Part shown: positions 1-64,000 of the stretch, one piece after another
How the letters are laid out: every line of letters starts with the position of its first letter
Numbering within the stretch: the stretch's first letter is position 1
NCBI RefSeq assembly: GCF_025602895.1
Contig: NW_026516267.1
Coordinates: forward strand, 124,001 to 188,000
Direction of reading: 5' to 3'
Length of the DNA stretch: 64,000 bases
Source of the DNA: Polychytrium aggregatum
Taxonomy: Eukaryota > Chytridiomycota > Chytridiomycetes > Polychytriales
Notes under the pieces: generated by a model
Told to the model about the DNA's origin: nothing
What the model saw: the letters and a program-made list of their open reading frames with translations, nothing else
Databases searched by the model: none
Program-made: the position numbers and the translations under genes

Positions 1-556
1 TAGCGACGATGGCTGGTCCTGCCCTTGGGGAAGAAAGAATCTCCTCAAAACCAGCGCATTTTGGGCAGGGAGTGATGCTGTTCACAGTGGCGTCCTCGAT
101 TCAGATCCAGAAACGCATCGCTCGCTCAATCAGTCGTGGGAAGACATCTTGTCAAGGTGAGTCTTGCCTGATAGCCAAACGATCATGTCATCTCGCTGAC
201 ACACAGCCACGCTTGACTAGGTTTCCAACCAGAGAGATTCAGATGGTGGTGGTACTTGTCCGCAATCGGAGTGGAGCTTCCAACAATGATACAATTGGTC
301 ATTCCTCCACACCAATCGCCCACCACCACCGTCAATCGGCTCAAGACGATACCAAATGCCGTCAACCCACAGTGGATTCATTCCAACTTTTGCTGCGCCA
401 CAAACAATGTGACTTTCAGGTGACCGAGATGAGCAGCCGTGAGGGGCCGGAAAAAATTGATATCGTGCGCGGCGCCGAAAACCATACCACCACTCGTCAA
501 GCTGACAGCACCAGCACCAGCACGAGCAGCAGCACCAGCAACACTCTCTGCCCACC
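1..556. other. left-edge region, possible exons, strand unresolved
   Basis: Both strands show protein-like stretches and I cannot decide between them. On the plus strand an exon at 3-156 ends in a good donor (gtgagt at 157). It can join in phase to 221-423, which ends in TGA; this would be the 3' end of a gene entering from the left, and the tail contains the run RFRWWWYLSAIG. On the minus strand there are open stretches with PLWVDGIWYRLEP (around 230-420) and a CPKC-containing stretch (around 1-85), but an in-frame stop near 108-110 breaks them. I recognise no family. The stretch also holds the promoter of the GART gene that starts at 557. Confidence 0.25.
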
Positions 557-1159
557 ATGTCCAAGCACTCCATCGTCGTCCTGATATCTGGATTTGGCTC
601 GAACCTGCAGGCCCTCATCGATGCCTCGAAGCTGCCAACGGCCAACTTTGAAATCTCGCTGGTCGTCTCCAACAAAAAGTCTGCCTACGGCCTCGAGCGG
701 GCCGCCCAGAACGGCATTCCCACCTTTGCCCAGTCCCTCAAGACCTTCAAGGACGAGGGCAAGACCCGTGTTGACTTTGACGTTGCCCTCGCCAAAGAAA
801 TCCTGGCCCGATCGCAGCCCAAGCTGATTGTCCTGGCCGGCTGGATGCACATCCTGTCGCCCGAGTTCCTGTCCTTCTTCCCCGGCAAAGTCATCAACCT
901 GCACCCCGCCTTGCCCGGCCAGTTCGATGGTGCTCATGCCATCGAGCGAGCCTTCGAGGCCTTCAAGAAGGGCGAGATCAAGAACACGGGCATCATGGTT
1001 CACAGGGTGATTCCCGAGGTGGATCGCGGCGAAGTCATCCTGAAGCAGGAGATCCCGATACTCGATTCCGATACCCTGGAGGCTTTGGAAGAGCGCATCC
1101 ACAGCCATGAGCACCAACTCATTGTTGCTGGAACGATCGAAGCCCTGAAGGCCCTGTAG
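557..1159 (+). CDS. phosphoribosylglycinamide formyltransferase (GART)
   Basis: Single-exon gene of 200 aa. The enzyme transfers a formyl group from 10-formyltetrahydrofolate to GAR in the third step of de novo purine synthesis, in the cytosol. Diagnostic features are the N-terminal Rossmann signature ISGFGSNLQALID (residues 10-22), the active-site stretch NLHPALPGQFDGAHA (residues 114-128, with the catalytic Asn and His), and the later segment TGIMVHRVIPEVDRGEVI that carries the conserved Asp. The length matches stand-alone fungal (ADE8) and bacterial (PurN) enzymes, so this is a monofunctional protein and not the trifunctional animal GART fusion. The start ATG is the first in frame and sits directly before the beta strand that opens the fold. 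I see no intron, which is unusual here: most neighbours are heavily interrupted. VID27 is the only other long intronless gene. Confidence 0.95.
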   Translation: MSKHSIVVLISGFGSNLQALIDASKLPTANFEISLVVSNKKSAYGLERAAQNGIPTFAQSLKTFKDEGKTRVDFDVALAKEILARSQPKLIVLAGWMHILSPEFLSFFPGKVINLHPALPGQFDGAHAIERAFEAFKKGEIKNTGIMVHRVIPEVDRGEVILKQEIPILDSDTLEALEERIHSHEHQLIVAGTIEALKAL

Positions 1160-1688
1160 AGAGCCGTCCGCGGTAGCGAAGGGCTGATACTGAAGCCCAC
1201 CGTACTCGAGATGAACGTTTGCCGAGTATGTATTCGGCCATTTCACCATGCCAGAATCATGTCTACGGCGCATGCTGCCGCCTGGACGGGTCCGAACTCA
1301 ATGAAGCTGTCGTGGCGGGCCGTAAGACCCTCCGCACTATCCATCTCCACTAGATTTCCTTGGGAAGGGGGAGGGGAGTGCCGTTGGTTCCAGCAAATCG
1401 CACAGCTGGCTCCTGTGGCTGATTGAGAGGAAAGCGGAACGTCGACGGCTCCAGCAGCTTGTGAATTGCTGTCACTGGCAGGGTGTCGAATGCCACCACC
1501 CACTGAGCATGTCGAGCTGCCCCAATCCTAGAGTCAGCCTCGAGGTTGTCGGCCGGCCCTGTCTGAGCCTGGGGGTCTCTGCTGCTGTGGCTCGGGCAGG
1601 CTCCTGGGCGATCGTCTGCCCCATTGCCGTCCATCAGCGCATCCGCATCGCCGGCCCCGGTCCCCCTACAGTCCATTTGCTTGTCCTC
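1160..1688. other. intergenic, 3' flank of GART and promoter of EF-hand gene
   Basis: No convincing gene. Open frames on both strands here are GC-driven and lack recognisable motifs. Confidence 0.5.
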
Positions 1689-2757
1689 ATGCCTCCGAAG
1701 CAGGTTCGGCCTCTGTCGCCTATCAAGCGCGGATCGCAGAACAATCTCAGCGGTGGCCGCTCATCGAGACCAGGATCGCCGAGCCGGAACAAGCCCAATG
1801 CCAAGACAAGCTCGCTAGTCCAGCTCTCGGGACCGACAATAGCGCCGCCCGAAGAGGTCGAGATCCCAGCAGAGGATCTCGAATACTACAAAGAGGTCGG
1901 GACTGCGAATTGCATTGATCCAAAAAGCAAAGACTGCTCTGTATCAATCGAGCGTGACGGAGGAAAGACCTCTGACTCTGGGAAGGAGGAAAGAAAGGGC
2001 CGCAGACCATGAAACGCGTCCGTTTCATGGAGGTCATGGCCCGGCGTCTATTGCTCGGTGTATCCTTCTGATCCGTGCGGCTTCCCATTGTCCTCACATT
2101 GCGTCTCGCGGACCGGACCGGACCGGACCGGACTCTGTCCTTGATCCTCAGGTGTTCCTTCTGTTCGACAAGGACGGGAACGGTAGCATCGACATGGGAG
2201 AACTCAAAGATGCCATGCAGTCGATCGGGGTGGCGGTCAGCGAAGACGAGGCCAAGCGCATGATCGGGCGCATCGACATGGACAAGACAGAGACAGTCGA
2301 CATGCCCGAGTTCTGCAAGATGGTGCGTCCGCAGCATGCATGAGAGACGAGTTGGCTGGGTGGCGAGCGGGCGGCTCCTCCGCCTCCCAGAGGAATCCTT
2401 TGGCGGATGATCCCCCGAGCGTGTGCGATCTGGGCTGCTGCTCGCTCACATTTGCCATATTGGTTCTATGGCCTGTTGGCTCTCGGGCGGGTGCCACCAA
2501 TGCTTCAGATGTACATCATGAAAGGTGCTGGATTCGGTGGTTTCCGAACGAGCGAGGAGCTGCGTGAAGCCTTCGTCGCCATGGACATTGGAGGCGACGG
2601 CGTGATCAGCCCTGCCGATCTCATCATCGTGATGGACGGCCTGGGCGAGCGCATGAGCCAAGAGGAAGCCCTCGAGTGGATCAAATATGTCGACTCTGAT
2701 GCCGACGGTGTTGTCGGATTCGAAGACTTTGCAAAGCTGATGCTCGAAGATTCATGA
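1689..2757 (+). CDS. EF-hand protein, centrin/calmodulin-like
   Basis: Three exons: 1689-1895, 2152-2322 and 2509-2757, all phase 0, giving 208 aa. The N-terminal 60 residues are basic and rich in Ser and Pro, then the calmodulin-superfamily fold begins (EDLEYYKEVFLLFDKDGNG). EF-hand 1 (DKDGNGSIDMGE) and EF-hand 2 (DMDKTETVDMPE) have complete Ca2+-ligand spacing. EF-hand 3 (DIGGDGVISPAD) is degenerate. EF-hand 4 (DSDADGVVGFED) keeps most ligands, but both C-lobe loops end in Asp in place of Glu. This fits a Ca2+ sensor such as a centrin or calmodulin-like protein with an extra basic tail; centrins also carry N-terminal extensions. In a flagellated fungus a basal-body role is reasonable but is inference. 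The first intron has an atypical donor (gtcggg). Confidence 0.8.
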
Positions 2758-3108
2758 GGCACCACCAAATCTGGGTCCTGAATACACGCACCATCGATTG
2801 TCCACCATGACCGCACAGCATGCTCGAAGCGATTGATGTTACTGCCCTTGAGAATGTCTCATGGGGTATGCACCGAGCCTACAGAGCCTCTGACTATTCG
2901 GACGCCGAGAAGCCACACTATGTACGGAACTGTCCGGCTGGCTGGATGTATACTGTCTCTCAAGACGGTGTCCTTCGAAACAAACAGCAGACAGTGGTTG
3001 AATATGGAGAAATGCAACTGGAGGCTGCTCTGTTCTGCTCTGTACAAGCTGTATGTGCCGCGGGCACCAATGGTTGGGGCTGCACCAAACGGACCACTGG
3101 CTACATTA
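2758..3108. other. convergent 3' flanks
   Basis: Space between the convergent stops of the EF-hand gene (+) and the DnaJ gene (-). I see no additional gene. Confidence 0.6.
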
Positions 3109-5961
3109 TCAGAGGATCTTCTTGAGCTCTGAGGGTTGCAGAGATCACACGTCAGTCGATCGGACCAGTCCACGGCAATATAGCATTCAACACCGTCGCA
3201 CACACACCGCACACATCCGCTCACAGAGCCGCTGGGGTCGGCGGTGCTTACCTTCGAGCTGCTCTGGCGAGAGAGCAGGGGGGAAGACAACCTGGTACTC
3301 GATAAATAAGCTTCCGCGCTCGCTGGGATACTCGACGTTGGGCATGCCTTCATTTTTGATCTCTTGAACGAACCCTGGAGAGCACAAGGAATTCAGAGGG
3401 TCAGAAGGCGGCGCAGTCCAGGGTATGTAGTGGAAAGCTAGAGCATCCACAGAAGAGCTGGTCCCTCGTGGAGTGCATGCTATTTCCATCGATCGGCTTG
3501 GACCAATTAGACAGAGCAGTGCGTCGGTTCCTGCGCGCCCTGCATGGGACAGCCTCCATCGGCGGGCCATGTGCACCGACCCAGCTGCACCGGTTTCAAG
3601 AGGGGCGTATCTGCATGCGGTGACATGGCCTCTGAGGCATCCAAGGCCCACCACGACCATTACCTGGCTGCGTAACGTCTGATCGGGAGACGCGGACGAG
3701 TTGTCCATCGAGGTGCTTGATCTGGCGCTCAAAGCCCAAGAGAGCCTCCTTGAGGGTGAGGATCTCCTTGGTATAGAGATTGTCTCCGTTGCGGGCAAAG
3801 ACGGGATGATCCCGCACGCGGAGTGTGAAGATGAGATCGCCAGGAGTGATGTCGGGCGACTCGTCACTTTCGTTTTCGAAAACAATCCTCTGCTGGTCTG
3901 CCATTCCGCGCTCGATCGTGATCGTGAGCTGGTGCGAGCCGCGCTTGACCTTTGTTCCCTGGCAAACAGGGCACTTGGATTTGACGATTCTGCCCTTTCC
4001 GCCACAAACGTCGCAACTGCGGACAGCGTACGGGTGATGTCAATATCACGGTCGCCATAGCGCTGTCTCTTGTAGGGGACGAGGACATCGCCTCGACTAC
4101 CGTCATGAGAGAGCCGTTCCGGTGCGTTGATGATCAGCGCCTCGGGCGTGCCCGTCGTCGGCACCGATAATCAGCCCACGCACTGCCCGCGTTGATACAT
4201 ACGTGGTCTGCATCTGCTGATAAATGCCGGGACCGAGCATCTGACGAACCACTTTGATGCCGTTGCCGCCACAGGAGTGGCACGTGTGGACATCGTCGGC
4301 ATTTTTGGCTCCCGAGCCACGGCAAGTCGGGCAGATGATCTGCTTGTTGATTTCAAACTGAGTGCGGGGTTGGCAAGGAGTGTATGCCGTGGTCAGATCA
4401 CGCTGCAGTTGATCGCGTCGATCGGCGAGCCGGGGAGCGCATGAGCACACTCGAGCTGTGTTGCTTACCTCGATGGTGGCTCCAAGGAACACATCCTCCA
4501 GGGTCACATCGAGGTCGATGTTGACGCTGACGCCCTTGCGCTCGTGGTGTTCTGCATGACACGGGCGTTAATGGTGGGTCGTCGGGGTTGGGGTGGCTAT
4601 CGCCCAGCAACACTCGATCGGATTTGCTCTTGTACTGCGATACATACGTCGTTGGCCGCCAAATCCACCGAACCCAAACCTGAATATCGCGGTTGCATCG
4701 GGACAGTCGCAGAGTAAGCAAGATTCGACACAGTGCCGCACTGCCCATTATCCATCAACAGCTGCGAATGTCGCCGTCAGAGCGGGTGTGTGTGGATACT
4801 GGTCGCGTGGCACTCACTGGGAGAAGATGTCAAAGGGATCGCGATGTCCCCCGCCGCCTTCCTTGAGGCCTTCAGCTCCATATCGATCATAGATCCGGCG
4901 CTTCTCCTCGTCCGTCAAGACCTCGTAAGCTGTGGGTCGGCAGCGATGACCAGCAATCCGTGGACCAGCGGCCGAATGTGAACACAGGTCCCAGCAGGGC
5001 GGCATGATAGTTTCGGCATTCCCGAGGGGCGAGCGCAATCCATGCGCATGAAATAAGGCGAGGGCGAAGCGATGTCAGCTTGGTACCGAGTCTGGCCCTC
5101 GTCCACCCTCTCCAGAGCAAGGCTGGACCAGCCCATACGGGAGGGCCTTTGGCTATTGCTTGGATCACACTCCAGCACATAGCCGCTGGGTCTCTGTCCT
5201 AAGCCCCGTCCCACATGCAATTCCTATGAGCTGGCTGGCAGGGACGCAACAGCGGCTCCATACCTTCGGCGAGCTCGATGAACTTGGCTTCAGCAACCTT
5301 ATCTCCGGGATTCTTGTCAGGGTGATACTTTATCGACAGCTCTTTGTAAGCCTTCTTGATTGCTTTCTATGGGTTTGGGAGAGAGCGAGGGCGAGGGTAA
5401 ACAGAATGAGAACAAAGGAGCCATGTGAGAAGAAATGCGACAGCATAAGCTTTGATCAGCGCGCCATTCTTCTGCCGATCGGAAATGCATACGCATGTGG
5501 TATCCAGGCGCATCACACAGGCATGTCGACCCGAGCCATCCATGCTGTTGCCGTTGTCATCGCGGCCGTCACCGTCTTTGCTGCCAGCTTCGTTGCCGTC
5601 GCGCATCCCAATTGTTTTGCGGGTCGCTGGCTGGCTGGCTGAGCGGATTCCGAATGACAGCAGCGACGACGACGTTGGCGAGATCAGGCCCCCCCCCATT
5701 AATTCCGATTATCTTGCAGAGCATGCATAGATCGGTGCTTCAAAAACAAATTCGATCGCCGTGCCTCCATCTCGTCCTTGTCCTCCTCCCCCCACATCAG
5801 CGAGCCGCGGATCAGCCGGCCAGGGAGGGATGGGTTACCTTTGTGGCCGAGCGATCGACACCCAAGATCTTGTAGTAGTCTGTTCCAGCGCACACCAGCT
5901 GCAGACACAGGGCCAGCACAACCAGCAAGAAAACACATGAACGTGCTGCGGGCCACTTCAT
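3109..5961 (-). CDS. ER-type DnaJ/Hsp40 co-chaperone, Scj1-like
   Basis: Nine exons on the minus strand: 5839-5961, 5264-5366, 4818-4929, 4648-4679, 4469-4551, 4203-4357, 3664-4016, 3252-3374 and 3109-3128. Phases agree at every junction, giving 367 aa. The N-terminus is a signal peptide ([15 protein letters not shown]), so the protein should enter the ER. The J domain follows, with the HPD motif at 56-58 that stimulates Hsp70 (BiP) ATPase. Next come a Gly/Phe stretch (FGFGGFGG) and a zinc region with four CxxC pairs (about 160/163, 177/180, 204/207, 218/221), then the DnaJ C-terminal substrate-binding domains, including DVTQPG and EGMPN. Four CxxC pairs favour Scj1 over animal DNAJB11. The C-terminus is LEELKKIL, with no HDEL/KDEL retrieval signal. 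The start was chosen because it puts the hydrophobic core directly after MKWPAAR. Confidence 0.9.
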
Positions 5962-6594
5962 CTCGGATGCTCGTGGTGGCAGCTCTTGGGAACTGGCAAG
6001 GGTGGGTCGGTTGCGGCTGCGAGCGAGCGGCCCTGATCGAAAGCAGGATTCGAGGTCCCAGCCAAAGCGCGGGCCTGGATTTGGGCGACGCGGTGCGCGC
6101 TGATTGGCGGGCAGCATGGCTCGATCCGGACGCAGCCGGCTGGCTCAGCCAAGGGCAGCCCAGCCCAAAGCGAATCGGGCCAAGCACCGCTCGCAAGACC
6201 TGAGCCCGCAAGACCTGAGCACATAGCGACTCTGTATTGCACATCTTTCACTCACTGGGCACATGGATGCCGCACAGGGCGCGATCGGTATGCAAGTCGC
6301 GTCCCGTTTCGCGGAATCAAGTGAGCCATATAGCGCATTCAAATGTTGGTGCAGTCGCCCCTCCACAAAACAGCATATCCACTTGCCGAGCGACACTCTC
6401 CACGAAGCAATCGGCCTCGCCCCGCGCTGCAGCCCATGCGTCCTTGACCCGCACCATCAGCTGGTGCAGCAGCATCACATTGGCATCCCGGTATGGCTGT
6501 GTCCGGGCAGGGACAGAGGCGCAAAAGCGCACAAGCATAGATCGGTCCTGCGACGAGACAAGAGAGCCTCGTCCTGAGGCAGCCCGGGACAGCG
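5962..6594. other. intergenic, promoter side of DnaJ gene and 3' flank of VID27
   Basis: About 630 bases with no supported gene. It should contain the DnaJ promoter (minus strand) and the VID27 terminator. Confidence 0.5.
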
Positions 6595-9051
6595 CTAGCA
6601 CAGGTGCGAGACGCCAACGCTGTCCCTGCCATTGAAGAGCTTTGCGGGTGTCGACAGGGCCTTCTTCTGGGTCATCTCGACGTTTGTCGGAAGGGTGACG
6701 ATGATGGAGCGGTCATTTCCGTACTGGAAGTTGTCCGAGACAACGCTTTCCGAGTAGAGCTTGATACCGTAGTCGTAGAGCTTGCCCTGCTTGACTCGGC
6801 GGAAGTTCCAGGTGACGACATAGGGGCCTGTCGATGTGACGATGAAGCGCTCCTCGCCGTCGCCGCAGTTGAACTTTGCGGGGGTGAAGTTTGGGGCTCC
6901 AATCAGGGCCATATGCTCAAGCTTGAGCTGGAGACGCTTCGGCGGGTTGCGGTCGTTGACGCCCATGGGCTTGTTGAAGCCGATGGAGCTTGTGTTTGTC
7001 TTGAGCTGGGTGTCGAGCACCAACAGATACGACTTGCAGGTCGCGACGACGTACCGGCCATCATCGCTAACGTCGATGCCGATGATGGGATCGCCGATGC
7101 CGGGGAACAGCGTCTTGGCCCGGGTCGAGAGCTTGTTGTACAGGCGGATATCGCCGTTGGTGCTGGCCATGGCGAGGGCCCCGAGGTTGTTGGTGGCACC
7201 GCAGGTGAAGCCCGTCTTGCTGTCGTACTGCTTGGTCTCGGTGTCGACGCGCTTGTTGCCAGACAGTCGCGGGTCAATGCGGAAGATGGCTTTGCTGTTG
7301 TGGCCCAGCAGCGTCTTTTCGGGGGTCATCTGCGCGTACTTGCTGACGGGCAGGATGTTGAGCACGGGCATGTATTCGTCCACCTTCCATTCCTCCACAA
7401 CCTTGCCGCGCTCCAGGTCCATCCGATAGACGGTCGAGGACTCGTTTTCTTTCATGAGCAGCAGCGACGAGTCTTGCTCGTGCAGAACGGCCTTGGCCGG
7501 GGTGAAGTGTTCATTGCCGAGGGTGCGGATGTTGTTGATGGTGGTTTTGTGCTGCAGCTGGTCGTCGTCCGTATATCCAAAGACGCCGAGCTTGTCTCCA
7601 CGGACGACATACGATTGGTTGCTGCTGTATCCAACGACCAGGGAGCTGTTGGTATCCTCGGGTTTGGCGAGGCCGCGATATGAGTGGTGCTCCTTCCCGC
7701 TCCGCAAGGACTTTGCCGCACCCTCCTCAGTGTCCTCCTCGTCGTCGTCGTCACCGTCTTCGGTTTCCTCGTCGTCCTCATCGGAAGCCTCGCTGGGCTC
7801 GTAGCTATGGCTCACCAGCCGTCTCGGTGTCTCGGGCTGGGCCGACGCACGGCTGAGGTTGAGTCGCTCGAGTTGTTCATCCAGCTCCGAAGGCTCGGGT
7901 TCGCCCAGGAATTCGGGTTCGCATTCCTCTGGCGACAAACCCTCCTCTTCCTGCTCCTCCTCCAGCGAATTGTCGGTATAGGCGTGCATCAGATAGCTTT
8001 GGTCCGTGGTGCTCAGGGGTGCTCTGTGCTTGCTCTCGTAGCAGGCGGTGACGACGAGCTGGTAGAATTCTTCAAAGTGTTCGGGCGCGGCAAAGGTAAT
8101 CTGGAAGGAGTAGACGGGCTGCAGGCTGACGGGATCGTACCAGGCCCAAATAAAGGTGTTCTCCTCGGGGCGGAAGGTGAGGTTCATTCTCTCGTCAATG
8201 ACCTGGCTGATCAGCGGGCTGTCGTTCTCGGAGATAAGGAGGTGGTATTGGAAGCGCTCGGGCTGGATGATCTGGATGTGAGCGGAGGCAAGCATTTCTC
8301 GGAACTGGCTGATTCGGCCGTCGTAGACATGGAGTGACGCATTGGTGCTGAGGACCGATTCGCCCTGAGGGACGCTGTGGAGCAGAGACTGGGTTTGCTT
8401 GGTGGCCGTGGGTTTGGGCGGAGGAACCTTGGGCTCTGCCTTGACCGACGAGGTGTCTGACTTTGACGACCGCGAAGGCGTCCCCTCGCGATAGGGCTGA
8501 CGGGCCTTGGACGGAGTAAGCGGGCCCGTGCTGATGGCCTGCGCCTTGAGGTTCTCGGCATAGGTGTGGAGCAGCTCCGAGTCAACCTGCAAATAGTCGG
8601 TCTGGTGCCCGGCCTCGTAGATGCAGTTGTAGACGGCCGACTCGAAGGTCTCCAGCAGGGTCGACGACGTGTTGATGTCGGTCGAGAACTCATACCCGGA
8701 GCGCCCGCTTTCGTCGGTCGGATCGAGCCATGAGAAGATGCAGGGGGACTTGCCGCGCTTCTGGAACATCATGCCCTCGACCAGGGCAAAGGTTCGCTCG
8801 TCCTCGACGGACTCGGCGAGTTCATCCTCGTTGACGAGATTGTCCTCGCCCTCTTCAAAGACCCGGGTGACGACGAGCTGGTACTGGTGGGGGATGGAGG
8901 TCTGGCGGATGCAGATGTCGCAGTCCTTGAAGACGCATTGGCGGTAGTTTTTGGCGGGATGGATGTGGAAGAGCTGGCCGGACGGGAGCTGGACAACCTT
9001 GGAGGATGACGAGCCCCAAATGATGGATTTGAGGGTCGAGACCAAGAACAT
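6595..9051 (-). CDS. VID27: VID27 family protein
   Basis: Single uninterrupted frame of 818 aa. It matches Vid27, named in yeast for vacuolar import and degradation of gluconeogenic enzymes; its molecular function is poorly defined. The N-terminal domain (MFLVSTLKSIIWG...) has the family look. It is followed by a low-complexity linker (about 190-240), a PH-like middle domain (about 250-370), a strongly acidic stretch with EDGDDDDEEDTEEG (about 435-460), and a C-terminal beta-propeller-like domain. That last domain contains the conserved VVGYSSNQSYVVRGDKLGVF and GATNNLGALAMASTNGDIRL segments and ends near GRDSVGVSHL. The length is typical of the family. Lack of introns is notable for this window. 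Confidence 0.93.
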   Translation of the reverse strand: MFLVSTLKSIIWGSSSSKVVQLPSGQLFHIHPAKNYRQCVFKDCDICIRQTSIPHQYQLVVTRVFEEGEDNLVNEDELAESVEDERTFALVEGMMFQKRGKSPCIFSWLDPTDESGRSGYEFSTDINTSSTLLETFESAVYNCIYEAGHQTDYLQVDSELLHTYAENLKAQAISTGPLTPSKARQPYREGTPSRSSKSDTSSVKAEPKVPPPKPTATKQTQSLLHSVPQGESVLSTNASLHVYDGRISQFREMLASAHIQIIQPERFQYHLLISENDSPLISQVIDERMNLTFRPEENTFIWAWYDPVSLQPVYSFQITFAAPEHFEEFYQLVVTACYESKHRAPLSTTDQSYLMHAYTDNSLEEEQEEEGLSPEECEPEFLGEPEPSELDEQLERLNLSRASAQPETPRRLVSHSYEPSEASDEDDEETEDGDDDDEEDTEEGAAKSLRSGKEHHSYRGLAKPEDTNSSLVVGYSSNQSYVVRGDKLGVFGYTDDDQLQHKTTINNIRTLGNEHFTPAKAVLHEQDSSLLLMKENESSTVYRMDLERGKVVEEWKVDEYMPVLNILPVSKYAQMTPEKTLLGHNSKAIFRIDPRLSGNKRVDTETKQYDSKTGFTCGATNNLGALAMASTNGDIRLYNKLSTRAKTLFPGIGDPIIGIDVSDDGRYVVATCKSYLLVLDTQLKTNTSSIGFNKPMGVNDRNPPKRLQLKLEHMALIGAPNFTPAKFNCGDGEERFIVTSTGPYVVTWNFRRVKQGKLYDYGIKLYSESVVSDNFQYGNDRSIIVTLPTNVEMTQKKALSTPAKLFNGRDSVGVSHLC

Positions 9052-11070
9052 GGTGGTGCGATGCAGCGATTATCGCAGAGCAGAGAGGTGCCGAGAGGTG
9101 CCGGGGATGCTGGGGGATGCTGAGGGACTCTGAGGGATGCAAAGACAAGCCACGGGCGGGGTGCTGGCGGCTGATGGAAAGGCAGGCTGGACGGAAGGCG
9201 GAGGTGCAGCCCGAGGACAGAACTCATCTGTCCCGAAAAGGACATAGTGGAACACGTGACATATGTGTGAGCACACGTGACAAGTGGCTGACGATCTTGG
9301 ATGGGCCAGCGGATGTGGGGTGCTGCCAGCAAGCGATGGCGAGCAGGATCAAAGCAGCTGCCAGCCGACCCTCTGAGGCGAGAGGGCGTCGCGGACACTT
9401 GCAGAGGCAGCTCGCCGCGACTGGCCGAATCCAGCCAATGAGCAGCGGCGTCGCCCGTGGAGCGGGAATCTGGTGGCGGTCGGAAGGCGCAGCCAATCGC
9501 ACGGCGTGGCGTCGAGCACGGGGCCGTGTGCGACCGAGCTTCGGCGGGATCGGGCGAGGGGGCGGCGATTGTGTTCTCGGTTGGTCTCGACTGCGCGCCG
9601 GCGCCAGTGGATGCATCGCGCCGCACGGTCGCCGGGCCACTGGCGCGGGTCCCCCGTGGCATCGAGCCGCAGTCCGGGGCCCGCGTGTCGGTCGCGGCGA
9701 CAGCAAGGGCCCGTGCCACGACCACGCCGCCAGGACGCAGCACAGGGCTGTGTTGCTGGCGACACAGGCCGCCATGCCCGCGCGCCGGTGGTTTGCCGTT
9801 CCCGCGGCCTGGCCCGCTGCCAGGCTCGATGCAGAGCACATGGCCCCGGTGCGATGGCATCAGCAGGGCGACGGTGCCGCCCTTTCCGTGTGCATGCGCT
9901 CGTCGGCATCGCAGCCCGCCACCACCAGCATGCCATTAGCTGGCATGGATTTGTCTTGGACATCTTTTCGCATGGGCCGCCTTAGAGAATATACAAACTT
10001 TTTTTTCCTGTGGGTTTATTGAAGATGGCCGTCTGAACACATGCAGCAATGTTTCGTTTTTCGAGGTTTTGCAGTTTTCGATCTGGTCCGATATCGGTCG
10101 GCGAGTGTAGATGTATGGAGAGCCAGCAGACTGCTGGCAGTATGCGATCTAGCGAAAGTATGAGGTCTTGATGGTCAGTCATCAATCTTGAAGAGGTCCG
10201 AGGGGTGGAGCATCGAGCTTTCGTTTTTGATTTCGGCAGGGAGACGAGTTGACGAGTTGGATACTCGGGGGGTCCAGGGGCCAGCGTGACCGCCAAGAAC
10301 AGGCGCGCGAGTGTCGCAATCAGTCGACGACTGCAATAAATAGGATCTTAAGTTAATCGAATCGGCAGGCGGGGAGGACGGGAGGAGCTTGAGGTTGTCG
10401 AGGCGGGGGGGAGGCAAGGAGGTTGAGCGAGGGTGAGGCGGATTGGATATAGGAAGCGTGGTTTACCCAAGACGAAAAACGAGTCGAGGGAGGGCAGGAG
10501 AGGGGAGGGAATCAAACGGCTTCAAACGGATTTCACAGTTCAACAATCGCTGGGGAGAGGAAGGAGACTACTCTAAAAAAAAATAACTCCTTCCAGGAAA
10601 ATCAGGACGATGGGAATACAGGATAAATAAGGATTAAGCATGTGCAGAGCACGACCAAGCGCAACGGCGTGTCTGCAGCGGGGAAGGGAGGGGGAAGCGA
10701 AATCGCCTAGGCGGCAGAGCATGGGGGAAGCGTATCGGGAAAGCCCGGTCTCCGTTGAGCGATACATCAATCAATCGCAAGGTGTAGCCGGACAGCCTTG
10801 GAGGGGAAGGGGGAAAGACGCAACATGAAAGAACAGGAAAGCACAACAGCCGCCAAAAGCTGTATTCCAATCAAAAAGAAAAAAAAAAAAGAGCAAGAAA
10901 GAGCGAGAAAGCGACGGGGGACGGGAGACGGTAGATAGGGAACGAAAAACGGACAGCAAAAGGCGAGGGGGTCAAGAGCAGAAGAGCGAGCGGCAACAAA
11001 AAGATGGCGGGAACGAGGCAAGGAGAGATCGAATCCAGGAGTATGCGGTACGCTGCAGCCTTTGGCTTGC
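9052..11070. other. 2-kb intergenic stretch
   Basis: No supported gene. The left half (9.1-9.9 kb) is very GC-rich and open in several frames on both strands, the pattern of GC bias rather than coding. The right half is purine-rich on the plus strand and is probably the long 3' flank of the minus-strand zinc-finger gene. A minus-strand AATAAA-type signal sits near 10013-10018. Confidence 0.45.
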
Positions 11071-13270
11071 TCAGGCTGGCGACACGCTGAGTATGGACTC
11101 GTCCAGGATGATCCCTAGAATCTTCTTTGCCCTTTCGTCGCCTCCGTCGGCCAGGATCTTCAACTGTGCCTCGCAGTTGTTTTCTCCGCCGTTTTCTGGC
11201 GACTTGACGTGCCGTCCGAGGGCGTCGCGGCGGGCAAAGGATTTGCCACATATTGGACATGTATGCGGCTTTATCCCTCTGTTGGAAAGCGAGCGAAGCA
11301 GGCAAAGTAGAGTATGCCAAGGACAGACACGGTCAGGTTCGGTCAATGTGGCGGTCGACTGGAGGAAGGGAGTCCCCCCTGAGAGCAATCGTATGAGCAG
11401 CATGGGCACCCAAGGAGAGCCAGCCAGGCAATCTGGCTCTTTGATGCAGCAGAGCGATACATACTGATGCAGCTTGACGTGGCGCTTGAGGTCGTTTTTC
11501 CGGGCAAAGGACGATTTGCAGTACTCGCAGCCGTACGGCCGCTCGCCTGTGTGGCTACGGTAATGTGACTTGAGATTGTACGGGCGGGTGTAGACTGTGG
11601 AGGGGGATGGGCAAGGAACGGTGACGGATTAGTCTGACGGCTCGACGTGGTGGGAGACGGACATGGCCAACGCTTTCGACGCTGGCAGACCACTCATTCA
11701 TCTGGATACACTTGGATACACCTGAACATGTCTGGATACACCTGAACATGTCTGGATATACATGGGCCCGTTTGATATCCACTCCACACAGGCGCGCGGC
11801 GATGGCACTTACGCTTGTCGCAGCCGGGGAAGGGGCACTGGTACATGACCGTCTTGTGGGTGGCTTTGGAGGATATGCTGTCCGAGAGGGTGCTGAGCAG
11901 CTCGTCCGTCATCTTGATCGGGATCGGTGGCGGCATCGACTCGGCCGAGAACAGCTGGTCGGCAGAGGCACCAAGGCCGTCCTGGACGCCGAGAGAGTCG
12001 AGCGACGGCATGTTCTCGCTTATCATCGTCGCGGCCCGCAGCGACGACTCGGAGCGCGCCGGCGAAGTGTTGCGCGAGGAGAGCTGGGAGGGAGAGAGCC
12101 GCTGGTTGGGCGAGATGCTCCGGGTGCGGCCCTGGAGGCCAGGGTAGGGACCATAGTCTTCGCGGCGGGACGATGAGCGCTGGCTCGGGCGGAATCTCAG
12201 ATCCGGCGTGGAGCAGTAGTCCTGGGCGATCAGGTAGCCTTTTTGGTCGGGGGACGAGTAAGGGAAGGTCGCCAGGCTGGGGTCGTCTATCGGTATTGAC
12301 GAGTCGAAGCCGTGGCCAAGGTTGATGCTGTGCAGGTGGTCATCGTGGGTGGCGTCGGACACGGAGCCGTTGTGGTGGTCGTGTGCGAACGAGTCCTGGA
12401 AATTTACGAGCCGGTGCTCGAAGGAGCCGTCGTAGAAGGGTGACGAGGGCGAGACGGAGGGCGAGTGGCTGCTGTAGAACGAGACCGGCGAGCCGAACGA
12501 AGTGCCGGTGGGCGACGGGATTGTTCCGATGGCACCGGAGGGAACGGTGAGGATGTAGTGCTCCTGGCCGGGTTGGGCAAAGGGCGAGGCAACATAGACA
12601 GGACCTTCGGTTGAGTGGGCCAAGGTGACGTTCCTGATGGATGGGCGAAAGCAGAGGCGGGTAAGCATGACAGAAGGGAGGGCGAGGGCAAGAGGACCAG
12701 AGCGGTTGGAGGATGGGGAGACAGGGCGGGACCAGAGCAGGATATACCACAGCAATCGGGGGCACAAGCACACAGCCCAGGGAGGAGGTCGACACAGCCC
12801 AGGAGAGGATGCGCAGGCAGCGGGAGGATGACTGATACTGACCGATTCAGTGACATGATGGTGGTAAAGTCGAGCATGCCATCCGACAACGGATAAGCAC
12901 CGGCGGCGGCGGCGCCGTTGGGCAGCGACATGGTCTCGGGTATCGGGTTGGCCTCGCTCCAGGCGGCCGGCAGTGCAGCACCGAGGTCGAGGTCGGGATG
13001 CTGCATCGAGCGCTCCAGGGTCGGGAGGATCAGTGCAAAGGTCGGCACCGAGGCCGGGGGATTGATGATCGTGGGGTTCAGGCTCTGCGGGACCAGGATG
13101 GGCTGTGTCTGTGTCGGAAGGGGCTGTGGGAAGAAGCCCGATGATGGAGCCAGACCGGCGTTTGCCGAGGACGACGGTTTAGTCCAGCCGGCGGCGGCCG
13201 AGGAAGAGCGGGGAGGGGCCGTAAACCCTGAGAAGGGAGGACGGGTGGTGGGATCGCTGGGCAGGGACAT
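11071..13270 (-). CDS. C2H2 zinc-finger transcription factor, Crz1/Prz1-like
   Basis: Four exons on the minus strand: 12843-13270, 11813-12633, 11465-11594 and 11071-11278, giving 528 aa. The first 400 residues are disordered and rich in Ser, Pro and Gly. The C-terminus carries three C2H2 fingers: [23 protein letters not shown]-type, then [19 protein letters not shown], then [19 protein letters not shown]. The finger order and the RPYNLKSH and ARRDALGRH helices resemble calcineurin-responsive Crz1/Prz1 regulators. Crz1 orthology would imply Ca2+/calcineurin-controlled nuclear entry, but I see no unambiguous PxIxIT docking motif, so that part is inference. Introns split finger 1 and separate finger 2 from finger 3. 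Confidence 0.85.
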
Positions 13271-13559
13271 GGTATGAGGATGCTTTCGACCAAAGTCGAG
13301 GGTGATGTTGTGGGTTACAATCGATCCAAAGGGCGAACACTTGGGAGAGTATGGAGAGCGAGACCGGCGCGAGGGCAGCGAGAGGGTTTTATGGGCTCGA
13401 GCGAGGGCGCCAAAAGACAAGAAAGGGACCACCAGCGCGGGGTTGCTGGTCGGAAAGCCAGAGCCGAAACAGACCTGCAGCATTATCGTGGGCGCCACGG
13501 GTAATCTATTTCGATCCACGGGCCCACGCCAGACAGCGAGAGCGAGAGCGGGCCAGAGC

Positions 13560-13650
13560 GAGTGTCGAAGTGTCTGTGAAGTGTCTGCGAAGTGTCTGCG
13601 AATAGCTGTGTGTGTGTGAGTGTGTGTGGAAGTGTGTGTGTGTGTGTGAT
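13560..13650. repeat. 11-bp direct repeats grading into a TG microsatellite
   Basis: Repeats of AAGTGTCTGCG and close variants run into an alternating TG tract upstream of the zinc-finger gene. Confidence 0.85.
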
Positions 13651-15492
13651 ATATAAATATATGTGCCGCTGAGCGAATGAGCAGACAACCAGGCCCCCGA
13701 GTCGCGTCGGCGTGCCCGCTGTGTCACCGCCAGGGCTTCTGGTGACGCGGGTGACACACACACACCACAGTGTTTTCTGGCTGTGGACTGTCTGCCATGG
13801 GCGCGGCCGTGACGCGTGCGCGCAAAACACGGCCAGCCCGCCAGGGGGACAGCAGACAGGCCAAAGAACTGCTGCCTGCAACGAAGACCCACTGCCATTG
13901 GCGGCGGCCAGGCATGCACAGCCGCATGGACGCGCACCACCTCAACAACGGCCACAACAGCAACAGCGACCACAACAACCGCAACAGCAACAAGGCGCGC
14001 CTGCCTGGCCAAGGGGCCACTCGCCTCGCCTCTGACTCAGGGCGCGTCAGCCCCAGTGGCGGGGTACATGCTGCGGCCGCCCTGTGGAGGCGCGTGTCTC
14101 GGTCTGTGCGACGCGGGCTGTGTCGACGTGCTCTCCTGGCGGCGCAGGCGCGTCCCGGCGTGGGTCCGTGCGCTGTGTATGCTTGCCCAGGCCGCGCCGT
14201 GTGGTCGCCAGAGCCGCCGAGCGCACAAGGAATCGCGCGTGTGGGTGAGTCAAGCCCAGGTCAGCCGCCAGGCCGAACATTCGATCCAACAGCGACACGC
14301 CCTGGAGACTGGGCTGCCCCTGAGCGGGCCCCGCGACCGGCGCGGGTCTGTGGCTGCGGGGCCGTCAAGTCGGGCTGCCTGGTTGGTGATGGTCATGGCC
14401 GGTGGTTTCCTGGGTTGGCAGTCGCCTGGTGCTCCCCTGGGCCGACGATGAGATCTGCCAGGCCTGGACCTGTCGAGACCGATCCTGCCATGGGTCGCCG
14501 TATCGCACCATTGGTGCTCCAGCGGCCATGGCGATGCAGCCAAACCACACGCATCACCAGAGCGGCCGGCCGCTCTTGTTCGCAGCCGTCCTCGCCGGCA
14601 CCAGGACAGTTGCCCCTGCCCAACCTTGGCGGCATCGGTTCGTGGGGGAACGGTGTCGCCGGCGGCCGGCCTGCGGATGCGGCACGGCATTCAGGCAAAA
14701 CCCTGCACGAGAGAGACGCATCGGCGGCCATGGCCATGTGCACGCTTGTCGCCTGGATCTCCGCATCTGCCCAGGCCGAGCAATACGGACGGCATCAACT
14801 CACCGCGAGTTTGCACCACCCCCGGCGCCCTGGCGGATTCCCCCCCTTTCATTTGTGTTGCCCATCGCAGCAGCCGAGGAGTGCCCGAGGAGTGCCCGAG
14901 GAGTGCCCGATTGGATTGGCGGCGGGCCACTTGCGCAATCGGGACCAGCAACCATATCATCTGCCAAAGGCGCTAATCCCCAGCCGAGGAATGCTCCCAT
15001 GCAACCTGCATCTCCGCACCTGCATCTCCGCGCCTGCCCAGGCCAATCCGATATCGATCCTGGTGATGTTCGACCGACAGAGCCTCCGCCAGCAAGGCCA
15101 CTGTCGAGCCACCTCAGCACACGCATGTCCTCGTGCAGTCTCTCGTTTCCACCCCCAGAGCACAGCACTGGTCGCACCGGTGCACCCACTGCGAGTACCG
15201 CCCAACACACTCAAAGTGCATTTCCACCACCGGCTCGGCAAGGCGTCTCCTGCGTGTCCCTCTGTCCTGTGTCGTCATGGCTTCCGCCAAAGCCCCCCCT
15301 TCGCAATCTCTTGCGTTTTCGCTCCTTCTCGTTGGCTGGCGCCGCCCTGTATCACGTCCCTGCTCGGCATCCCTTGTCTCGTGACCTGCGACATGTCGCA
15401 CGGCCCTTGTCCAAGCCGCCTCGTCGCGCACCCAAACAACATGTCTTGCTTCTTCGAGGGAACACCCACCGGCGCAGGCCTCCGCTCGCTCC

Positions 15493-15498
15493 TATATA
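15493..15498 (+). promoter_or_regulatory. TATA-like box of the chitinase gene
   Basis: TATATA about 85 bases before the start codon at 15580, a plausible TATA position for a short 5' leader. Confidence 0.45.
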
Positions 15499-15579
15499 GA
15501 TGCCCTTCTCCTGCCGCCTGTCCTCGTCCGTGCCCCTTCCTCGCTGCTGCCCGACCCCCTCATCGCAACGCTCGCCTCA

Positions 15580-17214
15580 ATGAGACTCTCCAGCATCGTC
15601 CTTGCCCTCGTTGGCGCCAGCGCCGCTCTGGCCTCCCCTGCCCGCAACTGCAAACCCTGGACCGCTGGTGTCGAGCTCGCCACCGGCGACTGTGTTGACT
15701 TTGTACGTTGCACGGACACATCACCGATCTCGGGCCGGCGTTGGTTTCCACAGCGTTCCGTCCGCAAGTGCGCATGTCGCTGACTTGGGCCGCTGGCTGC
15801 TGCCGAATGCCCATGCTCCCACCCCATCGCTTGCTGTAGATGCTGCCCTGCCTAATCCTTCTCTGCCTTTAACACACACTATTGCACGCTGCAACAGAAC
15901 GGTCAGTCGTGGTCTGTTCTCCAGCCCCACCTCGCCGAGGGCGCTCCTTCGACCGACAGCACTCGGTTTGCTCAGCTGGTCAACATCCAGGCCCGCCAGC
16001 ACAAGGTCTTGCAGCCCAAGAAGCCTGCGTCGAAAACAACCAAGGCCAAGAAGACGACTACCACCAAGCCCGCCAAAACCAAGACCACCAAGACCAAGGC
16101 CACCAAGACCAAGAAGACCAAGACTACCACCACCACCACCACCACCACCACCACCACCACCACCACTACCACCGCCAAGGCCACCACCAAGACCACCAAG
16201 GCCACCTCGAGCGTTTCCACTCCCACGTCCCTGCCCGTCTCTGGAAAGCTCTTTGCCCCCTACGTCGATGTCGGTCTCTGGCCCCCCTACGACCTGGCCG
16301 CTGCCTCGACTGCCACCGGTGTCCGTGTCTTCACTCTGGCCTTTGTCGTCTCCCAGGGCGGCAAGCCCTATGTCGCCGGCTATCCCCTTGAGCAGCAGTG
16401 GTTCGACGACAAGGTCCAGGCCCTTCGTGCTGTTGGCGGCGATATCATCCTCAGTTTCGGCGGCGCCGTCGGTGTCGAGCTCGCCCACGACATCACCGAC
16501 GCCAACCAGCTCAAGACCACCTACTATTCTACCATTGATCAGTTCAACGCCACCTACATCGACTTTGACATCGAAGGCGGTGCCGTTGCCGATACCTCTG
16601 CCATCGACCGTCGCAATGCCGTCCTCGCCACCATCCAGAAGGAACGTCCCCACATCAAGGTCTCGTACACCCTGCCTGTCCTCCCCACCGGCCTCGACAA
16701 CAACGCCATCTACCTCCTGACCTCGGCCGTCAAAGCCGGCGTCAACATCGACTCGATCAACATCATGACCATGGACTTTGGCAGCTACAGCGCCCCCAAC
16801 GGTGCCACCGGCATGGGTGGTAAGTCTCGGAGCGAACCCGCCGCCTGTTGTCGCTATTTGCGTGCCATATCTGGATGAATGCTGCTCGCTTTGCTGTCCA
16901 TGCACTCAACTCTCCTCAACTTGCCACCGCCCCTCTTCTCAGACTACTCCATCAGCTCGGCCAAGTCCACCTATGCCCAGGCCAAGCAGGCTGGCGTTGC
17001 CAACCCTTCGATCGCCATCACCCCCATGATCGGCGTCAACGACCTGAAGGATGAGATCTTCACCCTCGCCAATGCTCAGGAGGTTCTTACCTTTGCCCAG
17101 CAGACTTCCTACATCAACGGCATCCGCATGTGGAGCAGCAACCGCGATAACGTTGGCGCCTCCGGCATCACCCAGGCCCAGTACGACTTTAGCAAGATCT
17201 TCAATAAGCTCTGA
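15580..17214 (+). CDS. secreted GH18 chitinase with N-terminal chitin-binding module
   Basis: Three exons: 15580-15702, 15898-16819 and 16943-17214, giving 438 aa. A signal peptide (MRLSSIVLALVGASAALA) leads into a CBM5/12-like module: WTAGVELATGDCV, then NGQSWSVLQPH across the first intron. Next is a Lys/Thr-rich linker with an ACC-encoded poly-Thr run, probably O-glycosylated, then a glycoside hydrolase 18 barrel. The active-site strand is YIDFDIEG, giving the D-x-D-x-E catalytic signature, and the preceding strand DIILSFGGAVG is also typical. The enzyme should cleave beta-1,4-GlcNAc in chitin outside the cell or in the wall. The catalytic domain is of the compact kind lacking the small insertion domain. 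Roles could be wall remodelling or feeding on chitin; the sequence does not say which. Confidence 0.9.
16121..16173 (+). repeat. ACC trinucleotide tract inside the chitinase linker
   Basis: In-frame ACC/ACT repeat encoding a poly-Thr run of about 16 residues. It is a likely length-polymorphic site that would change linker length without frameshift. Confidence 0.9.
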
Positions 17215-17350
17215 GCAAATCGCGAGCGTCTCTAACTTGACTCGTCTTGGCTGCACAAACCTCCACTTTTCTCAAATCTCATCCGTCCTCCATCACTCGT
17301 CTTTCGTTCCTATTCTGCTGAGACTCGACTACCTCCGCCCGTTTCCCTAC

Positions 17351-17580
17351 AAGCAAAGCCACAAGAAATAAAACAGATCACTTTGGCAGCCTCCGAGTGA
17401 AGACCGCCGGTCGCTCTCCGATCTCCACAATCGACCTGCATACTGTGATCATGTTGCGCGCCGCATTGACGTCGCGATTCCACACTGTCCGGCGAATGGT
17501 CATGGCCAGCGCGCGATAACATTGGGTAACAAAATATTCGATGAATGGTCAAAATCCCGGGTGTCCCGTTTTTTATTGGA
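17351..17580 (-). pseudogene. Fanzor/TnpB-like nuclease C-terminal remnant
   Basis: On the minus strand, 17397-17545 stays open for about 48 codons and ends in TGA. It contains WNRDVNAARNM, the RuvC-III motif (R-D-x-N-A-A-x-N) seen at the C-terminus of TnpB and of eukaryotic Fanzor proteins, followed by a short basic tail (TRRLPK). A stop lies directly upstream in this frame and there is no recognisable N-terminal part, so this is a truncated relic and cannot encode a working nuclease. Part of it (DNA and the tail TRRLPK) recurs at 55.5 kb. It lies 3' to the chitinase gene on the opposite strand. The family call rests on this short motif and the copy comparison only. Confidence 0.6.
17367..17372 (+). 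terminator. AATAAA polyadenylation signal of the chitinase gene
   Basis: AATAAA about 155 bases after the chitinase stop. It lies inside the sequence shared with the second mobile-element remnant at 55.5 kb, so the signal may have been supplied by the remnant. Confidence 0.45.
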
Positions 17581-18358
17581 TTGCCTGTAAAAGACGTGCT
17601 CCCCCCCCCTAGACCCTCGTATCTCGTCCACGATCCTTGGCCGGACCTTCCCACCCACCCTCTAATTTCCAAGGGTCTCATTTCTCTTGCCGCCATTTCT
17701 GGTCTATGCCGACCAACCACACCGCTACTGGGCTTGATGTCCGAGCGATTCGGTCGTATTTTTATGCTGCCTGCCTGCCCTTGTCCTGTCCGTACGGTCT
17801 TGGGAATATACAAATACAGATCTTCGAAGAATGACGACAACAAGCCCGCAGAGATTCAGGCTCATCGAGTAACCCCACTTGAGCTTACAGAGCATTGTGA
17901 CAGAAGCGGTAGTTGATGTGAGGCACACTCAGGAACACTATTTCTCGCGGCCAGTCCGGTCTTATGTTGGTGGGCATGACCAGGGCCACGACCAGGGCCA
18001 CGACCAGCGAGTCTCCGCAAATGCAGACACTCCAAGTCAGGACAAGAGGCCATGCCTGGAATCAGGGAGGAAGACGCAAAGGGCAGAATCGGTGTATCTC
18101 ACAACGGCCAATCGATGCCGCCCAGCCAGACCGATCAACATCATTCAATCCACACAAGACTGTATGTCTGTGCGGTGGTGATTCATTGCGCCCAAATCAG
18201 TGGTGCCCTCCCCCAATTTTACCATCGCTGCGGACCGAGTTGGCATCAAGCCTCTTCAACAACAATCACCCGACCGCCCGAGGCGAACACGATCAGCGCA
18301 CTCCTTCGCAGCTAACCTCCAACAACCATCCCTCTTCCCCTCCCCTCCACTCGCTGCA
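17581..18358. other. intergenic, upstream of LRR gene
   Basis: No supported gene. It contains a short GACCAGGGCCAC direct repeat near 17975-18007. Confidence 0.5.
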
Positions 18359-21324
18359 ATGGCAAGCAACCTAGCCAACAACTCGATGCAGGTGATCGAT
18401 TACTTGGATGCCTACAGCAGCCTTTGCGACAAGAGAAACACCTTTGTGGTTTCATCCATCAAACGCGATCTGGAGCACGCCATCGATGGCGGGTAGGTAT
18501 TCCCGGTGCCGGCGGGAAAGACGCAAGTGAAAGCACAAGAATACCGGGGTTGTTGAGTTGCTCGGCATTTCTATCGTATTTTCCGTCGCATTTTCACCAC
18601 ACCCCTGCCATATATCATTCGCAATCCCACGGCGTTTCCATCACGTTTTTCCATTGCGTCCGGATCGCGCTTCTGCTGCTGCACATATGGATGGCTTTTG
18701 CACACCGCAGCGGTTGTCTCGGTTCTCGAGCACACACCAACTCGTTTCGGGGCGAATCGAAACGGCGAATAGATCGAGCCCTGTTCCCATCTCCTGTCTC
18801 CGTCTGCTTCCTGCCGATGACGCTCCCACCACTTTCGACCCTGTACTCGCGCCAACCTGATAGACAATGATACTACCGTCGCCCTTCACTCGACCTCGAC
18901 CTGAAAGTTGTGGATCCTTACGGCTTTGTGCACCTCCAAACGATCCAGGAATCTTCCCGATACCTTTGATCTCTCGGGCAACACCACCGAGCTCAGATAC
19001 ACCCGCGTCAACGACGATTACCTGGACATTCTGCTGACGCCGATGCGAGGTATCGATTTCCTGCGAAAGCTCAATTTGTCTTACAACAACATCGGTGACC
19101 AGGGTGCCACAAATCTCGCCCACTTTCTGAAGGTCGGTTTCGGTGTGGAGCGTGGCTGCACGGTCTGCGAATGCACGAGCGAGAGGAACGAGTCTTCACG
19201 TTCCAAGCCATGAAACGGACGCTCGGCAAATGGAGAGGTGGTAACGAACAGACGGAAGCAAAGGAGTGGCTTCCAAAGAGTCACCTCTAATCAGCGTGGC
19301 GGGTGGTGGTGTTTCGCGTGGCGGGGGGGATGCTTTCCTATTCAAATCTCCAGGACGACAAGTATCTGGTCTGGATCAATCTCAGAGCCAACGAGATCAA
19401 GTCCCAGGGCGGCGTGGCGCTCGCCAAGGCCTTGCAGATAAACTTGACCCTGACAGAGCTGGACATTGGCGACAACGGGATCGGGGACTTTGCGGGTCTC
19501 GAGTTTGCCGGCACGCTCCAGGTGAGCCGGAAATTTCCCGAGCAGCGGCCTGCTTGCTCAGCATTACCCAAACGAGACTGCCACATCACTCGAGCAAGCA
19601 GCCAATGCTTCTGACGCCTGCTCCGACGCTCTCGCTTCTGTCGAGCAGGTCAACACCGCAATACATCGCCTGCACATTGACGGATGCGACCTACGGGCCA
19701 CATCCTTCATCTCCCTCTTCACAGTGCTGCAGAACAACAACACTTGCTCGTTCCTCAACATCTCCAACAACCTCTGCCACTCTGCGAGCCTGACCCAGAC
19801 GGTTCAAAACGACATCATGATCCACATGTCCAAGATGCTTCGGCTTAACCACACCATCTCGCGCTTGGGGCTCAAGAAGTTTGGAATCACGGACTGGGCC
19901 ATGGTGGACACCTTTGCCAACACAATCATGAACAACAGCACACTCGTGATATTGGATCTGTGCAGGTGGGTCTCATACTCGAGCGCATATGGAATCCAGC
20001 AGAGCACGGCTAAAGATCGATAAGGAATCGGTTCTGCCGAATGGAGGCTGATGAACAGCCTTTGGAGACGTCCTTGTCGGCTTGCGTCTTGCTTCGAGAT
20101 ATCAAATGCCATGCCTCTCGCCTCTGGACTGCAGCGCGGCTTACTCCTGTCGCTGTTGGTGCATATTTCGTTCATTCGTTCATTCGTTCATTCGTTCATT
20201 CGTTCATTTGTTCATTCGTTCATTCGTTTGCTCGCGGATCGCTTGCACAGCAACAAGATCACTCGAGACGGAAGCGTGGCCCTCTGTCGGGCACTCTACG
20301 GCCATCCCTCAATCCGCACCCTCAAGCTGAGCTGCAACTGCATACAGAACGAGGGCGCCGAGGCAGTGTCGAACATGCTCTTGAACAACACCTGCCTTGT
20401 CAAGTAAGACTGCGAGGACAGGCTGGGCCGTGTGGTTGGATACGTACACTCTCGATGCTCGAGAGAAGCAGGCGCCGCATTTTCCGGATCGTGGTTAGTC
20501 ATGGGCTACTGGCGCCGTGTATGCAGCAATATACATTCACAACGAATGGCCGGCGAACCAATGTCTATCAGGCTCACGTTTCTTCTTCATCCTCTCCTTT
20601 CACACCACTTTCGCCCCTCTCTCCTGCAGTCTGTATCTTGATCACAACGCCATCAATGGCAAGGGATTGGTGCTCCTCGCTGAGGGTTTGGCCCGCAATA
20701 CAACGCTGCAGTTTCTGACGCTGTGGGGGAACGAGTGGAGTACCGAAGCATGCGATGTAAGTGTCTCTTTGTGGACAGAATGCGCTTCACTTGAAGCAAG
20801 CCGATGCTGGGTCTGCTGCATTGCCAACTGGACCTCACTGCCCCACAGATACGATGCCCTTCTCGATAAACACTGACGAGCTCTTGTGTGTATCAAACGG
20901 CGTGTTGTCGCCACAGGCATTCGCACGTCTTGTTGGTGGTTCTGTATCGAACTGCTGTATCGGCTCCACGGACAGCAAACCGATTCCGGGCCAGAAGCAA
21001 CTGCTGGAAAAGATCGGCTCTGCTTTTGGAAACCGTGTTGGCATCTTCCGGGCTGTCCAGCCGCGAGCGAGAGCCAACAACCGGGTGGGAGCCCTGACCC
21101 TTGGCTCAACTGAGTCGCGGGGCACAAGTGCGGTATCGTCACTGTCGTCCCGCTCGAATGCTGGGTCTCGAGCCGCCCAGCCCGAAACCGCCAAGGGCGA
21201 GGATGTCGAACAGCCAGCGGACACGCGGCCGCCCCGGTTCAAGGACGGACAGATCGATGTTGTGTTCTATGGGATCGAGGGGGTCACTTTTGCGGCGCAC
21301 TATCCGATCCCGGACGTTGTCTGA
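18359..21324 (+). CDS. leucine-rich repeat protein, LRRC34-like
   Basis: Seven exons: 18359-18492, 18949-19132, 19354-19521, 19649-19965, 20251-20403, 20630-20756 and 20917-21324, giving 496 aa with phase kept throughout. The body is a ribonuclease-inhibitor-type LRR solenoid, e.g. LRKLNLSYNNIGDQGA, VWINLRANEIKSQGG, LDIGDNGIGDFAG, LYLDHNAINGKG and LQFLTLWGNEWSTEAC. The repeat pattern, and the ending LWGN-W-x3-AC-x-AF followed by a divergent tail, resemble LRRC34, a protein found in ciliated lineages; the orthology is tentative. The exon 1 to exon 2 junction is the weakest part: 18842-18948 contains coding-like residues my model skips. Exon 5 is preceded by an intron carrying an 8-bp minisatellite. 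Confidence 0.75.
20168..20229. repeat. 8-bp tandem repeat in LRR-gene intron 4
   Basis: About 7-8 units of ATTCGTTC with one substituted unit, ending about 20 bases before the acceptor of exon 5. Confidence 0.9.
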
Positions 21325-21603
21325 ACCGGGATACTCCAATACAAGTCAAGGACACCCACCCCAAGACACGATGCTCGTGTTGCGCTGGGATTGATGCACC
21401 ACGGTGTAGCGACGGATGGGGGACTGCTCAACACCAAGGGAGAACATGACGCAAAGACGCACTCGATGTGGATGGAATGATGCCCAAAGAAACCCCTTCC
21501 ACCCACTGGACTGTTGTCGGCCGGGTGGGTGGTATGATCGATGTGTCCCATTGGTTTGGCGATATGGTTCTTATGGGATTGGCTGCATCTGCTTGCGTCA
21601 TTA

Positions 21604-21690
21604 CATCGCTGCATCGCTGCATCGTTGCATCGTTGCATCGTTGCATCGTTGCATCGTTGCATCGTTGCATCGTTGCATCGTTGCATCCTT
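21604..21690. repeat. 8-bp tandem array (GTTGCATC)
   Basis: About ten units of GTTGCATC, the first two or three reading GCTGCATC. Confidence 0.9.
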
Positions 21691-22005
21691 TGGTTGGCGC
21701 ATCGCCACAGCCGCCCTCGCATCGCCGTCCAATCGGCGTCGTCGCCCCCCGCCCACCCAATCAACGCCGGGCCTCGTACCGCCCAATCCGCCCGCGCATT
21801 GCGCCATCGTCGTCCGCCATGGTGGATGTGGCATCGTGTCACACGGGCTGAGATGTCGGAGTTTGTCGGGGATGCGCAGTCCTGCGGTGTTGGGTGACTC
21901 GGCTGCGCTGCTGGTTGTTTGGATGCCGGGGCGACTGATACGGCTTGCCCGGGGGACCAGTGAGTTGGGATCGATCGACGGAGCGTCGAACCGGGCGGGG
22001 AGATC

Positions 22006-22042
22006 AGATGGGATCAGATGGGATCAGATGGGATCGGATGAG
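22006..22042. repeat. 10-bp tandem repeat (GATCAGATGG)
   Basis: Three to four near-perfect units. Confidence 0.8.
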
Positions 22043-22692
22043 ATCGACTGGCTATACCCGATGCAGCAGGTCCGGCAGACAGACGGCTGCTGCTGCTTGG
22101 CCAAAGCACCCAGCACCAACGCCAACGGCCTCCACGTCGTCGGCGGGACAGTCGGGGGGTGCGCCTGGGCCGCCCAGACACGGCGAGCCGCCTGTTGCGA
22201 CAATAGGGCACATGACGCGGCCGGTGCCTATCTCGGACCCAATCGGCCCGTTAAATAGCCCTCTTGCCCTCCGCTTCCGTCGCATCCCGTTTCCTCCTCT
22301 CCCGCCCCGTCGTCGAGATACGCATCCGTCGTTCTGAAGAGAAGGCCAGAAACTGCACCTCCTCATAGAGTATCCCCATAGAGGGCGGCCGCCCGTCCGT
22401 CCAACCCATCTCCTTGCCTCCTCTCACCCTGCAACGTATGGATCAATGCATTCGCCGCTCTTGCCGCTTCGGTCGGCGAGGGCCCGAGACATGCTGTTCA
22501 GTCGGTTGGGCTGCAGCAGCGATCTTGCCATCCGCATCCCAACCAGCTAGGCGGCTCGACGGATTTGTCGTTGATGGCTGGTGAACATCACTGACCCCGG
22601 AACTACCATATCCATTCCTTCTATCACTTCACCACCCCCCATCGCTGTGGCTGCTGTGGTGTCCCCTCCGCTCCGCTCCCTCCAGCAGAGTC

Positions 22693-23739
22693 ATGACTTC
22701 CGAGTCAACCTACCCCATAAAAATCCATATGAACAGCAGGGGAAAGCCACACCACCCTGTGCGTTCACCGCCGAAGCAAAGGCCGTCCGTCATGGCGAGC
22801 CACAACCCCTTCGATCCATACCATACTTCCTCGCACCTGAATCTTTCCGACACCTGTGGCTCGGGGGCTCGACCGCTGCACCAGGTAAGCCCTTGGAGTC
22901 GAGGGTTTCGGCCGAGTGAATGGGGGAAAGAGGAGCCGCCCTAGATAGCTCCGGTTGCATGCATCCCCCCCGCCAAAGTCAACCTTCTTGCCTGCTCTGC
23001 TGGCTCCCGATCCTGCCGTGCTCATACTTTTCGCTCGGTCAACCCGCGACAGGAATCCACGTTCTGTTCAAAGGCCGAGCCCTGGCATACCCCTAGCCGC
23101 TCACTCTACGACGCGCTCGAAGACTTGATGTGGTCCCGCTCGGTCTTCACGAGCCCCACCAAGCCAGCGCTCTATCCACCACCGGCATTGAATTCGGCCG
23201 ACATCGTCGGCCAATTCAGCCCATGGAGAGCACGCTGGGACGCTTCATTTATGCACGGGATCGTGCCTGCATCTGAGCATCCGCATTCTTGTCACAAGCC
23301 ACCTGCCTATCGATCTGAATCGAGGGTGGTGCCCGTCGAATACCCTGTTGTGCCAGAGCCCGAGCGCTCTCCCGTCTATGACACGCCAGACGATCTGCAT
23401 CTGCGGATAGAGGCGGCGCTGTCAAAGTACATTGATGATCCAGCGGATCCGGATGACGAGCGGCTCTCGGACTCGTTGCTCGGCTCGAGCACGCAACTTT
23501 TGTCGCCCGACATGTCCTTCGCCATCTCATCCGACCTGCTCTCGCCCAGTCTGGAGTCGCTCTCCGTCGTGCCAACACTCTGTATCCCAATCACCGACTC
23601 GGACTCTGAATCGGACGATGATCTTTCTCAGTTTTGCTTTGGCGAGGTCGACTGGGACAATGCCGACGACTTTGCCGAGATCCTGGACGTCGCTGTCGAG
23701 GACGACTGGGAGTTTGTCGACCGCTATATCGATCTCTAG
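22693..23739 (+). CDS. acidic protein of unknown function
   Basis: Two exons, 22693-22884 and 23053-23739, both phase 0, giving 292 aa. I do not recognise a family. The first 70 residues are polar and basic (His, Pro and Ser). The middle is Pro-rich with repeated Val-Pro segments. The last 120 residues are strongly acidic (RIEAALSKYIDDPADPDDE, then DSDSESDDDLSQF and EVDWDNADDFAEILDVAVED), with an amphipathic acidic/aromatic pattern like transactivation or protein-interaction tails. There is no signal peptide or membrane segment. The start is supported by codon bias and by the donor gtaagc at 22885. A regulatory role is conceivable but nothing in the sequence proves it. Confidence 0.6.
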
Positions 23740-24515
23740 GTTAATCTCGCGCTCGTGGTTGCCTGATTGGCCCGCTCGACTCTTTCACGTCCATCACCCT
23801 CTCTCCATCATTCCGCTATCCCAAGGCATGGCTTGGGGACGGCCAGCGGATGCATTGACTGCGTCGCTTCCGCCTCATATCCATAAGCTTCAATTTTGGC
23901 AGTTTTGTAGTATTTTGAAAGCCCAAGGGGCACGTTTTTGAATTGCTTGGCTCAGCCAACCTGCCCTCGAGGCGACAAATCTAAAGTAACTTGAAACCGT
24001 GTTCACATTGCGGAGGGAGATGGACTCGTCTTGCATCGAAGCGCACGCAGAATGAGACGAGACGCAGTTTCTGGCCCAATGCCCTCTCCGTCTTTTGGAT
24101 GCTCTTGCAGAGGGTCGGTCTACCCACATATCCACCCTATCCAAGGGCGTCTGCGATGTACTGGATCCAGGTGCGGGAGCATGATTCATGAATTCCAGCA
24201 TGTTCACAGCTCCGCACCCAACTGAGGGCTCTCGATATCAATATGGGATGAGCGAGTCGATTGGGTGTGCAGTCCGTATCATGATACATATGGGGCCAAT
24301 ATGGCCGACTTACTGGTGGGATCAGATGCAGCGAAAGGATCGCTATGAACGATCCGCTGCGAACCGTGAAATCCTCACAGCTTTCATCAGTGTGCGTCAG
24401 CCGTGGCTTCTCTCATTGAGTCATTCATCCATGCCCACTGCATAAAGAGCCCTTGATTTCTGTTGCTCTTGCCTTCCACTCTCGTTCAACCCTGGCTCAG
24501 CAACGAGCACCAAGA
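23740..24515. other. intergenic, promoter of DMC1
   Basis: About 780 bases of lower GC than the flanking coding DNA. No gene supported. Confidence 0.55.
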
Positions 24516-26363
24516 ATGACCGACCAGATTGCACCCGATGTTGGCTACGATAGCCAGGAAGAGGAAGCTGAGGCTGTTGAGGTCGTCGTGCATGGCTGAT
24601 CTTCCCCCTTTCCACTCGACTGCTGTCTCTCTGGATGGCTCAACGACAGTTTTCTCTCCCACATCTTGATTTACATAAATTACATCCACTTATCCAACAC
24701 CGTCGCTCATTCCTGTGTACTCCTGACGTCGGATTGCATTGATGATGCCTCGTGCGGTTAGATTCCGGTAAGTCGTCTTGAGTGTGCGCAACCCGAGCGA
24801 TCCTCTGCCGAGACGCTGTCGGCTCCGGCTGCTGATACAAACCGGTACAGGATTTCATGGAAATAGAGAAGCTCCAGGATGTAGGCATTGGGATGGCCGA
24901 CATCTCCAAGCTCAAGGCAAATGGCATCGCATCCATCCGCGCTGTACAAATGACGACCATGGTGAGCATGCTGCCCCTCGCTCCTCGCCTCTCGTCCTTC
25001 GACCCTCGCACTCAACAGCGGTGACTCGTTCGTTGACTCATATTGCAAGCGACTGGCTCACCGTCTGCTGCCTTCTGTTGTGGATGCATAGCGCAACCTG
25101 TGCAAGGTCAAGGGCATGTCCGAAGCCAAGGTCGAAAAAATCAAGGAGGCCGCGAATAAATTGGTGCCGTGTGGCTTCATTACAGGCGTAGAGTTTGCCG
25201 AGAAGCGTCGCCACGTCATCCGAATATCGACTGGAAGCAAGGAGCTTGACAAGCTGCTCGGCGGCGGGGTTCAAAGCATGTCCATCACAGAAGCCTTTGG
25301 CGAGTTCCGCACAGGCAAGACTCAGCTTTCACACACAATGTACGCCAGCCGAGCATGGCAGTAGTCCGCCTGGGTCTGTACTTGCCCGCTCTCACTCTGT
25401 TCAATCCGATCCCGCACATCCAGATCTGTGGTGGCCCAGCTCCCGGTCGCTATGGGGGGAGGTAACGGCAAGGTATTTCTTGACATGACCGCTCGGATGG
25501 TGGGCACGATCAAATCAAGCATGTAGCCCCTTCCCTTGCTGATGCGCTCTGCCTGGACACCGTCGCCAAAAGGTCGCTTTCATCGATACCGAGGGCACCT
25601 TCCGTCCGGATCGTATCAAGGCCATTGCAGCCCGATTCCAGGTCGACGGCGACACGGCTCTCGACAACATCAGCTATGCACGCGCATACAACAGCGAACA
25701 GCAGCTGGATCTCCTTCTCGAGATCGCCGGGAGGATGGCTGACGAGCGCAGTTATAGGCTCCTGGTCATCGACTCCATCATCGCCCTCTTCCGGACCGAC
25801 TACAGTGGGAGAGGAGAGCTGGCCGAGCGCCAGCAGAAGCTAAACGGCATGCTCTCCGTCCTTATGAAGATTGCAGAACAGTTCAATATCGCCGTCTGGA
25901 TCACAAACCAGGTGGGCGGCCGAGAGAGAGCGCCCGACGGCCGAGCTTCGACTTTTGTGGTTGTTACGGCTGCATATTGCCATTCTTCTGCGACCCGGTC
26001 TGGTGCTTCGTTGTTCTCACCAGTCCGCTCTGGTGGGCCTCCCCAATTCCCACAGATGTGCTCGGATCCTGGTGCCGGAATGACTTTCATGGCCGACCCA
26101 AAGAAGCCCATTGGCGGCCATGTTCTGGCCCATGCCTCCACCACCCGCCTGTATCTTCGAAAGGGTCGAGGAGAGAGTCGCATCTGCAAGATCTACGACT
26201 CGCCCGACGTGCCCGAGGCCGAGGCAGGTGAGCAGCAGCCGAGGGTTTGGTGTGCCTCTGGCGTTTGGGCCCATGCGGAAGCAGTCCTATCGTTGTTTTG
26301 ATCCGCAAATCCTGTTCAGTGTACCAGATCTCGGAGGGTGGCATTATCGACTGCAAGGAGTGA
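24516..26363 (+). CDS. DMC1: meiotic recombinase DMC1 (RecA/Rad51 family)
   Basis: Seven exons: 24516-24587 (donor uncertain), 24851-24961, 25092-25339, 25424-25472, 25573-25911, 26056-26227 and 26320-26363; about 344 aa, the usual DMC1 size. The N-terminal helix-hairpin domain ([38 protein letters not shown]) precedes the ATPase core. That core has Walker A GEFRTGKT, Walker [12 protein letters not shown], the subunit signature [12 protein letters not shown], and the L2 region [19 protein letters not shown]. Features that favour DMC1 over RAD51 are [25 protein letters not shown]-type wording, PGAGMTF in L2, and the C-terminus [11 protein letters not shown]. The protein pairs homologous chromosomes by strand exchange in meiosis, so the lineage has or recently had a sexual cycle. 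Three consecutive in-phase donors (24582, 24585, 24588) leave the end of exon 1 open by one or two codons. Confidence 0.92.
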
Positions 26364-26463
26364 ATCAGAAGGGTGCCCGTACCGTTGGACGATGCAATTT
26401 GTCCAAATCAATTATGCACTGTGCAGTCAGAGCCCATGCGTCATCCAAATCAACAAAGATATA

Positions 26464-26740
26464 GCGTACCCATTTGGAACGGGACACCTGTTTGAGTCAG
26501 AGCTGTCGTTGATTTCTGGTCCTAAATACACACTCGCCCATCTCTACCATGACCAAACGGTGTGCCCACGGCGCCTAGAGGCCAAGCAACTCGAGAAGAC
26601 CGAGTGCCTTGATATCGCGATATCATTGAGCTATCCAGAGGATCGAGTACATCCACCACATTCCCACATCAAGTGCATTCACCACATTCCCACATCACGA
26701 CATCAATGCCAGTCGATCGTCACCACGGGAGATCGACCGA
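26464..26740 (+). repeat. dispersed repeat, copy A (277 bp)
   Basis: Nearly identical, apart from the short internal tandem array, to the reverse complement of 45199-45552. The shared part starts at GCGTACCCATTTGGAACGGG and ends at GGGAGATCGACCGA; flanks outside are unrelated. This copy has two units of the internal ~25-bp repeat where copy B has about five. A frame stays open through both copies but no protein family is recognisable. It begins 100 bases after the DMC1 stop codon. Confidence 0.9.
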
Positions 26741-27121
26741 GTGTGTTCAAGACGATTCTCCCAAACCAACCAAAGCAAAGAGATTGCCAGCCAGGACCAG
26801 AAACAATCGCATGCCCTGTCCACAGCAGCGTGGAGGTGATCAACAGGCTTCGGGCTTCTGATGCCAGGGAAACGGAATACCGCCACATAACTTTCTGGTT
26901 TGACTGTATTCATTAACGAATAGAGAGAGAGGAGAGGCAATGCTGATCTCGTCACTCACGACACCGACCGGGATGATAGCAAAAGCGTAGACTGGGAATA
27001 CAGGCGAGAGCCTAAACACGGGCACGATAAAAGAAGAAGAATAATCGGAAGCAAAATATGACGCCGAGTGCCGTCGATACATTCAGGAAGGAGTGCAAGA
27101 GCGCACTGTTGCAAGATGCTG
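26741..27121. other. convergent 3' flank
   Basis: Space between repeat copy A and the stop of the K+ channel gene. No gene seen. Confidence 0.5.
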
Positions 27122-29360
27122 TCACTCAATCTGAGACAGGAGCTGCAGAATTTTGCGGAACTGCTCGTCGCTCTTGACCTTGACCCGAACCGATACCTGT
27201 GACAGGTCGAGCTCGTCTCGCTTGATTTCCACGAGCTGGACCTGGCTCGGTGTCGAAGTTCGATGCAGCTCGTCCAGAAGCGAGCTGTAGTCGACCGAAG
27301 GCTCCTTGCGGTTTCGCATAATGCTGACAATGTCTCGGCCGACAGCAGCGACCTGCGGTCCATCTTGGGGAGAGTCGGGATATTCAACCTCCAAACCGCG
27401 CTCTCTAGACTTGCTTCTGCCGCGAGCGTCCCTTTGCACTCCAGCTTGGAGCGCTTGCTGGCGTTTCTGGCGGCGCTTGATGGCATTTTCGTGCTGCGTA
27501 ACGACATTGGAGTAGTGCATGGTGATGATCGTCAAGGGATAGGCCATCACAAACAGCGCCACAACCATGGTGGCAACGCTCACGAAGCGGCCGGCGAGGG
27601 TGCGAGGGACGACATCACCGTATCTATTGCGCGGTCGGAGCAGCAGGATTGACGATAAAGAGAATGTGAGTCCCGAATCTGAGTAAAGCAGCTCGGCGAG
27701 CGATGAGGAAGACCTACCCCTTGAATGTTCGAATGTATGGTTCGCAGACAGTACAAGCGGATCCAGGCAGCAGACGGTGTCAGTATTTGCCATGGGGGGT
27801 ATCCGAGATCGCCGCCGCCAAGAGTAGATGCTATGCTCGTCGTCGAGATGCTCACCACAGTGGTCAAAGTGACAATGATCTGCCAAAAGGCATCTGGAAT
27901 CGACTGGAAGGGCGAGAGCGACTTGTCGTCATAATAGTACCATTTCTGAAGAGTGCCGAACGGAGGCATGTGAGCACGACGGCGGTCCAGTCCAGCATCA
28001 TAGGCAGAGGGTGTTGCTTTCGAGGATGTGATACTGTGACTTTGGTCTGATCTCGGCACTCACCCCGTTCTCATAGTATTCGTTCGTCTGCTCTGCATAG
28101 TAGAGGAGTGTTCCAAAGAACGTCACCAGCAACGGCAGCGTGATCAAAAGAGCCACAATGCCTGGAGCGGAAGAGTTGTTCCAACCAGTCAGTCGAGCAC
28201 ACATCAAAAGGTATTTGGAATGGCGCCCGCCTCTGAGTATTGGGATATTGCGGCGACATTTGACGGAACCTACCGTTGGAGGATGCCTGAAGAGCCTTGA
28301 CGAGCAGCAACAGCTACAAGAATACACACGTAGCAATTAGGGCCAGTGGAAGGCAGATGCACCAGCGAGGCACCAATGAGGCACCAGCGAGGCGCCAGTG
28401 GGGCACCAGTGAGCAATATGGTGCGTTTCAGGCTCAAGAGTGCCTGGATTGAAGGCCACAGAGAGCAAACAGCTGACCAAGTTCAGCAATGGTGAGGCGA
28501 GGCATACCTCATCGGATCGCTCAAACAGCTTCAGGAGGCGGAAAACGCGGAATACACGCAGGATACGCAGGGCAGCGAGCCCGCTGATGGCGGTGGTTCC
28601 GTCAATGAGGCTCTGTCCAGAACCGAGGCATATGAGCACCTCGATGTAGAAGGGGATCGTGGCAGACAGATCAATGTAGGTCATGAAGTGGTTCAGGCTC
28701 GACCAGGAGGGGGCGACATAGAATTCCAGGGCGATTTCCATGGAAAAGACGAGGACGCAAAAAACGTTGACAAGGAAGATGGCCAGCTTGTACTGGGCAT
28801 ATTGGGCCTCGGTTCCGAGGACGAGGATGACGATGGAGAGCAGAAGGACGATTGTGAAGAACCATCGCAGGGCCGTTCCAGGCAGATTCTGCGGCTGGTT
28901 GTTGACAATGATCCGGAGCTGCTTCTTCCAGCGCGGGTTGTTGTTAAGATGGATGATGTTATTCTCTTTGTCGAGGTCGTCTCCCTCGGCGAGGAGTTCG
29001 GGCGTGATGCTGCCGAACGGGTCGCTGATGGCGCTGAGGAAGCTCTCCGATGATTTGGAGCTGATGTGGACAGACAGGGAGGGTAAAGACGCAGTCTCAG
29101 CAGGAGGACAGAGAAGGAGCCACACAGCCCATTTGCAGCAGAAGAGGCGCACTGGTCTCTCGGATGTTGGTGTGGCACCTTTTCATGTTGCCAAGAAGCG
29201 GGGTTGACTCGTCGAGCTCGCCGTCGCCAGAGGGGTCAGGGTGCAAGCCGAGGTTGGACGAGGTGGGGTCATAAGAGGCATCAAGGTGCTCGGAGGGGTG
29301 GAGCTGCTCGTCCACAGCCTCGCTGACGACAATCTCAATTGCGGCTCCGGCTGCGGCCAT
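27122..29360 (-). CDS. voltage-gated potassium channel (Kv family)
   Basis: Minus strand exons: 29179-29360, 28509-29061, 28274-28313, 28064-28161, 27856-27945, a proposed 2-base exon 27718-27719, and 27122-27623; 488 aa. After a polar N-terminus come S1 (RWFFTIVLLLSIVILVLG), S2 (LAIFLVNVFCVLVFSMEIAL), S3 (FMTYIDLSATIPFYIEVLIC), the S4 voltage sensor RILRVFRVFRLLK with Arg/Lys every third residue, S5 (LLITLPLLVTFFGTLLYY), the pore helix SIPDAFWQIIVTLTTV, the filter GYGDVVP, S6, and a basic/coiled C-terminal tail. It should form a tetrameric plasma-membrane K+ channel opened by depolarisation. Without the 2-base exon the reading frame breaks exactly at the first filter Gly. The exon phases otherwise agree. 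Confidence 0.88.
27718..27719 (-). other. predicted 2-nt microexon (GG)
   Basis: On the minus strand the sequence reads ttcaag|GG|gtaggt: an acceptor AG, two bases, then a donor GT. The flanking introns would be 136 nt (27720-27855, gtgagc...aag) and 94 nt (27624-27717, gtaggt...tag). The GG plus the A at 27623 makes GGA, the first Gly of the GYGD filter, and restores phase. Confidence 0.55.
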
Positions 29361-29676
29361 GAGGTGAGGGGAATATGGAAGTGGATGAAAATATCGAAGG
29401 TGGAGGGAGACGAGGGGCAGATTGAGTTTGGGTTGAAGGCGAAGCAGCAACGGAGGCGGTGCACCCACAGCGGCCCATTGCACGGGTGCAGCCGGCTCCA
29501 TCCCGTTCGAGCCAGGCTGTCATTCCACCACAGCCGCCACGCCAAACTGCCAAGCCACCAACAGCCAAGCCACCGATCCGGTCCGATTGCGAGACGCTGT
29601 GGGTGGCTCGGTCGGCGCTGCGACGATCGACTCTGATCTCAGCTGGATGGCCTCGAGGGTGACTGCACCGATGGTG

Positions 29677-29745
29677 TTGTGGATGTGGATGTGGATGTGG
29701 ATGTGGATGTGGATGTGGATGTGGATGTGGATGTGGATGTGGATG
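29677..29745. repeat. hexamer array (GTGGAT)
   Basis: About eleven units of GTGGAT on the plus strand. A related hexamer array on the other strand is at 47160-47222. Confidence 0.92.
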
Positions 29746-30535
29746 AGCACATCGGACGGGGTCGGCGGCTGCTTCCCACGGGTCTCGGTTCCGGGTGCGG
29801 TCGCTACCCGACAATACCGGTACCTGTGATCGCTGGCCAGCAAGGATCTTGGATGGCTGAGCCGACAGCGGGTGCAGTTGCAAGGATCGAGAGTCTGGAA
29901 GGTCAGATCTGGATCTGGACTTGGCTGAGTCATTCTGTGGACCAACCGATGACGTTGGATCAGTGAGGGTCGATCGGTCATCCAGCAAGTCTAGTGGTGA
30001 ATCAAAGAGCGAGTTCGGTTGTGACTCAGTCAGTGAGTCAGACAGCAAATGTCGCTCGACGGAGGAGATGACTGATGGCGGCGATCAGGAACCGTATCCA
30101 TCACAATCACCGTTACTGTCTTGATCAGAGCACTCTGGTGTCCGCACGACTTCACTTTCTCTGCCCATGATCCACTCACCTGCCAATGATCCACTCACCT
30201 GCTCATGCTCCACTCACCTCTCCGTGGTCCACCCACCCAACAGCCAACAGCCATCATCCGGCAATCAGCCACCTGGATCGGCAGTTCAAGTCACCGTCGA
30301 GATATCGTGGTGGGGATTGGCCGTGTCGACAAAGCCTTGGCGGCGGATGGTAGCTGGCATCTGGCACGCCGCCCTGTTGTCGTCGGAAATGTGCAGATGC
30401 GTGGCCGCATGAAGAGCACGACGGCAAATGAGAACACAGGCGCCTCGGTTGGCTGCGACAAAGCAAGTCGGGTGGTGCGGTGCCTCGGGCGTCTCGAGGT
30501 GTCTCGGACGTGCTTTGAGGATCGAGGTGATGGTG

Positions 30536-30616
30536 AGAGTGCCTGGTGGAGAGGTGAGAGTGCCTGGTGGATTGGTGAGAGTGCCTGGTGGAGAGGTGAG
30601 AGTGCCTGGTGGAGAG
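30536..30616. repeat. 21-bp minisatellite
   Basis: About four units of GAGAGTGCCTGGTGGAGAGG with one unit substituted (GATTGG). Confidence 0.9.
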
Positions 30617-31568
30617 AGACACGAGTGCCGATGCAATCCTTGCGGCAGCGACCATCGCACCGACACATCCCACCGGACACATCTCGCTCACACAACTGCC
30701 ACCGAACACCGCATCCACCATTGTTCGTCCAGCATCGTTCTCATCCAACATCACCTCACCACAAAGTCCATCTATCGATCAGGCCATCATCAATGAGCGA
30801 CCCATCCACTTCTGCTGACCTCCTTCCACTTCTGCTGGCCTCCTTCCACTTTTGCTGGCTCCCCTTCCACCCTCTATCCTCCACCCCAGCAATCATCCTC
30901 ATTCCACCCCCAACCTCGATCCTCCACCCCAGCAACCACCCCAGCAACCACGCCGCTCCACCCCAGCACCTCCATCTCCGTATCTCCGCCTCCACCTCCA
31001 TCTTCACACCCTCATTCGTTCTTCCGGCCGTTCACATGCTTCCAGCCAGTCGCCCGCAAGCCGCCATCGCTCTCCCACAAACAAGAGCTCCCTGGCTGGC
31101 TGGCTGGCTGGCGGGCTGGCTGGCGGCGGTGGCGCAGCACCGGCCTCGGCTTTCCCACGCACCCTGGCCGGCTTCCCAGCACGGCGCTTCGGCTGCCCGG
31201 CAATGCACGGTGATAAACCGCGATGCGCCTCCATGCATTTGACCTTGCCAGAACCGATCATGGATTGCACTGCGGCCCGGTAACTGGGTGTACATCACAA
31301 AGCATCCATACCACAACCACAACCTGGGTGGCGTTTGGGACGACGAGATGTCGGTGATGCCGATGATGCCGATGATGCCGGAGATATGCCCACACGGATG
31401 CTGGCGGAGTGGCTTGCGTGCGCACCCCGAAGATTCCCGACAATCGCCAGAGCGACCCTGGGACCCGAGAACACCCCGAGGACACCTCGAGGATACTCCG
31501 CGCGCAAACGCCGTTGGGGATCAAGTCGATCCCGGCGGGAGGCAGTCCGAGCACCTCGGCAAGACCGG

Positions 31569-31575
31569 GTATAAA
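31569..31575 (+). promoter_or_regulatory. TATA-like box of the large repeat-rich gene
   Basis: TATAAAT within GGGTATAAATGG. Transcription from about 30 bases downstream would place the first in-frame ATG at 31859 or 32225. Confidence 0.4.
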
Positions 31576-31879
31576 TGGTGCTTGACCGGCGGGCAGCGAT
31601 CGCTCGCCCTCCTCCCGCTCCCCTCTTGCAGCCTCCTCGCCTCAGACAGCAGCCATCTCGCTTTCCACCCAGTTGCATCTTGCTTTCCACACTTGTTTGC
31701 TCCTCTGAATTGCTGGCTCTCTGAATCGCCTTGTCCAGCACCCACCAAGACCACTCAAATTGCACCTTTGATCTCGGTGACCGCCACAAGCCACCGGCAG
31801 CCAAGGTAACAGTCCATGGAAACCCGTGAACACTCGCATCGCACCTTCTGCTTGTACAATGGCTGCCATTCGGCCCCAC

Positions 31880-31987
31880 ACCATCGCACCCATCGCACCC
31901 ATCGCACCCATCGCACCCATCGCACCCATCGCACCCATCGCACCCATCGCACCCATCGCACCCATCGCACCCATCGCACCCATCGCA
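31880..31987. repeat. 9-bp minisatellite (CATCGCACC)
   Basis: Twelve units of CATCGCACC. It is in frame with the gene starting at 32225 and would encode an Ile-Ala-Pro repeat if translation begins at 31859. Confidence 0.92.
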
Positions 31988-32224
31988 CATCACGTTCGTG
32001 CACCTATGCTCCGCAAACTTGGTAGCCACACAGCCTCCCGCCATTCCCGTCACTCTCATCACCCTCACATTGATCCGATCGCACCTCGCCACTCCAACCA
32101 CTCCGACGGCCACTCGTCGAAACAGACTGCTTCTTGTCCGAATCACTGTCGCTTCTCCTCCTCCTCTGACATCCCTGCACCTCCCAGCATCTCAGCGCCT
32201 TCTTGCATCTCAGCGTCGCCATCG

Positions 32225-40394
<8,170 letters not shown>

Positions 40395-41510
40395 AGCGCC
40401 CCTCGTGCATCTGTGTTTCATCGCTATTTTCGCTGATTTCGCTGTTTTCGTTGTACCCTGCTGTTCCTCTGCTTTGCCTTCTCTCCACTGTTTCCTCCTT
40501 TGCCCTGCACTCCCTCCAGTGTTCCATCGCCTGTTTCCGAATACATCGCATCCGTTTCGCTCTGCGTTGCCTGGCCCTCCTGTCGGCCCTGGCGCGTCGC
40601 GCACTCCCTGGCGTCGGAGCCGAATCGCCGTGTCGCCGACGCGGTGGCGCGACGCGCTGCGGCTGCTGGCCAGCCACGCTCTGGCCCTCGCCTGTCGCGT
40701 CGCCCTCCCTTTTCCATCCACATTTTTTTGCCTGCCGCCATTGCGTCGTTGGTCTGCGAGCGGAACTGCTGCCGACACAACTCATCTTGCTACCGACGCA
40801 ACCCATCTGGCCTTCTTCCCCTCGCCGCCAAAGGACCTGCGGGGCACAAATAGACCACGAACGAGACCGAAGCACACCTGCAATTCATCCGCAATCCATC
40901 TGAGACTCCCTTTTGCTGCCGGCAAGTATCGTCTGCATGTCTGCATGACTGCATCCTCTGACACCGATGGTCCATGGACGACGCAGGATGCTGTTGCCTG
41001 GACCAGGGTGATTCTCGTCGCCTTGCGGATCGCCATGCAAATCATCATCTGGGTCGCTTCCATATCGCCATCCATATCGCCGCAGCGCTCTGAGCAGAAC
41101 TATCCTCCGTCTCCCCACCATCGCGCTCTCCACCCGCTCACCGCTCCCGCGCGCTCTCTCTGCCTGTGCAGTCATCTGCTCGTCGGCTCCTGCCGCATAT
41201 CTTCCATAGGACTCTCGCTGGCACATATCCAACCATCCCGAGCTCCTCCTGGGTCGCTCCTGCCGCATCGGTCACCATCGGAGAATCCTCTGAGTTGGAC
41301 CTCCGACTCCCATCTGCCTCAGCCCGGCCCGGCTCGGTCCAACTTGTGCCCTCGCCATTCTCCCGGGCATCCTGACGCATCAGCCTCTGTGCGGTCGGCT
41401 CTGTTCTGCCTCGTCCCTCGGGCTTATCGGGTTGACCTTGGCCGCTTTCGCCGCCTCACTCTCCCGCGGTGTCGACGGTGCTTGTCGGTCTTTCCCCTCT
41501 CTTAATCGGA
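40395..41510. other. intergenic, promoter/5' leader of APSES gene
   Basis: About 1.1 kb without a supported gene. Open frames here have no recognisable motif. Confidence 0.5.
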
Positions 41511-44500
41511 ATGGAAACCATCTCATCCCTTCAACAGCCTCGCCTGTTGCTGGAGCGACTGCACCATCCCGAGCGCAAGTCGCCCGACCCGCAGCCTCCG
41601 CGCGAGATATCCTCCGGAACGCCCGAGCCTGCAAGCTCATCCTCGATTACGCCCGTTGGCTCGACGGAGAGTCTCGCTGACGACCCGGCTAGCGACCTGG
41701 CTGGAAACCCAACAGCCGCTTCGCCGATCTACACTGCCGTCTACTCTGCCTCCCCGGTGTATGAGATGCTCGTGCGTGGCGTATCTATCATGCGCCGGAT
41801 GAACGACGGCTACTTCAACGCCACCCAGATTCTCAAGGCTGCCGGTCTCAACAAACCCAGGCGAACCAAAACCCTCGAGCGCGAGGTTCTGCACGGCGAA
41901 CACGAGAAGGTCCAAGGCGGCTACGGAAAATATCAGGGCACATGGTGGGTACTCTGCGGCCTGTTCTTTTGCATTTGCCTGTCTTTTGCATCTGCCGGCC
42001 CTTCGTTTTCTCGCTCTTGTGAGTCCTCTGCCACTCGCACGACAACCTCCCCCTTGGCGCCGTCGTCCCCCTCCTTCACGACTCCCACGCCACCCCTTGC
42101 TCATGAACCTCCATGCACTCGCATGGGCCCCTTCCTGGACCTTGGACAGCCTCGTCATGGGCATATCTGTTCCCTTCGACAGTGGCTTCCTTGATTTGCG
42201 CAACGTCAACCCTTCTCTCTCCCATTGTCTGGCTTGATTCCCATCGAACTCGTCTGGCAGCTGTCCGTGCGAGTCCATCATTATCTCATCGAATCAGAGT
42301 CATTGTGCGTCTGCCAGCAAGTTTGCTCTTTGAGCGATACCTCCGTCACCAATCTCGCTCTCTCTATGCCACTCGTCTCCCCTGGCCAAACCTTTCGCCT
42401 TTACTTTCTGTCGGCGCACCCCCGGTCGCCAAGATCCCACTAAACTTGCCTCTTGTCTTATGCTCATGCCCCATCTCATTCTTGACCTTCCAGGGTTCCC
42501 ATCAACATTGCACGTCAGCTGGCCCAGAAGTACGGCATCGAACCCCTCATCCGGCCCCTCCTCGACTTTGATCCCCGCAACGCCGCCAGCATCAGTCGTG
42601 GGCGACCACCTCCGGCAATGAGACTCAGTGATTTGACGACACCAACCCACCATCCTGTCGGCACCCATTCGACTGCCCACCCGTCGCGAGTGATCCGAAG
42701 TATCGATCCTATCGGGGAAGCTCACTCCAAGGAGGCTTCACTGACACCCACGGCCGAGGGCAGCCCGCGGCGACTGTCTTCGCCCTCCCGAGCCACGAGC
42801 CAAATACCGAGTCCGAGCCGCGAGTCCCTTTCGCCAACCCACCAGCACCATCACCAGACCAAAGTCGCTTGGGCTCGATTTGCGGCTGCAGCCTCGGCTG
42901 CTGTACCTGTTACGACATCCACAGGGCCCGCTGTTGCGCCGCCCTCGCCTGGTGACTCACTCTCGGACCGCGAGCGGCATCGGTCTCCTCCCCACAACTC
43001 CTCGTCGTCATACTCGCTAGCGCCATTGAAGCGCTCGATCCTTCCAACGCCGCCAAGGCCTTCAACAAACATAGCCGTCATCAATTCGATTGCGGCAGCA
43101 GACTGCGGCCCAGACGGTGCGGGCGACGCCGGAAGAACTGCATCGCTTTCAGAAAGACAAAAGAGCATCCTGATGGCCATCTTCTCCGACTATGCCACCG
43201 ACTACATTCTACATCTGTTGCGCGACCCCGTCTCGGGAGAGCTGAGGCCGAACACCATTCTGGACGACGAAGGCAACACGGCGCTGCACTGGGCCACGTT
43301 CTTTGGCCGCATCGGCTTGATCAAGGGCCTCCTCGCGGCCTCGGCAAACCCACGACTCCTCAACCGATGTGGGGAAACCGTGCTGATCCGCGCCATCAAA
43401 TCCACCAACAACCACAACCACCACACTCTGCCGGAGATCTTTGAGATCCTGCCCTCGGATCTCGTGTTCATGGACGACTATCAGCGTCAGACCATTCTCC
43501 ACAAGATCGTTCTGTGCTCGGCGCGCAAGTCCAGCATTCCCTCGGCCCGCTACTACATCCGGTGCACTGGCGAATGGATCAAGCGCTTTTCAGACTATGA
43601 CATTCGATCACTGGTGAATGCTCAGGATGCGAGCTACCAGACCGCACTTCATCTGGCCGCGCGAATGAACTCCTACGAAATCGTGGCGGCGTTGCTGAAA
43701 GTCGGAGTCAACAAAGACTATGTAGACGCCGACAAGATGCGGGCCGAGGATTATGCCCACGGCAATCGAAAGCTGCTCAGGCTTCTCAAGCTCGGGCTGG
43801 ACCTGGTAAGCGCAACAAGCATCGCTGCGAACGAGCTGGCTGGAGTCGCAGCTGTGGGCTTCGCAAGGGAAATGCCCCGCTGTGGCGTAAAGCAGCCACA
43901 CGAATCCACGTCGTATGCAGTGACTAACTTGTCAACCATGGTCTCTATTCGCTTGCAACGCGGTGGGTGCCAGAGCGAAGGCGCAGATGCTCTCGACGAC
44001 CCCGGCAACAGCCTTGACGGCGACGATCAGGTCACGCCCACATCAGATTGTACATCCAGTCTCCACAGTCCCGGAGGTGAGACCCAGTTCAAAGTGCACG
44101 CCGTCGTCCATGCCTTGGAAATCCTATGTGATGAGTACGAGTCTTGAGCTGGCCCAGAAGAGGGGCGGACATACCCACCCATCCCCTGTACATTCCGATG
44201 TGTCCTCTTGCAGCCGAGATCAAGCCATCGTCTGAAGAAATCGAGACAGCGCGCGACCAGCTGTGGAATGCGAAGGATGAGTTGTTCCAGCTCAAGAAAA
44301 GCCAGCACGAACTTCTCGGTCTCCAGCAAGAAGCTCATAAACTCATGGCTCCGCGGCTGCCCGGTCCAAGTGAGTCTCAGCCAACCGAGGAAGACAACGA
44401 AAGCGTGGTCTCGGGGGCAACCAGCGCTGCATCACCGGCAAAGCGCCGCCACCGCGGACTACGGGTGGCAGGCATCCAGGAGGATCCAGATGACCTGGAC

Positions 44501-44791
44501 CCGCTCAGCGATCGCGAAAGAGATGGATCTGAAGATGAAGAGCTGCCCATGAACCTTGGCCGGCGGCGCCGGCTCCGTCTATCACCCGAAAAGCTGGTCC
44601 GGCTCCAGAGCGAGTATGCGGAGCTATCCCGCCAGCTCCATAGCTCGGAGCAGACTCGAAAGCGGCAGTTTGAAGAACTGAACGGGATCTGGCAGCGGCG
44701 GCCGACCAAAGACAAGCGATACAAGCGGCAAATCGCTCACTGCTTCAACATCCCCGAAGACTGCATCAGCGATATCATCGAACCGCTCTGA
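41511..44791 (+). CDS. APSES (KilA-N) transcription factor with ankyrin repeats, MBF/SBF type
   Basis: Exons 41511-41944, 42494-43805, 43974-44076 and 44214-44791, giving 808 aa. The DNA-binding domain (about 75-170) reads [29 protein letters not shown], then [20 protein letters not shown] across the first intron. A disordered Ser/Pro region follows, then ankyrin repeats ([51 protein letters not shown]), and a coiled-coil C-terminus ending in a basic RRRRLRL patch. This is the Mbp1/Swi4/Res arrangement, so it probably drives G1/S genes by binding MCB/SCB elements with a Swi6-like partner. The 168-nt intron at 43806-43973 is open in frame; if retained it would add 56 residues and give 864 aa. 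Confidence 0.92.
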
Positions 44792-45198
44792 GCCGGCGGT
44801 CTGTAGGGGCAGAGTGGGATCGGCCTGCGTCTTGGCGGCCAACGCTGTGCACAGGTTCTTCGGTTGGCCTCGTGCCCCAGAAGGAAACATCGGTCATCGC
44901 AAGCGACTGATTTCCCACTCGCGGCTGCATCTCCGCGCGGTCGCCGTTTCATTCCCAACTCATCACTACCTTCACTCCACGCTCCTTCCACCTTCCATCC
45001 CTGAATACTTTGCTGTGACAGCGTAGAGCCTGATTAAAACTGTGTAATTTACGGACTGCCCTGAAGGCAAAGACGAACATGAGCTATATGCATGAGTCAT
45101 ATGCATCACAGCCAAGAAAAGTGCAGCACTTGCCCGTTTCTGAGCTCATGAATATCCCTTGTCCATCCACCTCAAGCGGGTGAAGGTGGTTCTTGGGG
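44792..45198. other. 3' flank of APSES gene
   Basis: No gene seen in this 400-base stretch before repeat copy B. Confidence 0.5.
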
Positions 45199-45552
45199 TC
45201 GGTCGATCTCCCGTGGTGACGATCGACTGGCATTGATATCGCGATGTGGGAATGTGGTGGACGTACTCGATGTGGGAATGTGGTGGATGTACTCGATGTG
45301 GAATGTGGTGGATGCACTCGATGTGTGAATGTGCTGGATGTACTCGATGTGGGAATGTGGTGGATGTACTCGATCCTCTGGATAGCTTAATGATATCGCG
45401 ATATCAAGGCACTCGGTCTTCTCGAGTTGCTTGGCCTCTAGGCGCCGTGGGCACACCGTTTGGTCATGGTAGGGATGGGCGAGTGTGTATTCAGGACCAG
45501 AAATCAACGACAGCCCTGACTCAAACAGGTGTCCCGTTCCAAATGGGTACGC
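45199..45552 (-). repeat. dispersed repeat, copy B (354 bp)
   Basis: Reverse-complement counterpart of 26464-26740. The longer size comes from expansion of an internal ~25-bp tandem unit (GTGGGAATGTGGTGGATGTA plus CTCGAT) at 45246-45370. Outside that array the two copies differ by only a handful of substitutions. It sits between the 3' ends of the APSES gene and THOC7. Confidence 0.9.
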
Positions 45553-45640
45553 TGTAATATTAGGCAGTCGATCACAAGAACTTTGCCTCCTTTCAGGGTT
45601 AGAGCCGCCGGCGAATGCAGTGCATGGCAGTTGCCTGGAC

Positions 45641-47063
45641 TCAGGTTTCCATTGGATCCCCGGCATTGTCTGTATAGAGAGGCCATTACAAGTCAAGGTG
45701 GAGCTGCATTCCGGAACACATGCGGCGACAACACCCCCACGAGTTCGCATCGCTTGCCATGAACAGAGTCTGGCTACTCACCTCGGTCGTCGTCGTTGAG
45801 CAGGCCATCTTCCTCCTCGACAACTTGCGGGGCCTTGGATTCCAGCAGCGCTAAATAGTGGCTCAGCTCCTGTGCCTCGGCATCACGGGTATCGGCGATT
45901 TCTTCTTGGATGGTGTGGAGAGTGTTGAGGGCGGCTTGGATCTGTCGCTTCCGGAACTCCATCGAGGTTTTGTGAGCACGCTGCTCTGCCTCGAACTTGG
46001 ATATCTCGGCTTTCAGAACATCGATCTTCCTGCGATGCCGTGGGTGGAGCAATGGTGAGGCGTGGGCTGTTACTCCAGAGTGTAAGCTCTGAGAATCACC
46101 CAGAGCGACCGATCGCTCACGGAGCCCCCTCATCCTCCGCTGAATTCAAGTTGAGCAGATAGACATGACCCTCCGGCATTCGGCCACCGCCAAGAGCCTT
46201 GAAGTCCGCAGGTTTGCGCTGCTTACTTGCTTTTCCTCGCCCTGGATTCGTACTGCTGAATCTCTCGGGCTTTGGCATCGTACTCGAGGCGATTATTTCG
46301 CTGTCGCTGGGCTTCGACGAGCTCTAGTTTCAGAGATTCGATGTCTTCTCGGGCGTTGACAATCTCCCGCTCTAGCAAGAGACAGGCAAACAGACGACAG
46401 GGAAGGTCGATCAGCAGCATCGGCGTGCAGGGTCAGCATCACAGACGCCCATCATCGTATCGGCCTGTATGAGGCTGAAGCTGGGTACCATCGCTCGCCC
46501 AACACGACGACCCCGGACACACAGTTTGCATACCGATGCGCTGCTGATCTTCGATGTAGTGACTGGTTTCCCGCAGGTTCATGTCGTGTAGCAGCTGATG
46601 CTTCAAGATGCTTGTTTCTAGTCCGCTCAAGGCGACCAGAAAACTCTCCATAGCGAGTTGACTTTTCCCCCGGTCCAAGGCATTGCGAAACAGATCGGCA
46701 GACGGGTCGTTGGTGCCAGTGCCGGATAGAGCATGCATTGATTAGGTGCTATACGGCGTCGAAGAGCCAGGATGATCCAATAGCTTGTGCGGAGTGGCGA
46801 CGAGGTCATAGCGGTGATGGCATTGGCAATGACCGATTCCGAAGACGCCGACGGCCATCGAGAAGACAAAGGCAATATCAATGGCCACTTTAGCAACAGC
46901 AGGGCATGGATTCGACTCTGCACCTCTCTGCTGACGACCGGTGCTGGTTCAGCGCAGCGACGGTTGCGTGGAACTGACGGAGACATTTCTTGACGGCTTT
47001 CACCGCCGGATCCATCAGCAGTCGGTTCTGGATGATTTTTTCTGAGCCGATTTTTGATGTCAT
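45641..47063 (-). CDS. THOC7: THO complex subunit 7 (THOC7)
   Basis: Minus strand exons: 46924-47063, 46534-46661, 46227-46371, 45782-46029 and a tentative last exon 45641-45669, giving 229 aa. It matches THOC7, a coiled-coil subunit of the THO/TREX complex that couples transcription to mRNA export in the nucleus. Conserved segments are KIIQNRLLMD (the family EVIRKRLLID motif), HDMNLRE, NAREDIESLKLELVEAQRQR followed by LEYDAKAREIQ, and FRKRQIQAALNTLHTIQEEI. The order and spacing match animal THOC7 (about 204 aa). If the last exon is not used, the frame closes eight bases past the exon 4 donor with a TAG at 45774, ending DDDRGE. The first intron has a weak donor (gtgcag). It is divergent from the deneddylase gene. 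Confidence 0.85.
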
Positions 47064-47451
47064 CGAGGCGGAAAGAGGCGAAAGGTGGGATTGATGGAGT
47101 TATTGTCTGACATCTGGAGTGGAGATGCCGGATGACGGAACGAGGATCGATCGGCCAGATCCAGATCCAGATCCACATCCACATCCACATCCACATCCAC
47201 ATCCACATCCACATCCACATCCAGCGGTAATGGCATGCTCGGGGTGGTATCTGCTGCAGGCGGCTTTTTGAAGGGGGATGAAGCTGTGGCCTCACCTTCG
47301 GAGGCAGACATGGCTGTTCAGGTGAAGGGCGGCAGATGCAGGGCAAGGTGATCCGAGCGATCTGGCGGGCGGGTTGGGCGACAAGAACGGAGGCCGCGGG
47401 GCTGTCGCTCTCGCTGCTGCAGCCCAGATCGCATCTGCCGCAACCTGCACG
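47064..47451. promoter_or_regulatory. divergent promoter between THOC7 and deneddylase gene
   Basis: A 388-base bidirectional spacer carrying the hexamer array at 47160-47222. No other gene fits here. Confidence 0.5.
47160..47222. repeat. hexamer array (CCACAT)
   Basis: About ten units of ATCCAC preceded by three ATCCAG units. Read on the minus strand it is GTGGAT, the same hexamer as at 29677-29745. Confidence 0.92.
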
Positions 47452-49189
47452 ATGATTCTCGAATACGGCGACGTCATCATCGACAAGGAGGCAAGTATCC
47501 TGCATGCGTCCAGAGCCCCATGCGGCCTGGTATCGCTGGCCTCGATCTCCAGGTCCGGCTCTGTATCGAGGCCGTCTCGCACATCAACCAACCGTCGCGT
47601 TGCTGACCCCAGGATTTCGACCTCCTCGAAGAGGGTCAATGGCTCAACGATACCATTATCCAGTGTGAGTGGCCTTTCTACAGCCTGCGTCCATGCGGTC
47701 CAGTCATATCCGTTGCTGATGCATTTGGTCCGCTGTCCAGTCTACTACGAATATCTCGAGCTGCAGGTTCACAAGAACAACCCGCACGTCGAGTTTCTGC
47801 GGCCGTCGATTGTCCATCTCGTCACCAACACGCAGGGTGAGCTTCTCTTCTCGGGCAGGTGCACTCCTTCGGCAGGGGCATGTCCAATAACTGCGGTACA
47901 TTCAGCATACGCCGTACCTGAGCCTGGCAGTTCATGGATGGCATGCTTTTCCGCTTAACCTTGCTCACGAGTCCACACAACCCAGCGAGGCTGCACTCAT
48001 GACCCATCGCAGACCCGCATCTGCAGATGTCGCCTCGGTTCTGTCGCCCGCCTTACGGCAGCACCACTAATCACATAGTTTCATCATTTCGATCTGCCCC
48101 TTGCTCGTCCTGGCCACAACAGATCCCACTTCTCTCCAGTCAGCCCTTCCGAAAGATCTGGCCAAGAAGAACATTGTGTTCCTGCCCATCAACGACTCGG
48201 ATGGCACCACAAACAGCATTAGCGGATCGCACTGGTCGCTGCTCGTCTTCTATCGGCCAACAAACAGCTTCTATGTGAGCGCCCATGCGACGATTCTGCC
48301 CCTGGGAAGGGGAAAGATTGGCCGGGTCAGCTTTCGGAACGACCATCGTCCTTCAATCCAGCAAGGATGGGCGTCGCTGACTTGATCCACTTTGATATTG
48401 CTTCTTGCTTGTCCCAGTACTATGACTCGCTTGGCCGGTACAATTTGTCGGCGGCCAAGCTGACAAAGGACAAATTCGCCCCGCTCCTCGTTCCGCGACT
48501 GTTGAACAAGTTCGAGCAAGGTTAGTGTGCAGCTGCAACAACTCGGGCCACAGCGGGGGCATAACAGCGGCGGGTCTGAGTGCGGGTGTGGGCTTCGTCC
48601 GATTGCGAGGGGACACTATGGCTCGGCTTGGATCAACTCGGCTGCATGAGCGGTTGGTATGGGTTTGTAACATACAGCCATACCACTTGCCTTCGTTCCG
48701 GCCGATACTCAACAGTCTCGCATTTTGCCCAAGTCGAGACGCCCATCCAAGTCAATGGTAAGTTCAGTGCGAGCAATATCTTGACCGCTGGACCACTCTG
48801 TATCAGCGATTTCCACTTCTTCCCTGACGGCAGCAACACTAGTAGCCGGCCACTGGGATGTTCGGTGCCTTGACTCGCGGGAGCTTGCCGTGGGCATTTC
48901 TTGGCTGAATTACCGCTTGTGTCGTTGATTTGGGATTGATCCTGTCCCACATACAACAGGGTACGATTGCGGATGCTATACCATCGCCATCACGGAGATA
49001 CTGGCGGACCGACTCACAGGCGCAATCACGAGCGAGCTGACGCTGAAGCCCGGCGATTTGAGTCTCTTTCGGCTCAAATCACTGTTGACGCCGGTTGCAG
49101 TCGCCCAGAAGCGATGGGCCATCAAGGACATGATCTTGGGCCTGGCTGATCTGGCACGCAAGAAAAGCCTGATGGCAAGACATCGATAG
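47452..49189 (+). CDS. SENP8/NEDP1 (Den1) family NEDD8-specific cysteine protease
   Basis: Seven exons: 47452-47490, 47613-47664, 47741-47836, 48123-48274, 48418-48520, 48734-48757 and 48960-49189, giving 231 aa, the normal size for NEDP1. It is a C48 (Ulp1-fold) protease. Substrate-channel residues are GQWLNDTII; the catalytic His is in GSHWSLLVF (about H99), the Asp in YYDSLGRYN (about D116), the oxyanion Gln in PIQVN (about Q153) and the Cys in GYDCGCY (about C159). The family removes NEDD8/Rub1 from cullins or matures its precursor; the short catalytic-domain-only layout favours NEDP1 over SUMO proteases. Intron 1 has a GC donor (GAG|GCAAGT). Confidence 0.88.
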
Positions 49190-49682
49190 ATCGATGCAAA
49201 ACAGATACCGAGGCAATTGGGACATAAATTCGACAGAAACGCAGTAGTTCGGCCCTGCTGCTGGGCAGATTCCTGTTCGCTTTTGTCAAATGAAGTGAGC
49301 CGGATACGGCAACGGCCATAGATTGTCTTGCCCGCTTAACTCAGACGTTTGCATATACTAAGTATATATACGTTCTACGTATTGGATGCGAGCATCATCC
49401 TCTTGTTGAATTCACGCATTCATCGCAGTTCTTGCCTGTGACGAGTAGGCTCGCACTTATTGCTCGTGGAGGATTTCGCTTTATTCAATAGATAGCCGAG
49501 GCAAGGATACGTCTCGAGCGACCGTCTTCCACCCAGCGGGGCATCTGGTCGATTTACTTGAGCAGTGTGGTCCAGGATCGGTTGTCTCCATCAGGACGAG
49601 CAGATTGACCTCGAAACTTGCCGTATGACTACATGCACAGACGGCAGCATCTATCTTGCTCCAGCTAGGACCATCTACACTG
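49190..49682. other. convergent 3' flanks
   Basis: AT-richer spacer of about 490 bases between the deneddylase and CFAP410 stops, with a TATATATA run near 49363. No gene seen. Confidence 0.55.
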
Positions 49683-51878
49683 CTAGCGGTGCTCCAGAAT
49701 AAGCCTGTTCACCTCCTCTCCGACAATGTGCAGCGATACATCGTCGAGGTCGCGCACAAGGGTTAAGATGGCCGAGAGAACGTTGTGTTGCTGTGGAGTG
49801 ATATCAACCGTGGAGTGGTGTTAGCAGACACAGCAAACATGGAGTTGCTCTGCAGCAGAGGACTCCGTTGCAGAGACCAGCAGACCTTTTGTCCCGAGAC
49901 GGTGAAGCTTCGCCGCATTGGTGGAGTCGACACGGATCGGATTTGCTCGACGGTCTGCGCGACGCAGTGCAAGAGCAGGTGGCGGCATCAGGTGCATGAG
50001 AAAAGTGGGAGAATGCTGAGGCTAATCTGCCAGATCATGCTGCAGATGGTCTGTCGCGAGCTCTGCAACGCCGCTGTCGCTCTGAGGAACTCGCTATCAC
50101 ACTTGCCATGCTCTGCTCCGCCTCGCCTTGACCGAATCGCAGAGCAGCCGAAATGGCCGCTGCGCATACCTCGCTCATGTTTTCTGTCAGCCATGTGGGC
50201 TTCCGGCTGGCACTCATATCGATGTGCAGTTTGGCACCATAACTGTGTGAAGGAGCCTGGGTCTGCAAGGGCGCTCGCTTTGTTTGCAGCAAGCGTGCGG
50301 ATCGGATGAAATCGATACTGGCATCAGCAGGGTCCTCGACTGCAGCTCCATGTCATCAGCAGGGTCCTCGACTGCACCTCCATTTTACCAGCATAACTGA
50401 CCAGCCGGACAGATATGTCGCCACGCCGACGCTGCCTGCTGCCGTGTGTCCGACTCTCTATTTCCAGCCAGACATTACCTGGATCGACTGCTGCTGCTGC
50501 TGCTGTCCATCCTTCTGCGAGCGTGCATAGAGCGTGACTGCTTCGTCCTCATATTCCCGAATGAAGCCGTCTTTCTTCTCCAGGAACCGCGGGACTTTGC
50601 CCCTTGGAATGTGGTGCAAATCGCTTACGATCCCCATACCAGCGCCTTTGATATGGTCCTCGTACTTTTCCCTGGGCGAAGGGGCACTCGTGGTGCCCGG
50701 CTGCTTGTCGATATGCAGTCCCAAGGCCCCCGTATGCGGCCCAAGACTCGATGATCGCTTGTGCTTTGTCGTCACCTTGGCGTTGGAAGCCGGCCGGCGA
50801 TGAGCGATACTGTCCAAAGCCCTGTCGCTTGCTTGCTTGACATCCTGGATTGCCTTGTCGGCTAGATCCTTTCTCCTGCTGCGGTCGGGATTCAGGTTCA
50901 TGAGCGACGCAACCCCGCTGCCATGGACAATCCCGGCCTCGGCCTCGGCCAGTCGCAGCTCGTTTTCTCGACTCCAATAGGCCTCCTCGCGCACCTCGGC
51001 CAATCGGAGGATCTCCTCGACCCATCCGGACAGCCGGATACGGTGGGCTTCTGCCTTCTCGGGCTCTTCGACGAGGCGGTCATCGATCTTCTTGATCCAC
51101 GGGATGATGGCAAGTACCCGGATTCGGTACTCCTTCTCGCCACCAGCATTGGCCACGGCTCCCGCGATGGGATTCTCGGCCAGACCGAGAACCTCGAGCC
51201 CACGGCTGTTCCGCAGATGGGCGACCTGTACATAGTCTTGGATCTGATTCCGTCTCAAATAGACTTCTTTCAGGGCTGTGAGCTTGGAAAGCGGCACAAT
51301 GTCCTGGATCGAATTGATTGCGAGTGACACCACCCTGAGGGAGCCAAGATCTGCCAAAATGCTAACGTCGGTCAGCTCTTGGCCCCAGAGATTCAGGCTA
51401 TGGATTTGGCCTGGCGTGTGGCAGTCCCCGGAACAGTGCATAATAGACGGAAGAAGTGTTCGCGGACATTCCGGTTGCAGTTCATGGACCATAAGTCGCC
51501 AGCCGGGTCGGTTCACAGGAACGCCAGCATAACATCGTGGTTGTTCAGGTACACATTGAGTCCACGAATCGGAATTGCATCCAAGGAATTCAAAAGCGAT
51601 CCGCCATCGGGCGAGTCCAAGAGTCGTTTCGAGACCAGTTAGCATGCCACATGATATTGGACGGGAATCAGCTCCGCTGTGACGGCGGTGCCGATATGCC
51701 TGCACCGACATGTACATTCGCTATGCAGAGTGTGGCTGTTGCCCGATGTTGCCCGACACTGCCTGATGCTTCCTGCTGCAGCCTGCTGCAACCCGCTGCA
51801 CTTACTGAGCTCGGCGTTTTCGGCAGTCCGAACGCCTTTGAGCTTGGAAAATATCAAATGCTCCGTGAGAACAGTCAT
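49683..51878 (-). CDS. CFAP410: cilia- and flagella-associated protein 410 (CFAP410 / C21orf2)
   Basis: Five exons on the minus strand: 51806-51878, 50479-51410, 50170-50262, 49886-49954 and 49683-49790, giving 424 aa with all phases consistent. The N-terminus LTEHLIFSKLK matches the family start, and the LRR block (SLNLWGQELTDVSILADLG, LRVVSLAINSI, LKEVYLRRNQI, LEVLGLAENPI) is the CFAP410 signature. The last exon NVLSAILTLVRDLDDVSLHI is the conserved C-terminal helical domain, known to oligomerise and to bind NEK1 in animals. Between them lies a fungus-specific charged region ending in a short poly-Gln run. CFAP410 acts at the basal body/cilium, so its presence argues for a flagellated fungus. 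Total length exceeds the human protein (about 256 aa) because of this insert. Confidence 0.87.
50322..50382. repeat. 30-bp direct duplication in CFAP410 intron 2
   Basis: Two adjacent copies of a unit beginning CATCAGCAGGGTCCTCGACT. Confidence 0.85.
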
Positions 51879-52081
51879 ATTGGGGCTTGGCAGAGAGCAA
51901 CGGGTCAAGAGCCGCTTGTGGACAAGGCAGCCTCCAAAGACGCTGGGCTGGAGATGTTTCTCTGTCTGGGAGGCGGAGCCGGCATTACTGCGATGCGATA
52001 TGTCGCTGCAACAATGATATTTGGCGTGATTCGCTGATTCCAACAGATGCAACATCCACGGGATCGAGATGGGCGCCATGG

Positions 52082-52119
<38 letters not shown>

Positions 52120-52281
52120 TCGCACGCCAGCCGTCCCGGTTCCGAGATACAGCGGCTGCGCAGCAATTTCCAATCGCAATTTGTCAGGGCCATGACACTC
52201 GCTTTCGTGCGTCGCCCAGGATCTCTCTCCATCGTCCTGCGTCGCCCCGAATCTGCCTCCACCACCACAACCAGTGCTGCC
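51879..52281. promoter_or_regulatory. divergent promoter between CFAP410 and NUBP2
   Basis: A 403-base bidirectional spacer. It holds a TG microsatellite at 52082-52119 and, on the NUBP2 side, an in-frame upstream ATG at 52192. Confidence 0.55.
52082..52119. repeat. TG microsatellite
   Basis: About eighteen uninterrupted TG units, in the shared CFAP410/NUBP2 promoter. Confidence 0.95.
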
Positions 52282-53992
52282 ATGGACGCCTCGAATCTCA
52301 AAGGCGTAAAACACATCATCCTTGTCCTCTCCGGCAAAGGTGGCGTCGGCAAGTCGACCGTAACGACCGAACTGGCCCTCTCGCTTGTCGAATGCGGCCT
52401 TCGGGTTGGAATCCTCGACATTGACCTGACTGGCCCGAGTATCCCGCGGATGCTCGGCCTTGACGGACAGCAGGTCCACCAGTCGTCGTCTGGGTGTGTT
52501 TCTGAGCACCGCATCATGCTTTGTCGCATACTGGACCATGGATGCTCTTGTCTCGGGTCAGGCAACACGAGCCTGCCTGCTGTCGAACACTCGTCCAGCC
52601 TTTAACGCCGCTGTTTGTCGATCTGCCAGCTGGATTCCGGTTTACTCTGACGACAAGAAGAATCTCTCGGCCATGTCTATTGGCTTCTTGCTCAACAACA
52701 AGGACGATGCTATCATATGGCGAGGTCCAAAGAAGACTGGTAAGGCAATCGTCTGGTGGCCGAGCCAGAAGCCACACATAGCAGCCCTCCAGCTGGATGC
52801 TGAGGCTGGCGGCCGATTCAATTTGGTGGACCTACTTTGCCGGTATGCACAGCGTGCGGCAGCCGGCGATCGTGGCACTAACTTGGCCGGGGATTCTGTC
52901 CCGACGACAGCCATGATCAAGCAGTTTCTCCAGGATGTTGCTTGGGGCGAACTGGACTATCTCATCATCGACACACCCCCAGGTGAGCAGCGGCGTTGGT
53001 TCGCTGTGGTTGGTCGTCAGCGACTGCCTCGCATCTGGCCCTTCTTGCCCTCGCATGTGTCTCGGGGCGGCTGCGAGCGTCACCACCCGGCATGGATAAG
53101 GATCAGCGCTGCTCAGGATGTGAATGAAATGGGCACGATCGGGCTGTACCTGACTCTGCGATGAACCATCGACTTTGTTCTGCGCTATTTTGCTGCACTT
53201 GTGGATCCAGGCACCTCGGACGAGCATATTTCGGTCGCCGAATTCCTTCGAGATCTTCATCCAGATGGGGCTGTTATGGTCACAACACCACAGGGCATCT
53301 CGCTCTCGGACGTTCGCAAGGAGATCAGCTTTTGCCGGAAAGTCGGAATTCCGATCCTGGGTGTTGTCGAGAACATGAGCGGCTTCGTTTGTCCACACTG
53401 CACGGTAAGAACGCATTGCCGCTCGATTGGAGGGATCGGTGTGCGATAACCACAGTTCATCGGGAAGGGGCGAGCGAGACCTCTGGATGCACCAAGACTG
53501 GCTCGGCATGCACAACCAACTCATGCCCTGGCCTGCACTCTCCTCAACAGGAGTGCTCGGACATCTTTGCCCGAGGCGGTGGTGAAGCCATGGCTGCAGA
53601 ATACGGACTCGAGTTCCTTGGTACGTCTGATGGTGGATCCAGGCACTTTTGGACTGAGGGAGTCCGCCGTGTTGAGGGGCACTTTGGGCTACCGAGGATC
53701 TGTGACGAGCACGAAGAGTGACAAGCACTGTCGCAGGAGCGAAATGGATGGGCTCATCGCTATTGCGTCTTGCTGGCCGCCTCGGTGCTTGCCAACGCTC
53801 GTTCTTCTAACCTGGCTGTCCGGCTCGACGGGGGCTGCAGGCCGTGTTCCAATCGATCCCGCCCTGACAACATTGATCGAGGCAGACGGAGGCAGCTTCA
53901 CCAAGCGGTTCACACAGTCCGCCCTCTACCCGATCTTCAAAACCATAGCCGATAGGGTTGTTCGAAGCTGCGGACCCGTCTCTGCAGAATAA
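52282..53992 (+). CDS. CFD1: cytosolic Fe-S cluster assembly factor NUBP2/CFD1
   Basis: Six exons: 52282-52493, 52630-52739, 52911-52982, 53211-53404, 53551-53620 and 53841-53992, giving 269 aa (human NUBP2 271). It is a Mrp/NBP35-type P-loop ATPase that with Nbp35 forms the CIA scaffold loading 4Fe-4S clusters onto cytosolic and nuclear proteins. Visible features are the deviant Walker [10 protein letters not shown] (18-26), [43 protein letters not shown] and the bridging-cluster CPHC (192-195). It lacks the N-terminal four-Cys ferredoxin-like motif of NBP35, which identifies it as the CFD1/NUBP2 paralogue. An in-frame ATG at 52192 would add a 30-residue Arg/Ser-rich leader. Confidence 0.93.
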
Positions 53993-54547
53993 CCCGCCAA
54001 GATGGCTGGGGCCGTCTGAGATGGCTACTGTCGGCTCCAGCTGTAGAGACCAGCGAGTCGCTGAGTTCCAGTTGGCTCAAATACACGAGCTGCACAGCTC
54101 AAGTATTCTCTGTAAGAAGAGGAGCGGTGTCTCACACGGAGACTCTGTCTCAGCAGCCGGCTCGCAGGAAGAGTGCGCTTGGTATGCCGAACCTGACCCG
54201 CAATGCCAGGCCGAGGTCCGATTGCACACATCGACCGCCGCCTGTGCCAATCATCCAATCGCAGGGGCACCCCTGCAGACACCCACCGCAAGACACGGCT
54301 GCGTCCGACATCCAAGAGAGTGCCCGAACAATATCAGGGGACGGCGGGGCTCAGGACATATGCAGGCCGGCCGTCCTTGCAGCGGCACATATGTCGGTGG
54401 CCAGCAGTCAGTCATATACGGCACCTCGAGCGCCGCTTGCCCAAACGCAGACCGAGACCCTTCGTTCTTCAAACGCTTCTTGGACCTTGTGCCAACTTCA
54501 ACAGTCGCTGCTGTCTCTCCCAGTTCCGTTTTGGACCAGAATCGCCA
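53993..54547. other. intergenic
   Basis: About 550 bases, open in two overlapping plus-strand frames that lack a convincing start, splice links or motifs. I do not call a gene. Confidence 0.4.
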
Positions 54548-55409
54548 ATGAAGCTCCAGTCACTGCTGTGGTGCTATTTGATTGCCTGCTCGCTTGAGCA
54601 TCAAGGTATGCGCATACGGCGAAATCGCCCTGCTTCTGCGCTGTGGCGAGATGGACGACGGCAGGGTACAGTAGCATTGGGCTGAATACATCCAGTTCGG
54701 AGCCTGCACCGTGCAGCCGGAAGGAGAAAGCGATCGGGTTCCACAACCGAGGGACGCTAATGGAAGGCAATAACTTGTCCAAATACCCATTTTCGTCAAA
54801 CGACAGTGGTGCTGGCGATGCCCGCAATGAACCCACCAGGCATACCAGCCCCGACATCTTCTCAATCCCACAACTCCCACAGCGGCCCGGGACTGTGGCC
54901 GCCTGGTGTCGACGCTGGCCAGAGCGACAACACTGACCAGGGCGGCAACGCCAACCAAGATGGCGGCACTATCCAGCGCCGAAACACCGGCGACCATCTT
55001 CCTCAGCACATGCGAGCGATCCGAAGCATCGCCGAGGCCCATTCGGGCAAGGGCGTCGCCGCCGGCGATGCTGCTTCGGGGCCGTCGCTGGTCGGTAGAA
55101 TCCTCGCGTTTCCACGCCAGGTGGCCGACCCGGTTGTGCAATTTGTGAAGGGCAAGATCGGCAGTGTGCAGCCTCTGGGCCACCGGGATGTGGTTCACGG
55201 CATAAAGGTCGACAGGGTTCTCAAGAGAGCTGATTCAGGTGGGTGGCTCGCACCAAACGCTGTTCCTGGTGAGCGCAGGACAGACGGGGGGTGAGCGAGC
55301 GGGTGAAGGGGTCCTTTTGCAAGCCCCGTCGATCCGGACTGACAATCTGCACTCGTACCTGCTTTTAGAGAAGGTTTCGGCCGGCCATCTTGAAGCGTTT
55401 CCAAAATGA
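54548..55409 (+). CDS. small secreted protein candidate
   Basis: Three exons: 54548-54605, 54807-55238 and 55369-55409, giving 176 aa. A hydrophobic N-terminus (MKLQSLLWCYLIACSLEHQ then VVLAMPA across the first intron) looks like a signal peptide or anchor. The mature part is first Pro/Ser/Asn/Gly-rich and low-complexity, then a more ordered stretch (MRAIRSIAEAHSGKG, GRILAFPRQVADPVVQFVKG). There are almost no cysteines, so it is not a typical cysteine-rich effector. I recognise no family. The stop codon at 55407 falls at the edge of sequence shared with mobile-element remnants, so the last exon may derive from the element. The splice sites are canonical and phases agree, but this is a hand-built model with no homology support. 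Confidence 0.45.
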
Positions 55410-55580
55410 AACGGGACACCCCGTTTTTAACCATGATAGTAGTTTTTTCTGTGACCTGAATACACCCACACACTCATCGCAATCATGGCCAAACACAGCA
55501 CCCTCGATTTCCGCATCGCTGCACTGCGACCGGTGGTGGTCACTCGGAGGCTACCAAAGTGATCTGTTCTATTTCTTATG
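55401..55580 (+). pseudogene. mobile-element remnant sharing the 3' end of the Fanzor-like relic
   Basis: On the plus strand, AACGGGACACCC at 55413 and, about 130 bases later, a stretch ending TRRLPK-stop then TGATCTGTTCTATTTCTTAT. The minus-strand relic at 17.35-17.58 kb has the same two parts in the same order. The DNA from ACTCGGAGGCT to TGTTCTATTTC differs at only a few positions. The RuvC-III motif is not visible in this copy, so it is deleted or diverged. Confidence 0.55.
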
Positions 55581-55703
55581 GCATAGCTAGACGCATGCCA
55601 TCGCATGCTACGCCGATAAATGCATGTCCCATTTCTCCCTGAATACCGTGTAGCTGGCGCCGTATCTAGTTCCTCCCTCGCCTTCCCCCCCCCCGATTTG
55701 CAG

Positions 55704-55910
55704 CTCAGCGGATCGACTTGCACACCGAGATCATGTTCCGCGAGGCATGGATGTCGCGATGCGAGACAGCGGACCATGCATTCAATCGTCTGGACAGCCT
55801 CGTTCCAGGCGAGGTGTGTCGATATCGCGATGGCTGGGGACAGCAGACCGGGTGGGTGCATCTCTCTTGCCTTGCTTCCATGGGGTGTACGGTTGTGTCT
55901 ATTGCCATTT
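55704..55910 (-). pseudogene. second Fanzor/TnpB-like C-terminal remnant, opposite orientation
   Basis: Minus strand, about 67 codons to a TGA at 55705. It includes HRDIHASRNMISVCKSIR, which aligns with WNRDVNAARNMITVCRSI of the 17.4-kb relic; the DNA is also alignable. The RuvC-III motif is altered (Asn to His, Ala to Ser), and no upstream catalytic region is present, so this is a decayed fragment in inverted orientation to the remnant at 55401-55580. Confidence 0.5.
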
Positions 55911-56171
55911 ATAACAGTATCAATCAATGCAAACGGGATGCTTCGGTTCGTTTCGAACGCCTGGGAGCGGCTCTGGACTAAATTTTGGCGGCGGACCTAT
56001 GGCCGCAAGAATTGCAGACTTCAGGGTGTGGTTCATTGAGCTCCAGATTCACACGTTGGGAAACCTGACGATTGTGTGTGTTTTTAGCGCGCCGTAGCCT
56101 CGGAATCAGAGCCCAGGTGTATTCGATGCCTCCCGCGTCCACACGCCTCTCGTTGCAGAAAGCCGGTGGCA
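55911..56171. other. spacer before histidine phosphatase stop
   Basis: No gene seen. Confidence 0.5.
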
Positions 56172-58459
56172 TTACATTCTGGAAAAGAGCGCTGCGTGAC
56201 CGTGCTGAGTTCCGGACGGATCGAACGAGTCCAGCTTGGAGAAAAAGTCCTCCACGGTGCAGAGTCTCGCGTCCCTGTGCAGGACGGAGAGCGAGAGCCG
56301 CGAAGCCGGGAAGGAGAGGTGATGGCCGTTGTAGGAAACCCGGATATAGTACTCTGCGCTCAGCAGAGACTTGTGTGTGTTTTCGAGCAGCTCGATGACA
56401 ACCTTGGGTCATCCAAACAACAGAAGCATCAGTGGCAGGCCCGCTCCGATCAGCGGGCTCTGGCGGACTAGCGACGACTCGTGCCATAATGAGACGCATG
56501 AATGCCGATGGCGGACCAAGCTCTGAGCGCATCACGGCATGGATGCAACCTCGGTTGATGGGCGGGACACAACTCACCACCGAGGCAAACGGGGGCAGCG
56601 ACGGCTGCTCCAGGCCCAAGGAGTTCAACAAAGAAAGAATGGTCCTGCAACATATCCATTGCCAGAGTGAGTACCCTGGAAATGGGGCGACAATCAGTGT
56701 GCTCGGATTGCAAGCGAGCCAGCACAAACACCGGGGGCGATACATACGTGTCATGAGCCGAGTAGAGGGCAAGACCAAGCTCGTTTTTGCCACTGATTCG
56801 GGCAGCAATCTGGGCCTTGAGTTGCTGGAAGTAGCTGCCCGAAGTGATGCTGACCATTTCGTGGTTTGTGAACACTGGACTGGCCCACTTGATCCGGCAT
56901 AATCAGAGCGGGTTAGTCCGAGCATCTCCCGAGCAGGGAGGAGATTGTGTACCGGTTTCCTGCCTGGCTTACCATCTTGATCAGTGCCTTCTCGAGATCC
57001 TCGAGGTCTTGTTCCGTGACCCCGGCTGGCAGATCCATACCGTCGCCGCGCATGCAGTAGAGGTAGTCGTAGAGCCCGTAGGTCTTCCCGAAGCGGGGGC
57101 TGAGGGCATCGACACCCAGCTCGGAGAAGCAGGCCAGAGCTTGGCTTATCTCGGCCATGTTGGCCTCAGTTGCTTCCCGGATGAGCTTGGCCATCAGCGT
57201 CTGGATCCTGGAGTCCCTGAGACGGGGATACCTGGGAGCGGGATGTTAGGCAGTGGAGTACCAGCCCAGTGGCGAGTCCCAAGATCAGCAACGGGGACCT
57301 CAAGATCACCGAACGAGTGGCCCGGGAAGCTTACATGTTTTCAACCCCTTGGACGTGAAGTTGGACACTTGCTTGGCTGGAGCCAGTGGCCCGATAGTGC
57401 TGGGGATACATGCCGCTGAGCAGGTACTGGGCCGACTCGATTGTCCTTAGCATGTCTGTCGACGCGAGGTCATCAGAAGGGAAACATGGGTCGATCGATA
57501 CCGAGCCCGACAACGACTGTGCTTGCCGACCGAGCGCACGGCGATGCAGCGCAATCTCATACCGCTGCTCCGAAGGTAGAGCTCCTGCTCGTACCCTTTC
57601 TTGAGGGTTGAGGACACCAAGCCAAGGCGCTCAATGTACAGAAGCCGCAGGTTGCTGCCGAGACGGTATGCGCTCGCCTTGCCCTTGTCAGTAAGCTGCC
57701 CGGGCGGACTGTCGAGGATCGGGGTGCAATCCAATCGCAAGTTCGGTGGAGCGCAGGCGCAGAAATGTGATTCAAATGGCCAGAGGAGGAATACTCGCAG
57801 CGACGGCGGGCGGATGGGATGCGTGCAGGAACCGGTCGAGCACAGCAAGAGCAGCCAACAGCTACAACCCGACAACCCCCTCCCCGATATTACCTGTCAT
57901 CCCGGCCGACAGAGTTCCGGATTTCGGTGTAGGCACTCATGTCTGCAGTCGTGGGTGCTCCCGTGGAGTCGAATGGCGGCTGGAAGGCGATGGTGTCGAT
58001 GTCGATGGGGTGCATAGTGACGGCTATCCTCGGCGCCGACCAGGGTGTGGGTTAGCGATTGAGCAGGATGGCAGTTTTGCGGTCGCTTCCGGGTTGCTGC
58101 CGGCTCTGGCTCACCTGGATTAGACTCTTGATGCACTCCGAGTGCCGCTACGTTTGGTTTTCGCTGGCAAGCACGCCACAGTCCAGGGGAGAGCCTCTCG
58201 GTCATTTCCATGGATACAGGCGTCCGCTCTCCTGTGGGACCGAGGATGGGAGGAGGGGGCACCGAGCGACGCAGTTGACAAGGATGAGCTGAAGGAGCTT
58301 TTGAGCAAAGCGGATGCGACCGGGGAGAGCAAGCCGGGGCAGCATCTGAATTTGCGCCTGCGACTGACCATGGCGAAAGACGATCTGAGCAAACTTGAGT
58401 TTGAGATGGCCGCCGTAGAGCTGCTGGAATGAGTCTTCGTCGAGAATCGGGAAGGGCAT
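56172..58459 (-). CDS. histidine acid phosphatase family protein
   Basis: Minus strand exons: 58369-58459, 58115-58231, 57937-58023, 57563-57793, 57335-57455, 56973-57231, 56748-56887, 56578-56644 and 56172-56402, giving 447 aa. The catalytic signature FRHGERTPV (about 28-36, with the nucleophile His30) is rebuilt across intron 1, and the proton-donor motif SAHD (about 345-348) lies in YSAHDTTI. PPGQLTDKGKASAYRLG and SSDMLRTIESAQYLL are also family hallmarks. The protein belongs to the lysosomal/prostatic acid phosphatase clan, which hydrolyses phosphomonoesters or lysophosphatidate. There is no signal peptide at this start, so an intracellular location is possible. The exon 3 to exon 4 junction (57794-57936) was chosen because it keeps phase; it is the least certain. 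Confidence 0.83.
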
Positions 58460-58932
58460 GTTTGATAAGATCGGAGTGCGAGGCCAGGCGATCGATGGAG
58501 AGAGCGAGAGAGAGAGAAAGGATGGTTGAGGCAGCGGGATTGGGGAGGCCACAGCCCGGCGGGCAGTTCCAGCAAACCAAGCCAAACCGACATAGCCAGC
58601 CGCATTGTCGGCACATGAAAGCGGATCCTTGCAATCCCGCCAGCTCATCCGGCATCAGCAGCCTCATTCACGGAGGCCTGGCTTCACCTGGCTGCACACA
58701 AAGCATGCTACGACATGCCGGGCACAGCCAAGGCAGCTGGAGTCAAGTTGACTCGGTCGACCCGATTCGAACGAGCTGTTGTTGATCGTCGCCAATGCAG
58801 CTCCCCTCGATCTCCCAAAGTGGTGCCATTCGGGTTTTGAGTAATCTGTATTTTGCTCATAGAATTAGGCCGCAGTATATGCGGATTATGAGGTGGGATG
58901 GATGCACGGCGCTTCTTCCACACGGACGAGGG
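58460..58932. other. intergenic
   Basis: Promoter of the phosphatase gene and 3' flank of the PQ-loop gene (both minus strand). No gene seen. Confidence 0.5.
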
Positions 58933-59872
58933 CTATGCAGATGCTTGTTCAGTGTTCTGGGGCGGGTTGTAGCCGTAGTGGCAGCCCAACGCAAAGATCG
59001 AGGCGGTGAGGAGCGCGATTGTGCCATAGCAGGCAGCGGCCAGGTAGTCGAATGGAGCAATAAAGGCCAAGGACGCAATCGAAAACAGGCCGCCGAGGAT
59101 GTCGCACATCAGGAAGAGCCGAGAGACGCCGAAGCAGCTCTTGGCCAAGAAGATCTCGCGATACTGCGGGATGTAGCCCAGGGCCACACAGACATTGCCG
59201 AGGACATTCATGGCCGGGCCGAGCCACTCGCGCCCGTTGCTCCGGGCGACCTGGAAATGCATGTCGAGCGGGGCTGTATCAGTTTCAAGAACATCCTCGA
59301 AATGGCACCAAGGCATCCAGTCTCTGATATCTGCAGGAGTGTTCGTCCGTACCTGGCACAGATACACCAGCAAATACTCGAGTCCACCGAGCACGACCGA
59401 GACCCACAGCGACTCCCATGCTAGCAGCATCAGGAGCCTTGGGTGCTTGGCAAGCCGTGGCGAGTTGTAGAAGCGGATTTGGACAAGACAGATCACGGTG
59501 AGGAAACCGAGGACGTTGGCCTGCACGATCAGCGAGATGGTTTGGCCCGAGTCGACGAGCGAGACGGCCAGAAAGACGCAAAAGAGCGTCCAGAGCAGCA
59601 TGGTTGTGTACGAGAGTGTCCCGGTGCTCTTGTGGGCCCAATTCTGGTAGACTGTTTGGATATGACCGTCGGACGAACCGAAGGGCTCTGGGTTAGCGCT
59701 TCACACAGGCATGCCATGTCGAGTGCGGACGAGGCGGTCCAGCGAGGAGAAGCGAGACTGGAGAGCGGGTCGGCCTGAGCAGCGATAACTTACTCTGCGG
59801 CAGGAGCATGACTGTGAAGAAGATGAGCCCAATGATGCCCAGGACGAGGGCGATCCAGGCTGAGGTTTCCAT
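58933..59872 (-). CDS. PQ-loop repeat membrane protein
   Basis: Two exons on the minus strand, 59794-59872 and 58933-59651, giving 265 aa with about seven hydrophobic segments. The first PQ-loop is MLLPQIYQNWAHKSTGTLSY, rebuilt across the intron; the second is ALGYIPQYREIFLAKSCFGV. The family (cystinosin, SWEET, MPC-like, yeast Ypq) moves small solutes across lysosome/vacuole or Golgi membranes, with the Pro-Gln motifs acting as gating hinges. The long loop between halves (about 130-165) is hydrophilic. Similarity is to uncharacterised fungal PQ-loop proteins rather than to a named transporter; the substrate cannot be read from sequence. The short first exon is supported by a clean acceptor and the intact motif. 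Confidence 0.85.
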
Positions 59873-61471
59873 AGCTGGCGCTGGAGCAGATGCAGGATAG
59901 CCGAGCGAGATGGCTGTCGATGCTGGTCGCGGCGGCAGACGCCGATTTATCGTCGAAGTGGTGGTGAATCCCCGCGCGGCAGTGAGAAGCCCCGAAGGCG
60001 ATCGACAGTCCCCGACAGCGACCAAGACACGCAGCCGCCTTGGTGAATCGAGACAGGCCTTGAGACAGTCCCCGAGAGAGAGACGACTTTGGAAGAGGGG
60101 GATGCTCTCAGTTGCTGGCCTGGACGGGGCTTGATGCTGGCTGGTTCCCAGGACAGCATTCCCCGAAGCTCGACACGAACCTTATGGGCCAGCACCGGGG
60201 ACGGCACGCGGCTGCATGCTTGGAGCCAGAGGGACAGCGGAATCCCCCTCGGCTGCACCGGGGATTCGGTCGGGGAAGATGATGGACCGGACGACTGCCG
60301 ATAGCTCCCCGCACCAAAGGGAAGGGATACAATCCAACGAGACTATGAATTGGATGGGGCGTGAGCGAACATAGACAAACAAACAAGCGGCACAGCAGAC
60401 CCGAGCACAAGCTGTGCACTGAGCACAGGCCATCCACCAAGGAGCAACGGCCCCAAGCGCCTCCTCCTCCCCCCCCCTGGATACAACACGTTCGCCTCAG
60501 CGGGTGTGGAATACCGTTCGGCGCGAGCACGACCCGACTGATGCCCGAGGACGATCTGTGCTGCGTCCGACAGGCCTCGACAAACACCTCGGACAGCAGC
60601 TCGTCCTGCGCCGACCGCCAATGCCCGCGCCGACCTCAGGGGCCAGTTCGGTCAACTGGCACACAGAGCGCTCTTCCAGCCGTGTCCCCCCAGTGGGGAC
60701 ACAGCCGCCGGCTCAGTACTCCCGGACAAGGACCATCCACAGACCCACCAAACCACAGACCGTCTGCCATGGTCAACCCCCCACAATGGTCAACCCACAA
60801 CGGTCAACCCACAATGGTCAACCCACACCGACCCCGCGAGACAAGACCATGCGGGAACAAGCCCCGGGCTGGCAGAACCGCCTGCCCAACGCGTGGCGCC
60901 TTCCCCGAGGGCAGTCCTGGTCAGTGGTGGTCTCGAGCCTCGCGGCAACGACTGTGGGAACCTCCTCTGCACAAAGAGGAGTCTCTGTCCGTCACAGCGG
61001 GACGATGTTCGTGGCGAAGCAATGTGCGTGGTGGAGCCGTGTGCGTGATGGAGCCGCGGTCGGCAGACGCAAAGACGGGTGCGACGGGGAATCCAGCCTC
61101 AGCCCGCTCGCTTTGGCCATGGTGGTCGGCGGCGAGCCAGCAGACGCCTTCCCCCGGCGAGGCTCCAAAGGCCGCCCAACCTCGTTTCGTCCACCGGCTG
61201 AACTTCCCCGACCTTCTTGAACTGGAAGTGCAGAAATGGCTGGCTTGCAAGGGGGGCTGATATAAAGACCTGCCGGCTGCTGTCGGCATCCAGACTCTCC
61301 GCATCCCCTGTCCTCCACAAACCGGACAATCGCACTGATCGGACAGACTCGTGTTGCTGCTCTGGCGCATTTCACCTCATCTATAGTACACAGACCCCTG
61401 TTGCCACCACCACCACCACCACCACCACCCTCCCTCTGCACTCGATCCGCATCCGCATCTACATCTCCGTC
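59873..61471. other. 1.6-kb divergent intergenic region
   Basis: Between the PQ-loop gene (-) and the decarboxylase gene (+). A long plus-strand open frame (60361-61260) is Pro/Thr/Arg-rich without motifs and is not called. It contains a short ATGGTCAACCC direct repeat at 60768-60825. Confidence 0.5.
61261..61267 (+). promoter_or_regulatory. TATA-like box of the decarboxylase gene
   Basis: TATAAAG about 210 bases before the start codon at 61472. Confidence 0.4.
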
Positions 61472-64000
61472 ATGAGCGAACTCCCCGAGGCTGTGGAAAA
61501 GTATTTCCAGGGAACTGCCACCGACGAGCAGGCCCTGGACATCTATCTCGACTCGACCATCCGAGGTAAGGCTCACACACGGCTCTACCTATTCGGCTGG
61601 CATGTATGAACGGCACGCATAAGCGGCATGTCGATCGTGGTGGTCTTGCAGTGCCCTTGCTTCAGTGCTCTTGTGGCATGCCCTGCCCTGTCGCCCCCCC
61701 CATTGGCATCACTCATGCAGTCCCATCTCTGGCTTTCAGAGTTCCTGCACGGTGGCGACCCCAAAATCCACGCCGCCATCGTTCACTCCAGGGACAAGAT
61801 CCGCGACATTTTTGGCAAGCACAAGCTGGACGATACTCGCGATGTCCAGGACTACATTCACGACCTGCAGGCGAACGTGCTCGCCCATGCCTTTCGTGCC
61901 GCCTCGCCTCGCATGATAGGCCATATGGTAAAGGGAGAAGGGTTCATATTGCAGACCCTGGAGAGCGCCAAACATGGGCTTACTGGTGATAGACTGTCGA
62001 TGGCAGCTCGGCATGATAAAATCTCATTGCATGATTGCTCCCCCCCCGTTCCCACACTGCGACTCGCCTGCCCCGATATTGCGTCTCACCATGCCATATC
62101 CTGGCTCCTCCAGACTGCCTCGGCCCTGCCGTACTTTCAGCGTGGACTGGCTCGACTGATCTGCGCAACGAACAACAACGTAGGTCTTACTGATGCGACG
62201 ATAGACGCGGCCGGTCTTGCCCGCCGACTCGATGGGCTATCCCGAGCCTGCTCTGACATCTCCCCACTTGGATCGCTGCCGTCCCAGCTTGCCAACGTCG
62301 AGAACTCGACGACTCTCACTCTGCTGGAGCGCGAGACGCTCGGACTCTTGCACAGCCTGCTCTTTCACAATGAAAGCCTTGACTATGTGAGTTCCTCTGC
62401 CCTTCGACGCCGCTTGCATTCTGAGGCACCTCCTGCCGCATATCTCCCACGACATCGGTGCTGCCCTGGACTGCATCTCACTCCGCTGCCGGGCTCGCGA
62501 CTCTGTCCTGAATCTTCGTCGGTTCCAGCCCGAGATCATGCACGCACCCGATCTCTGTCTCGGTGTCTTCACCTCTGGCGGAACAGTGGCCAACTTGACG
62601 GGTATGATCAGCTTGTGGGACAACTCGCTTGTTTGTGGAGGGCTTTGCTGAGCGGGATGGGGGTTCTCGGGTCCAAATTCCTTCCTTCCCCCCTCCCGAC
62701 ATGGCTGCTGACATACCGACATGACCATACATACTGCCCCGCCCACTCAGCCATGTGGGTCGCTCGAAACAATGCCCTGGGTCCGCGACCCGATGCCGAG
62801 CCTCCTCTGGCGGGTGTGCAGACGGCCGGACTGGCTCGTGCGCTGATCCAGCGCGGATACGAGGGTGCATGCATCATCGGCTCCGAGCGCATGCACTACT
62901 CGTTCAAAAAGTCTGCCGATATTCTTGGACTCGGCACCGAAGGGCTGGTGCTAATTCCGACCGACGAAAACTACCGAGTCAGGTATGGACAAGGCAGCGG
63001 GACCGGCGGTAGTGCCAAGGACTGCCGCACACTGCCACGGGCACATGCACACATCCATTTCAACAGCAGCATTACCCACATGTCTCGGCGGCCCTGCCCA
63101 CAACCACTTTGCCATTATGACATTCTGCCATTGACGTCTTCATGTGCCGCTCCGCATTGTGTTGCGCTGCATTTGCACTGCGCCGCCTCGCAACAGAACT
63201 GATCTCATGGAACAGAAAATTATGGAGCTGAAGGAAAGCAACATCATGGTGATTGCTGTTGTTGGCGTTGCCGGCACAACCGAAACGTAAGCTCACCCGG
63301 GATGCTTGGCGCACTCGGCGATTCGCGGTTCATTGTGCTGAGGGGCCTTGGTTGAGCGGTTCTTCACGTACCTGATGTACTTGTGGCTTGATCGCACCAT
63401 GATGTACTTGTGGCTTGATCCCACCATGATGTACTTGTGGCTTGATCGCACCACCGCCTCCTGCTCTGATTTAACGCCTCGGACGACGCAGGGGCTCGAT
63501 CGATGATCTCAACGCCGTCGCCGACCTGGCCCAGACCCACGGCATCCACTTTCACGTCGATGCCGCCTGGGGCGGGCCGATGGTCTTTGCCCCCAAGTAC
63601 TCGCATCTCTTGGCAGGCATCGAGCGCGGCGACTCCATCACCATCGACGGACACAAGCAGCTCTACACCCCCAATGCCGTTGGCATGCTGCTCTTCCGCA
63701 ACCCCGAAGCCGCCGCCAACATTCGCAACACCGCCAACTATATTGTGCGCGAGTCGTCCCCGGACCTTGGCCGGTACACCCTCGAGGGATCGCGCCCGGC
63801 GACATCACTCCATGTGCATGCCTCTCTGAGCCTGCTGGGGCCCCAGGGCATCGGCGCCATTGTCGAGCGAAGCTGCGACCTGACCAAGAAGATGGCAAAG
63901 TACCTCAGCCAGCACCCATCGCGCTGCTTTGAGGTGCTGCACCAGCCCATGAGCAATCTGCTCCTGTACCGGTTCGTGCCCAAGTTCCTGCACAAGCGCC
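61472..64000 (+). CDS. PLP-dependent group II decarboxylase, PanP-like (partial, runs off right edge)
   Basis: Eight exons visible: 61472-61565, 61740-61927, 62114-62179, 62288-62386, 62529-62601, 62751-62982, 63197-63286 and 63492-64000 (open at the edge); 450 residues so far. Fold-type I PLP enzyme: SPRMIGHMTSALPYF near the substrate site, GVFTSGGTVANLTGAMW, the cofactor Asp in HVDAAWGGP (about D304) and the Schiff-base Lys in SITIDGHKQLY (about K336). DGHKQLY and DLGRYTLEGSRPATSLHVHA are typical of PanP, the bacterial pyridoxal-dependent aspartate 1-decarboxylase that makes beta-alanine, more than of eukaryotic glutamate decarboxylase. Substrate is therefore probably Asp (or Glu), by inference. 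Every intron shows good GT-AG ends. Confidence 0.88.
63371..63453. repeat. 27-bp tandem repeat in intron 7 of the decarboxylase gene
   Basis: Three units starting GATGTACTTGTGGCTTGATC, differing at one position. Confidence 0.9.

Follow-up and report, generated by a model that had tools for sequence, protein, structure and literature searches.

The feature at 17350-17587 on the minus strand of the window, the 64,000-nt stretch of Polychytrium aggregatum DNA analysed here, is almost certainly a non-autonomous, internally deleted derivative of a TA-flanked inverted-repeat transposon that encodes both a mariner-type DDE transposase and a Fanzor. We refer to such short derivatives as minis.

At the core of the feature is a 56-codon frame (17378-17548, minus strand; PFIEYFVTQCYRALAMTIRRTVWNRDVNAARNM...RRLPK) with a stop codon at either end, which carries the motif WNRDVNAARNM and is present as the preliminary description had reported it. 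Pfam returns only a sub-threshold TNB match for the fragment (PF07282, E=0.1, 13.2 bits). The genome (64.7 Mb, 418 contigs) was searched with this frame, and 150 of the 1250 candidates were scored, so that the counts are lower bounds: matches occur at many places, at least nine of them at 100% identity, the window included. Among the same scored candidates, open frames as long as 861 aa terminate in a match to its last 38-41 residues, mostly at 93% identity (range 90-97%). Given this recurrence, the 56-aa frame is not a product of chance. Because the matches are of two kinds, near-identical 56-aa frames and C-terminal-only matches within long frames, the fragment consists of two parts.

The origin of these two parts is given by a comparison of twenty short loci with ten fetched full-length loci, in which a complete mini measures about 0.31 kb. 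On a 313-nt reference, whose length includes an initial T+TA and a final TA, positions 1-100 correspond to the left end of a larger element; its Fanzor gene end, 3' region and right end make up positions 98-313, and the two segments overlap by GCC. The parent contributes about 97 nt on the left, which run in frame into the final codons of the Fanzor gene. Within the 56-aa frame, the upstream portion, PFIEYFVTQCYRALAMTIR, corresponds to the beginning of the transposase frame and is not Fanzor sequence. Since the two parent segments are joined in phase, the 56-aa frame represents a transposase start followed by the last Fanzor codons. The features of the window are as follows:

17350-17587, minus strand: mini transposon whose right end is lost (reference positions 4-241; 241/241 identical to the copy on contig C146, including T+TA)
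17588-17589, no strand: target TA on the left side of the element (contig C143 has one TA in its empty site, 359/359 nt)
17348-17349, no strand: target TA at the right, broken end
17590, minus strand: T before the TA, giving TTA, the candidate TAM (T in 54/57 canonical distinct insertions)
17491-17587, minus strand: left-end segment with the left inverted repeat and the transposase frame start (98-99% to full-element left ends)
17491-17493, minus strand: deletion junction, GCC common to both parent segments (junction 51 times in the genome, control 0)
17378-17493, minus strand: 3' end of the Fanzor coding sequence with RuvC-III motif and stop (144 nt, 17350-17493, identical to a full element)
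17378-17503, minus strand: 41-aa in-frame fusion that opens at the transposase ATG and closes at the Fanzor stop, a predicted frame only
17350-17377, minus strand: what is left of the 3' region, corresponding to the beginning of the putative guide RNA (the following 70 bp, including the right inverted repeat, are gone)
55396-55652, plus strand: member of a second, independent mini family (left boundary approximate; junction 102 times in the genome, control 0)

The parent element measures 3.4-3.8 kb at the nine of ten loci where both ends were located by script. It corresponds to a Tc1/mariner-type transposon in its DDE transposase (Pfam DDE_3, E=1.4e-21) and its TA target duplication, the latter being read from the single TA in the empty site of the window insertion and from the TA at both ends of canonical copies. 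An element of the IS607 (serine recombinase) type was ruled out, as a DDE transposase and a TA duplication are found instead. The second parent gene encodes a Fanzor of about 800 aa, and an 809-aa frame exceeds the Pfam cut-off for PF07282 (E=6.7e-9, 36.2 bits vs 26.3). The original assignment of the motif to the RuvC-III end of a Fanzor is supported. The claim that this genome carries Fanzor elements is likewise supported by open full-length frames, and the intact paralogues that had been proposed as a check, aligning at both the C-terminus and the 3' flank, are found in the genome.

The identity of the parent protein as a Fanzor was examined through several features. The signature published for Fanzors, D-X(125-275)-[TS][TS]xx-C4 zinc finger-X(5-50)-RD (PMC3627910), occurs in 25 of the 26 parent frames; the 26th, at L076, was scored false where the script picked an earlier TSxxC. 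All 26 frames contain GIDPG, and DPG at RuvC-I is given as a Fanzor feature in the published description (PMC10711439). A profile of five frames has a sole match in the PDB, the S. punctatus Fanzor 8gkh, which is weak (E=0.072) and covers the last ~50 residues, and the sole match of a single parent sequence is LaTranC, also weak (E=0.67). Viral relatives were considered as well; three stretches fit a pattern and none was confirmed. Across 26 loci selected by an open Fanzor frame, dN/dS is 0.35 for the Fanzor (26 frames) and 0.44 for the transposase (22 frames). The transposase frame spans 66-310 aa in 22 of the 26 full copies, reaches at least 290 aa in ten, and is short or missing in many.

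With up to two mismatches, the deletion junction of the mini is found 51 times in the genome, and a 16-nt word from the right end occurs 371 times with one mismatch allowed, both with a control count of 0. The 51 minis form a multi-copy family without a complete gene, having both ends in common with an autonomous-type parent. One element of the preliminary description therefore had to be given up: the feature had been read as a single decayed 3' end of a Fanzor gene, whereas it is a defined deletion element in many copies, with a transposase start as the upstream part of its frame. The truncated right end of the window copy is what a single decayed end would lead one to expect, but this reading is already refuted by a junction that recurs in 51 copies, with element ends to either side, and we give it practically no chance; the 51 copies also rule out random decay of one Fanzor 3' end. 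Splicing was rejected as the origin of the deletion, no GT-AG being seen at the junction by eye.

The second mini of the window has a different transposase start (MAKHSTLDFRIAALR, identified by resemblance), in frame with the last Fanzor codons for a total of 25 aa, and its right end is of the same kind as that of the first family. At L031 and L032 (about 2050-2110), a diverged Fanzor C-terminus (WDRDINASRNM) directly adjoins a mini, which hints at another Fanzor family. Next to the first mini, the neighbouring “chitinase” frame (15856-16878, plus strand) carries a long threonine run and a GH18 match below the Pfam cut-off (E=1.6e-4, 21.9 bits vs 29.6), and the frame that follows it (16879-17214) has no Pfam match.

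When joined at one TA, the flanks of the window copy match contig C143 over 359/359 bases, representing an empty site. The first 19,999 of the 45,808 bases of this contig are collinear with window positions 12682-32849 at 97-99.7% identity, with differences in repeat length, and the element is cleanly absent. Given this near-identical contig with its empty site, the window insertion is polymorphic between two contigs, which are alleles or duplicates. Short tandem repeats with a 6-nt period, at 29678-29745 and 47155-47223 of the window, have many matches on C143 and are longer there.

The window copy is without the last 70 bp of the element and is joined at a TG beside the right TA; of its two inverted repeats, the right one is missing. 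This loss is private to it among the 51 copies, and L061, an old copy, has another, unrecognised right end. A copy that lacks both the right inverted repeat and the greater part of the right-end RNA should be immobile and have no guide, and the window copy is probably dead. Its end loss may have arisen by cutting at the right end and rejoining via the TG.

The right end is the same within one substitution in 78 of 80 copies (49/51 minis and 29/29 full copies), the exceptions being the window copy and L061, at whose right ends no left-flank bases were found. A consensus fold was derived from 11 sequences, namely ten hand-picked from the 51 distinct right ends and the second mini of the window. 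In this fold, 13 cells are changed on both sides, compared with 5.5 in shuffles (0/500 as high), and its covariation score of 0.248 exceeds those of the shuffles (0.166) and the slid controls (at most 0.099). Two further measures lie near the shuffles (pair types, 11 vs 11.1; pairs with two-sided change, 5 vs 3.3, 36/500), and single right-end sequences fold unremarkably (z of -1.42, +1.01 and -2.63). As the right-end sequences are related, the fold provides support for a structured RNA and not proof of one.

To describe the insertion junctions, minis were selected by the inner junction and full copies by the Fanzor C-terminus. After removal of 4 copies without an end and 16 sharing flanks, the 89 located copies represent 69 distinct insertions (38 minis, 31 full). 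Flanks were assigned by hand for L009, L045 and L079, and the L096/L097 pair was dropped because its left end is cut off at a contig end. At the 57 canonical insertions, T precedes the left TA in 54 (minis 28/30, full copies 26/27; background 23%), and the first base to the right of the element has no matching bias (A11 C18 G14 T14). A symmetric TA preference would bias both sides, whereas the bias is seen here on the left only.

Deviant left ends were found at 12 of the 69 distinct insertions. In nine of the 69, a scar count that leaves out L045 because its right flank resembles a terminal repeat, the element begins not with its usual left-end bases but with 1-10 bases copied from the start of the right flank of that very insertion. 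Seven of the deviants (L013, L016, L018, L046, L065, L072 and L075) display TA together with three or more bases from their own right flank, and this seven-match score was reached in 0 of 20,000 permutations of the right flanks. L054 and L102 carry one or two right-flank bases, which could be point mutations, and the deviant left ends of L015, L059 and L088 do not match their own right flanks. A five-base match is also reached at three of the 57 canonical loci (L026, L045 and L058). TTA is present at eight of the nine scarred insertions, L018 having ATA. At six of the nine (L013, L018, L046, L054, L072 and L102), the incoming right-flank bases equal in number the element bases they displace; the exchanged stretch is one base shorter at L016, one longer at L065 and three longer at L075. 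Mirror tails, with left-flank bases at right ends, were seen at none of the right ends examined, from which nine end pairs located partly via their right ends are excluded. L026, L070 and L097 share one right flank (365/365 nt between L026 and L070, 102/102 with L097), and the left flanks of L026 and L070 differ.

Elements of different size occupy the same site on different contigs. The joined flanks of 20 insertions yielded no empty site among the 20 candidates scored per query set, and a second contig with both flanks was found for nine of the 20, the status of paired contigs as alleles or duplicates being judged from 122 nt of flank only. At L003, L013, L035 and L065, the mini stands opposite a 3.6-3.7 kb element (contigs C301, C223, C398 and C312), and at L002 the mini lies on C362 and an element of about 1.1 kb at C168:195435-196546; L016, L046, L072 and L075 have the same size on both contigs. 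Open frames of 136-137 aa at several C-terminal matches suggest that the ~1.1 kb size class, a third one, is a family.

Mini and full copy differ at 4 positions at L003, 5 at L013, 1 at L065 and 12 at L035, with the outermost left end common to each pair and the L013 scar present on both contigs. In three of these four, but not L003, a variant beside the junction is common to minis elsewhere. L015 and L057, which are one site, also differ beside the junction. Such inner differences between minis and full copies fit gene conversion.

Taken as a whole, these sequence comparisons are probably best explained by a mini derivative spread by transposase, a right end that keeps the guide, copy-back by Fanzor, and gene conversion. 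The mini would have arisen by deletion at the shared GCC and then spread with transposase from full copies. Intact minis would retain the right end, the expected location of the Fanzor guide RNA; the guide would correspond to the right flank, and the left TTA to the candidate TAM. For S. punctatus Fanzor, the published account gives a cut 16-21 nt inside the guide-matching flank and a CATA TAM, with a conserved CA upstream of the left repeat (PMC10432273). With a cut 16-21 nt into the flank, the left broken end would comprise the left flank, TTA and some right-flank bases.

On an empty allele, Fanzor would cut inside the right flank, and the element would be copied in from the occupied allele. 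In a minority of cases, the left broken end, still with a few right-flank bases, would be extended untrimmed, and these bases would replace the first bases of the element; the scar would be equal in length when the tail pairs in register on the occupied allele. This part of the explanation, in which Fanzor cuts empty alleles beside TTA inside the guide flank and the copy-back of full and mini elements leaves the left-end scars, is more tentative, a serious possibility that stops somewhat short of being probable. Minis and full copies may in addition swap inner sequence by gene conversion. The window copy would no longer be able to take part, since it has lost its right inverted repeat and retains no more than the beginning of the putative guide RNA.

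The main rival, which we consider rather unlikely, holds that the minis are ordinary MITE-like elements moved by the transposase alone and that Fanzor plays no part. A DDE transposase and TA duplications are indeed present, and the T before the TA could be a target preference of an asymmetric transposase complex, an oriented preference being possible since the two inverted repeats differ in sequence. The scars would then result from a one-ended strand transfer that starts with the right end and leaves the left end to be repaired via microhomology, and microhomology is found at several of them. However, this rival does not account well for the sidedness of the tails, present at 9/69 left ends with no mirror tails at right ends, or for the equal exchanged length in 6/9, which end joining does not predict. 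It is less likely still, and in our view improbable, that one and the same internal deletion recurs in full copies and produces minis where these stand, without spread or exchange. Formation in place would be consistent with the presence of a mini and a full element at one insertion site (4/20 sites tested) and with L065, where the mini and the full allele have one base difference only. It is opposed by the 4, 5 and 12 differences at L003, L013 and L035, by the junction-side variant common with minis elsewhere at L013, L035 and L065, and by the low likelihood that a 3.3-kb deletion recurred many times at a single 3-nt overlap.

Ordinary Tc1/mariner MITEs are short internal-deletion derivatives with terminal repeats and a TA duplication. 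The minis are like them in all of these respects and unlike them in keeping the 3' end of a nuclease gene and a presumed guide-RNA end. Mariner elements with Fanzor1 (PMC3627910), Fanzor1 with DDE transposases (PMC10711439) and ghost Fanzor elements (PMC10432273) appear in published accounts. Similarly to the minis, the ghost Spu-1 elements of Spizellomyces punctatus are described as having many copies, element ends and no Fanzor gene, a right end that resembles the guide-RNA region of full loci, and conserved bases left of the left repeat (PMC10432273). As described there, ghost Spu-1 elements are ~550 nt long, with no transposase identified inside the family's repeats (PMC10432273), whereas the minis here are 0.31 kb, contain an in-frame transposase-Fanzor fusion and have a parent with its own DDE transposase.

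The parent is like PGv-1, described as combining a transposase and Fanzor1 in one TA-flanked inverted-repeat element. PGv-1 is, in its description, single-copy with a third, endonuclease gene, whereas the element here has many near-identical copies and mini derivatives. The copy-back proposed here also resembles the logic proposed for cut-and-copy retention of bacterial insertion sequences by TnpB, in which an empty site would be cut by the nuclease and the element put back by repair (PMC10432273). That case concerns bacteria and other transposases, whereas ours concerns a eukaryotic DDE element and is read from junctions only. In the literature searched, which lay mostly outside subscription journals and bioRxiv, no report was found of a transposase-Fanzor fusion mini, of size switching at one site or of one-sided scars.

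In 2023, the biological role of Fanzor in its hosts was stated to be unknown (PMC10432273). If the reading of the scars as copy-back by Fanzor is true, Fanzor would serve as the factor by which a eukaryotic cut-and-paste transposon homes and is retained, and the minis would exploit it in trans, supplying only their own guide RNA. Near-identical elements with transposase and Fanzor, minis with a presumed guide-RNA end, a candidate TAM and one-sided scars make this homing hypothesis testable by allele comparison and one purified nuclease.
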